DNA of 64,000 nt from Xiphias gladius (lineage: Eukaryota > Chordata > Actinopteri > Istiophoriformes > Xiphiidae): contig NW_024401811.1 in NCBI RefSeq assembly GCF_016859285.1, forward strand, positions 1 through 64,000, given 5' to 3'. Position numbers and translations under genes: made by a program. Positions 1-64,000 of this stretch are shown one piece after another. Under the pieces are notes generated by a model. That model worked only from the letters and a program-made list of their open reading frames with translations. It was not told where the DNA came from and ran no database searches. Each line of letters starts with the position of its first letter. The stretch's first letter is position 1.

Positions 1-1029
1 AATCAGATCAGTTTGTACGAGCGGAGGACTGTCGATATAAACAGTATGAATAAAGATATGTAAAGTAACATATACACAGTATCTACAGTACACTATGTCA
101 GGCAGCTGGCCAATGCAGCAAGATTTCTCCCAGTGGCCGCTGTAAAACAACAGACGCAGTCTGTTGTCAATGTGTTTGTGAGAGAGAGCGAGAGTGGGGG
201 GGGTAAGGAGGGGTAAGGATATGTATAAGGATATGTATATAGTTATTACACTAGATTATAAGAATTTACTTCATTACATTGTTAATCAGATTAGTTGTTG
301 TTTAACCCTTGCTCCTCTATTAACAGTACTGAAGGTAATTTTTATAATTTGTCTTATACCATTCTGAATAATCTTCCTACTGCGCTGTGATTATTACTAT
401 ATGCCTTTCTTTATATTCTGTGTAATGTGCTTTCACATACAATATGTTTATCATTATTGATTGACAATAGTCAAAAGCTGAAGTGTGTGATGTCTGCACA
501 TAAAACTAATCTCCCTGTAGTAAGTTATTTCAAAATCAGCCCCTCCTTCCCCCGTCTCTTCGAACACAGACGAAGGAAGCTCATTGGAGGAAAGTTACTT
601 GATGTCGGATAGTGCTCTGAATTATTCATTTTTATGCTCTAGAGAAATGATTAATTCCTCTAGCGTTATCTCCGATAATCCTAATTAACAAACTTTATTT
701 CAGTATTGCAAAACTAAAGGGATCCACTTCATTATAGCCTTCAAAGATCAGCTTATTCATCTGTTTGATTCTGACCTCATTAATCTGTCTTCATTACTAA
801 TGATGCATTTATTCAATTGTTTATAGACATTTAGTTACAATAAATATCCTCACTTATCGTTGAGTTTTGTATGGCATGTTCTTTCAAGGCAGAAACAAGA
901 GATGCCTGAACTGACGGCTTAACTACTGCTGATTAAAGACTGATTAATTTAATTAATTTGATCAATTAATTTTTTGCAAAAACAGGTGTTGCCCTATTCA
1001 AGGAGTACATTAATTTCTTTACATTAACT
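1..1029. other. non-coding 5' flank
   Basis: AT-rich intergenic DNA with no convincing exon. There is a short GA/G-rich stretch near 180-215 and several runs of T/A-rich low-complexity sequence. The only reading frame (427-612) has no splice context or recognisable domain and is taken as chance. Confidence 0.6.
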
Positions 1030-1985
1030 GTGTGGCCTTGTCTCTCTTTTCTTGTCTTTCATTGGTCCTCAGACTGGCTGATCTTACCGGACAGCTTGTT
1101 GGTGGTGTTGTACAGTTCTTTCATGTTTCCTTTTGTTGCTGCCTTTTTCTGCTTCTTTAGCCTGTTTGTTGATGAAGTGTCTCCGGTCCTTCTTGGCACT
1201 TTTCTTCATTTGACCCCTGTGTATTCTTGTTGAGCTATTGCCTTGGTTGACCTTGTACGGCAGTTGTCAATCTCTGCCGTCATCTGTCTCCTCTCTTCTA
1301 TCTTGTGTAGTGTTTCTGTTGATTTCCACTCTTTCTGGAGGCTCTTCTTTAGTCCAGTCACTTCCTGACATATTGCTGTGACTACATCTCTTATCATTTC
1401 CCTTTGGTCTTGCATGTCTTCTTCTTGGCTGCTCTTTTCTTGCAATACTTTGATTCAGCGATTCTTCAGATTCAGATTCAGATTCATTGTCACGACTAGT
1501 AGGTGGTGATCTGATGCCATGTCCGCTTCTCTCTTCAGTCGAAGGTCCCACAGTGATCTCCTGAACATCCTGGTTATACAGAGATGACATATCTGGTTCT
1601 CATTCACACCATCCGGTGATACCCAGGTCGCCTAGTGCATCCTTTTGTGTGGAAAAACGCTTCCTTCGATGACTAGGTTGTTCAGGGCGCCGGTGTCTGC
1701 AAATCTCTCTCCACTCTTATTCATTTTTCCTCAACCCTACTTGTCCATCAATTCTTCTTGGCCTGTGTGTATCTCCTCAATGCCACTGCTACTTGCATGG
1801 TCTTTCCGTCTCATACATGGTCCTGACGTTCCACATTCCAATGCAGATATCCCTGGTTGACAAAAGGGGTTTCAGCTCTGTGGCTTCTGTGAATTTGCAG
1901 CTTTCATCATACTTCTTCATAGTTAGAAACCTTCCTCTGCCAGGGTTGGAGTCTGTCTTTCTGTTGTCAATGTTTCTGTAACAAA
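1030..1985 (-). mobile_element. degraded non-LTR retroelement remnant
   Basis: Read on the minus strand, about 1860-1795 encodes the fragment GMWNVRTMYETERPCK, then a stop. This matches the start of the apurinic-endonuclease domain of many non-LTR retrotransposons (the GTWNVRTL-type motif). Further along the same strand (1590-1206) two overlapping frames give a charged, coiled-coil-like segment rich in Glu, Arg, Lys and Gln, broken between frames. The order, endonuclease before coiled coil, is not that of an intact element, so this is either rearranged or two insertions. The family is not assignable by eye. What is seen: motif, frameshifts and stops. What is inferred: retroelement origin. Confidence 0.45.
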
Positions 1986-2399
1986 CAGAAGAGTTACATT
2001 ATAATTATGATATTTATTCTACAGCTGAATCTGATAAAGAATCAACAGAGTTTGATTTAAACCTTTAAAGATGTAAATTATTTTCACTGAATGTGTCCAA
2101 AAAATCCATTCAGTGAAGGAGAAACCAAATCAGACTGACACACACACATAAAAAAAAAAAAAAAATTATTTGGGAGATTTACTTTTAACAAACCTCACAT
2201 TTCAAAAACACTGAAAACTGAGAGAGCAGAGGCCCATTTTTCAGTTTTATTCTACTTCGTCAACAATTTTGTAGTAATATCAGTTATTTTGTTCCTATTG
2301 GAACAGACTGTGGAGTAACGCTTATGTTATCTTCTTTCTTTTCTGTATTGTTGAATTCTAAACAAATTAAAACTGTTTTAATCTGTGACTTTAACTGTG

Positions 2400-2478
2400 G
2401 ATTAGAGAGAGAGAGCTAGAACGACGTAGAGTTTACAGTGTAGAGAGAGAGATAGAGCGAGGTACAGTTACACAGTGG

Positions 2479-2523
<45 letters not shown>

Positions 2524-2935
2524 GAGGAAGGTAGAGTTCACAATGGAGAGACAGTCAGTTGAGACTGAGCCGACAGAACGAACAGATCACTGAGAAGTTT
2601 ATCAACAGGGAGAGAGAGCTGGGGGAGAAAAAGAAGAGGAGGGGTATAAACAGGGAAAAGGAGACAAAGGAGGAGAGGAGAAAACGAGAAGAAAGGACAG
2701 AGAAAGAGAAGAAATAAAGAAGAAAAAGAGCAGAAGAAAACGGAGACTGTAAGCAGCAGGAGGAGGATGAATGTTTTGTCATCTGTTTAATCAGCTTATC
2801 AGGACAGAGAGACAGGTGAGCAACAAAGAGAGAGAGACAGGTGAGTAACACGGAGAGAGAGAGAGAGAGAGAGAGAGACAGGTGAGTAACACGGAGAGAG
2901 AGAGAGAGAGAGACAGACAGGTGAGTAACAGACAG
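2400..2935. repeat. purine-rich GA/GGA tract with (GA)n microsatellite
   Basis: Almost pure purine on the plus strand, with a perfect (GA)n run at about 2482-2521 and repeated GAGAGACAGGTGAGTAAC-type units at 2810-2935. The minus-strand frames over it (Leu/Ser/Phe-rich) are low-complexity translations, not genes. Confidence 0.8.
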
Positions 2936-4717
2936 GTAGAGAGATAGACAGCTGTGGTTCAGGTTTGCTCTGAACGTGACTGTTCATTTAATGGACCACT
3001 TCACACAAACAGACTGAGGTCAGTGATAAACAGAAGTGACAATAATAACAGAAACTCTACACTATAAATTTAGTACCAACAGGTGTTAGACAGGTGTTTT
3101 AGCACCATTTGTACTGGGACAGATGGTCACTGGGTGCTTCATGTAGAAAATGTGAACATAAAGACAATTTACAGATTTTTAATCTTAAGTCAAAAACTTC
3201 GCTCGGAGGGACTCTGGACCTCAGTGTCTCTTAGATCCTGATCCAGCGCCAGTTTTAGAGGAAGAGTCGTCAGGTCACAGATTGCGTCATTAGGTGTATC
3301 TGAGAAGGTGGAGGATCAGAGCGTGAATCTGCTACAGAGTCAGTGTGGTGAACGGAGGAGAAACAGCAGATGTTTTAATAAAGAAGAGGAACAGTCTGTG
3401 TCCTCAGTGTCTCACTTTAATCATCTCTCTTATCGGTTCAGACACAAACAAACCAACAAACAAACAGGACAAGTCTTATTCATATCTGTGATTATTTCTC
3501 TGGAGAATGCAGGATACTCAGCATCTTCTACCTGTTTATATTAAAGTTCATACCTGGGTTTACACCTGTTTAAACCTGTTTAGATCTGTTAGAATACATC
3601 ATGTTTGAAGCAGTTTAAACTAGTTGATAACAATCTCCCAGCATGGTCCACTTAGTAGACGTACTGGAGCTTTTGATCTTATCACATGAGCTTCCTTAGC
3701 GTCAAAGTAGTCCCGCTGTGTTTGAATTGTAGATGGGTAAAACCAACATGGACAGATAACCTTATAGTGCTCAGAAAAAATGGGAATTTGATCATCTGCA
3801 ATCCAATGACTACTGGAGGAAGATCATGTGATATGATTGAAAGCTCCAGAACAGCCACTGAGTGGACCTTGTGGTAAGATTGATTTGTCAATAATATTTA
3901 TAATGATTAAAAATGAATTAAGTCTCCGCAGTTTAAACCAAATTATGTTTCCATTTGTTGTGACAACAAAGAAAACCCGAAGAAAATCTGATTGGTTGTT
4001 GATGATGATTCATTGATTGATCGTTAATGTTACACAGAATGTTTCTGTTAGAGGTCTTCACAGGTCCAAGCCGAGGTTTGGTCTGGATACATGAATTCAG
4101 ACATGAGATTCAGATTTAAGACTTTCCTGTGGTCAACCGAAACACTGAACCGCTATCAGCTTTTACTGCAACCCAACATTACATCTTCCAGCAAGATACT
4201 GCATTGGCTGATCAGATACATGCAGGTAAACATACCTGGTAGATGACTATGGTACATGAAGGCTGTTTTCCTTCTGCTGACCTCTGGATCACTGTGCTGA
4301 AAGATGAGAGTTGTCTCTGTGGAAACTTTCTCTCTGTGAGGATTAGAAACCTTCAGACTCATCAGTCTGTTACTAAACTTTTCCTTAAATGTACTTTTAC
4401 TGGACTGGTCGAGCATTAGCCTGCTGTTCAAGTCTGTTCAGCTCTGTTCAGGTCCGATCAGGTCTGCACAGGTCTGTTCATCTCTGTTTAGGTCTGTTCA
4501 GGGCTGCTGAGTTCTGTTCAGGTCTGCTCAGGTCTATTCAGGTCTTTTAAGGACCAGAGTCTGGACCAGCTTTCTGTTAGATTGTGTTTTTATGTTTCTT
4601 TCTGCATGTCGGGTCTGGGTTTTTCCACAAGTCTGTTTAGAATCAGGTTCAGGACTTCAGCCCAATAATGACTTGAATGTGTCACTGATGGTTTTTGCTG
4701 TTGTGGTCTTGTTTCAG
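2936..4717. other. non-coding region upstream of the netrin-G gene
   Basis: No exon recognised. 4435-4550 holds a degenerate tandem of GGTCTGTTCA-like units, and 4050-4080 resembles a fragment of the repeat seen again at 26850. A 3' splice site (GTTTCAG at 4711-4717) suggests that a 5' UTR exon of the netrin-G gene begins at 4718; the promoter and any earlier UTR exon are not identifiable. Confidence 0.4.
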
Positions 4718-4933
4718 ACAGTCTGGAATTAAGACAGCCTGACTTCTTCAGGAAAGTTTCGTATGACTACCTGAGAGAGCCTCAGGTGATGCGACCACCT
4801 GATGGATGGGCGGTAACCAAGGCAACAACTATGTAACCATGACAACCACATGTTTGAAGAGAGTCGACAGAACTGAACCTGTTGAGATGTGACTTCCTGA
4901 TGATCTTCCTATCTGTGTGACGGTCAGTCCACC

Positions 4934-7460
4934 ATGTCCCTCCCCCTCCTCCCCCTCCTCGTCCTCCTGCCAGCGTTCGGCCGGTGTCAGCCCGGAGGTC
5001 AGTTTGATGTGTGTCGGTCTCTGCGCGACTCAGAGGCGGGGCCAGGCTGGGAGTTCTACGCCTGTCAGCCTCCACCTGCCAACATGAAGGAGGTGATGCA
5101 GATCAGAGTCGACCCCCCTGGGATCACCTGTGGAAACCCACCTGAGAGATTCTGCACACTGGTCAGTCACACACACCTGAAGATAGAAACAGACTGAAAC
5201 ACAGATAGAAACAGAAACAATCAGGTTTATAACTCCTTAGTATCTCTCAGGCTTTTTTCCCTTTGACATATCAAAATGAAGGGTACACCTGACTTGTTGT
5301 CTCAGGTTGTAAAGGTCTGTAAATGTCAGCGCTGATTTTCTCTGAATATTATTTCATTCGAATAATATGAAGACTGAGTCCTGCAGTGGTCAGATACTTT
5401 ACTGAGTTGACAGAATGACCAATGGGGTATGACATGCAACAGAGGGCCCGGACTGGACACGAATCTGTAACGATTCAGCATCAGACCTTTGGAGGTACAT
5501 GTTCTATAATGATGAGTTAGTCTTTCTCCTCTCTCCTGTTAAACTTTAGTTTCAGTTCATGATCCTCAGTAGTGTTTTATCATGGGAAATGGGATTCCCA
5601 GGAATCTATTTGCCAGTTCTCAGGATATATAATAGCGGGAAACGGGGAAAAAAATAGTTACATTTAAAGCATAAACCCAAAAGGCTGATATGTACAAGCT
5701 ATGCGTATCCCTATTCCTTTCTGAAATCGTAATTCCTTTACGTCCTCCCTCATGGATGCAATTGCTGGAGCCGGCAGTGAGCACTGATCCAAAACTTTTT
5801 TAGCCAACATAAATAGCCTACAACAAAATGTCAGCCAACAGCCTTGCATGGAAATACTTTAAAAGAGTTAACAACAAAGATGCAAAGTGAATGACTGATA
5901 AAATTTGCTGAAGGTTCAACAAGCCATTTGCAGCAACCTTTGGAATCTCAGCGTGCCAAAACTTAAAGCCCACCAAAGCGTGCAAGAACACGGGATTCAT
6001 GCCTTATCCAAAAACACTTCCCTGTACTGGCAGAGATGGCAGCATATGACGGATTTACATTCAACAGTATGGTGAAATGCACCTATCTCAGAGCAGCACT
6101 GAAGAAAGACAGTCCTAATCTCCCAAAGAATCCATCTTAAATCTCACAACAAGTTAGAGCTAAGGGAGAAAAAGATAAGGCGGAGAAGTTACAAGACTTG
6201 GTGAAGTGTGGTGCACACTTTTCTCTTACAATTGATGAGTACCCTTCTTATCAGAACAAAAGATTCATTAGCGTGAATCTACATGTTTTGGAGACATACT
6301 GGAACCTTGGCATTATCAGGGCTCAAGGAACCATGCCAGCCGGGATAGTGAAAGAGTTGGTGGACTCTCAGCTACAAAGCATCAACTTGAACATGAATGA
6401 CCACATTATCTGCAGCACTACAGATGGAGCATCGGTGATGGTGAAGTTTGGCAGACTGGTGCTGCCCAAGAAACAGCTATGTTACGTGCATGGTGTGCAC
6501 CTGACTGTCAGATGTTCCTTACTGCCACCGAGAGGCTGCCTGTGCCAGCCATATTGAGAGCGAAGATGAGGAGGCTGAGAGAAGAAATGTGCAGCAGTGT
6601 GGAGCGGGTCATAATATTGCCTGGTACTTCCACAAGGCCACAGTCAGGAACCCAGAGGTTTATGCATATTTCTCGTTGTTGCATTTAGTGTTGTTTGAAA
6701 TATGACCGATGCCTTTTGACGGTCACTGTAGTTATGCCTTAAAATCAAGTCAATTTCCTGGGACTCCCAGATTAGAGTGCTTCTGCACCTGGAACAGAAA
6801 ATGGACCTCTAGCTGGAAGTCTAAAACACAAACTCCTGTGGGTAAAACTGGACTAAATACAAAGTTTTAATGCTGACTGACTATGATAGACTCACTGTAA
6901 ACAGACATGCAGACAATCGTTAGCCTAGAAACATTAAGGCTACCAAGGTCCCACAATTCACTCTCTATTGAGCAGGGCTGTCCCCATTCAGACAGATTAT
7001 CTGGTGTTGGGAAATCCTAAAAAAAATTCCACTGTCTCAAACATAATGTTCAGAATATTATATTGTCTCATATTCAGGCCAATAATCAGTGTATGACAGA
7101 AAAAGATCAAAATTTCTTCTCTCCTGTCAATCATCTCACAAGCCCTCACATTTATCAGGTGATATCAGTTTGGTACCACTGAACACACATCTACTGTACT
7201 AACACACACACAGTACCACACACTCTCCTGCTGTTTGTCTAATTGTTCCTTTGGGAAACTGAAATCGTGTCTGAATTATTGATAAATGTAACAGTTGTAA
7301 TGAAGCAAAAATGAAACTCAGAAAAAGATTCAAAATGACAAAATACACAAAACACATCACAAACATATTTAAACTGTGAGATTTAAACAACAACTATACA
7401 CCTCTTTAAATATAAACAAATACATGTAAAACTCAGTAAAAATGTGTGGTGTGCCCCAAC

Positions 7461-7521
<61 letters not shown>

Positions 7522-10500
7522 TTACTCCTGACGACCACTGACCCCCACACCGACAAATACTTGCTTATAATGCTGTAGTCACTACAAGCTGATATTGTGT
7601 TGTAAGTTCTGATATTCTGGAGGATAATGTTGACAGTGAACAATTTACTGATACGTTCATTAACAATATGTTAACAACTGTTCCATTAAACTTTTATACA
7701 CAGGAAGAGGCTTGTTTTTCAGTCTGACATTTTCGGACTGGCGTATCAACTCAAAATGTTTATGAGGACACAGGTGAAAACAGGTGGTTCTAAATAATGT
7801 TTTCAGATCCTGGACTGTGTGTAGCAGAAATCCTGTGATTGTTTTCGAACCTTTCTGTTACTGTACAGATCCAGTTAGGGAGTTTTAACTAACCTGCTGT
7901 CCTCATACTGACATACTTACTTTACCAGATATGAAGGAATCTCAATGGTTAGAGTCAGTCAGTGTTAGTTTGTGTTGGTTAGTCATGGTTGGTTAAATGT
8001 AGTTTAGTAGTAGACTGTCTTTCAGCTGCAGTGTGACAGTTGGCAGCAGCAGCTGAAGTTAAAGGATAAACCTCTAACACACACACTAATCAGATTAACA
8101 TCAGTGTTAATCCATCACTGCACGTGTGTGTGTGGGTCAGTGGGACAAACACACACACATAGGACCTCTAAACACATAAGACTCGTTGGTAATAACTCGA
8201 TATTCTGCTTTTTTATGAAGGCGCAGGTTTGGAGGCTACGGCTATGTCTGGTCTCCAGGGCTCATCGTAGGCTCTTTTCTTTTAAGCAAAAGTAGCGTCT
8301 CGTGTTTCATCCGGAACTGTGCCACAGACTCTCCATGGGCAGGATGAATATGCTACACAGGGTCAGCTCATTATGTCCAATGATAGATATCATTACCAGG
8401 AGTCTAGTTTCTGTCTTCCCACCCTTCAGTTATGTGTGTGTATATACAGGTATTTGTATCTATGTGCACATGTGTGTTTGAGTGTATATGTATGTAAAAA
8501 ATGTGATAGTCTCATAATATTTGGGGATAAATAAAGTGGTTTACCTGGCATGAATATCATAGGGTATCTAAATATTTGTATTACAGCTGCCTACTGGTCT
8601 TTTATGTGTTTTTATGTTTGTTTATTTATTTTTTGTTTAGATGATGATAAATTATAATTATTAAATTATAAAAAATTATAAAAGTTGTTTCTGAAAAACA
8701 TTCTGAATTTACGTGATCTGGTTGCTCAAAATTATAATAAATTTTTATATCCTCTAACGTCTAATGTAGTCGACAGCTAAGTACATAAATAGTTTGGTTC
8801 TATGTGTCCTCAGGAGAACCCGTACCTGTGCAGTGATGAATGTGATGCGTCCAGCCCTGACCTATCTCACCCCCCTCAGCTGATGGGAGACAGGGAGAGG
8901 GGGGGCCTCATCACCTATTGGCAGACAGTCACATGGTCCCGGTATCCTGAGCCGCTATTGGCCAACATCACTCTGTCTTGGAACAAGAGTCTGGAGGTGG
9001 TCGATGACATCACTGTCACCTTCGAGTACGGCCGACCGACCAGCATGGTGCTGGAGAAGTCCATGGACAAAGGTAATTGGTCTGAGCTGGGGGGTGGGGA
9101 GATGCAGCTTTTCCCCTAGTTAGCCATCTCAAACTGTACAAACTGCACCAAACCATGAATAAACATAATACAAATACAGCAAGAGATTGTCACACCAATC
9201 TCTGTTTTTTTATTATCCTGTTTTATTTCAGGGTTGACCTGTGTTGTACTTTCAGATATGAGAAAAGTTAAACAACCTTCAAACTGCACAGAGAATAGAA
9301 TTAGTCTGATCAAGGCAAAACTCCAGGAACACCTGTAGTATAAACAACAACTTTACTGTGAGACCAGCATGTTTGGACTTGTGGACTTCATCAGGGTCAA
9401 ACTTACTTTCTACAGATGTTTAGATATCGGCCTTGTTTCACTGCTTCCTGGTCAGAGCTGTGTTCAGCTGCGGCTGATGGGTTTACATCAGCTGCTGCTG
9501 TTTTCACAGATAGTTGTTAGAAATGATGGTGAACGGAGATGCAAGCAAAGGCCCCCAGCTGGATACAGACCAAGGACTCTGGTACCTGGTCTGGTCAGAT
9601 TAACAAACTCCACTTTGGAGATACTACGTAGAGAGGGAACAGCCAAAATACAGAGTGGCTTCCTCAGATATAAAGCAAACAAGAAAGGGAGGGAAGAAGA
9701 ATATATGAAGCGCACTCCATAACATCCATAATCTCAATGCACTTTACAGAGCAAGGTCAAGACCTTACATATCTATATATATAAAAATTATAGAAGGATA
9801 ATAGATGTAAGTAATCTGTCTTTTTCTTTTCAGGTGTGACATGGCAGCCATATCAGTACTATGCTGATGACTGTCTGGAGGCATTCGGCATGTCGCCTAA
9901 AAGAGTCTCTGATTTAGCACCGAGTAATTTAACCCGGGTTATTTGCACCGAGCAGTACTCCCGCTGGGTCGGAGCCAAGGTGGGTAACTGGGCCTTATAC
10001 TGGTCATACTAGGAAACAGATAGTATACTGCAAACATTAATGATACATACTGTATCCAGGGATACTGTAACACTGGTGTAAAAAATTCATCTGCGAACGG
10101 ATTTGTATTTACTGTTATTTAAATTATCTGGGAAACAGTGGGAATCAGCAGTGTTTGATTAATAGGACAAGTGTTTTTGTACCTGACCAACAGCTGCAGA
10201 GCAGGTTCACTGACTGATACTGTTTGACCATTAGGAGGAGAAGATCGTGGTGTTTGAGGTGCGTGCTCGGTTCGGGGTGTTTGCAGGTCCGAAGTTGATC
10301 AACATGGACGCTCTGTACACCCGGATGGAGACCATGAAGGGTCTGAGAGACTTTTTCACCTTCACGAACCTCCGTCTGAGACTCCTCCGTCCAGCACTGG
10401 GAGGGACTTATGTCCAGAGAGACAACCTGCTGAAGTACTTCTACGCTATCTCGAACATTGACATACCAGCCAGGTAATAAAATTAACCTAACAGCCGGCA

Positions 10501-11849
10501 GGTGACTTCATCCACAAACTAGTAATGTCTAACCAGGATAGAGTAGTCATGACCTAACAGCTCCACACAGCTGACCGGTCACTGAGTGAGGACGATGTGA
10601 CGTCAGAGTGTCTGTTACAGAAAGTCTGATGTCAGACAGACATACGATGGGCACTGTGTTTAAGAATACTGACACCTGAAACATGTGTCCCTGTGTGTGT
10701 GGGTGTGTTCCTGCAGATGTAAGTGTAGCCTGCATGCATCTGAGTGTGTGTTACGAGATGCGACGCTGCAGTGTGACTGTGACCATAATACGACAGGACA
10801 GGACTGTCAGCGCTGTAGTCGAGGGTTCAAATCCCGCAGCTGGAGACCTGGATCATACCTACCCCTTCCCAAAGGCACTGCCAACACCTGTACGTATCTG
10901 TACACACACACAAACACATAGACACACACTCACAGGTAGATACGTTACACATTATGTATTGGTGAAACTAAACAACCATTGAACAAATGCATGGCTAAAC
11001 ACGGGAGGGCCAACGCCTTTCAATTTATACATAAAAAAACCTGAGTGGAAATGATGGAAATTTAAAACAAACTAAACCAGTTGAAAACGTGTTTCTTGCT
11101 GACTGAGGTGTAACAGTAGCTGTGTAGATAAAAGCCAAAGTGAAACAGACTGAATGAATAAACACTGTACTCATCAAAGGAAAACATCAAATCTGTGTTG
11201 AGTGATGATGGACTGGAACCTTCCTCACATTAACACAGGAAACCAACAGAAACGTCAGGTTCCATCACTTTCTCCACACGGTTTTCCATCATCTGAGCTT
11301 TGACTGCAGATCTTTTAATGACCTCGTTTCCCTACGTCCTCTTCTTCTGTGGTGGTTAAATGGCAGCTACTGGAGAATCAGCTCCACCAGCTGGTTATCA
11401 GCTCATAATCACACAGCAGCAGTGGAGGGAAACAAGACTTCACTCATGTTTTACTTTGAGCATTTTCTCATAATTCAATTAAAGGTTGAGCTCCATTGAT
11501 GAAACTTGATTGACATGTTGTATCTTTTTCAGGTGAAGCAGCAGAAACAGCAGCCAGTAAGTAGTGCTCACCTGTCTGTCTATTCACCTGTCTGTCCTTC
11601 ATTTCAGTCACACCACCACCCAGCCCCTCCTGTCTTATAGTCACAGATATAGAAATGGTAGTAACATGGTCAGTGTTGCATCATGGGAACAAATCTGAGC
11701 TTTGAGTCCTGGAAATTTTTTAACATCACTGTGTATTTGATGTGTTTCACATCACATCATAGTAGTTCATAAAAGACACAACAGTTTCACTCATTGTGAT
11801 CCAAAACAAATCAAATCAAAACTGATTAATGCAGTCAGTCAGTCAGTCG

Positions 11850-11885
<36 letters not shown>

Positions 11886-14800
11886 TTTCAGATTTAAAAT
11901 AACATGCAACAGTTGAAATTAAAATTAAATCAATATGAAGACTGATCAGTTGTATTACATCATTACTAATCACTCTGACCGGTCACATGGTCGAACATGA
12001 GTCGTTCAGTTAAGCATTGGGTTGCATTCTGGGAGGAAATTTAACGTTAATCTGTGGTTCAGAGCTAGTTAACATACTGACAGATGGTGTGTGTATGTGT
12101 GTTTAATCTGTGATCATCTGTTTTAACCTTGGCGATCGCCTCACACACACACAGACACACACACACACACATACTCAAGCACATGCACACACACTTTTTA
12201 CTTCTATCTTTGTGAAGACACTCATTGACATGATGCATTCCCTAACCACCTCACCCTGACTTTAACCTAAACCTGATTCTAACTGAACAAAATGTCCTAC
12301 ATTTTCCATAGAGTAGACAATAGAACAAATAGAACAAAGAGCAAGATCTGTAGACCAATGTGATTTCTAGGTGTTATAGAGAAGATGTAACAGACAGTAT
12401 CCACACACCTCTGGTCAGATATAGACACAAAGTCTCCGATATGAAAGTTTATTTAGCTTTAAATTATTAAAAGTTTGTCTCACCTCCTGCAAAAATAAAA
12501 CTGAAACACAAGCAGGCAGGAAACTGTTCAAAGTAAAAACATGGATTGGAATTTCCCCAGCAGTGTGTGGAATTGGTCGCTATTAGAGAAACATTAGAGT
12601 CCAGTAAAGTTCTCAGCAGAACAGAACTGGGTTTTATTACCTTCTGAGATGTGATTGGTTAGTTGGGTTCAGGTGACTTTGAGGCGGTAAAGTGACGGCT
12701 GCAGTAGACTCCAAACTAAATTGAGTATATAAGTGAATTAATGAACTGACCACTAAAAGGAGGCTCTATGTTTGGTTTCCTCAGTTTGTGCAGGTTAGCT
12801 CAGAAAACAACAGTGTCATGTTTGTTTCTATAATAGTTATTTTATCAGAGAGGCAGCACACTGACATGAGCACTGTAGGTCACACACCTCCTGGTCTCAA
12901 CTACGCATTTTGTGGAACTGCACATCAAGCAAGCTCAATGGTTGATTCACCACCAGTCAGGACCCGGGTTTGGAACAAAGACGAGAACAAAAGTAAATGT
13001 ACTACATACAATTATAAACTAAACGGCCACATAAACGTTATCTGGGTGACCACTGTCCACGTTTGCCTACATGCCCAGAGAAGCAGAATTCCAGCTTTAG
13101 GTTATGAGGCTAAATAAATGGAGAATAAATGAGTGTGATGAGAGGGCAGGATGTAAATTTACTGCTGACCTTAACAGCATTGAGATTTATTGTTGCAGCG
13201 ACTGTGTGAACTGGAAGGTTTCCTGTGAGTAGGCAGAAACGTTCAGAGAATGTTGGGGAAGTAGGAGGTTCAGGTGGAGATGTAGTTTAAAGATGCTTTA
13301 AATAAATAATTGAATAATATAGCAGGTTTTATTAAACCAACATCACTGGGCCAGACCAGCCGAGATTCTGAAACTGACATTTCTCTGACGGTGAAGATGC
13401 TTACATCTCATTGAACTGAGATCATGGATATATTGAAAGACTCAGAGGCCAGTAAAATCAGCTCCTGTATCGTTTCCCCCACTGTAATTCCTGTAGTTGC
13501 CGTGGTAACCTGGGAAGCCACGGCAGCAATTTGAAAAAGTTGAACCATCATCATCATCATCACCAACTCAGACGGCAGGAGAAAAGAGCTGTGTGCATAA
13601 AGATAGGCAGCTGCAATCACTCCTGAAAGAACGTGTAGGAAAACATGATGATTCCTCCATTTGTTTGAAACTGCACTTGCTGTTGCTATCCATGTTTACT
13701 TTTGAAAAAAGTAAACACAACCTTTTAAAGATGTCACTGATGACAGTTTGACAAGCCCAGCACTATTAATATTAATTTTCTAACCTGGGATCCTTGTGCT
13801 CTCTGATATTTCTGCCAGACTCTTTACCAAAGGGTTGGTAGGATCGGACAGTAGAATTATACTACTTTTACATCAGGGGTGGAAGATTATCTTTTCCACC
13901 ATTCTTCTCTACAATGAGTTTGTCACTGTCATGATTAAAAAGAAAATAATGGTAATAATGCATCATTATTACCACCACCAAGAAGGTGGTGGTAATACCA
14001 CCTGTCTGTTTATTTGTCAGCAGGATTACACAAAAAGTACTGAATCAATTTGCACCAAATTGGAATGATGGGGCATGCCCCTTGGAAGAATCCATTAAAT
14101 TTTGGTGTGGAACTGGTTAAAAGAGTGGATCCAGGATTTTTTTATTACATCCTTAACATTGCAAGATAGGGCATTTTTCGACATTTTCGTCAATATCTGG
14201 CCTTGCTGGAGGTATCCACATATATCTGATATTTGCATCTCATTTATTTTGTTGTCTACTGTCAGCCTGTGGGCCTGAGAGGGATTTGGGAGGCGGGTTT
14301 ATGGGATTCCTCTTATTATCATGTCATTAAAGTAAAAACATCCCAGTGTTTAATGTTCTGCAGAGTTCAATCAGTGTCTGTAGAAAACAGAAAACTGAGA
14401 TTCACTAAAGAGACGTAACTCTTCTTCTCTGACAGCGGCTGGTGACTCTAACTCAGCAGCATCTGATAAACCCTCTGCCTCATCAGATGGAGTGACTGAC
14501 ACTACTACTACTGACAGTACCAGTGCTACCACTACTGAGTCTCTTACCACTAATAGTATTACTACTGCATCTACTACTGACAGTATTATAACTACTGACA
14601 CTACCACAACTGAAGCTACTATAACTGACAGTAATACCGCTATTGACAGTATTTCTACTACTAGCACTGCTGTAACTATTGGCACTACTATTTCCACTAC
14701 TGACCTTACTATTACTATAGATAGTAAAACAACTATTTTTATGTACATTTTTACTACTGATGCAGTCTATACAAGCCCAGGAAGTCCTCTTATTGTTACA

Positions 14801-17800
14801 GATACAGCCAGTACTTCTACTACCACTGACACATGGGGTATTACTACTGCAGAAACAAGTACCAGTAGTGATACTACATCTGTATTTGACACTGACAGTG
14901 TTCCTACTATCAGTACTTTCATGACTGATACTAGTTTTACAACTTACTTCACTAGTACTAGGGATACTGATGACTTTCCTCAAGCTGGTGTAGAATCTAC
15001 TGCTACAACAGTTGACACTGGTACCACAGTTTTTACTGCTGCCAGTAGTACTGTTAGTACTACAGGTTCTGATGCGTTTCCCGACTTAAGCAGTACAGTA
15101 GGACCTACAGTGGACACAGCTCCATCCGGTGGTCCAGCACTGGATACTGGAGACACTCTGACGAAACCAGCTTCCACAGTACCAGACACCGTCATTCCAA
15201 GTGCCACTAGTAGCACCTCCAGTCCCACCAGTAACACCAACACCAACAGCCCCACAATCCCAGGCTCCAGTACTGACTCTGAGGTGTCTATTTCTGACCC
15301 AGTGACTCCACCCTCTGACTCCACCACTTCACCAGTCCGCACAGACTCCGCCCTCTCTGAGATTGATACAACCAACCTGATCACCAGTGCTTCCCTATCT
15401 GCTGATGATACAACATCAACCGGATTCCCGCCTCTAACGACCATCCCGGAAATAACCCCACCCAGTAATAGGGCTCCATCTGGAGATTCTCCAGCCACTG
15501 CATCAGCCCCAACCACTCAGACTACAGATACTTCACTGACAGCAAGAGCTGACACAACTTCTCCTGATGATCCTCCATACACTCTGTTAGATACAAGACC
15601 TCTTGATGGGCCTCCTCTTAATTTACCTCCTCGAAATGTACCACCTTCTGATGGACCTCCTCCTGATCTTCCTTCTCCAGATGTACCTACTTCTGCTGTA
15701 CCACCTCCTGATGGTCCTCCTCCTGATCTTCCTTCTCCAGATGTACCTACTCCTGATGTACCATCTACTGATTTACCTCGTCCTGATGTACCTCCTCCTG
15801 ATGTACCATCTCCTGATGGACCTCCTCCTGATCTTCCTTCTCCGGATGTACCTACTCCTGATGTACCATCTACTGATTTATCTCCTCCAGACGTACCTCC
15901 CCCAGATGTACAACCTCCTGATGTACCCTCTCCTGATGTGTCTCCTCCAGATGTACCTTTTCCTGATGTACCTTCCCCTGATGTATCATCTGCTGATGTA
16001 CCTTCTCCTGATGTACCTCCTCCAGATATACCTTCCCCTGATGTACCACCTTCTGATGTACCTTCTCCTGATGTACTCTCTCCGGATGTACCTCCTCCAG
16101 ATGTACCGCCTCCAGATGTTTCTCCAGAAGTGCAATCCTCTAGGACTCCAGACTCTCTGATAGATGTACCTCTTCCTGATGTACCTTCTCCTGAAGGAGC
16201 ACCTTCTGAAGTATTTCCTCCTGGTGTTCCCCCTCCAGCTCCTGATGCTCCTGTAGAGTCCTTTTCACCTCCCTTTGAAGAAGAAAGAGGTAATGCCGCA
16301 TCAGATACAAACTCCACCACCCTAGATCGTTCTGACTCTGCTGGTGATTTGGCCCCTGTGGACTTCACCTTCCCTTTTCCAGAAGATACCAACTCAGTTG
16401 AACCTGGACCAGACTCTGGACCAGATTCTGGACAAGCTTCTGGTCCAGAGCCTGTCAGTGATCCTGGGATCATTCCAGATGATTCTCGTGGATCTGTTGA
16501 TGCTCCTGGATCAGAGTCAGTTGATCTTGGACTGAATTCCATCTCAGCAGGACCAGACGCAGGGGAGAGACAAAACAGTGGACCGGAATCAACTGGACCA
16601 GATTTTCCTAGTCCAGATCGTGCAAGTCCTGGTCTAGAATCTGAGCCAGATTCTCCTCCAGTGGTAGATGATCCAGGAGTAGGGTTGTTTCCTTCTGCAG
16701 CTCAAAAGGAAGGAAAGTCTGGAAAAGATTCAGCTGCTGGTGGACCATCAGGAGGGTCAGATTCTAACGAAAAGGAAGACTCTAAACAAGAGAAGACAGG
16801 AGAGCAGAAAGAGGAGAAAGGTACAAAATGGAGAGCTGTGATTGGTCAGATTAGATTTTATCCAGATTGTAGTGTACAGTATATAGAATAGTATTGCCTG
16901 CACATTCAGAGATTCTTCCTAGTGTACTTTTACAGCTGTGTAAAGCTAGTACATTTCTTTTTGACCTTGGAAAGAGCAGCTTGACAGAAAAAAGCCATAA
17001 AAATAGTGCAACTTACTTGTTTCAAAAGTTTTCAACTGCCTCAGTAGATGGAGTTGCCCAGTTGTCATAAAGTTGTCCTGTGATTTAAGAAGATGTGACT
17101 GAAAGCTTCAGAAACAAGTGGGTCCTTGTCTTGAGAATTTCTTGCCAATACATCTAGGTACTTCTAGCTGTATCAAAACAAAACAACAAAATGATCTTTT
17201 ACGGCAGTAAATGGTGTTCACTGTGATAGATCACTGACATCAAGCAGGTTTCAAGTCTGTGCACCTTTATTTTTATAAAGGAAACTAGATTCATTACTGC
17301 CCTTCTACTTCCAAATTGCTGCTGGTGCCTCCATGTTTTTTAGAGGATGTAAGTACATATGGCAAACTGGCAGCAAGTAAACTGGGAGGATAAATTAGGT
17401 AAAAGGCCTAATGTTTGAAGGTCTGAAAGTGTCTTTTACAAACAGCTGATATGCAGAAAGCTGAAAGACTGTGTAAAGTGTAAAGTTTCTATCAGAGCAG
17501 CTGCAGGACAGATTGTTTAATAAGCGGCAGCTTCATGTGTTGTAGCTAGCCCTCAAATAAACTCTGTTTAGGGTTCATACATATTTAAATCCTCTACTGC
17601 TTTGTTCAACCCAACAGCTGCTGAGGCAAAAGAGGAAACAAAAAAGGAAACAGTAGATGAAACAAAAAAAGAAACCAAAGAGGAAGGACAGAAGGAGAAA
17701 GAAGACAAAGGCTATGAGAAAAAAGGTACAACATGTAGAAATAGCCGTAAACCTGCCACCTACTGGCTAGCATTAGTAACAGCAGTATCAGCATTAGTAG

Positions 17801-19512
17801 GAGTAGTAGCTTTAGTAGCAGTGGTAGAAACTGTGCTTCTTATAAATATATCTGATGCCACTCACTTCTCATTTGTAGTTCAGAGCTGTTATTGGTAGTT
17901 AGTTCAGTGGTGACCCCCATTAACCCCTGAATTTAGAATTAGGGTTAGCTGCTACCTGCCCGTTGCCACAGTTACACACTTTGCTTTGTGTCCAAAGCGA
18001 CCCAGAAGATTCTGATTCCAGGAGGACCAAAGTTCAGTCAACTGTCCAAAATTGCCTATGTCACCTTCCAGGGTAAGACTGCCTCCAACCAGCTGACTCC
18101 TTCACCTGTATTGGCCCTGCCCCCTGACAGATATGTCTTCCCATGTATAAATAGTCAGTCCTAGATAAACTGAAGGTGTCTACGGACACTTTGTCATCGC
18201 TGTTAATTCTTTCCACAAACATCCAACAAAGTTACAGTAGATGTCTGGACACTAGCTCCTCTCCCTTTGTAACTCCTCCTCCTCCTGCTGTGATTCACTA
18301 CAGTTGGGTCACTTTCAGCGTCAGGGTCACCGGCAAGAAATAAAAATGTACACAAACTTATGTAACGATGTGATCTGCCACAATAGAAAGGATCATCACG
18401 GTCAGACTGAACTGGGTTGTGACTGGTTGAAAACCGCAGATCTGTTGCCATCTCCATAAATGTTCATGTTGTCTCACCCGTCCGAATGTTTTATTTCCTC
18501 CTTGCTGTGCTCTGGAGCTGTGGACAGGGTTATGTACAGTGTTTGAAGCTTCTTTGTCAACTGTCAAAAGTTGGTTTGTTTGTTACAAATAGTTTGTTAT
18601 AAGCGTCCCCACTTCAAAGGGAGAACAGAAGGAACAAATCAAACAACCAACAAATAGGAACTGATACATCAGTTATGTGATGATACATTACATTATGAGC
18701 CGATACTTTAGTTACGTTACTTCAATTGTGTTAGTTATATTACATTACTTCAGTTACACTGCAATATGTTATGTTACTTAAGTTACATTAAGATACATTG
18801 TTTCAGTTATGATACATTACTTATGTTACAATACGTTATTTCAGTTACATTATGATACATTTCTTTAGCTATGTTAGAATACGACGTGTTACTTAAGTTA
18901 CATTATGATTCCTTGCTTCAATTATGTTACAATACGATAGGATGGGATATGTTACAATGTGATTTGTCACAATAGGATACGATATATGTTACTTCAGTTA
19001 CTTCCTGTTATATGACACTACGTTATGATTTCTTAGGTTATGTTACAACATATTGTAACTAATGCAACTTCTCATAAGAGGTTACATTATGTGACATTAC
19101 TTAATTTATGTTACACTATGTCCGTTATGTTGCATCATGTTACTTTACAGTATGTTACTGTACTATGTGTTACATTACATTACAACATACTATTTCACGC
19201 TACGTTATTCAGTAGATAGTTTTATCTCCAGGCGTTGTGCCAAGTGTGTTTGTGTATTGCAGGACTGATATCAGGTCTTTTTCTTTGTGTGTTTCTGACT
19301 CTCTCTCTGTCTCTCTGTGTCAGACTGTGAGTGTAACGGTCACTCCAACCGCTGCAGTTACATTGACTTCATCAACGTGGTTACATGTGTGAGCTGTAAA
19401 CACAACACACGAGGACAGAACTGTCAGTACTGTCGCCTCGGTTACTATAGAAACACCTCACTGTCACTCGACGACGAGAACATCTGTGTGGGTCAGTAAC
19501 ACACACACGCAT

Positions 19513-19556
<44 letters not shown>

Positions 19557-20403
19557 CACACACAGACCTTAATGAATCGAAACAACAAACAAAAACAGCA
19601 TGATTATATCATTAAATCTATAAAAATTCAGTGCTTCTACTAACATTATAACAATAATACAAATAATTTAATAATACCAGTAGTAGAAATAACAACAAAA
19701 ATAATATTATTAATGATAATAATAATAATAACAATAACAGTGTCTGTTTTTCTCTGTCAGAGTGTGAGTGTGATGCAGACGGCAGTGTTTCTCCTCACTG
19801 CTCTGACTCTGGTCTCTGTCAGTGTAGAGATGGAGCCACAGGGAGGCGCTGTGACTCCTGTTTGCCTGGATACACCCGGAGAAGAGGCGGGGCCAGCTGC
19901 ACAGGTACAGACAGTGATGGGGCGGGGCTTCAGTAACACCGCAGGACCTGATAGAGTGGGTTTACCTGTGTCAGCTGCCTACAGAATCACCTGTGTCCAG
20001 ATGACCTGTATTGTCACACAGTGACATATAAAACCACTCCTCGTGTTATCAATCATGTTACTAATTATTGATTATAATCAATAATTCCTGTCTCCGCCCT
20101 CAGTGAACGTTTGTGACGAGGAGCGTTTGGTTTGTCAGAACGGAGGAACCTGTGTCGACTTCCAACGCTGCGTCTGTCCGGACAGTTTCACAGGTAAGTA
20201 CCCACCTGGCGTGAGCGGGGCCGGTTCATTTCATGGGTCAGGTGTTGTTGGTGGCATCTGATGATGTTATTGTGTGTGCAGGTTCATTCTGTGAGCAGAG
20301 CATCTGTCTTAAGAAGGGTGGTTGCCTCAACAACGCCGAAGGCTCCTCCTCCTCTCTGACCTTACACCTTTACCTGTTGACCCTAAGTCTGATCACCTCC
20401 TGA
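4934..20403 (+). CDS. ntng2: netrin-G2-like GPI-anchored axon guidance protein with a giant mucin-like insert
   Basis: Netrin-Gs are GPI-linked axonal proteins that bind NGL ligands on dendrites. Exons joined in frame: 4934-5161, 8814-9072, 9834-9979, 10235-10473, 10717-10889, 11533-11556, 14436-16820, 17618-17725, 17998-18072, 19324-19491, 19761-19904, 20104-20193, 20282-20403 (4161 nt, 1386 aa). Order: signal peptide (about 1-18); laminin N-terminal domain to about 290 (motifs [31 protein letters not shown]); first laminin-EGF 291-348; insert 349-1212; second and third laminin-EGF 1213-1316 ([19 protein letters not shown]); EGF about 1317-1346; Ser-rich and hydrophobic GPI tail. [15 protein letters not shown] favours netrin-G2 over G1. 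The start lies in ACCATGT just before the signal peptide. Normal netrin-Gs are about 530-550 aa; the excess is the exon at 14436. All exons from the first laminin-EGF on are phase 1-1. Confidence in the family is very high, in the paralogue label moderate. Confidence 0.93.
5590..6769 (+). mobile_element. hAT-family DNA transposon fossil
   Basis: Frames between about 5900 and 6600 encode broken pieces typical of hAT/ZBED transposases. The best is 6198-6557: a segment with FSLTIDEY, then [13 protein letters not shown] and [16 protein letters not shown], which match the catalytic-core region of such transposases. Stops and frameshifts interrupt it, so it is inactive. Candidate terminal inverted repeats: TGGGATTCCCAGGAA at 5590-5604 and its complement at 6755-6769, 14 of 15 positions matching. 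No matching 8-bp target duplication is visible. It sits in intron 1 of the netrin-G2-like gene. Confidence 0.65.
7464..7519. repeat. (CA)n microsatellite
   Basis: Uninterrupted dinucleotide CA run of about 28 units in intron 1 of the netrin-G2-like gene. Confidence 0.98.
7520..8813. other. rest of netrin-G2-like intron 1
   Basis: No exon or named element recognised. Short TG-rich tracts near 8115-8160 and 8430-8490. The intron ends with TGTGTCCTCAG at 8813. Confidence 0.5.
11557..14435. other. intron before the mucin-like exon
   Basis: Non-coding. Contains a (TTAG/TCAG)n tract at 11832-11884, a CA-rich stretch around 12140-12195, a fragment of a widespread fish inverted-repeat element at about 12200-12300, and an ATC run at 13546-13562. 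The frames at 12788 and 13796 have no domain or splice support. Confidence 0.5.
12200..12305. repeat. fragment of a teleost MITE-like repeat
   Basis: The stretch with TTGTGAAGACACTCATTGAC, then CATTCCCTAACC and CCCTGACTTTAACC, resembles the interior of the element found complete with inverted termini at 21955-22184 in the next gene (GTCCCC...TCAATGA, GGTTAGGG-like interior). No termini remain here. Confidence 0.4.
14436..16820 (+). other. ntng2: 2385-bp mucin-like/PDVP-repeat exon of the netrin-G2-like gene
   Basis: Acceptor TTCTTCTCTGACAG ends at 14435 and donor AAAG|GTACAA lies at 16820/16821. The phase-1 entry and exit keep the frame from the 24-nt exon before it to the Lys/Glu-rich exon after it. 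It encodes about 795 residues in three zones: Thr/Ser/Asp-rich (to about 15560, [14 protein letters not shown]-like), Pro-Asp-Val-Pro pentapeptide repeats (about 15600-16130), and an acidic Ser/Pro/Gly segment ending in Lys/Glu. It contains no Cys-rich module. The Thr/Ser/Pro composition suggests dense O-glycosylation and an extended stalk; that is inference. If the donor is not used, translation stops at 16889-16891, giving a product without the later EGF modules and without the GPI tail. Confidence 0.85.
15600..16130 (+). repeat. in-frame 15-bp tandem repeat (PDVP[S/P])
   Basis: About 35 degenerate copies of a 15-bp unit of the type CCTGATGTACCTCCT, coding Pro-Asp-Val-Pro-Ser/Pro. A larger internal duplication is visible: the segment starting at 15714 recurs almost base for base at 15819, a 105-bp (7-unit) step. 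The opposite strand is also open here (Gly/Thr/Ser/Glu repeats), as expected from the codon pattern. Confidence 0.9.
18610..19200. repeat. degenerate GTTACATTATGATACATTACTTCA tandem
   Basis: Nearly 600 bp built from diverged units of the form GTTACATTAYGATACATTA(CTTCA), in the intron between the 75-nt exon and the second laminin-EGF exon. Units differ in length and sequence, so it is old satellite-like DNA rather than a young microsatellite. Confidence 0.75.
19499..19562. repeat. (CA)n microsatellite
   Basis: CA run starting 8 bp after the donor of the second laminin-EGF exon (GTCAGT at 19492). Long CA runs so close to a donor can affect splicing; that is inference. Confidence 0.95.
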
Positions 20404-21215
20404 CCCCGCCCACCGACCTGAGGCCATATCCACTGATGACATCACAGAGCGATTAATATTTAACAGAATATAAAACCCAGGAGAACCTGTTTATTGTTTA
20501 CCAACTCTATATTGTTCCTTTTTTTTAAAACTGAACTCCTGTTATCTGTTAGAACAGGATATGACATCGTAGTGTGTGTGTGTTTGCGGCTGGATGGGCT
20601 GTAACAGCGGTCTGGTAAACTCCCTTTTTTCTACCTCCACACTCCCAGATTTTTTGATTTTTCAGATTTGTAGTCTTCAGACCCAATTCAAGCTGAGGTT
20701 TACCTTTAAAGGACGTCTGACAAGTTCACAATTCTGAAGTCTGTCTTAACACAATCTTGATGTGCACATGTGAGCAGTTAAACAGTTTTTGCTCACTGTA
20801 AAATTTCTGCTGTCTACTCTGATGACAGAAAGATCCCCAAAGCAACTCCAGTGTTACTGATGAAGTCCTCACTCTAAAGGTTTTTTTAAAGTTAACATGA
20901 GGCTTCAGCAGTCTGAGTTACAGTCTTTTATTGTGAAATCGCTGCTTCCTTCACTGGATTGAATCCTGACTGCTGAAGCCTCACGTTACCTCCAAATGTG
21001 ACGTCACAGATCGGAGGTCTGGACAAAATCACGGATATGATCAGGCTTCTGTGAAATGCTAAACCATCTGAGAGTGTGACAGTACATGACCTTTTTTTTT
21101 TTTTTTGCCAGAGTGCAGTTTGTGTGTTTGATGTTTGTTTTAGATGTAAAGGTCAAAGGTCAAAGAATCATAACCTCACCACTTGGGGGAAATAAAGATG
21201 TGAAATGATCAGTTG
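20404..21215 (+). terminator. netrin-G2-like 3' UTR and poly(A) signal
   Basis: Non-coding after the TGA at 20401-20403. AATAAA at 21191-21196 is followed by TG-rich sequence (CAGTTGTCTGC), the usual layout of a cleavage site, giving a 3' UTR of roughly 800 nt. Another gene's start codon lies only about 550 bp further on. Confidence 0.5.
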
Positions 21216-21236
21216 TCTGCTCACACACAAACGTAA

Positions 21237-21268
21237 ACACACACACACACGCACACACACACACACAC
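21237..21268. repeat. (CA)n microsatellite
   Basis: Short imperfect CA run between the netrin-G2-like gene and endog. Confidence 0.9.
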
Positions 21269-21714
21269 TGCCGCTTCTCTCTGATCGGCTGCAGGAATGC
21301 GTGCATGAGATGTGAACAATAAGTGTGTTTAAAGCAGCAGAGTCACTTTGAACCATAAATACACAGAGACGACCTGGATCTTCTGACTACAGTTAAAACC
21401 AAAACACAGAAATATCATACAAAAATAAATCACATTTTTAAAAATTTGAATTATTTTTTAGGCTTTTGGTTCTGATATTTATCAACCATACTGATACATA
21501 TTTTAAAAGGTATTTAAATCAGATAATATTTCAATTATTCTTGGAACACGTAACTAAAAGTTTGTTTGCTGAACATTTCATTTCATGAATAAAATGTCAT
21601 CCAAATAAGAAAAGAAGATTAAGATATTTAACTGAAAATCCCCACTGATTCAAAATACTCGTAAAATTAATTAAATATATCTAATTTTTAAAAAGCCACG
21701 TTGGTTTTCCATAT

Positions 21715-21765
21715 CGTCATATGACGTAATCAGAGCGCGTCACGAGCAGCTGGTCCGTAGGCAGC
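21715..21765 (+). promoter_or_regulatory. endog: candidate endog core promoter
   Basis: The 50 bp before the endog start codon switch from AT-rich to CpG-containing. They hold TGACGTAA at 21722-21729, a CRE/ATF-type octamer, followed by GAGCGCGTCACGAG. No TATA box. Typical of a short-leader housekeeping promoter; function not shown. Confidence 0.35.
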
Positions 21766-22504
21766 ATGAGGCGGTGGTGTCGGACCGGGGCGACCTTGGC
21801 GTTCGGAGCGGGACTCGGGGCCGCTGTCGGCCGCCTACTGAGCCTCAGAGGCGGGGAGGAGGAGGAGGACAGAGCCGGTCTGCTCAGCAGAGTCCCGGTG
21901 GTCCCGGTACCGAGAGTTCAGGCCTCCGAGCTGACGGTGAGTGTGTGTGGGCTTGTTTTACTATATTCGTAGGGTCCGAAAACTAGAAGCCCACTATTTG
22001 TGTGGGGTCCTACAGCTTTGTGGTGACCAAAATGCTGAACCCCACACCTTCAAAGGGCTGTTTGAGGGTTCAGACCTGGTTTTAGGGTTCGGGTAAGAAT
22101 CAGGTTTAGGTCAGGGTCAGGGTTGGGGTAAGGGGCTTGGGAATGTATTAGCTCAATGACGGGTCCCCACGAATATAGTAAAAGTGGTATGTGTTCAGGT
22201 CAATGACTTTACTGAAGTTTGTATTAAAATGTGAATATTTACGCGTTATTATATTTAATTTTCTTCATTAAACCTTCAGTTTTATTTAATAAACAAATTA
22301 AAAACAAACTCAACTCAGACGACAAACAGGAGAAGAAACCAACATATTTTTACTGTGAAACGAAACTCAGCAAACAGGAAAATATGAATGTCATGAGCAA
22401 ATAGAATATATCAGAGGACAAAGCAATACAGCTGAAACTAAATGGTAAATGGACTGCACTTATATAGCATTTTACATCTGCATTACACAGCTGCCACATT
22501 CACC

Positions 22505-22539
<35 letters not shown>

Positions 22540-25500
22540 TCTTAAAGCGCTGTTTCTAAACATACAGTGCTTTTTCTGTCACTCACATACCGATGATACA
22601 TCGGGGGCAGTTTTGGGTTCAGTATCCTGCCCAAGGACACTTTGACATGCGGGCTGGAGGAGCTGGGGACCAAAACACTGACCTTCTGATTAGTGGACGA
22701 CCCGCTCTACCTCCTGAGCCAGAGCCGCCCCGAAACTACAACTAAGTAAAAAACTGTTTTCGTTATCCGTCAATCTGTTGACGAACTGTTGAACTGTTTC
22801 ATCTATAAAATGTCAGAAAATAGTGAAAAATGCCTGATAAAACTGCACACAGCCCAGACTGCTAGTTCTATTTGACTAACAACCTAAACTATAAAATATT
22901 CAGTTTACTGTGACATACCACTAAAGACGCATCAAATAATCACATTTCACAAGCTGGAGACTTACGGTTTGAATATTTGCATAAAAAATGACATAAAGAA
23001 GAAATCGTTCCTCAAACTAATGCCCATCGGTTTTCTGTAGATTGAGGAATCAATTAATTGATTCATCGTTGCATCTCGACAAAACATAGAACAAAGATTT
23101 CACAAATACAACAAAATGTACAGTGATACAATTTACAGAGACATAATATGTACACCTGCAAAAACAGAGGTAGTAAATATGGTAAATATCTATTAATAAT
23201 AGCGAAATAGTAACAGTAATTATGATAATGGTCCGAGTAGTGACGAAAATCATAATAATCTGGTTTTATAACATGTTTATGTGTGTAAATGTGTGAAATT
23301 AATAAAAAATAAAAGAAGAAGGAGTAATTCTAAAAAGTTAAAGAAAAAGGCACAAAGAAAGAAGAGTAAATAAAAACGAGGTCGTTTATTAAAGCAGCTG
23401 CATGATGTGATATGTATCAGTAAAACGACCGTGTTCATAAAATCCAGCTGGTTTGTAGATTAAATTCTGACAGATTAAAAAAAAGATTTTGCGAAGATAT
23501 TTAGATATGGGAACGTTTTCAGTTTTTAAAGAAACCGTTTCTAAAGTAAAGAAAAAAAATAGAGAAAAAAGACACAGTCTGACCCGATATCATATTTAGT
23601 TGAGGTGCTGCAGCTAAAATTATCAAAATCAATGAAGAAGGTGGCAATAGACCTTGAAGAAGGTCTCTGACCAAAAGCTTGCACATTAAAAAATGATTTA
23701 TTTTTTTTTATAGATTTCAGTGTGCGGATGCTTCCTGTGTTTCTAAAATCCTCACGGTCATGATGTTCAACATTTTTTTCTACTGCAGGAAAATAAAAGC
23801 AGATTCTTCTCAAACATTTAATGTAACAAATGTCTCAGTGGATAAATGTGACAAAAAAAGTTTTATTCTCTGTTCATCAAACTGAATCTGGATCAGTTCA
23901 GTCTCATGCAAATGTCGAAATGGACCTTTAATGAGAATCAGATGATAAATAAGAATGGTTGGACTGTACCTTTATTCCTCAGAATTTGAACATCATTACA
24001 GTCTGATTTCTGTTAAGACACCTTCACCTGTGAGTCAGTCTGGCTGTCTGATAGGTTAACAAGCTGCTCTCTATTTGGTTAACAATCTGCTGGTCATCCA
24101 GGTGAGTCCAGGTGGGTCAGGAACTGTGATGAAGTACGGCTTCCCCTCACTGGCCAACATCAAGACCAGAGAGTCCTACGTCACCTCCTACGACCCCCGG
24201 ACACGCACTGCATCCTGGGTAATAGAGAGGTTAAACCCCGCCTCCCTGAGCGGGACGTCAGACAGGAAGTACTGTGACTTCAAAGAGGATGACAGGTGAG
24301 ACGAGTAAACAGGACGACATGTGAGACAGGTAAAGAGGACAATCCCTGTTTTATTGTGTATCTGGGAATAATATTCATGAAGTAAACCAAACTGAACTGA
24401 ACCGCCCAGACACAGTAGTTTATAAACCCTAAACTCAGCTGAAAGTTTTTACAGGTGTTACAGGTGTGAGGGGCATGGCCTTTCCGAAGGCCGCCATCTG
24501 GCAGATTGGGCTCTTGTTTCTCGGGAAACACTGGCACATAATTTCCAGTCATTAGGCCCAATTTCATGTTTCTAGCTCAACCAATGATAATAAACCGACA
24601 CAAAAACAATAGGGTTCTGCCCCTTCGGGGCTTGAACTCTAATAAAAGCATTTTATATCCAGATAACATATCAATAAAAACATTTTAATTGCAAACAGTC
24701 TGTGTTTTGATTAGTTTTCATTAAACTATAAATATGGACTCTCAGTTGTTGAATTGTCCTAAACCTCACTCTGACTCTGAGCACGTTTACATGTTCACAC
24801 TGGAAATGTGCGAAAATAAAGTTTCTTTTAAAACAGTCAGCATGAAGACCAACTGCTGATGGCTGACTTTTGAGGCGCAGAGGAGATTGAGGAGCTGCTT
24901 AAAACTGGAAAATATTCGAATAAATTGTGGCTGATGGAGAAATGGCTCAACGCAAGAACAGTTCAGAAAACATTGAGTAAAACGAATGTTTTTGGAAAAA
25001 CCTTTGGTCGGAATTTTGATTTAAAGTTTAACTGTATAATTTCCTGTCAGTATGAACAGTAATGTTGATTTGTTTGTTTACTAACTGCTAAAACAGTCCA
25101 CTGTAAACATTAGTGTGTAGTAAATACCGTATACAGCTGCAGGTATTTGTTATGGAGCAGGAACTGACTTAACCCCGCCCCCCCCCCCAGTGTACACGTG
25201 TTTCACAGATCGACCAATGCTGACTACAGAGGGAGTGGATTTGACAGAGGTCACCTGGCTGCTGCAGCCAATCATAAGTGGAGTCAGAAAGCCATGGAAG
25301 ACACATTCTACCTGAGCAATGTCTCTCCACAGGTAAGCATACACACACAGGAAAACAAATCTGTGTTTACCTGCTTCCTTTTTGCTTTAATTATCTAGTC
25401 CACCTGTGCTAAATTGAACTGATTGGACCTAGTTGGGAAGGCAAACACCTGTGTATGTTAGGTCCCACAGTTCACATGTTTAGACAAAAACCAAACCGTG

Positions 25501-26697
25501 AGGTCCAAGGAGACTGTCCACACCGTTATCTGCAAGTAATCAGATTGGATTTGTGCGTCCCGACATCACCAACCTCTCTGCATGGGTTGCTGTGGTAACG
25601 ACGTAGGTGTCAGTAACAACGTAGCTACCGTCGCTCTGGATTTGACGTCGTCGTCGTGCGTCGCCTTGCTAGTGACCCGAAAGACGCTTTGAAATATGAG
25701 ATTGGCGGTCAGAGCGTCTGGACTGAGACGCATTTATAGAGATCTGATTGGAATCTCATTTCAAAGCACCTCCAAATGTGGTTTTGCAAAAATCGCATTT
25801 CATGTGGTTTGTGCTGTGCAGACTTTCTAGAATCAATCTGGATCAAATCTGGATATGTCAAAAAACTGATTTGAGCTGGCAGTCTGAACAAGGCCCAAGA
25901 ATCCAGCAGTCTCTCTAACAGAGCTTCAGAAGTCTTCTGGACATGTAATTATAGGCTGTTTCTTCTCAGTGTGCGGTAAAATAATTACTCAATATTTTCT
26001 AGTAATCAATCTTAACCCTGGGTAAAACTATCCTCCATGTTTCCGAAAGTTTTTTATCAAGCAGATTCATTCTGTCCTTTATAAAACAGAGTTTGGATGT
26101 ATTTTTGTTCTGTGTGTTCTTGTGTTGAGAACCCTCACCTGAACCAGAACACCTGGAACAATCTGGAGAAACTGTGTCGCTCTCTGACCAAACGTTACCT
26201 CAACGTCTATGTCTGCACCGGCCCACTCTACCTGCCCAGGTAACCTCTTCTTCTTCTTCTTCTGTGGTGTCTGAGCGCTTAGGGTGAGAAGAAGCAGGAT
26301 GCCATAATTCGATGGGTGTATGTGTTTCAGGCAGGAAGCTGATGGGAAACTCTACGTTCGTTATCAGGTTATTGGACGAAACCACGTCGCCGTGCCGACG
26401 CACTTCTTCAAGGTGAGTCTTCACCCAGCAATGAGGATGATGATGATGTCACCTGTCTCTATGTCAGCTGTGAATGTCTCCTGTCCTGTGTCTCCACAGG
26501 TGCTGATCCTGGAGCAGGTGGACGGCAGGGGGGTGGAGCTTCGGTCATATGTTTTACCAAATGAACCAATAGATGAGAAGGTTCCTCTGGAGCGTTTCCT
26601 GGTTCCAATAGAAACCATCGAGAGAGCATCGGGACTTCTGTTTGTTCCGAACATCATGAAGAGAAACAGCAGCCTGCAGGCAATCACCAATAAATGA
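21766..26697 (+). CDS. endog: endonuclease G, mitochondrial
   Basis: EndoG is a DNA/RNA non-specific nuclease of the mitochondrial intermembrane space that moves to the nucleus in cell death and degrades paternal mitochondrial DNA. Exons: 21766-21936, 24102-24295, 25191-25332, 26130-26239, 26331-26412, 26500-26697 (897 nt, 298 aa), close to the human 297 aa. All joins are GT/AG and in frame. The N-terminus MRRWCRTGATLAFGAGLGA is Arg-rich and hydrophobic, as expected for mitochondrial targeting. The nuclease signature DRGH is at residues 140-143 (His143 the general base), preceded by MKYGFPS and SYDPRTR and followed by FYLSNVSPQ and NQNTWNNLE, which carry the metal-ligand Asn region. PTHFFK and PLERFLVP mark the C-terminal half. 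It appears intact. Human ENDOG has few introns, so six exons here is worth noting. Confidence 0.96.
21955..22184. mobile_element. MITE-like element in endog intron 1
   Basis: About 230 bp bounded by inverted copies of TTTTACTATATTCGTGGGGACC: left arm from 21957, with one base changed, and right arm at 22161-22183. No coding capacity. The interior (GGTTTAGGTCAGGGTCAGGG) is typical of this abundant fish repeat. It begins only about 20 bp after the exon 1 donor. Confidence 0.7.
22440..22735. repeat. common teleost interspersed repeat with internal (CA)n
   Basis: Starts AATGGTAAATGGACTGCACT and ends CTACCTCCTGAGCCAGAGCC, a combination I recognise as a high-copy fish repeat, with a (CA)n run at 22510-22538. 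The end looks tRNA-like, but no intact A and B boxes are present. Located in endog intron 1. Confidence 0.6.
22741..24101. other. rest of endog intron 1
   Basis: AT-rich non-coding DNA. 23640-23690 (CTTGAAGAAGGTCTCTGACC...) resembles the tail region of a fish retroelement. No exon seen. Confidence 0.45.
24455..24660. repeat. fish interspersed repeat fragment
   Basis: Moderately GC-rich block with GGGGCATGGCCTTTCCGAAG and CTGCCCCTTCGGGGCTTGAA, unlike the surrounding intron and similar to recurrent fish repeats. No open frame. Family not assigned. Confidence 0.35.
25530..25905. repeat. probable non-autonomous DNA transposon in endog intron 3
   Basis: Contains CAGATTGGATTTGTGCG early and AATCTGGATCAAATCTGGAT late, with a central GATCTGATTGGAATCTCATT, a layout I associate with fish hAT-type MITEs. 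Clear termini were not found. Confidence 0.3.
26689..26694 (+). terminator. endog: AATAAA overlapping the endog stop region
   Basis: The last two sense codons AAT AAA immediately precede TGA (26695-26697), so a canonical poly(A) hexamer abuts the stop codon. If used, the 3' UTR would be only about 10-30 nt. Confidence 0.4.
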
Positions 26698-26849
26698 ACT
26701 ACAGTACCCAGAATCCTCTGTTGCTGGATGAACTACAGCATGTTCTATCTCTGACCACAGTTCTCTGTATGTTCCTCAGTGATTCAAAGTTCCCTTTAGT
26801 TTACGTGGTTACCTGTTGTCCAGCAGCAGATTGTATATTTGAAAAAGAG

Positions 26850-27370
26850 GTCTTCACGGGTCCACTTGGTTCTGAAAAACTGAGACCCGACCTAGGACCC
26901 GAGTTGGGCCGAGTCCAACTTTTGCTCAGTCTAATCCAATCGAGAAGGGTCTGGTTTTACTGCTGCTGGTCTCAGGTCTGTGTGTCAATGTGATCCAAAC
27001 AGGAAACAGGACTTTACATTATTTATATTACATTTTCTTTTAAGCATTTAAACAAAATATTTTACTTTCCGATTTTTTTTATTCGTTCTTAGGACATTAG
27101 CATCATTAATATATTGCTGCTCTTTTCCACCACGGCTGCTTGTTAATTTACCGCATTAACTGACCACTCATCACGATGCTGGTGTGTTGGTTTGTTGTTA
27201 TTCTCTCTCTGTCTCTCTGGTCGACTGTATTTCGAATCGGTCTAAGTATCGGTACGGTCTGGCTGTGCTAAGTTTCCTTCAGATCAGGTCTCTCTTATCG
27301 GAGGTGGTGCATATCGGGTTCAGTTAGGTTTTCTACGGGTCCCTGTTCAGATTGGGTCCAGACCCCTAAT
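26850..27370. repeat. GGGTCC-rich interspersed repeat
   Basis: Begins GAGGTCTTCACGGGTCCACT and ends near TTGGGTCCAGACCCCTAATC; the interior repeats GACCCGAC/GGGTCC words. Related words occur at 4048-4085. Probably a non-autonomous transposon. Confidence 0.4.
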
Positions 27371-27627
27371 CTGAAGTTATTTTTTCAGTCTGATCAGATC
27401 CAGGTGGTTCCTCCCATGTTTCAACATCACGTTCAGCTTCAGAGCTCAGCACCAGTTTGTCTAAACAGAAATAACCTGTGATAGATTAAAAACCCAGCAG
27501 GAGGTGTAACATCTTATCCTGTTGGTCTGAAATTTATCTCAGTCTTCAGAGACGAGTTGATAAAAACACTTGTGTTTATATGGTGACACTTTCCTGTAAC
27601 CCCCCATTTATCATGTTTAAACAGCAG

Positions 27628-28088
27628 CAGTGGAGGAAGTACTCAGATCCTCCACATCAGTAAAAGTACCAATACTGCAATATAAATGAGCTCTATTACA
27701 AGTAAAAGTAATGCACTGCAAATGTCACTTAAGCGAAAGTACAGATGTAATATCAGCAAACTGTAAAGTATCAAAAGTAAAAGTACTAAAAAAAGTAAAA
27801 ATACTAAGGTTTTCCCCTGTGAGTGTTACACGCTGTTCAAAAGTGTTACATGTTATACTATTCAATTATTATTTCTGCTGCTTAAATGCATGAGTAGTGT
27901 TTTGTGTGGTTGTTATATACAGTTGAGTAGTTTAATCTGTAACACTGCACCATATGTAATATATTTATGTAAATATACAGATATTAGATAAATATGGTGC
28001 AGTAAAAAGTAAAGAAATGGAAAAGTACCTAAAATTTTACTTAAGCCCAATACTGCAGCAAAAGTACTTTGTTACTTTCCATCACTGA
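27628..28088. mobile_element. AGTAAAAGTAC-type inverted-repeat element, copy 1
   Basis: Left end AGTGGAGGAAGTACTCAGAT and right end, read as complement, CAGTGATGGAAAGTAAC. Both sides carry many AAAGTACC / GTAAAAGTAC words. No coding capacity. The same ends occur at 41559-41961, 51177-53681 and (one end) 54187-54275. Confidence 0.6.
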
Positions 28089-31000
28089 TAATCAGTCTTT
28101 AAAGAGTAATACCGAGTCTGTCTTTGCCCTGGGTTTTGCCTCTCAGGTTCCATGCAGTTCACTAAGCTAGCTTCTGATTGGTGGAGGCTGTATCTGCAGT
28201 CTGAGAGGTCTGCCGACACTACTCAGGGCGATTCCAGTCTTTTTGTATTAGTGATGCAGGAATGCAGCTCATCGCCCTGGACAGCCATAACAGGAGCAAA
28301 CTTAGGAAAGGCTAAAAATGATACAAAATTGTTTTATAACTGGTACTAATGCAACAATTTTTGACTATGTGAAGCATTTCACCAGTGGCCAACTGTCTGT
28401 CAAGTTTCATTTGTGTAGCCTTTAGTTTTTGAGATAGATAGATTTTATGCATTCCTAATTAAAAAAGTAATAACTTATTAACTTTATGAGAGATCGACAA
28501 GCTGTTTAACAGCTACTACGGCCTGCATGCTCCTTTGGCAGCAATCACACAATTAAATTTGTATTTGTATTTCAGCCAGTGTTTCAAACTAACCCTAACC
28601 CTAAAAAGACAGTAGTTATAAGGCAGTAAAGGGTGGAGTGTTATATAAAGACTAGGGTTGGTGTATTACTAATACAGACACAGCATTGCTAAAGTTTTTT
28701 TATTGGACTCCATGTGTTTGAAAAGCCTGGAGAGTCACAATATAGTCAGAACTTAGGTTTTGTTCATGTTGAACACCCTGAGCTCAGCAACTTCCACTTA
28801 ACATCTTTGTTTGGATCAGGAGTCGTAAGTGATAAAGAAGAAGATTATGTTGCAGCAGACAGAAGATGTTTTTATTCAGATGTTTATCAGGGTTTATTAG
28901 AGTTTGTGAGGATTCTGGAGTAAAGCTTCACAACAACAAGGAAGTGTTTGTTAAACCACCTGCTAGGTGATTATTTTTAAGAAAAACTGATGTTGAACTC
29001 TGTGACCGAATGTAGCTTTAATATGATGGGAGCAAAGTGGAGCTTCAGGCTGCAGTGATTAGATATTCCTCAGAATGAAACCAAAGTCCAGGTTCAGTTT
29101 TTCCATAGACTGTGACGTTTTCTTCACTGAAACATAATCAGTCGGTGGATTTAAATGTTGGATGTTTGCAGCAGCATGTTACTGCCACCATCAGAAATGA
29201 TGATTTGTTCAGTTTATAACATGAAAATTTGTGTAATGTTGTAATGAGATCCGGAGATTTTGTTAAAACAAGAAACGATTGCTGTAAAAACTGAATCATT
29301 TCTTTAGTTACTCAAAGAAAATCTGTCATAATAACATGAGTTTTAATGAATAACTTTTCACATTCTAACAACTGATCTTTTTCTTGTTATAACATTTTCT
29401 TATCAAAAACACTCTCACATCATAACAACAAACTGATCGAATATTTTTTTATCATGGTGGCAGAAACACGCAGCTGTCGATGGTGAAAATATATTTAAAT
29501 GTACAACCTGCTGCAGAAGAACGGCTGAAAGTATCAAGTTTGGATGTTTCCTCTCAGGGTTGTGTGATGAATCGCTGAGGAAGAGAATGGACTGCATTAC
29601 CCAGATTCCCCAACTACTGACTGGGCTACAGTAAAGGTGTAGCAGTGTGAGGAGACATGGATCAGAAACTGCAGAGCTCAGCAGGAAAATAAGATGAATT
29701 AGAATCATTTTTCTCTCAAATGAAGGAACATCAAAGTTGATATCTGAGAGAAGTCAAAAAATCTGGTGCAGTGCTAAAGGTAAAACAGTCTGTTAAATCC
29801 AGTCAGCTGAGGCAGATCGATGCTTTCTGACGGTTTAACTTTACGTTCTTTACTTTGATCTTGGTGCCCTCGCGCAGAGAACCAAGGTTACAGTGGAACC
29901 AGATGTTCTGTTAATTTGTATACAGGAATGAAGGAACTCGAGAATAATATTTTAAATGACACCAGCTGAGCTCTGTAGACTGATCATGTTTCTGTGAAGG
30001 AAATATTTGACATGTTGGTCTTTATGTTATTTTCAATGATAACGAATTACAATTTTAAAATATTTAAATCTGCACTCTCTTTCTTTCAGCCCCCTGGTGA
30101 AAATTTACTAATAGTGTTAATAATGTTTAATAAAGTTATTGGGGGTTTACGCTTAAAACACATATCTATTCATTAATTAACCCCTAATTTTAGGGCAAAG
30201 TTCTGCCTTTGTACATGGATTTAAAAAATAAGGTTCGTTTAACCTACAAAGTACAGGGTATCTGTAATTGTAACAAATGTTACCCCTTAAAAATATTTAA
30301 ACCATGCCGATAATACATTAAAACCCCTCAATATTTTTCTAATCAATTAATATTTTGAATTTTTAATTTGCCTCAAATCTGTAAACTTTACATAAAATCT
30401 TCAGTTTAAGGGCTTTTTGAGGAATAAAACCCTTAAATTTCACCACATAACATGAAATCTCTCCCTTAGTTTGAAAATGAAAATAACCTTAATTTTTATA
30501 TTAAAGTGAAAATTCAGACACCTACATGTCATGTCATTCTGATTTTTAACTCATTTAAAACTGTGCAGATAGCCCATTAAAACCACCTTAAAATATTATA
30601 ATCCACTCATTAATCCCTTAATTAACTCCAAAGTGAAAGTCCACCTTAACTGGTCTTTAAGGGTATCTTAGTGTCACTTTGTAAAAAAAAAAAATTATAT
30701 ATATATATATAGACACACACACACACACACACACACACGAGCTGATGTATATGTATGAATATATACTTGTAGAATCAATGCAAACGAGCGCTGAAGCTGT
30801 TCTGGCGCTTTGTGGAGGCCCAACACGTCACTAAGACACTTTATGTTGGTTTTTCCTTTGTCAACCGTCTACATATATATATATATATATATATCTAAAG
30901 TTACAAGATTTTACATATATTTGTCTGTATCAGAATCTTGTAATTAATTTATCCATTAATTAAACTAAGGTCCTTAATCCTAATCGAACCCAGTATTGTT

Positions 31001-31467
31001 TCCATTAATTTGTCCAAATCTGATTAAATGTGAATAAAAAAGAGCCCTACAGTAAACCACTATCCTTTCACCTTAATAACTTCTGATCAATAACATGAGT
31101 AACATGATTAATTTTTAAGCAGGTTTGTTTGATGAAAGCAGCTCAGACAGATGAAATGAAACAAAACTAATTTCATTAGAAAGTTAAAACATCATACATC
31201 TAGTTGTACAAACATAATAATCAATACATTAGGGCCATCAAAATAAAAGCTTGCATTTTATCCACTTCCTGTGGTTAACAGCTGTCAAAATAAATTTGGT
31301 TCAGCATGTTTAAGTTAGTAACAGGAAGTCCTTCCGCTGACAGATGACAGGTGCCAGGGGACAGCCAATCACAGTTAAGGTGGGTGGGGCCCATTCTTTT
31401 TTAAAACAGTCTTTTTAAGGAACGTCTGTCTTTACATCTTTCTGTGTCCTGATTGGCTGAAGGTCAG
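28089..31467. other. intergenic region between endog and ttf1 (tail to tail)
   Basis: No exon recognised on either strand. Contains two near-telomeric units CCCTAACCCTAA at about 28590-28602, a CA/TA microsatellite at 30686-30738, a TA run at 30872-30893, and long AT-rich stretches (30200-30660). The open frames at 28714 and 29994 have no domain or splice support. Confidence 0.5.
30686..30738. repeat. compound (TA)n(CA)n microsatellite
   Basis: Poly-A, then TA repeats, then CA repeats. Confidence 0.95.
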
Positions 31468-34400
31468 CTAACTGTTGTCCACTTCCTCGTAGTCCTGGTC
31501 CTCCTCATCCTGAGAGGTGAAGATGTCAGACACCAGGTACTTGTTCTTCTCCTGCTCCTCTTGCTGCACATCCTGTCTACGGAACCTCCTCAGTTTCTCC
31601 TTCAGGAGAGGAACCTCGCTCTGCTGCAGGAAGTCAATGATCTCTGTGGATAGGAGGGAGACAGACTCAAAACCACCACAAAGGTAGAACATTATTTGAG
31701 TTGGGGGGCTTTTATTTGTCTCATCTTTTTAAGGGGGGTTGGGGGACTGAAATCAGTGCTTTTTAAAAAAACTTTTAAGGACCTGCAGACACCCTGAACG
31801 AAATGATGTGAAAGAAAAAGCTAATTACTGTTCTACTGAAAAGTCAGACATCACAGTTTCCTCAACGCCAAAAATATTCATACAGCTGTGTTTGTTCATA
31901 ATTCAAAGTTTTGTTTGAAAGTGGGAAAAAGTGAAATATGTGAACTGCAATGAGCCGTTTGAATTCAAACTTTACCCTCTGTAATTTCAGAGAGCCCCTT
32001 GTGGCCCAGCAGAGGGCGCTCTTTAAAATCACCACCAGCTTGACCTTCTGCTGCTCTGATTCATCTGAATGATTCGTCTCAGGTTTAATTCATTTCAGCA
32101 TTTCAACTTTTCATTTCAAAAAGCAGATTTATTTGTTTGGGCTGTTTTAAGAAGCATCTTCCAGTCAGTAACGTCTTTTCTCTGTCAGTAATGTTCACTG
32201 ATGTTCTCTGAAGAACTACATTTATGGACTGAACTCATCGACAATCCAATGAGAACTAGACAAGACACAGCAACAACAAGCTGAGACGAACTATGAAAGC
32301 ACGCGGGCAGCGCGATGACATTTAGAAAACAGTAAACTGACGTAACGTTGTCGTGACTTTCAGTCAGGTGTCTGTCATGTCTACAGCCGATCGGAAGGAA
32401 TCAAGTCCACAGTCAAACTGTCGGGGTCTTCACACAATGTTCACCACAGACACTTCGCCCTCTGCTGAGCACTGTACCATAAGTACTGCAGTACTGACAG
32501 AAAAAGTACTGCAAAGAACTGACAGATAAATTCCTGCAGTACTGATAACAGTAGGTTGAAGATTGGAGCACTGACCTCCGTATGATAAACTGGTCCAGTT
32601 GGGAACTCTGGAAACTTTCAGTCTGTGGAAACTCTTCTGTACACACACAGGAGTCACTTTACTGTAACACACACCGTGCTACAGTTAGTACTACAGTACA
32701 GTTAGAAGTACTACATTAGTACAACTATTAGTACAAACATTAAACTGTGGATCTCTTCGCTGAACACCCTGCTGCTGCTGCTGCATTTCTACTATTAATT
32801 TATGGTCATTAGTACTACAAGTTGTGTTACTTCTGACACTGCTGCAGCACCACAGTACTCCAGCAGTACTCCATCCGTGTACCAGCAGACAGGTGTCTGG
32901 TTTCTGGGCTGCTGAGTGGCTCGAGGATTCAGAAGGCAGAATAAATCTTACTCCAGAGCCAAATCTGTTTCCAGCTCTGACACCGAACACCGGGATCCAC
33001 CTGACTCGTCTGAGCTGACAGCTGACAGGTCACTGTGACCTTTGACCTTACCCGACACTCTGAGCGACCTCGTCCCAGTCGATGTCTGCTGCGTCATCCA
33101 CACGCATGTTGTACAACCTGAAACACACACACATTATTATTATTGTTATTATTCTTAATGTGCTAAAGGTGTTTACTGCGGTTCTGTTTTTGTTAAACAG
33201 TTTCCGTTTCTGGACTTTAAAGAATCCAGAGAATATTTCTGCCTGGATAATACACTACTTGGCCAAAAGTATATGGACACCTCAACACTGCAGCCACGTG
33301 ACCATGCAACTGCGCTCTGAGTGTGAATGTGTGAATTTTCTCTCTATGCGGAGCGGCTGACATTCACAACAACAAACAGTAGTCCATTGTCTACCTGTTG
33401 GACTTTAATGTTGGTACAGGTCAAGTCAGGTCAGGTCAGCTGTGTCCTGGTTCAGGTGTGTCATGTGATCTTACGTGTTGATGAGGTGAATTTTAGCCTG
33501 AAGTCCTTCAGCTCCTCTGTTGAAGGTGCTGCAACCTGAAGACAGTTTCAACTTCAGGAGAGTGAACCTGAAACACAGAGAGACACAGAGAGTACACCTG
33601 AACACCTGGATTATATCTTCACTTCTTTTTTTTCTTCAGTGAAAAAAGGAGTTTGGTAGAGAAACAGTTTCTGTTTGTCAAAGTAATATCAAATAGAGCA
33701 GTCGGTGGAGATGCAGTTTCAGGTGTGTTATGTGATACAGTGGAGATGAAGCCCAATAAGTGTCAATGTTTTTTCTTTGAGCATTTTATTTATTTTAAGA
33801 ATAACACAGATTTATCCTTTTTTTTTTAGCTGTATCTGAGGGCAGTTTGTTTCTTTGGTGACTGAAGTTTCTCTTCCTTATTTATTTTCAATGAATTAAT
33901 TACTTATTTTTCTTTATTTCTGTTGTTGTGTGATGAGACCTAAATGTAATGATTGTTGTTCACACATGAATTTATAACTATAGAGAGTTCAGTCTAGACC
34001 TGCTCTATATGCAAAGCGCCCTGAGACAACCTCTGTTATGATTTAGCGCGATATAAATATAGTTGAATTGTTGAACTGATTTGAACTGAATGACGATCTG
34101 TTCCACTGATGCTTCACTTCAGTTGGGTTTGATTCATGAAAAAGGATGAAAATGTTTTGATGCAAACTAAAAAGGGAAAATCTCAGATTTATTTGGGGGG
34201 CAACGATTTTAGTGGGTGGGGGTGATGTGCTCCCTGCTGCAATGAAGTATTGTGTTCTGGTATCAGAAGTAAAATTCTTAAAACAGTACTAGTATCATAA
34301 ATGATGTAATGAAGTTTCTGAATCATCACGCATATCAGACATGTGATCCAGAATATCACAACCAGTATCAGTCCAGTGCCAATATCAGACCCAGCAGGTG

Positions 34401-37400
34401 TACTGACCACTTGAGTCGGCACTGGTTCCAGGACCTGGTTCCGACCTGCTGACTGATCTCCTTCCAGGGCAGGTTGTTACACAGCTGGTCTCTGCTCAGA
34501 AACGGACCATTAGAACTCTGCTGGACCACGACCTCCAGGTGAGCCCTCACAGCCCACTTTAATCTGGACGCTTCATCTGGACTCCACGACCCACGACCTG
34601 TAGCTGCACATGAACACACATACATAGAGCCACAAACAGGATTTCAGCTGAGTTCTGCTCCAGCTCTGGATTTTAATAGGTCCTGGTCTCGTATTTATGA
34701 AGGGTCTCAGAGCCGGATCAGTCCTAACTGGCTCCTACTGTTATAAGCAGCAGTCAAAACATTTTGTCAGGTTCTGAAGTGATTCGGTCTGAGCTGCAGA
34801 GGAGTCCATACCTACAAGGAGCTGCAGAAGGTCAGACCGAGAGAGGTCTGATGAAAAACAAAGCGCGGACTTGGCTTGAGATGCAGAGGAAAACAGGCGT
34901 TACAAGCTGTAAAACCATGTGAAGGTTGAAGTTTTTCCCTCAGCTGAGTCTGATCATTTACTGTGTGGCTAGAACAAAGTATTTTTCTATATATCATTTT
35001 AAATTTGACCACTGTCAGAGAACTACAAAACATCAGTGAGAGTTAAAAAAGAGACATCTAACTCTCTCCAACTGCTGCCCTGCTGAAAGTCAATAACTCT
35101 CAGTCCTAGTCTGAGCTAGATCTGGTTTTAGTCTGAGTTTAACTCTCAGAGTTATAACTCTGACTCTGGTCCTCCAAGACTTTCAGTGCTTGTATTGATA
35201 GGCTTCTGACAGCGTCACTACGTGTTTAAACTATGTTATACTGTATATTGTTACCACAAGAGATCATCAATAACTCTGTCTCTCTGTCTGTTCTTAGTCC
35301 CTGTGTTAACGTACCTGTCAATCAATCAGATTGTGACAGCAGCGCCCAATCAAGTGGACTGAATGGTTGTGGTGGGCGGGGCTAAAATGTAGTTTAAAAG
35401 TTGATCTGAGGACCCTTAAAACTGCAGTAAAGTCACCGGTGTGAATCTTAAATATGTCTGAAGTGTTCTGATGTTCTAATCTGCAACCTGTTCAGACCTG
35501 AACAGAACAAACTGTAAGAACAATCTTTTCAGGGTGTTTACCGATGGTGGCGAAGCGTTTCTGTAAGGCGTAGACGCTGCGGTCCATCTTCTGAGCGATC
35601 GTCTTCCAGTCGTTACCATGAAGGTTCTGCAGTTTGATCAAAGAACGCAACTCCTCCTCTGAGAACCTGAAAGAAGACGGCCATATCTCAGAGGGTTCTA
35701 CAGCGAGATCATTAAGACAGAGATAGTCCCGATGGTAGAACATAAAGATACAGAGGTTTCCACAGGTAGAACAAAAAGAACAGTAAAACATTATTTAACC
35801 TCTGACCTTCCCATGTGGTTCCTGTCATCAAAAATCTTCTTGGCTCTGGTGTAAACCTGATGACATGTCCGAGGGATCCCTTCCGCTGAGAGACAGTTTG
35901 ATGGAGAGAGAAAGGTGGGGGGGGCAGACAGATGAATCAAAGAGTAAAGTAATTTCCATCAGCGACAGAATTCATCATTCATGGCTGCTGACAGTCTGTG
36001 AAGGTGGATGGAGGTGGTTGGAGGCTGAAGGTGGATGGAAGCCGCAGCAGAAGGAATTCCTCAGACTGTCCTGGAGTCTGAGCTGTTGGATCTGTGCACA
36101 TTGTGACGTTACAACGTTTTCCATTAAACTTTTTTACTGAACTGTACGTTTACAACTGTATTTTAACACTACGGCTTTTCCTCAGCAGACAATTGACAGA
36201 CTCTCAGAGAAAGCCACTCCAACTCCAACCACCAGCAGCACGGTACATCCACCCCCACACCAGAGCATCACAAACAGGACCCTCAGGAGAACCATCGCAC
36301 CTGACCAGACTGACCACTGATGATGATGATGTGTTTACGTACCGATGCTCTCCAGGAAATGATGTCGTACTCTCAGCCTCCTGATCTCACCCTCCTGCTC
36401 TTTGTACCGATGAGGAAACAGAAGCTGACTGGCCGAGCTGATGCCTGTCAGAGCCAGGAAGTCTGAAACATTCTCTATGATTCCCCGATTCTCCTGCTGA
36501 GAGCATCGTCCCTGACGCAGAGACACACCTGGAGGAACAGGTGTGTTTGCAGTAGTAGTACCTTGATGTTTGAAGTGTTTGCAGTATTACTACCTTGTGG
36601 ATTGAAGTGTTTGCAGTATTAGTACCTTGCTTTTTGAAGTTCTTGAATCGTTGCAGGTCATATCTCAGCAGTTTACTGATCTGATCAACTGATTTTTGCT
36701 TGACGTCTGGAACAAACTCCTGTAGCTCCTCCACCAACGCCCAGTCCAACCTGCCAATACACAATATACAATATCCAATATCATTATGACTTCATCTTAT
36801 AACATTACAACTTTAACCTTATGGCATTATGACTTTTATCTTATAACGTAACACCATCATCATAAGAGATTTCAGGGCTTCAGATCACGACCAGTTTGGT
36901 CGCAGATCTGACCATTTTCAGATTGTGTGCAAGTTAAAATTTCACATGGTCGCATTCGTGATGATCATTAGGCTGTTTCGCCGCCCCTCTGGCTCAGGTA
37001 CTGCCTTACCCATTGTGGTTGAAAATATTACTTTTTTTTCTTCACTGGCTCAGTCGGTATCTCCCTACCTACGCTCCTACACCCACTGATGATGACCCAC
37101 GTGAAAAAAACAATTTCGCTGCTACCATGATCCAAAGACGAAGCTGATTATTTTCAAAATCAAAATGAGGAGAGAGAGGAGGAGGCTGGTGGAGAGGGAG
37201 AGCCAACGAAACGTCCTGACTCAGACACAACTGACGATGAGAGTGGAGCTGCAGGGAGAGACCGACTGAGCCAGTGAAGAAGAAAAAGTGCTACTTTGAA
37301 CCTCAGTTGCTAACGCGGTACCCGTTGTTGCGGTACGAGGGGAATGCTTTTCTGTGTGTGTATTGTGGGTAATGTGGCCCATCCATTGCAGGCAACTCTA

Positions 37401-40246
37401 AACTTGTTACGGGTCAACACAGTCTAAGTTTGAAACAGAAAGACAAAAAACCTTCAGGGACCAATGCATCGCCCGAACGACTGAGCCCCTCCCCACGTTT
37501 TTTCAGTCTTCAGCAGTTAGATGAGAGTATTGGCTCTGACCCATCTTGTCAGCTTCTGCTCATGGCAGAGAAACTTAATGTTCAGATTAAAATATTTTGC
37601 AAATATCAAGTCTCGAGCCACTTTTAATCTTTAAATCAATAAGAAAATAAGGTACACAAATTAAGACAACTATTCATCAGCATGCAAAGTCATTGATCAG
37701 AAGTGCATCAGGCCAGTCAAGAGGGAAAACAGGGACAAATTGGAGTCTGACTACCACAGCTCTGATCTCAGACGAATGTGCAGTGGTCTACATTTGGACA
37801 CAGACTACAAGGGGAGCAGCAAGGATGCTGCTCAGCCCGCCGACTCACTTCCTGACGAGCCCAACAACTCCTACGCCCGCTTCATAGTGAACAATACCAC
37901 ACCTGACATGAAGCCCGGGGGAATGCAAAGCGCTGCAAATGAACCCCATTAGCAGGTGACACGAGGCATCCTCAGGGCATAGGCTGACCAGCCAGTTGAG
38001 GTCTTCACCAGCCTTCATGCTCCCATTATGATCCCCACCTGTGTCAAGAGGGCTGTCATTGTCCTTGACCCCAAGAAACCCATGGTCAGTGCCTCCACCC
38101 CTTCATATTGCATTCAGGCTTAAAAGAACCACACAGAACGCTGTCGCCATGGTAATGCACACTGCCTTCTCACACCTGGAAAAGCAACACCTATGTGAGA
38201 ATTCTGTTCATTGATACATCATCATTAAGCTCATGGACTTCGGACTTCACCCCTCCATCTGCAGTTGGATCCATGATTTCCTGATGGGCCGACCCCAGGT
38301 GGGGCGCATAGGCAGTCTCATCTCAGACACCCCAGGACTATGTCCTCAGCCCCTTCCTGTACTCGCTGTTCACCCATGAACACCACCATCCTGGGGCCTC
38401 ATCATCAACAACGAAGAGACCACCTACAGGGAGGAGGTTAAGGATCAGGCCAAGTTGAGCCAGAACAACATCCTCTTTTTAAACGTCAAGAAAACAAAGG
38501 GGACAATTGTGAATTGGAGGAGGTGACAAGGATCAGGACGCACCCCCATTCACATCCGTGACGCTGAAGCTGAAAGGGTCTGCAACTTTGGCAGACTTTG
38601 AAGTTTGGCATTGACTCCAACATCCTCATAATTTTTTACGGATGCACCATCTAGAGCATCCTGACAGTTCGGTTTGGCAGCCGGTCAGTCCAGGACTGCA
38701 GAGCTCTCCGAAAGTCGTGAAGACAGCAGAGGGCATCACGGTTAACAAACTCCCCGTCATACCGGACGTTTATCATCTGCGCTGACTTAGCAAGACTCGA
38801 AAGATCACCAAGGAACGCATCCACTCACACTGTTGGCCATGCTGCCAACAGACGACTGCTCACCTCCAGACTCCAGACAGTTTCTTTGACCAGGTCATCA
38901 GGCCACTGAGCTATAACATCTGAAATATGGAACTCACCTAAGTGGTCAATTTAATGACCAGAGAGAATAATCGTGTGACGGCTCCTAACACCCAGCACTC
39001 ATCTCTGCGCTGTTTCTACTACTGCTTCAATCTATGTCTACTCCAGACTCACAACATCTTATAACTTTATTGATACCCCGGTTCATTTATCTCTTACGTT
39101 CCCTCTCCACAGCAGATCCACAGTCTTTATCTTCAATCTCGATATTGCTGTTTTTGTTAATTACTGAGCCAAGTCAAAGCATTTCTTTGTAGAAAAAATA
39201 AATGAAGTTGAACTTTTGATTTTTTTGTCATAATATTACTACTTCTACTCTCTAGATATTTGATTTTATTTACCAAATGTTTCCACACGTTCACATAATA
39301 AGAAACTAGAGACCACCTTGGTCTGGGATCACACCAGCCGCAACGCCTGTCAACATGCTGACGTACCAACCCATGACAACACATCTTGGAGCTCAGCTTT
39401 CATTTTGATCTCAACTACACACCTGTAAAGATTCGTGCACATTTGTGACCAAATTTCTCCACAGAAGGACAGACATATAAACACCTGCCGAAGTCCTCAA
39501 AACCCCCTCTGTTGATGTTCCTGCTACAGTAGGTGTCTCCAGGACCACATTTGCCATGATGACAAAGACACACACACACACGCAAAAGGTGAAACAATAC
39601 CAGCCACACTGTTGCGGCAGGTAATAAATCAGAAAAGAACAACTCACTCATCTTCTACACCTGCTCTTCCTGTCACCATCTCCTTCTTCTTCTTCTCTCT
39701 CCCTCCTTTCATCCTCCTCTTCCTCTTCTCTTCCACAGTCTCACTTTCCTGTGACATCATCTCCTCCACACTCTCGTCTTCCTTCTTCACCTCTTCCATC
39801 CCGGTGTTGTTTGTTTCCATGGAAACCAAGCAGTCCGTTTCTCTGTTGTTGTTGTAAGTTACCGTGAGGGCGCTGGCCTCACTATTCCCTTTCTTGTATT
39901 TCTTCTTCTTCTTCTTCTTTTCTGTCTCGCTGGTTTCTGCACCGGCCCGCACCTCCTCCACATCCTCTTCTGCTCCTCCCTCCCTCTGCCTCTCCTTTAT
40001 CCTCTTCTTCTTTTTCTCTTTCTTGTTCTGGCTGTTAGTCTCTCCATCAACAGGAGAAGGAGGAAGAGGAAGACTGACCTCCTCCTCTTCATCATGTATC
40101 TTCGTCTTCTTCTTCTTCTTCTTCTTCTCCTCTACTCTCTCAGGTGTGTTGATGTCGACAGGAACGGGAGATTCCTCCAAACTCTCTGACCCCCTCCTCC
40201 TCTTCTTCTGGAGGGAGGGAGAGATGGAGTCTGCAGGAGGATTCAT
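31468..40246 (-). CDS. ttf1: transcription termination factor 1 (RNA polymerase I)
   Basis: TTF1 is a nucleolar Myb-type protein that binds Sal-box terminators downstream of rRNA genes, stops Pol I, and acts in rDNA chromatin and replication-fork arrest. Minus-strand coding exons: 40246-39648, 36750-36626, 36528-36343, 35885-35807, 35666-35542, 34597-34408, 33567-33475, 33117-33052, 32661-32576, 31643-31468 (1725 nt, 574 aa), all GT/AG and frame-consistent. Residues 1-199 are disordered with several KKKKKKK tracts (nuclear/nucleolar type). From about 200 the conserved part follows: [11 protein letters not shown]-like helix (200-241), [31 protein letters not shown] (Myb linker), [20 protein letters not shown] (Myb repeat), [13 protein letters not shown] and [20 protein letters not shown] (Myb repeat), [24 protein letters not shown], and an acidic C-terminus ending EEVDNS. 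First ATG after an in-frame TGA. Shorter than human (905 aa) because of the N-terminus. Confidence 0.95.
33243..33330. repeat. transposon-end fragment in ttf1 intron
   Basis: TACACTACTTGGCCAAAAGT followed by ATATGGACACC is the terminal sequence of a common fish DNA transposon/MITE family (NGCCAAAAGTAT core). Only one end is visible. Confidence 0.5.
33880..34095. repeat. retroelement 3' tail
   Basis: CTGCTCTATATGCAAAGCGC, then GATTTAGCGCGATATAAATA and short GAATTG/GAACTG repeats, matches the 3' end of a frequent fish non-LTR element/SINE. Orientation plus. It sits in a ttf1 intron. Confidence 0.55.
36860..37640 (+). mobile_element. possible hAT-type transposase N-terminal fragment
   Basis: About 37285-37440 in one frame reads [19 protein letters not shown] then a stop, followed by a segment with [17 protein letters not shown]. 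This resembles the zinc-finger start of hAT/ZBED-like transposases (WLRYE...MFC..C, FVTGT...LK.H). Degenerate, in the large ttf1 intron. Low confidence in the exact family. Confidence 0.35.
37690..39195 (+). mobile_element. degenerate LINE (CR1/L2/Jockey-type) in ttf1 intron
   Basis: Broken frames on the plus strand spell reverse-transcriptase pieces in the right order: [12 protein letters not shown] (37850), [15 protein letters not shown] (38040), a region equivalent to HPSICNWIMDFL..GRPQV (38240-38300), and a C-terminal segment with [16 protein letters not shown] (38600-38650). Many stops and frameshifts; inactive. It lies opposite to ttf1 transcription between its first two coding exons, accounting for roughly half of that intron. 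Confidence 0.75.
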
Positions 40247-41314
40247 GACAGGAGGAGGAGGAGGAGATGACGGGAAGAGTAGGAGAAGGAAAAGGAGGAG
40301 ATGAAGGTGGAGGTGCAGAGTTGATCAGCTGTTGTTGAAGCTGAAACAGAAGAAACAACAAACAGTCATTTCAGTCTGAACACGAACAGCTCCAATTATA
40401 AACGGGATTATTTTTTATCATCATTGAGATTATTCAAACTCCAGTGGGAGTCCACCTGTCCCGCTGCTGCTGCTGGACCAAACACAGCTGACAGAGTCCA
40501 GTTTGTTCCTGAAGCTGAGAAACAGCTTTAAAGAGCAGCTTCACACTGAATCCACTTTCTGAATGGGTACATTAGAGTTAGTTACCACAATCTGCTGTTC
40601 CTGGGTCCGTCTTACTGTGTTTACTACAACAAGTTATCTTCCTTTTTCCAGACAAAATCCTGCAATTCTGTCGTCTAGAGACAAAACACCTGACTTACCT
40701 CCAGACACCCTCCCCCAAAACTACGAGGAAAGGTCATGTTCACCCCCCAACCGATAAGCACAGCAGTCAGCTGGCAGCAGTGTGGACAGTCCTCAGAAGT
40801 AGTAGTAGAAACACTACAGTAGTAGAGATACTACGTGTACAGGGCTGGTCGCTTCTATTCTGCCTACCAGGCTTCAGATGCATGATGGATTTCTGATGAT
40901 GCGGCGTTCAAGCTAAAATGGGCCGTTGCCTTGTGTCTGCACAGGCAGGACGAGGACCCGACCCGACCCCGACCCCGACCCCCCCCCCCACACACACACA
41001 CACACCAAAAAAAACCCCTCTTTACTTAACACAGATCAGGAGCGGATATCAGCATTCAGATCCACAACAGCTTCATGCAGTCACGTTCCTCTCATGTATT
41101 ATTGTTCTCGAGTCTCAGAGTTCCGCATCCGGTTCTCTGAAACCCTCCAGCAGCAGCAGCTGTACCAGGCACTAGTTTATCCAAGTTCTTCTGGTGAATA
41201 TCTTGATGGATCTGCTGCAACGAGGTCTAACAGAGCCGGTCTGGGCTTCGGTTTTAACCTGTAAACCCGAACAGTTCCAAAAGTCTTACCCGGGCCCCCG
41301 TTAAACCGACTCAC

Positions 41315-41410
41315 CGTCTCTCACCGCCCTGCTGCTGCACGCGGGTCGGAAGGCGGTACGCTGCGTATTTACTTCCTGTTCGATATCGGCGCATGCGCGG
41401 GACGCCTCAA
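41315..41410 (-). promoter_or_regulatory. ttf1: ttf1 promoter and 5' UTR exon 1
   Basis: A CpG-rich island in AT-rich surroundings. GCGCATGCGC at 41389-41398 is a perfect NRF1 palindrome core, and ACTTCCTGTT at 41371-41380 is an ETS site on the minus strand. A donor GACG|GTGAGT on the minus strand ends a UTR exon at 41315 and can join the acceptor TTCTGTTTCAG before 40340. NRF1 plus ETS without TATA is typical of housekeeping promoters, fitting a Pol I factor. Bidirectional activity is possible, but no plus-strand gene is seen nearby. Confidence 0.6.
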
Positions 41411-41558
41411 AGCGACTGCGGTGAGGAACAGAGGTGTCACTCTGAATGAGTTTCCTGGTCCCGTTTACACAGACGCAGCGTTCATGTGTTTTCAGTTGTC
41501 TGATCATTTACTCATCCAGGTGAGAACACATAGATCTGCGTCTCTGTTTATGCCAGTA

Positions 41559-41961
41559 CGTGTGGAAAGTAACCGAGTTCATTCTGAAGTACAAGTATAA
41601 GGTATTTGTACTGTGTTTGAGTATTTTCACTTTACGTTGCTTTATATTTTGACTGCACTAAATTTATCTGACAAACAAAACATCTGATGAGTTAAAATAT
41701 GAGACAGTGTTACAGATTAAACACACAGTCAAATGAATGTGTTTTACTAAAATAATCAACAGTCCCAGGAGCCATGCTACTGCAGAGCGAGTACTTCTCA
41801 TACTTATACAGTATATCAATATCAGTATGATCTGGTGATGATACTCATGTACTTTTACTGAAGTTACGGTTTTCAACGCACGACTTGTATCTGTACTGTG
41901 AAAGTATTTTATTGATACTTTAACTTAAGTGAACAATCCTTAATATTTGTTCCATCACTGA
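41559..41961. mobile_element. AGTAAAAGTAC-type inverted-repeat element, copy 2
   Basis: Starts TGTGGAAAGTAACCGAGTTC and ends AATATTTGTTCCATCACTG, the same terminal words as 27628-28088 with outward-facing GGAAAGTA ends. No coding capacity. Confidence 0.55.
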
Positions 41962-42084
41962 TTATTAAAAAATATATATCTTTCCATGAAAATGTGATTA
42001 TTATTAGAGCAGAAATGTACATTTACAAGTTAAAAAAACTTCTTTTGTCATATTGTGAAAGGAAATGGAATAGCAAGGATCAGG

Positions 42085-42189
42085 TCAGACGCTGCAGGAC
42101 GTGATGTTAAACTCTATATGTTCAGCTTCTTCTAACTCAGTGCTGACCTTCAGTTTGAATCCAGCCTCTTCTATCATGAATTTCTTTAT
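42085..42189 (-). CDS. candidate orphan terminal exon, unknown gene
   Basis: On the minus strand a strong acceptor (GTGTCTGTTTTTGTTCAG) precedes an open 105-nt stretch coding 34 residues starting IKKFMIEEAGFKLKVS and ending in TGA. The charged, amphipathic composition is protein-like. I do not recognise it, and no partner exon was found on this strand between it and 43762. It could be a last exon of a gene whose upstream exons I missed, an alternative 3' exon of the GoLoco gene upstream on the same strand, or chance. Confidence 0.25.
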   Translation of the reverse strand: MKKFMIEEAGFKLKVSTELEEAEHIEFNITSCSV

Positions 42190-42199
42190 CTGAACAAAA

Positions 42200-43761
42200 A
42201 CAGACACTGACAGTGTTAGATAAATATTTAAAAATCAGAACCATGTTAAAATATGTGACAGCTTCATCAAAAGTGCAAGTTTCTACTGATGCTACAGTTT
42301 AAAAACTCATTCACGTTCACTCCAGGACAGAAGTAAGGAGAACAGAAGCAGGTTGGACCCAGGACAGGTTCAGGTCTGATCAGGTTTGGACTAGTCCTGT
42401 TTCTGTCGGATCATCTCAGGTTCTCAGTCTTCCTGTTCTTAATTTTAAAGTCCAGACACCAGGAGAGTGTGAGCTGCAGGATTCACAGTTTCTCAAAATG
42501 AGGTCCAGGACCCTGGACCTGATGATAAAACATTTTTAAAGGAGATCATGTCAGAACAAGTTGTCTGCTTCCATTTGACTGATGAGTTTTACTGTAAAAT
42601 TACATGTATTCATTTCTCCATTTTTTCTTGCATTTCGTTTCCACCACAGGAACTTAGCGCCCTGGAGCTTCCCAAAACCTGAACCTGTAAGACCCTGTAA
42701 GGTCTTGGTTCTGGATTCTGCTTTGCTTTTTCTGTGTTTTACAAACCAAAATGTTTTCAGCAACACTGTGTGAAAACAGTATGATAAACTTGTTCAGTTT
42801 CTCAGTGAATAATGTGAAACTTGCAGCAGGATGTGGATCAGTGGGCGATGTGATCCAACGATACTATGGCTTTTGGGGGAGCTCACTTTTTTCACTTTTT
42901 GTGGTCAGAAACAACAGATACAACATTTATTAAATACTTAATTTCACTTTTATTTATTATTATGCCTATCAATAAGAATAAGAAAAAAGGCGAAAAGTAG
43001 CCACTGCTTCCTGCTGTGCGGAGAGCAGAGAGGAGAGAGAGAGAGCATTTACTAATCTAACCTCCTGTGTTGAATAATTACACCTGCGTATTCCTGAGTG
43101 CTATGGTTCATACATTAGTTAACTATTTATTTTCTGTCTGGCAGTGCAGTATCATAAACTGTTTATGATACTGCACTGCCACACTTTGATGCAGATGGCA
43201 AGAATTGTATATATGCCGGTATCCTTATTAATTGAATTAGTGAAGAACCACCCTCATGCTTGAATCGTACATCAATAATAGCCTATTTTCATAAATCACG
43301 TTTTCAAGGGAGTTGATGTCTTATAAAGAGGAACCAATCTCCCCCTGGCTCCCTGTAGTTCACACCCTGGCCCATATGCTCATGATCAAACAAAACATGG
43401 ACTCACTCACAAAAACATGGACTCAGCAGGAGACCTTTAACTCCCAGGGTCAGAGCCAGATCTTATGCCAGCAATTGCTGAGAAACCCTGTTGCACGGTA
43501 AGTACACAGTTGGCTGTTCTCAGATCAAACCTTCACGCTGTTTGAACTCCAAACAGTCTCAGGTTTCTGTTCGGAGTCAACCATCAAGAGAGTCGTCAAA
43601 GTGTCCACATCAACACAGTCTGGTTTCTGTTTTAAGACTGAATACTGCAGTCGGACTGATTCACAAAAACATCCAAAAAAAATCCTGATGACAAGATCCA
43701 GACTCTGTCTGACACTTAGAAACAATACTCAGTAAAACCCTTCTCCCTGTTCTTATCTTCA
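42200..43761. other. intergenic region between ttf1 and the GoLoco gene
   Basis: No gene recognised. Contains the near-perfect palindrome at 43139-43181 and AT-rich DNA. Open frames (42551-42766 minus, 43313-43501 plus) lack domains and splice sites. Confidence 0.5.
43139..43181. repeat. near-perfect 43-bp palindrome
   Basis: Arm TGGCAGTGCAGTATCATAAA plus C (43139-43159) and its exact complement at 43161-43181 are separated by a single T at 43160. All 21 arm positions pair. Confidence 0.95.
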
Positions 43762-44744
43762 TCAGTGATGATGGTGATGGAGGGAGGAACCAGCGGAGTC
43801 TGCGTCATCACCGTCCTCAGTGTGTGTTATCAGCGGTGAGGCTCTCTGCTCATCCATCCTCCTGGACTGAACTCTCTGGATCAAACTGAAGAAATCCTCC
43901 TGACCTTCAGGAACTGATCCAGCCACATCATCAAGATCAGGAAGATGGCACCTCTGGTCCTCCATCCTGTCAGACTGTAGACAGACAGACAGACAGACAG
44001 ACAGAGAGAGAGAGAGACAGACAGACAATTGGTGGACAGGTCAAGGATTTTCCTCCTAAAGTTTCTCACCTTTTCCTGATCTGTTCTTCCCACCTGTCCC
44101 TTATTCTCTCATTATGCCGTAAACCAGTTAAACCAGTACATATCCCGAGTGCTCTACCCTATCATCAGACTGTTATTATGTCTAGACCTTCCGGCCTCAA
44201 AGTTTACGTTCCCTGTTCCTGTCTTTACCCTGTACCTTATTACTACATGTTCTTTTATACTGTATCCTATGCGCTGTACCCACCTTGTACCCAGTTACTT
44301 TCTGTACCTAGTGTCTTCCTGTACCCTTTTTCTGCAAGTTTCTGTACCCTGTTCCATCCCTTACCCTGTGCCCCTTCTCTGCCTGTACCCTGAAAATACA
44401 TCCTCCCATACCCCATACCTCGTTCCTACATGTTCTTTAACCCCAAGCCTTGTATCCTGTACCCTATGGGCTCTTCCTACCCTGTACCCTCTTCCTACCT
44501 GTTCTATATACACTGTTCCTGTCTGTACCCTATTTTATAAACCTCCTTGATACCTATGCGGTTTTTAGAGACTTTCTTCATGTTGCCAACTGTAAACTTG
44601 TTTACCAACAACTAAAATTTATGTAATTCAACCTGCTCGGCCAGCACGTCTAGGTTACCCTGTCTGTAGCTCGATCCTGAACTGTGATTGTAACGTCTGT
44701 GCTTTTTATGTTTTTTTTAACTCTTGGAAACCCCAGAACCCCCC

Positions 44745-44841
<97 letters not shown>

Positions 44842-45924
44842 CTACCTCTGAATGTTTTGTCTGAAATGCTGAGGACAACTTTCATGACAGTGTCATTACA
44901 TTCCATCCCTAAAAACATGTTTTGTTAACCCAGAATATTTACATCACATATTGCTACCTGATAGTGTATAAGCATGTAGTAGAAGTCCAGACTGGGCTGG
45001 TGGAGCTGGTCGGGGCTGCAGGCCCCACACAGTGCAGATGGTCCCGGATCAGGCAGCAAACTGAGGCTGGCTCTCTGATCGTCCAATCTCTGACCCTGAG
45101 ACTCTAAGATCAGGTCCAACAAGGCCTCCGGCTCCTCTTGCTGGCTGTTCCTGCGCTACAACAGCAGGGACCAGTCAGTGTTGTTAGACAGCAAAGAGTC
45201 ATGAAGTGAGAGGAGTTATTTCTCGGTCCATGTTCTCATTTGAATGACAGTTTGTTGAGGACACGAAACTCTTTTGGTTGAATCATCACAACAAAAGATG
45301 AATTGCTGGGTTTGAAAATATCAGTCTCTTTGATATAAAGTCAAAGCTACAAGAAGCCTGTGGACATAAAACCAGGAGTGAAGTCATCTACAACTTCCAA
45401 AGTGCATTTCACTTATAAACATCCAATTACAGAGCTTCAAAGTGTGTTACATGTCCTGCTGAATTACACTTTGTAGAAACATAATCAAACATTCAGCAGT
45501 TTAAACCCATTTGTTTATGAACCTGGAAAAAACTGGGAAGACTTTATTGTTGTAGTAGGTGAGTTACCTTGCTCCTGGTAGCTGTAGTTCTGGTCCTGGA
45601 GCTCAGAGCAGATCCAAGGCTCTGACCCCGGGGTCTGGTGGAGCCGGAGCTGTCCTCAGGACCAGACCCTTGTACGGGAGTCACCTGACCTCGGAGGGTC
45701 CTGAGGGGTGAGGTGGAGACCGAGGTCCTGCCGCTGGGAACAGAGTGAGACTGGGGAACAGGACTGGTGTTACTTGAACTGTGGTGTCCCGGTCCTGTGT
45801 CCAGCCCACCATTTTGGTGAGGGGTTGGAGAACCTTTTGGCACCACTCCCCCAAACCTCCCATTCTGATGAGAAGGTGAAGACAGGGAAGGAGGAGGTAA
45901 ACCAGAGAGATTTTTGTCAGCCAT
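43762..45924 (-). CDS. three-GoLoco-motif G-protein regulator, GPSM1-like
   Basis: GoLoco motifs bind GDP-loaded Gi/Go alpha subunits, block nucleotide release and free beta-gamma. Exons: 45924-45568, 45155-44958, 43974-43762 (768 nt, 255 aa), all phase 0, GT/AG. Residues 1-119 are Ser/Pro/Gly-rich and disordered. GoLoco 1 at about 131-149 (LLDLILESQGQRLDDQRAS), GoLoco 2 at about 175-194, split by the last intron (YYMLIHYQ|SDRMEDQRC), GoLoco 3 at about 211-230 (EDFFSLIQRVQSRRMDEQRA). Each keeps the D/E-Q-R triad whose Arg contacts the nucleotide. Motif order and wording match the last three GoLoco motifs of GPSM1 (AGS3), yet the TPR half of GPSM1 is absent and exon 1 begins with a good ATG context (ATCATGG). 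It could be a separate short gene (GPSM3/PCP2-like in size) or a short GPSM1 form. C-terminus ends in five His. Confidence 0.85.
43978..44032. repeat. (ACAG)n/(AG)n microsatellite
   Basis: Tandem ACAG and AG units adjoining the acceptor of the last exon of the GoLoco gene; on the minus strand this is the pyrimidine-rich tract feeding that acceptor. Confidence 0.9.
44190..44545. repeat. degenerate CTGTACCCT tandem
   Basis: About 350 bp of loosely repeated (C)TGTACCCTRTTCCT(AC) units in an intron of the GoLoco gene. The 133-codon plus-strand frame across it is a repeat translation. Confidence 0.75.
44748..44839. repeat. long (CA)n microsatellite
   Basis: About 45 uninterrupted CA units preceded by a C run, intronic to the GoLoco gene. 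Confidence 0.98.
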
Positions 45925-46729
45925 GATGGATTTGTTGGTTTGGGGGTGGGGCCAGTGTTGGCGATGTCATTAATGGGAGGAGCTAAACCTGGACAGGAAG
46001 AGGGTAGAGCAGGAAGTTAGACATAGCCCCTCCTGGAGGTGAAGTTGCAGAATAGGTAACATGGTTCTCTGAATTCTTGGTTGCGTGCATGACCACTCAG
46101 TTGCTAATCATACCACATTTACCGAGCACTTTCAGTGCATATTGCCTTAAAAGTTTGAAAAGACTGGAATTTCCTTTCTTGACCTTGTAAACATTGTACA
46201 ATCAAATCCTCCAGAACAGCTACTGAGTGGATCTTGTGGCGAGACTATCTTGTTATAAGCCATTTTCAAGGGTCAAGAATAATTCCAGCTTTTCTCAAGC
46301 CAGCATGGACAAGAAGTCCTTAAAGTGCACAGGAATAATGGAAATCAGGATAAATACAATTCCATGAGAAGGGCAATAGCTGAGGAAGACCGTTTGATAT
46401 AATAGAAAGCTCCAACACATGCAGGATGTTTAAGCTCAACTATTTAGTGTATTTTCTTGTGTATTTTTGTGTTCTTTTCTACACTAATCTTTCATCCATT
46501 TTCAACTATGGATGGGTGAGATTAGTGGTTTGAATTTGCTTATTTTTGGACTTCTTACAACTGCATTGGGAGACTCATTCAATCACAGCTCTATTGTCTA
46601 CACCCAAGAACAACTGTCAGCACCATGGTACACAAGGATACTCTCCATTAGAGTTTGAGATCTCTGTGGAAATAAGGAGAATGAAGAGGGGATGTAGATC
46701 CAGAGCACAACAACAAGAGAGGCAAATCA
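45925..46729. other. upstream flank of the GoLoco gene
   Basis: Likely contains its promoter (GC-rich 45935-46030), but no TATA or clear motif set is seen. The rest is AT-rich and non-coding. Confidence 0.4.
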
Positions 46730-49430
46730 TGCCAACCTTCTGTTATTATTGGCAACATGAGATCTCTCCCAAATAAGATAGAGGAGCTAACGGTGCTGAA
46801 CAGACTACAGAGGGCGTATCAGAACTGTAGAATCATGTGCGTCACAGAAACATGGCTGAATGAACTCACTTCATAGTCACAAGTAACCCTGGATGGTTTT
46901 CAGCACATGAGAGTGGACAGGATAGCAAGGGAGAGTCGTAAGCGGAAGGGTGAGGGAAAAGTGATAGTTGTGAACGATAGATGGTGCAATTCTGAGCACA
47001 TCAGTGTTAAAGAAAAACTCTGTACAAAGGACTTCAAGCTGCTAGCTGTTGGTGCTGCATTTGGCCCTGTTACCTACTGAGGGAGTTCTCGCACATCATC
47101 GTGATAACAGTGTACACCCCCCCCCCCCAATTGACCAATGCTGTTGAAGCCTGTAAGCACCCACAATACCCCCTCCACATTCCTGGAGATGTTAACCATG
47201 CTTCCCTGTCTTTCACTCTCCCCACCTTCACCCAGTATGTTAAATGCTACACCAGGGACAATGAAACATTGCAATGAAACAAGCATCCAGGCCATCAACT
47301 ACACCTTCCTCGCACCACTCCACTCAAGCAAATTACATGCCCCTCCCCCTGTCTCCCTCAACTGGGGCCAGCCCCCACTTCCCCCCTTAGTCTCCCCTAA
47401 CAGCTGACCAGGTGAGGAAAGAACTCAGGAAGCTCAAGGCAAGAAAGGGCACAGGTCCAGGTGGCATCAACTACAGAGTGCTCAAGGACTGTGCAGACTG
47501 GCTCTGTAAGGTGGTTCTGCACATTTTCAATCTGACCCTTAGTCTGGAGAGAGTTCCAGTCATTTGGACAACTTCCTTAGTGGTTGTCCAGTACCAAAGA
47601 CTGTGCACCCCAGGGAGCCCAACCACTTCTGACCGATGACCGATGGCCATAACTTGGTGGATGACTCAGTCACCTACCTACTGCCCAGATCCCTTTCACA
47701 CCTTGAGAAACCTAGGATCACTGTGAGAGTCATGTTTTTTGACTTTCCAATGCCTTCAACACAATAAGCCATGATCAAAGTGAAGTTTCATTTGTGGTAT
47801 TGTGGAAACAGTAGGGTATAGATGCAGGACCATCAATGTGGGATGTATACAAGATTTTCAGTGGAAAAAAGTTCTTTCTGATACAAGTCAGTAATTATTC
47901 CAAGTAGTCCTTTATTTCAAGTTTTAGCTGTTTTGTTTTTAAGCCACAAGGATGGATATGTATGGATTTATTGTCATAATACTTTACTACTGTGATGGAA
48001 TGATTTTTGGTGCATAAGGTCACTACAGTCTTGGATTCAGTGTGCTTTTTAAGAGGCAATGAAACATTGATTGGATGCTTGTATTCTTGAAGAAAAGTCA
48101 ATTTGGTGTGTTTTTTTATCAGTCGCAGGGAAAAAAAAAAATACAGCCATCAGTGTTCAGGGGGGAGCTAGAGGGAGCAGGAGTGGACTGCCATCTGGCC
48201 AGCTGTGTGGACCATTGACTACCTCACCAACAGACCACAGTATGTGAGGCTCCAGGACCATCTATCTGATGTGGTGGTTTGCAGCACAAGGGCCCCACCG
48301 GGTACAGTGCACTCTCCTTTTCTGTTCACCCTGTACACACCAGATTTCAGATATAACACGGGTCACTGGTCATCTCCAGAAGTTCCCCAATGATACAGCC
48401 ATTATTCGGTGCATTTCAGAAGGGAATGTACAGGAATACAGGGAGGTCATCAGGGACTTTTGTCAACTGCTTTGAGGTCAATAACCTTCACATTAATGCC
48501 AGAAAGACAAAGGACAAGGCAATAGACTTCTGCAGGAAAATGCCCCAGACTACACCGGTGAACATCCAGAGATAGGATATTGAGATGGTGGGAGCGTTCA
48601 AGTACCTGGGCGTTCATCTAAACAATAAACTGGACTGAGCAGACAACATTGATGTCATGTAAAAAAAGGGCCAAAGTCGTCTCCATCTGTGGAGGAGACT
48701 GAGGTCCTTTGGAGTTTGCAGGATAAGAATATTTTAATACACTGTGGTGGCATCAGCAGTCTTCTACGCAGTGGTCTGCTGGGAAGGTTGAAGCATGGAG
48801 ACAGAAAAAAGACTCAATAAACTGGTTAAGAGGACTGTTCTGTCCGAGACTGTTATCTAGATTGTATAGAGGAGGTAAATGAAAGGAGGGTGTTAGCCAA
48901 GCTGTCGTCCATCTTAGACAACCCCTTTCATCCCCTGCATCACACTGTGGGGGCCTTAAGCAGCTTCTTCAGCAGACTGCTACACCCACAGTGTATGAAG
49001 GAGCGCTACCGATGGCAGTCAGACTTTTTAACAGCAACATACTGTAGCACTGTTGTTGTCTCTGCCAGCATCAACCACCACTTATAACATCACAGCTACT
49101 TAGCACAATACATCCCGGGTAGTATAAATTTATGTATTTATTATTTTGTCATTTATTTATCATCATATTTATCTTATGTTTCACCCTTGTGCAATACGAA
49201 TTTATATAATTTTCTCTCTTTGTGCAATTATCCAGTCTCCACTGCAATATTTTAGTGCAATGCTACGCAACATGTGTATTACCAGTAGGTCATATCTGTA
49301 TATGTGATAAGTGTATATATTGTATATAGTTGTTTAATACTCACTCATTCTTTCCTCTACTTTTGAGCTGCTGTAACAACTGAATTTCCCCTGTGGGGAT
49401 CAGTAACATTTCATCTTATCTATATGTATA
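46730..49430 (+). mobile_element. degenerate LINE (CR1/L2/Jockey-type), near full length ORF2
   Basis: Plus-strand frames broken by stops give endonuclease then reverse transcriptase in order: MRSLPNKIEELTVLNRLQRA and MCVTETWLNE (46757-46860), GKVIVVNDRWCNS (46960), KLKARKGTGPGGINYRVLKD (47425-47490), DYLTNRPQYVRLQDHLSDVV with APPGTVHSPFLFTLYTPDF (48210-48350), a frame-shifted FxDD-region equivalent near 48390, and a C-terminal tail. The 3' end (GCTGTAACAACTGAATTTCC, then CCTGTGGGGATCAGTAAC) is the classic fish L2-like tail. An unrelated AT-rich block at about 47860-48130 interrupts it. Inactive. Confidence 0.85.
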
Positions 49431-50180
49431 GCCAAGCTTCAGTACCAGCACCAGGTAGGCAGACCAGAGTTTGGCTGATGTGGTTTCTCAGCCACTGAAG
49501 GACCCATACCACTAGAACCATGAAGTGAAGTATCTGTTTTCCATTCGACTGTGAACCACAGCCCTTAAGTGGCTCCCATAAAAGTTTATATGGAAGAACT
49601 TTTAGATGTGTTTAGTGTGTATGTGGTTTTGCTACTGTTATGGTCTGTTTACAGGAGTGTTCCAAGCTCCTGCAACAAAAACTGGGTGCTCAGTGGGTCT
49701 GTGGCTGGGGTTGGTTTATCTCATGAGGGGACTTGGGACCATCAACTGAACTGCAGCCTGCAACCTCCCTGGGACACTGTTCTCCAAACCCATGGGTCCT
49801 GTGAAGGGGCTGACCAGTAGTCCATGTGATTTTGGTCAAATCTGACCACTTGCCCAGGTTTCTCAGCATGTATAGTACAGTGAGGTTTATTTAGTCTGTC
49901 TTAACACTGCTAATCGGGGGGGGGGGCATTGAGACGGTAGTTTCTGCCTTATTCTTGCTTCTTTGAAAAAGAAAAAAACTACACCAACGACAAAAACTGT
50001 GAAAACTATGGAGAATTTTGTAAAAATGTAAAGTTTATACAGTAGCTGCAAACTGGACATAAAGTAGTCTGGTTTCAGTTAGTCCAGGACCAGCTCTGGT
50101 CTGGATTCATTCAGCTTCAGTAGAAGTAGGTCAACAACAACGCAAAAGCTCAGAGTCTAATCACATTCACAGCAGAAAAG

Positions 50181-50181
<1 letters not shown>

Positions 50182-50252
<71 letters not shown>
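50182..50252. repeat. (CA)n microsatellite
   Basis: About 35 CA units. Confidence 0.97.
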
Positions 50253-50254
<2 letters not shown>

Positions 50255-50740
50255 AGAATGCATTAATGATCAGTGTCACTGCGTTCCTCTCCTTTAAAGG
50301 TTAATGTCCCTTTAGCTCCATCTGGTCACCAGTAGAGGAAACTACACACGGGCTGTCGACACATACAGAAGCTCCGCAGGTCCAAAATTCAATTTCTAAT
50401 CTCAATAATTAATTAGATGAATCCTACAATGTATGTTTCCTAACAAAGTTTCACCTCTTTACGGTTTGGCTCCAACTCAGAACCTAAAACTCTGATCATT
50501 GTTTACAAACCAACAAAACAACAGTTGACGAGACAGAAAGTTTGAATAAACTCAGTTTGACTCTGCTGCAGTTTGAGTAAAACAGTTTTCTGTCTAATTT
50601 ACTTTACCTCCACATCACAACGTTCCTCCAACGTTCTCTCTCCGTTTCAAGTCCAACTGCTTCTCTTCTCTTTCTTCTTTTTCTCTCGTTTCAGTTCTTC
50701 GCTCTTGTCTCGTTCAGTGAAATCTCTCTATCGGCCGGTT

Positions 50741-50787
50741 AACGCTCACACACACACTGAAACACACCCACACACACACCACACAAT

Positions 50788-50848
<61 letters not shown>

Positions 50849-50895
50849 AAACACACTGAAACACAAACACACACACACTGAAACACACCGACACA
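50741..50895. repeat. interrupted (CA)n microsatellite
   Basis: CA runs punctuated by repeated CTGAAACACA units. Confidence 0.93.
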
Positions 50896-51000
50896 ATGAA
50901 AGAGAAAGAGGGCAAACTCCCCTCTGGGCTTACATCACGGTTACTATAGTAACCAAAGAGAGGCTCCAAATCCTGCCTCCCTCTATCCAAACACACGCAT

Positions 51001-51036
<36 letters not shown>

Positions 51037-51176
51037 TCCTGCATTGTTGAGATCCATTCAGTTGAACCTAGAGAATGCTGCTCTTCTGCTGTAGGCCTCA
51101 CAGATACACTAAAACACACACTGACATACACACATACAGATTTTTGTGTGTTCAGAGTGTATTCATAGTACTCATT

Positions 51177-53681
51177 GGTGGAGGAAGTACTTAGGACCTT
51201 TACTGAAGTAAAAGTACCAGTACAAAGATAAAAAAAATATTCTACTACAAGTAAAAGTCCAGCAGTCAAAATCCTATTTAAATAATCGGACACATTTATT
51301 TTTATCTTCGTTTAGTTAGTGTATCACAGTAAAAGTATTTCATGTAGTTAAAGTCTCATAGTAAAGTACTTCATGTAGTTCCAGTATAACAGTGAAAGTA
51401 CTTCCTGTAGTTCCAGTATCACAGTAATAATACTTCATGTAGTTAAAGTATCACGGTAAAAGTACTTCATATAGTTAAAGTATCACAGTAAAAGTACTTC
51501 ATGTAGCTAGAGTATCACAGTAAAATACTTCATGTAGTAAAGGTATCACAGTAAAGTACTTCATGTAGTTAAAGTCTCACAGTAAAGTACTTCATGTAGT
51601 AAAGGTATCACAGTAAAGTACTTCATGTAGTAAAGGTATCACAGTAAAAGTACTTCATGTAGTTCCAGTATCACAGTAAAAGTAGTTCATGTAGTTCCAG
51701 TATCACAGTGCCAGTACTTCCTGTAGTCCCAGTATCACAGTAAAAGTACTTCCTGTAGTTCCAGTATCACAGTAATAGTACTTCATGTAGTTAAAGTATC
51801 ACGGTAAAAGTACTTCATATAGTTAAAGTATCACAGTAAAAGTACTTCATGTAGTTAAAGTATCACAGTAAAAGTACTTCATGTAGTAAAGGTATCACAG
51901 TAAAAGTACTTCATGTAGTTCGTATCACAGTAAAAGTACTTCCTGTAGTTCCAGTATCACAGTAATAGTACTTCATGTAGTTAAAGTATCACAGTAAAGT
52001 ACTTCATGTAGTTAAAGTCTCACAGTAAAGTACTTCATGTAGTAAAGGTATCACAGTAAAGAACTTCATGTAGTAAAGGTATCACAGTAAAAGTACTTCA
52101 TGTAGTTCCAATATCACAGTAAAAGTAGTTCATGTAGTTCCAGTATCACAGTGCCAGTACTTCCTGTAGTCCCAGTATCACAGTAAAAGTACTTCCTGTA
52201 GTTCCAGTATCACAGTAATAGTACTTCATGTAGTTAAAGTATCACGGTAAAAGTACTTCATATAGTTAAAGTATCACAGTAAAAGTACTTCATGTAGCTA
52301 GAGTATCACAGTAAAAATACTTCATGTAGTAAAGGTATCACAGTAAAGTACTTCATGTAGTTCCAGTATCACAGTAAAAGTACTTCATGTAGTTCCAGTA
52401 TCACAGTAAAAGTACTTCATGTAGTTCTAGTATCACAGTACCAGTACTTCCTGTAGTCCCAGTATCACAGTAAAAGTACTTCCTGTAGTTCCAGTATCAC
52501 AGTAATAGTACTTCATGTAGTTAAAGTATCACGGTAAAAGTACTTCATATAGTTAAAGTATCACAGTAAAAGTACTTCATGTAGCTAGAGTATCACAGTA
52601 AAAATACTTCATGTAGTAAAGGTATCACAGTAAAGTACTTCATGTAGTTCCAGTATCACAGTAAAAGTACTTCATGTAGTTCTAGTATCACAGTAAAAGT
52701 AGTTCATGTAGTTCCAGTATCACAGTGCCAGTACTTCCTGTAGTCCCAGTATCACAGTAAAAGTACTTCCTGTAGTTCCAGTATCACAGTAATAGTACTT
52801 CATGTAGTTAAAGTATCACGGTAAAAGTCATGTAGTTAAAGTATCACGGTAAAAGTACTTCATATAGTTAAAGTATCACAGTAAAAATACTTCATGTAGC
52901 TAGAGTATCACAGTAAAAATACTTCATGTAGTAAAGGTATCACAGTAAAGTACTTCATGTAGTTCCAGTATCACAGTACCAGTACTTCCTGTAGTCCCAG
53001 TATCACAGTAAAAGTACTTCCTGTAGTTCAGGAAGTACAGTTCACTGTGCAGGGACCTGTGTGCTGTGACTGGTCTCTGATTCTCTCTGACGTGATCAGA
53101 TCATTGATCCTGAGTCACGGAGGCTTCGGCAGCGTTTTACTGGTGGAGCTGCTCCAGGTGGAGCTGCTTTTAGCTACGTCATAGACAGGGAGAGAGTTCA
53201 GTCCACTGGTTCCCAACCTGGGGGTCGGGCCCCTCCAGAGGGTCGCCAGGTGAACCTGAGGGGTCGTCAGATGATTCATGGGAGAGGACAGAAGAAGAAA
53301 GACAGTTCTGATCCACTGATCTGGATTCAGTTGCTGGACTTTTCTCTGATCTTTGATTTTAGTGAACTATTGATCATTTGATCAATTATTGAAGTGAAAC
53401 CATGTAAGACGTTTAGAGGAGAAATGAACTGAAAACAACTCAGAGACTGAAACGTGACAAGGAGACACAACTACACACTGACTTTTGTCTGGGGATTTGT
53501 ATTTAAGATTTTTGTGTTGACAGATAAATGTAGTGCAGTAAAAAGAAAAATGTTTCTCTATGAAAAGTAGATAAGTAGTATAAATTAGCATAACATGGAA
53601 ATACTCAAGTAAAGTACAAGTACCTCAAATTTGTACATGAGTAAAGGACTTTTGAAATGTACTGAGTTACTTTCCTGCACC
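51177..53681. mobile_element. AGTAAAAGTAC-type inverted-repeat element expanded by an internal minisatellite, copy 3
   Basis: Left end GGTGGAGGAAGTACTTAGGA and right end, as complement, GGTGCAGGAAAGTAACTCAG are imperfect inverted repeats like those at 27628 and 41559. Near both ends are AAGTAAAAGTACC / GAGGTACTTGTAC words. Between them lies the minisatellite at 51318-53035. Copies 1 and 2 are only about 400-460 bp, so about 1.7 kb of this copy is expansion. Confidence 0.6.
51318..53035. repeat. 32-bp minisatellite with higher-order repeats
   Basis: About 54 tandem copies of a ~32-bp unit of the type ATCACAGTAAAAGTACTTCA plus TGTAGTTCCAGT. Variants (CATATAGTTAAAG, GTAGCTAGAG, GTGCCAGTACTTCC) recur in fixed order: the GTGCCAG/GTACCAG variant appears at 51708, 52151, 52438, 52725 and 52976, two intervals being exactly 287 bp (nine units). 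No gene inside. Confidence 0.95.
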
Positions 53682-54050
53682 GTTGAAACCCATAGGAACA
53701 ATCACGGACCATCTCCTGGGGACAGTCAGCAGGTCACAGTCCAGTCTGTAGTCCAGTGTTTAGTTCTCTGGACTGCCACCAGGGGTCACTGTGTTGATAT
53801 CACACTCAGCAGCTCGTTAGCCTCATTTGCACAAAAACAACAGATATAAATACTGATGTTACCACGGCAACGGCGCTGTCCACCTGATGCTACTGTCAGT
53901 CATCCAGGCGCCATCACTCTGCTGCCACACAGACAGACAGACAGACAGACAGACAGATAGATAGATCAATTGACAGAGATAGGAAGAAGGAGGCAAGAAC
54001 AAGAGGCAAGAAGAAGAGACAAGAGGACAAGAGAGGAAGAAAAGACGAAG
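53036..54050. other. upstream flank of the ak5-like gene
   Basis: No exon. An (ACAG)n/(ATAG)n run at 53928-53966 lies about 85 bp before the start codon and probably within or just before the 5' UTR. No TATA box identified. Confidence 0.45.
53928..53966. repeat. (ACAG)n(ATAG)n microsatellite
   Basis: Short tetranucleotide run close upstream of the ak5-like start codon. Confidence 0.9.
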
Positions 54051-57000
54051 ATGAGCAGCAAAGAAGTGAAGGAGTACCTGTCTGACCATCTCGTCCCTCA
54101 GCTGCTGGAGGTGAGACAGTTTTAGTTTTATTTCACAGCTGCTGTTTACCAGCTGAAGCTGAAGCTGTGATATCACATGAACTGCTGTGGTGGAAAGTGC
54201 ACTCTAAGTACAGATTTGAGGTACTTGTACTTTACTCGCTTGTCTCCATTTGATGCCACGTTGTACTTGTGGCCCGTCTGAAGGTTTTACTGCTCTGATG
54301 ACTGATTCCCAGGAACATACCAGTCATTTCCTGTATGTCGTTGTCCAATATCTGTTCCGCTGTGCAGAGGTATTTTTGTAAGCGTTTGGAGTTAGACTCT
54401 GTTGTTACTGCTGCAGTGTAAGTCTGTTGCTGTGCTGTTTGACTTTGGATGTTCAGGTGATCTTCATCGCTCGACGCTCCAACTGCTCAACGACCAGTTT
54501 TACTTTATACATATTACATCTGCTCCATGTGATCTGGAAAATATGTTGCGCACAGCTTAACTGGGAGCTGCATATATTTTACTGTGATTACAGCAATTGA
54601 AGGATGGACTATACCTAAAGGATCTAATGAGGTTGGGAGGGTGTTTGTGTGTCTGGGTGCACCTGTTCAGGTGACTCTCAAGACTTCTGTTAGACCTCTG
54701 GGATCTCTCAGGTATTCTTACCTGGAAAATTGATGCAGATTGTGGAGTGTTCCTGAGACAGACCAGGACCTTCATTCAGTTTCATGTCATCAGTAGTAGT
54801 ATTATCTGAGGCTGGTTTTAACATACGGACATGATGGTAGATGGTTACCGTGGCAACAGCACTTGACATGATACAAGTGGACAGGGAGCGAGAGACCTGC
54901 AGAGCAAGAGCTAGAAAGAGAGAGAGAGAGAGAGAATGAGAGCATCTCATCCGGTCAAGTAATCAGCTGAAATAACCTGAATCATAAATTATCATGAAGA
55001 GACAGACGGGCAGTCACGCAGACAGGCAGAGAGAAAGATTGGTAGTGAGAAAGTCAGACAGAAAGGTAGGCAGACAGGCAATTAGACAGACAGACAATCA
55101 GGCAGACAGAAATTCAGGCAGACAGATAGACAGGCAGACAGACGAGCAGTCAGGCAGAAAGGCAGTGAGAAAGAGAGACAGGCAGACAGACAGGAAGGCA
55201 GGCTGAGAGACAGGTCATGAGTCAGACAACAGATAGACAAACAGGCAGGCAGTCAGACAGCAGGACAGGCAGACAGACAGACAGGTAGTGAGACAGGTGT
55301 TTGACTGTATCTGTCTCTCAGAGTCTGTTGACAGGTCTTCTGTATCATCGTCCTGAGGACCCCATCAGCTTCCTGCAGAGCTGCCTGATCAGGACCAGAC
55401 AGCTGGGGGGTCCGCAGGTCATCACCTGGGAAACCTTTATCCACCTAGACAGAGACAAGCTGAGACCTGAACCCAGCAAAACACACCCAGGACCCGCCAG
55501 AACAACATCTGTACCCACTATAACACCAATGTTAGTCCCAACAACACCCCCTATAATACCCCCAATACCCCAAAAATCACCCACTACACCCCAAAGATCA
55601 ACCTCAATATTTCAAACATTGTCCATGTTACCCCCCATAATCCCCCCAGTAGCCCCAACATCCACAGTCACCCCACTGACACATTCTGGGCCACAATTTC
55701 CCTCCGTTAAACCCAAAACATCTGTCTTACCCCCACTGACAACCTCAGTTTCCTCCATCCACGATAGAACACCCTCTGGAACCCCCCAAACAGCTACTGC
55801 AAGCAGGGTCCTCCTCCCAGCTCCACCTGGACCTACAGGAACTCCACCTGTCCCCTTTCCTGTCCACGCTGAGGTGAAGGAAGAAGACACAAAGACTGTC
55901 AGCTCAGAGGGTAAGAGATTTCTCTGGAAAAAGTCAAGAAAGACCAGGTCCAGGGGTCAAATGTAAAAAACAAATATACATGTATATAAAGAAGCATCTG
56001 GGTGAGAATGCGACACCTCAAACTGACCTCAGACAAGCGTACACACAGTTTATTGGAGATATCTGCCGGTGAAATGATGAGTAGATTAAATATAAGATGA
56101 GACGTAAACTTATAGTAAAACACTGTTTGTTTACAGTAAGATTACATTTCCCCTGGTTGTGAATCTGCACAGAAATCTGTACAATTTCAACCAAAATTTC
56201 ACGATGAGCCTCATCATTATTTTTATTTACACTGGAGATGTCATCTCTCCATCAGTGATCTTTTCATTTATCCTCAGTTCTTGAGAGGCCTGTTTCAGTA
56301 TAAGCTCTACAAATGAATCATATATCGTCTCCCTGATGTTTAACAATGATGACTGAGAAGTTACCGCGGTGATAGTTTACAGGTACATGTCATAAATCAT
56401 TGGTACAGATGCCATAAATATCCATATCTGTAATGACAGATGTTCTGTTGGAGAACCTCACCAATGTAACAGTCAAAACTGCAAACTGCACTTCTTCTTC
56501 TTCTTTGTCATTCTTCTCACTGAAAGGTCTAATGAGCAGTGGAGCACAGGTATCGATATGCAAACAGATGTTTGAGAGAGTTACTATATAACTTCTGTCA
56601 AAGCTTGGGACCGTGTTTCAGAGATTTTTAAAACAGAACCAGTCGTACACACACAGCATTATGAATCTGATGGAAAGAACGTGTCTGTATATTTCTGTCT
56701 TAGTGTGAACACACAGTTTTAGTCCTGAATCTACACAGAGTTTTATACATCTGACAGCAAGACTTCTCTTGTGTAGGACTTCACTTCTTTGGTTCTCCAG
56801 GACCTAATCTTCAGGATTTCGGTTTTCCAGGACTTAAGTTCTGCAGGACTTTGTTTCTGCAGTACCTCAGTTATTTCTGACCACACATTTAGATTTAGAT
56901 ATATTGCAGAGGCAGAAAAAAAAACTTGCTGAATCCCCCACACCCCCGTATTTCTCCTCCTGGTCTTCCCTCTCCTGGTCTTCCTCCTCCTCCTCTTCCT

Positions 57001-59290
57001 CTTCCTCCTCCAGTCCGGTCTCAGCTCTCCATAGACTCGGACTCTGACATGACGGAGAGTTCTGGACTCCTGCAGGAAGTCAGCATCCTACCTCCCCAGA
57101 GGCCACGCCCCCTCATCTTCTTCATCATTGGTGAGAGAAAAAAACACGAAACCAGTACAAACCAGAACCAGAACCAGTAAGAGGTCTGCACCAGAACTAG
57201 TAAGAGGTCTGCACCAGAACCAGTAAGAGCTCTGAACCCTGTCTCAAAAATTATCCCTGTGTTTGATAATAACTTCTTAGACCAAGACTCAATTAAACCT
57301 TATGATGATGTTTATTAACCTCTGTGAACTCTGACCTCCTGTTCATGTTTGCTGACAAAGCAAGGATGTTGCGGTGCATGCTGGGGGGGCAGCGGGGGTC
57401 ACTGGTATCTATTATGTCCACAGGTGGACCAGGAAGTGGGAAGGGAAGTCAGACAGCGAGGTTAGCTCACTGCTTCGGCCTCAGAGTCGTCTCATTGGAC
57501 AACCTGCTCAGGAAGCAGCTGCTAAGCCATGCCTCCCCCAGCAGGAAGTGGGAGGTTGTTTCAGAAATGATGAATCATGGAGAGCTGGGACCACAGGTGA
57601 GTCCAAAAACATTTCACCTGAACCTGAACCTGAAATCATCCCCGAGACTGTCAAGAAATCTGTGCTTGCAGGAGGAGACAATCTCAGAGCTAAGGAGGCA
57701 GCTGATTGGTCAGCAGCACATCAGAGGGTTCATCGTGGATGGATTTCCTCGAGATGTCCACCAGGCTCTGAGTTTCCAGGAGCAGGTACCGACTAACCAG
57801 AGAGTAGTCTGTACCTCAGCAGGACTCAAGATTTCTGTACATACATATCTGTAGAAAGGTTGTTACTCTTTAAAGATACAGGTCATTTGTTTGAATCATT
57901 TTGAACCCGCACAGCCTCAACCTGAAATACGAAAACAAACTTTATTTGAGATCAACCACAAGCAGACAATAGGTTGGTAACTCAGTTTGGGGTTCACCGC
58001 TCAACTCTGCAGGGGCTCCACACAACAGACCAGCCCCAGTGGGAAACTAATGGACAACATTATAAACAATAATTAAACAATACACAGTAATGTTGAAATG
58101 CAGCAGTGACGATGATAAGTGGAACCATCACCCCTGCCCTCCCTGCAATCAGATGGGCTCTCCTGACCTGGTGATACTGCTGCTCTGCTCCAATGAGACG
58201 CTGAACTGCCGTCTGCAGCAACGAGCTGCTCGACTCGGTCTCCTGGGAGACAGTAACCACACCTTCCGGAGACGCTTGGACACGTTTCGGAGAGACATCG
58301 TCTCCATCAGGAGATACTACAGACAGACATACCTGCTGACACAGGTACACTTGCGGATACAGGTACATCTGCTAATACAGGTACATCTGTTCAAACAGGT
58401 ACACCACTTGACATATGCACACCAGTGCACCTGTTCACACCTGTACACCTGCTGACAGAGATACACCTTCTGATACAGGTACACCTGCTGACATATATAC
58501 ACCTGTTCACACGGGTACACCTGCTGACACGTACACCTATTCACACAGGTACACCTTCTGATACAGGTACACCTGCTGACATATATACACCTGTTCACAC
58601 GGGTACACCACTTGACACGTACACCTATTCACACAGATACACCTTCTGATACAGGTACACCTGTCGACACAGATACACCTATTCATACAGGTATGACAGG
58701 TGTGTCTCCAAAGGTCACGGCAGCATTTAAAACAGATTTAAAACAGTCAGATCTCCCACAGAAGTCTTGACTCGAATCTCATCTCAGTGATCAATGGATT
58801 CACTCACAGAATGAAATTATTCAGTATGTTTCACATCAGGTTTAACTTTAATGAACTTTGAGGTGAATTCACCTGTTGACTTCAAGCGAATTCACAGTCA
58901 CAATCAGTCCTTTGTGTGCGTGCAGGTGGATGCAGACAGAGACGAGGATGAGGTATTTGCTGATCTGAGTTCAGTCATAAGAGAAAAATTGCAGCTGAAG
59001 GATCGGTCAGGTACTGATCAGTTCTCCATATGAGTGATGTGTTATGAAACTGTTTCTGATTTCACTTTACAGTAATGTGAGTGTGATATGTCACTGTATT
59101 GAACACAGTCAGCTGTTTATAATAATAGATGGTCAGTGGTTTCTATGATAGAGACAATTAAACCACCAATTGATTGATTGATTGATTAATTGATTGATTT
59201 ATCTCTCTGTCTCCAGATCCCGTCGGTATCCCAGAATGCAGCAGTGTTGTCCCTGATGTCCCCTTTAACATCAGATCTGTTAATCAATAA
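54051..59290 (+). CDS. ak5l: adenylate kinase 5-like protein with a single kinase domain and a proline-rich linker
   Basis: Adenylate kinases interconvert ATP + AMP and 2 ADP; AK5 is the brain cytosolic form with two kinase domains. Exons: 54051-54110, 55322-55910, 57014-57130, 57424-57596, 57672-57785, 58153-58344, 58926-59010, 59217-59290 (1404 nt, 467 aa), GT/AG and in frame. The N-terminus (KEYLSDHLVPQLLESLLTGL, PEDPISFLQSCL) matches the AK5 dimerisation/docking start. Residues about 75-216 are Pro/Thr/Ser-rich. SIDSDSDMTESS leads into the kinase: P-loop GGPGSGKGS (256-264), SRKW, VDGFPRDVHQALSF (335-348), a short LID with RRRLDTFRR, and VDADRDEDEVFADL near the end. Key residues look intact. 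After DRSG the protein ends with 24 further residues and a stop; the second kinase domain of AK5 is absent and none is seen downstream. Symbol tentative. Confidence 0.88.
54187..54275. repeat. AGTAAAAGTAC-type element, one-ended fragment
   Basis: GTGGTGGAAAGTGCACTCTA followed by GAGGTACTTGTACTTTACTC repeats the terminal words of the elements at 27628, 41559 and 51177. Only one end remains; in intron 1 of the ak5-like gene. Confidence 0.45.
54990..55295. repeat. degenerate (ACAG/GCAG)n tract
   Basis: Purine-rich tandem of CAGACAGGCAGA-type units ending about 25 bp before the acceptor of the proline-rich exon of the ak5-like gene. Confidence 0.85.
58341..58700. repeat. tandem array copying an exon/intron junction
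   Basis: Immediately at the donor of the exon ending 58344 (CTGCTGACACAG|GTACAC) the intron continues as diverged 17-19 bp units of the same sequence (ACAGGTACACCTGCTGAC). ACAG|GTA recurs at about 58359, 58377, 58395, 58475, 58545, 58563, 58650 and 58687. Confidence 0.9.
59168..59200. repeat. (TTGA)n microsatellite
   Basis: Tetranucleotide run just upstream of the acceptor of the last ak5-like exon. Confidence 0.85.
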
Positions 59291-62028
59291 TATACATTTT
59301 ATCTTTCTGTAAAACTGTCTAGAATCATGAAGTAATCAGTGATCAGTATGGACCCAGAGCAGCCTCTTAGCAGTCTTTTCCTACTGGATAATAATCATGT
59401 GTGTCATGGTCAGTCTGTCTGATGATGCAATGTTCAACTGGATGTTTCATGCATGTGAAATATGATACAGCAACCTATGTAAGCAACCAGTTGGGAATAG
59501 TCTAGCTGGTCAGAATCCAGTATTAAAACCACTTGTTGAATCTCATGAGTTAACTTTCCAACATGTGTCAGTAAGTAAAGTCTAAAATAAGTCACAGATC
59601 ATCTTGGTTGTGAGAGAATCAGAAACTCTCCAGTTTTAACTGTTGACAACCTGAAACTGAGCTGAGAAGCAAAAGATCTGAACTGTAGATAAAATATATG
59701 TGACAGATTAAATGAAAAGCTGCAGCTTCCTGAACTTCACCTGCTCCACAAATACTCCAAAAACCATGAAACTGATCACATTCAATGTTGATCTGATAAC
59801 TTAAACTGACATGAGATCAGCTGATCATTTCTCATCATTTAACCAGATACAGACATAGTCAGTCTAACAGGTTTTCATTTATCTATGATAGTAAAATAGA
59901 CGACCCCAAAGAGACAGAAAACAACCTCCACAAAGAGACTCACCACAACAACAAATGACATGATTAGTCATCTAGTCGTCATTTTTCTTTCTTTCAGGGG
60001 CACTATATAGGAGGGTGGGAGGGGTTTTTACCTGTGTGTGTCCAGGGGCCGATTTTCACATAATCCATCCATGACGCACCCCCACAGTACAACCAAATTG
60101 TACTACAATTACAAATCGTCTTTCCAAATGTTTTTCTGATGAAGGAAACGCATTTAACGTGTTTGTTAGAATTTTAGTGAGAAACACTGAACATAAAAAG
60201 AAACTTTTTCAGACGAAAACTCCAGCAAGAGATTTAAAGTCGACATACATAAAACAAACATTCAAATAAATAATTATTCAATTATTAGAGAATTGAGTAA
60301 TGAGAAAGTTTGGCCTCAGTGTCTCTAAGATCCTTTCCTCCTTTTTAAAATAGTTCTGTTAGAAAAGAGCTCAAACTGAAAATAATAAGCTAGTATTGAT
60401 GAGTGTAGTAACAAGATATTCAAGTCAAAGTCAGACTGAACGGTGGGTTTGTTTTTCAGCAGCTTTAAGGGACAGGTTAGAATTGTATGAGGACACTTTG
60501 TGTTTGGTCTGCTGTTCAGATGGTTTTTATTTTAAACTCAAACCCCTGCAGGTCTGGAGACCATCAGGCTGTGAGAGGGGGGTGAGGGGGTAGAAGCTGG
60601 GTGTATTTAAAGACTGAAGGACACACAGAGCATCACAGATAATCACTGTCCTTATCACAGCGGGGAATGTTAATGACACACTGATGTTATGACCGACACC
60701 TCATGAGATAAAGAGACTGAAATAGACTGAAGAGACCTGAGGACAGAGACCCCTCCCCCCTAACATTTGTATTCTGTTGTGTGAATGTTTCAGAGAAATG
60801 TGCACTAGAAACATTTACACTCAGATCAAATGGAGGACATGAAATATAGCGCTTCAATGTGTAGAGATTTCAGACAGGGAGAGATGAAAGAAATAAAGAG
60901 AGAAATTGAATGTGGCTGACATCATCAACAGTCGGTGTGACTGACAGATGGTCGTCCTGGTAACAGCCACTTCCCAGTGTCCGAGTGCAGCTGAGAGACT
61001 CCTCCTTCGTCTCTGAGTACACTGTCTCCCTGGGGCCACACACCAGGGGTCACGCACATCCCAGGGGCCCCACACACACTGGGGAAATAACTGAAAAAGT
61101 AATAACAATTTTTAAAAGTAGCGAATGTCTCAGATGTTTGTCTCGATATCTGTAATTAACAACTAATGGTAGTGTACGTACCAGGAAACATTTCAGGAAA
61201 CAGACCTGTAAAATAAAACATTACCAGTTATGTAATCTACAAGCAAGACATTTGAGTATTTAACAGAAGATATCTGATTGTTTAATTATTTTGACAGTTC
61301 ATAAATATTTTAAGTTTGAAGTTTAATTATATTAAACCAGCCCTCTTACACATGTCTGACTCCATTCTGCCAGTTTTAACAGAATATTTAATGCTCTTAT
61401 ATGATATGTAACAATACAATACTGCGTCTACCTATGGGCATGAATTTGGATTTGAAAGAGCCTTCCAAAGATTGTTCAGTGGCTCAAACTTAAAATCACT
61501 TGCATTATTTGAACTCCAACAATTTGCAGTGCCCCAACATGATCTGCTCAAACTCACTAAATAATCAAGTTGAATCCTCAGAAAACAAGAAGTGACAGAT
61601 TTTTCCTGACTTTTTGCCTCCATGAAGCAAAACGATGGATGACCCACATATGAAGAGGAAATCTGTGAAGTCAAAGGTAAACTTTCCACAGCCTACATTG
61701 TTTCTCAGTATAACTCATTGTGAGTATCACTGAACTTTTGAAATGTAGAATGTATTTCCCCCATCAAGAAACATTTAAAAAGATGGGGTTTGGGAAGTGT
61801 TTAGGCACTGACTCAGAGCCTCTGAGCCAGCACACTAACTGGACTCAGGCTGACTCTCAGTTCTGGTACAAACTGGTTCAGTTGGTTCTGGAAGCTTCTT
61901 ATCCTCTGTCTGTTATCTTCTCTTTGAGTGTTTCTATTCCAATTTTCTTCCATCTTTGGTCGGCTGCTCTCTCCGCTCTCTCTCTCTCTGTCGTCCTGTC
62001 CTGCCTCACTCGCCCCACCTCGGGCTGT
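59291..62028. other. intergenic region between the ak5-like and myosin light chain genes
   Basis: Begins with the ak5-like 3' UTR. No second kinase domain, no exon with domain support and no obvious transposon were found. The pieces of frame at 60396 and 61432 are unsupported. Confidence 0.5.
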
Positions 62029-62035
62029 TATAAAA
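62029..62035 (+). promoter_or_regulatory. TATA box of the myosin light chain gene
   Basis: TATAAAA, 42 bp before the ATG, flanked by GC-rich sequence (GGGCTGT / CGCCCACC). Initiation about 30 bp downstream would leave a leader of only about 10 nt. Two TTATC (GATA-type on the other strand) words lie upstream at 61900-61920. Confidence 0.7.
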
Positions 62036-62070
62036 CGCCCACCTCCGTCCGTCCTCCACTCTGCAGCAGC

Positions 62071-62664
62071 ATGGCTCCAAAGAAAGTGGAACCGAAAAAG
62101 ACAGAGGTGAAGAAGGTGGAGGTAAAGAAGGAGGAGCCTCCTCCACCTCCCAAACCTGCAGAGCCAGAGTCCAAACCTCCGGAGGTGGACCTGAAGAGTA
62201 TCGTGGTGGAGTTTACTCCAGACCAAATCGAAGAATTCAGAGATGCCTTCACGCTGTTTGACGAGACACCCACAGGTGAGATGAAGATCACCTACGCCCA
62301 GTGTGGAGACGTGATGCGAGCACTCGGTCACAACCCCACCAACGAGGAGGTGCTGAAGCTGCTGGGGAGGCCAAAGGCGGAGGAGCTGAACATCAAGCTG
62401 CTGGACTTCGACAGCTTCTTGCCCATGCTGCAGCACGTGGCGCGTTCCAAAGAGCAGGGGAACTTCGAGGACTTCGTGGAGGGTCTGAGGGTCTTCGACA
62501 AGGAGGGAAATGGCACGGTGATGGGGGCTGAGCTCCGCCATGTCCTCGCCACGCTGGGAGAGAAGATGACAGAGGACGAGGTGGACAGACTGATGGTGGG
62601 ACAGGAGGACGCCAACGGACACATCAACTACACCGAGTTTGTCAAACACATCCTGGCCGGGTAG
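62071..62664 (+). CDS. essential (alkali) myosin light chain, intronless
   Basis: Essential light chains wrap the lever arm of muscle myosin II; the long N-terminal extension contacts actin. One uninterrupted frame of 197 aa. Residues 1-50 are the Lys/Pro-rich extension ([15 protein letters not shown], then [11 protein letters not shown]), as in MYL1/MYL3/MYL4 long forms. EF-hand-type modules follow: [56 protein letters not shown] (best-preserved loop), [38 protein letters not shown] chose 62071 because it follows a TATA box and aligns with the family start; the frame open upstream to 61720 is unrelated sequence. Vertebrate MYL genes of this class are multi-exon, so this is a retrocopy, but it is intact, GC-biased at third positions and carries its own promoter. 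Closest to MYL4/MYL3 by motif wording; the exact paralogue is uncertain. Confidence 0.92.
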
Positions 62665-62842
62665 AAAACACCAACACTGATTTCGACTGCTTCCACTTTC
62701 TTTATATGATGGACTGAGTGTACCCGGGTCAATTTGAGATCTCTCTCTTGTTTCGAATGTTCGTCCTGTATGTCTCTCTTCACTCACTCTCTTATAAATT
62801 ATCTTCAGTCCTTCTCAGTGTTTTCATTTAAACGATTTTCAG

Positions 62843-62848
62843 AATAAA
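62843..62848 (+). terminator. poly(A) signal of the myosin light chain gene
   Basis: AATAAA about 180 bp after the stop, followed by GGTGATAATTGTTTGTTTTG, a GT-rich downstream element. Confidence 0.7.
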
Positions 62849-62869
62849 TCTTACATTGGTGATAATTGT

Positions 62870-64000
62870 TTGTTTTGTCCATGTCACCCTGTTTTATTTT
62901 TCTTGAGTTTCCCATTTTGGTTCATTTTCTAACAGGAAATATGTTTACAATTTATCTTTTAATTTTCAGTACTATACGGGGAAAGGAAAACAGCCGTGTG
63001 ATGTCCTCTTTACAAATGCTGTGTTTATGTTGAGAGGCAGCTGAACACCTCCGCATCAGGAGTCTGAGGACAGTTATGTGTTTGCCAACAGGTTTATTGA
63101 CAAGAAGAAAGGATGAAACTATAAAGAAGACAGACTTACTTGTTACAAATAGACAATTAATTATTTAACAATCATGACCTTCATATTCATAGATCTCTGC
63201 CAGATACAGTGATATATAGGCAAGTCATGCAGGTGCATTAAATACAGTCTCTAACAAATCTGCTCTAATGGGAACGAGAGCAACTGAAAATAGCGGGGTT
63301 TATAAATTAACATGAAAAACATCTGTAAACATGATAAAATATCTCACTTAGAAAACTCAAGTGGGACACCTTCACCAACACAACTAACAATAAAATGGTG
63401 AATAAACAGAATTATTTTACATAGATGAACTAAACTGTTAGATGTTTGTCAAAATTACAATTCATCGAAAATGATTTGTTGTTTTAACTCCATTAATACT
63501 GTATTGTCATCCGTGCCTTTCTGTAGAAGTTGTGTGCAGTGATTTGCTGTGGATTTGAAGGTTTTTTAGGTGATGGTTGATGGCAGGAATATATTGCAGT
63601 GTGGTAAACATAAATCTGGGGCAGTGTTCAACAAACATCCTAATGATGCAGTCAGAACAAAATCCAATTCCCATTCATGTCTGTGTGAAACAGGGTGAGA
63701 CACATTCACTGCAAGTTGCCCCCCCTCCACTTTAATGACAGTACGTTATATTAAACACTGTTTCATTTACAGCTCTGAGGACTGCTACTTATTACAGCTT
63801 ATGTTTACAAGCCTACCCACAATATTTCCTATTCCCCTCTGCTTTTAACTACAACACGCCAGTATAGCCCTCCGGGGGTTTTTGGGCTGACTGCACCTTA
63901 ACACTAAATGGCAGAGTTAGAAGAAACTCCTAAAAATAAGGGCAAGTCAGTACTTACTGTAACATACCTAAGTTTTTGGTCTGAGAGTGATTCACAAAGC
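62870..64000. other. non-coding 3' flank
   Basis: AT-rich sequence with no exon, RNA gene or recognised element. Confidence 0.5.

Follow-up and report, generated by a model that had tools for sequence, protein, structure and literature searches.

Two netrin-G2 genes of Xiphias gladius with long predicted linkers at a known cassette site

Netrin-G and NGL form a vertebrate-specific synaptic adhesion pair. Spliced stalks are found in CADM1 and in the muscle-specific domain of NCAM, where cassette exons alter a flexible segment that joins the folded modules to the membrane. To our knowledge, stalks of this type measure tens of residues and contain neither a single giant exon nor an array of tens of duplicated exons. 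Human netrin-G2 has 530 residues and seven coding exons (PMC6849109). In human netrin-G1, the site between the first and second laminin-EGF modules, LE1 and LE2, can carry inserts of 42 and 22 residues encoded by exons 6 and 7 (PMC6408995). The LE1-LE2 junction is thus an already known cassette site, and what is new in the genes described here is the scale of the insert and the presence of an exon array. No report of an expanded netrin-G linker was found by title in the open-licence PMC literature.

The stretch of DNA analysed here, hereafter the window, comprises the 64,000 nucleotides from position 1 to 64,000 of contig NW_024401811.1 of Xiphias gladius (assembly GCF_016859285.1). The gene rebuilt from it has 12 coding exons with 4086 nt and 1361 residues, without stop or frameshift, and all the exons starting from 11533 through 20282 begin in phase 1 (Table 1). 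Like human netrin-G2, the encoded protein has a laminin head, LE modules and an EGF-like module, and it may share the end of the GPI type; it differs in size and exon number from the 530 residues and seven coding exons of the human protein. When compared with solved structures, the head best matches netrin-G2 (1.3e-164), followed by netrin-G1 (8.8e-130) and netrin-1 (3.4e-37), which agrees with the netrin-G2 identity proposed in a previous sequence-only reading of this DNA. Pfam matches of the protein without its linker are to laminin and EGF-type families only (Laminin_N 7.4e-47; EGF_laminin 5.9e-21, in 3 stretches; EGF also matched), and a hydrophobic tail, which by eye looks like a GPI signal, closes the last exon.

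Table 1. Positions of the coding exons and other features in the window
Feature	Position	Strand	Description
Coding exon 1	4934..5161	+	start codon, hydrophobic leader, start of netrin-G N-terminus; netrin-G2 match
Coding exon 2	8814..9072	+	laminin N-terminal domain, part 1
Coding exon 3	9834..9979	+	laminin N-terminal domain, part 2
Coding exon 4	10235..10473	+	laminin N-terminal domain, part 3
Coding exon 5	10717..10889	+	LE1, minus last two bases of final Cys codon
Coding exon 6	11533..11556	+	24-nt linker exon, phase 1-1, supplies rest of LE1 Cys codon
Coding exon 7, giant cassette	14436..16820	+	2385 nt, phase 1-1, Cys-free
15-base in-frame tandem repeat within giant exon	15636..16119	+	32.3 copies, 75% matches, 0% indels
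Coding exon 8	17618..17725	+	108-nt Lys/Glu-rich cassette, phase 1-1; donor 91.0th percentile
Coding exon 9	19324..19491	+	laminin-EGF module 2 (LE2)
Coding exon 10	19761..19904	+	laminin-EGF module 3 (LE3)
Coding exon 11	20104..20193	+	EGF-like module
Coding exon 12	20282..20403	+	EGF-like module end, hydrophobic tail, stop codon
Neighbour gene pieces	26308-26697, 57309-57854, 61714-62664		matches: Endonuclease_NS (endonuclease), ADK (adenylate kinase), EF-hand

The short LE1-LE2 linker that is usual for netrin-G2, and which we treat as usual and not as defining, gives way in the full model to 838 residues. The enormous expansion of the linker and the position of a giant exon between LE1 and LE2 had both been proposed in the sequence-only reading, and both stand; its description of the linker as a single exon does not, given that three exons of 24, 2385 and 108 nt contribute. 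Compared with the 42 and 22 residues of the human netrin-G1 inserts, the insert amounts to 795 (+36) residues in the window gene and to 1224 in the sister gene described below. The 13 exons and 4161 nt counted earlier could not be reproduced. Outside the giant exon, the threshold used left a single candidate of 75 nt, the open stretch 17998-18072, the ends of which resemble phase 1-1 splice sites; it may explain the 75-nt difference between the models and was left out of ours, and no relatives of it were found in the C20, C5 and C14 stretches searched. Without splicing at the 17725 donor, the frame continues through 17726-17895, by way of a hydrophobic stretch resembling a membrane span, to a stop; this read-through could represent a shorter, differently anchored form or be due to chance.

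As for the surroundings, an adenylate kinase gene close to NTNG2 would agree with the human 9q34 neighbourhood. The stretch at 6000-7400 resembles a transposon, and its relatives on other contigs are 71-88% identical; a 32-base tandem repeat occupies 51306-53028 (54.4 copies, 87% matches). Neither RNA families, at gathering score, nor tRNAs were found in the window.

The giant exon had been described as a continuous open exon of 2385 nt with an acceptor, a donor and phase 1 at both ends, and this is what we find. The stop-free frame around it runs from 14399 to 16891, with 830 codons from stop to stop. Splice sites were scored with a consensus table, and percentiles are relative to sites of the window. 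On this scale the acceptor (tctctgacag^CGG) stands at the 99.5th percentile among all AG sites of the window, and the donor after 16820 (AAAG^gtacaa) is weak, at the 91.0th percentile, comparable with the donors of the conserved LE1, LE2 and LE3 exons (89.0, 92.4 and 93.3). The exon encodes a Thr/Ser-rich block, the PxPDV block of 15-base repeats, an Asp/Ser/Gly/Pro-rich block and a Lys/Glu-rich block, in that order. No Pfam family was matched in the 830-residue frame at E up to 0.01. A DNA-level search of the 690.8-Mb genome, which skipped simple repeats, found no second copy or haplotype of the exon; of 53 DNA matches to it, the 52 besides the window itself are confined to the ACT-repeat part (query 293-562).

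Four netrin-G loci were recognised in the genome among the best candidates (101 of 134 were scored): the window gene (C471) and the loci named here C20, C5 and C14. Identity to the window gene is 83% for C20 over query 1-216, 57% for C5 and 56% for C14. Two ntng2 and two ntng1-like copies would fit the teleost genome duplication. In the laminin domain, dN between the window gene and C20 is 0.13 and dS 1.64, indicating that the window gene is under constraint. The introns 9073-9833 and 9980-10234 split this domain in the window gene, and the C20, C5 and C14 copies have it in a single open exon; intron gain is rare in vertebrates, and the two introns are a possible case of it.

In the sister ntng2 gene on C20, the interval between LE1 and LE2 spans ~25 kb. 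A 30-nt candidate exon would complete the LE1 cysteine there, as the counterpart of the 24-nt exon of the window, and two larger cassettes, 276 and 279 nt long, are open and phase 1-1, alternative splice sites being possible for them. Downstream of these cassettes lies an array of 27 duplicated exon-like units (18541811-18550864), 26 of them intact. An HMM gave 28 plus-strand hits in the array. When their boundaries were placed from the sequence with no constraint on length, 25 showed both an acceptor and a donor, and all 25 bounded units are divisible by three and open. The other hits are a 99-nt unit (18549982-18550080), open with an acceptor chosen in frame, a unit at 18543188 without a donor, and the tail of a preceding unit at 18549303. 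The intact units measure 96-165 nt, with 11 different lengths, all divisible by three, and total 3117 nt. In contrast, the 25 gaps between successive intact units, one of which contains the broken unit, are distributed over the three classes of length modulo 3 (3, 14 and 8 gaps in classes 0, 1 and 2).

The C20 array bears the marks of coding constraint. Across all 26 units the pooled dN/dS is 0.47, and pN is lower than pS in 289 of 325 pairs, higher in 32 and equal in 4. When the set is reduced to 15 non-redundant units, the coding frame gives a pN/pS of 0.57 (bootstrap range 0.40-0.81, with 0.06% of replicates reaching 1 or more) and the other frames give 0.88 and 1.38, so that the ratio is clearly below one only in the coding frame. 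The acceptors of 23 of the 26 units lie below the 90th percentile, which may reflect regulated or partial inclusion, or units that are not used. Some blocks of ~1.5 kb recur almost unchanged in the array, and therefore the copy number may still be shifting. A genome search with one unit gave 24 matches, all 24 on C20, and no relics of the units were detected in the window by HMM at E up to 1. The 108-nt exon of the window gene gave no support for an origin in common with the C20 units, its best score of 46 lying below the mean of 52.7 for shuffled sequence (P 0.92).

A direct-repeat scan (at least 70 nt) of the ntng1-like copies, covering C5 777001-797000 and C14 20986001-20996000, revealed no repeat family. 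By our own count the C5 copy retains a 60-nt phase 1-1 exon, which resembles a human netrin-G1 cassette. In C14 (20982384-20995441), the search matched LE1 and the last EGF exon and gave no LE2 match; LE2 may have been lost, have diverged or have been missed there.

It is rather unlikely, in our opinion, that the open frame of the giant exon is a by-product of low-complexity intronic repeats, which the normal transcript skips so that an 8-residue linker is left. The frame does survive such skipping, since on paper the 24-nt exon joins LE2 in frame when the giant and 108-nt exons are omitted, and the weak donor after 16820 points in the same direction. When five blocks of the exon were shuffled by dinucleotides, the frame was still open in 0, 2, 0, 0 and 192 per 1000, and this is too easy a control for trinucleotide repeats; indeed, 5 of 11 ACT-repeat control loci elsewhere in the genome (two pairs of which adjoin) are stop-free over 660 nt in the matching frame. 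ACT-repeat DNA is often open by itself, and thus the Thr/Ser block alone is little proof of coding. Nor do the 15-base repeats single out the coding frame: their pN/pS is 0.55 in frame, close to the 0.63 of one of the other frames (the third gives 3.72), third codon positions are the most variable with P 0.157, and we dropped them as proof, even though the absence of indels across so many diverged copies is compatible with coding constraint. Against a by-product, however, the frame continues across blocks without ACT repeats, which stay open in only 2/1000 and 0/1000 shuffles, the phase matches at both ends, and the acceptor is strong. Furthermore, the sister gene has expanded at the same place with exons under coding constraint, which would make a coding role of the giant exon more likely. 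That the gene is decaying, or that its scaffold is misassembled or foreign, so that a working gene of the species would not have this structure, appears very improbable, and we think contamination of the scaffold unlikely. The gene does lie on a 376-kb contig instead of a chromosome-sized one, the relatives of the transposon-like stretch reach no more than the identity given above, and the two laminin-domain introns are particular to this copy; yet its 4086 nt have remained free of lesions, its laminin domain is strongly constrained, and no other second ntng2 appeared among the best candidates scored, this copy completing a 2+2 set with the two ntng1-like ones.

The description of the giant exon as mucin-like is borne out in part. 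If a mucin-type composition is taken to require 40% or more Ser+Thr together with 5% or more Pro per 100 residues, this rule is passed by 254 of 794 residues, namely exon residues 130-383, and Ser and Thr make up about half of the first 220; the remaining parts, Thr/Ser-rich but Pro-poor, made of PxPDV repeats, Asp/Ser/Gly/Pro-rich or Lys/Glu-rich, fail it. Overall the exon contains 17.8% Pro, 15.6% Thr, 15.2% Ser and 12.5% Asp, no Cys and just one N-glycosylation motif. O-glycosylation may stiffen part of the linker. A true mucin stalk, as envisaged in the sequence-only reading, would need dense O-glycosylation to function, the glycans making it stiff and keeping the head well away from the membrane; this would accord with the qualifying third of the exon and with its single N-glycosylation motif, but two thirds of the exon fail the rule, and the linker in the same place on C20 (1224 residues with the two larger cassettes) is of another kind, with 25% Glu, 13% His, 11% Lys, 20% Ser+Thr and 3% Pro. 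We regard such a stalk as quite unlikely. Because of the composition of the C20 linker, O-glycosylation is also unlikely as a property common to both ntng2 genes. Both linkers, which in our models contain no Cys, fall on the disordered side by charge-hydropathy, the giant exon only slightly (0.436 against a boundary of 0.460), and the common property is length and disorder.

Taken together, our results favour, with some reservation, a genuine netrin-G2 gene, which is one of the two ntng2 copies and owes its long linker to simple repeats that expanded in frame within a single phase 1-1 cassette. As translated from the model, the long form would place all of its linker residues between LE1 and LE2, and the giant exon, lacking Cys and predicted to be disordered, would act as a long flexible spacer that ties the NGL-binding laminin head to the part formed by LE2, LE3, EGF and GPI anchor. 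Given that the cassettes are each phase 1-1 and that skipping leaves a short linker in frame, the length of the spacer is probably set by splicing. The window gene would in this respect be similar to CADM1 and the NCAM muscle-specific domain, in which cassette exons change a flexible linker. In terms of gene structure, the C20 sister has come to this layout through a small exon that was duplicated in tandem and is now present in 26 intact copies. As the sister genes share this layout and arrived at it by different routes, the target of selection has probably been how long and how disordered the linker is, and not a particular sequence or mucin-type glycosylation.

A bolder proposal, which we put forward tentatively and which may well prove wrong, is that netrin-G2 is a length-tunable tether in this lineage. 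The sister genes would have independently built linkers of ~800 and ~1200 residues at the LE1-LE2 cassette site, one by a single repeat-built exon and the other by 26 phase 1-1 exons, the inclusion of which would determine how far the NGL-binding head extends; the C20 version, rich in His and with its repeated HxHETHGHK, might sense zinc or pH at the synapse. If this is true, the length of the adhesion complex would no longer correspond to the cleft width as it usually does, its head being carried by a spacer hundreds of residues long. The use of different genetic routes by two sister genes points to selection for linker length, and the 26-exon array would offer a tractable example of a synaptic protein tuned by the duplication of exons.
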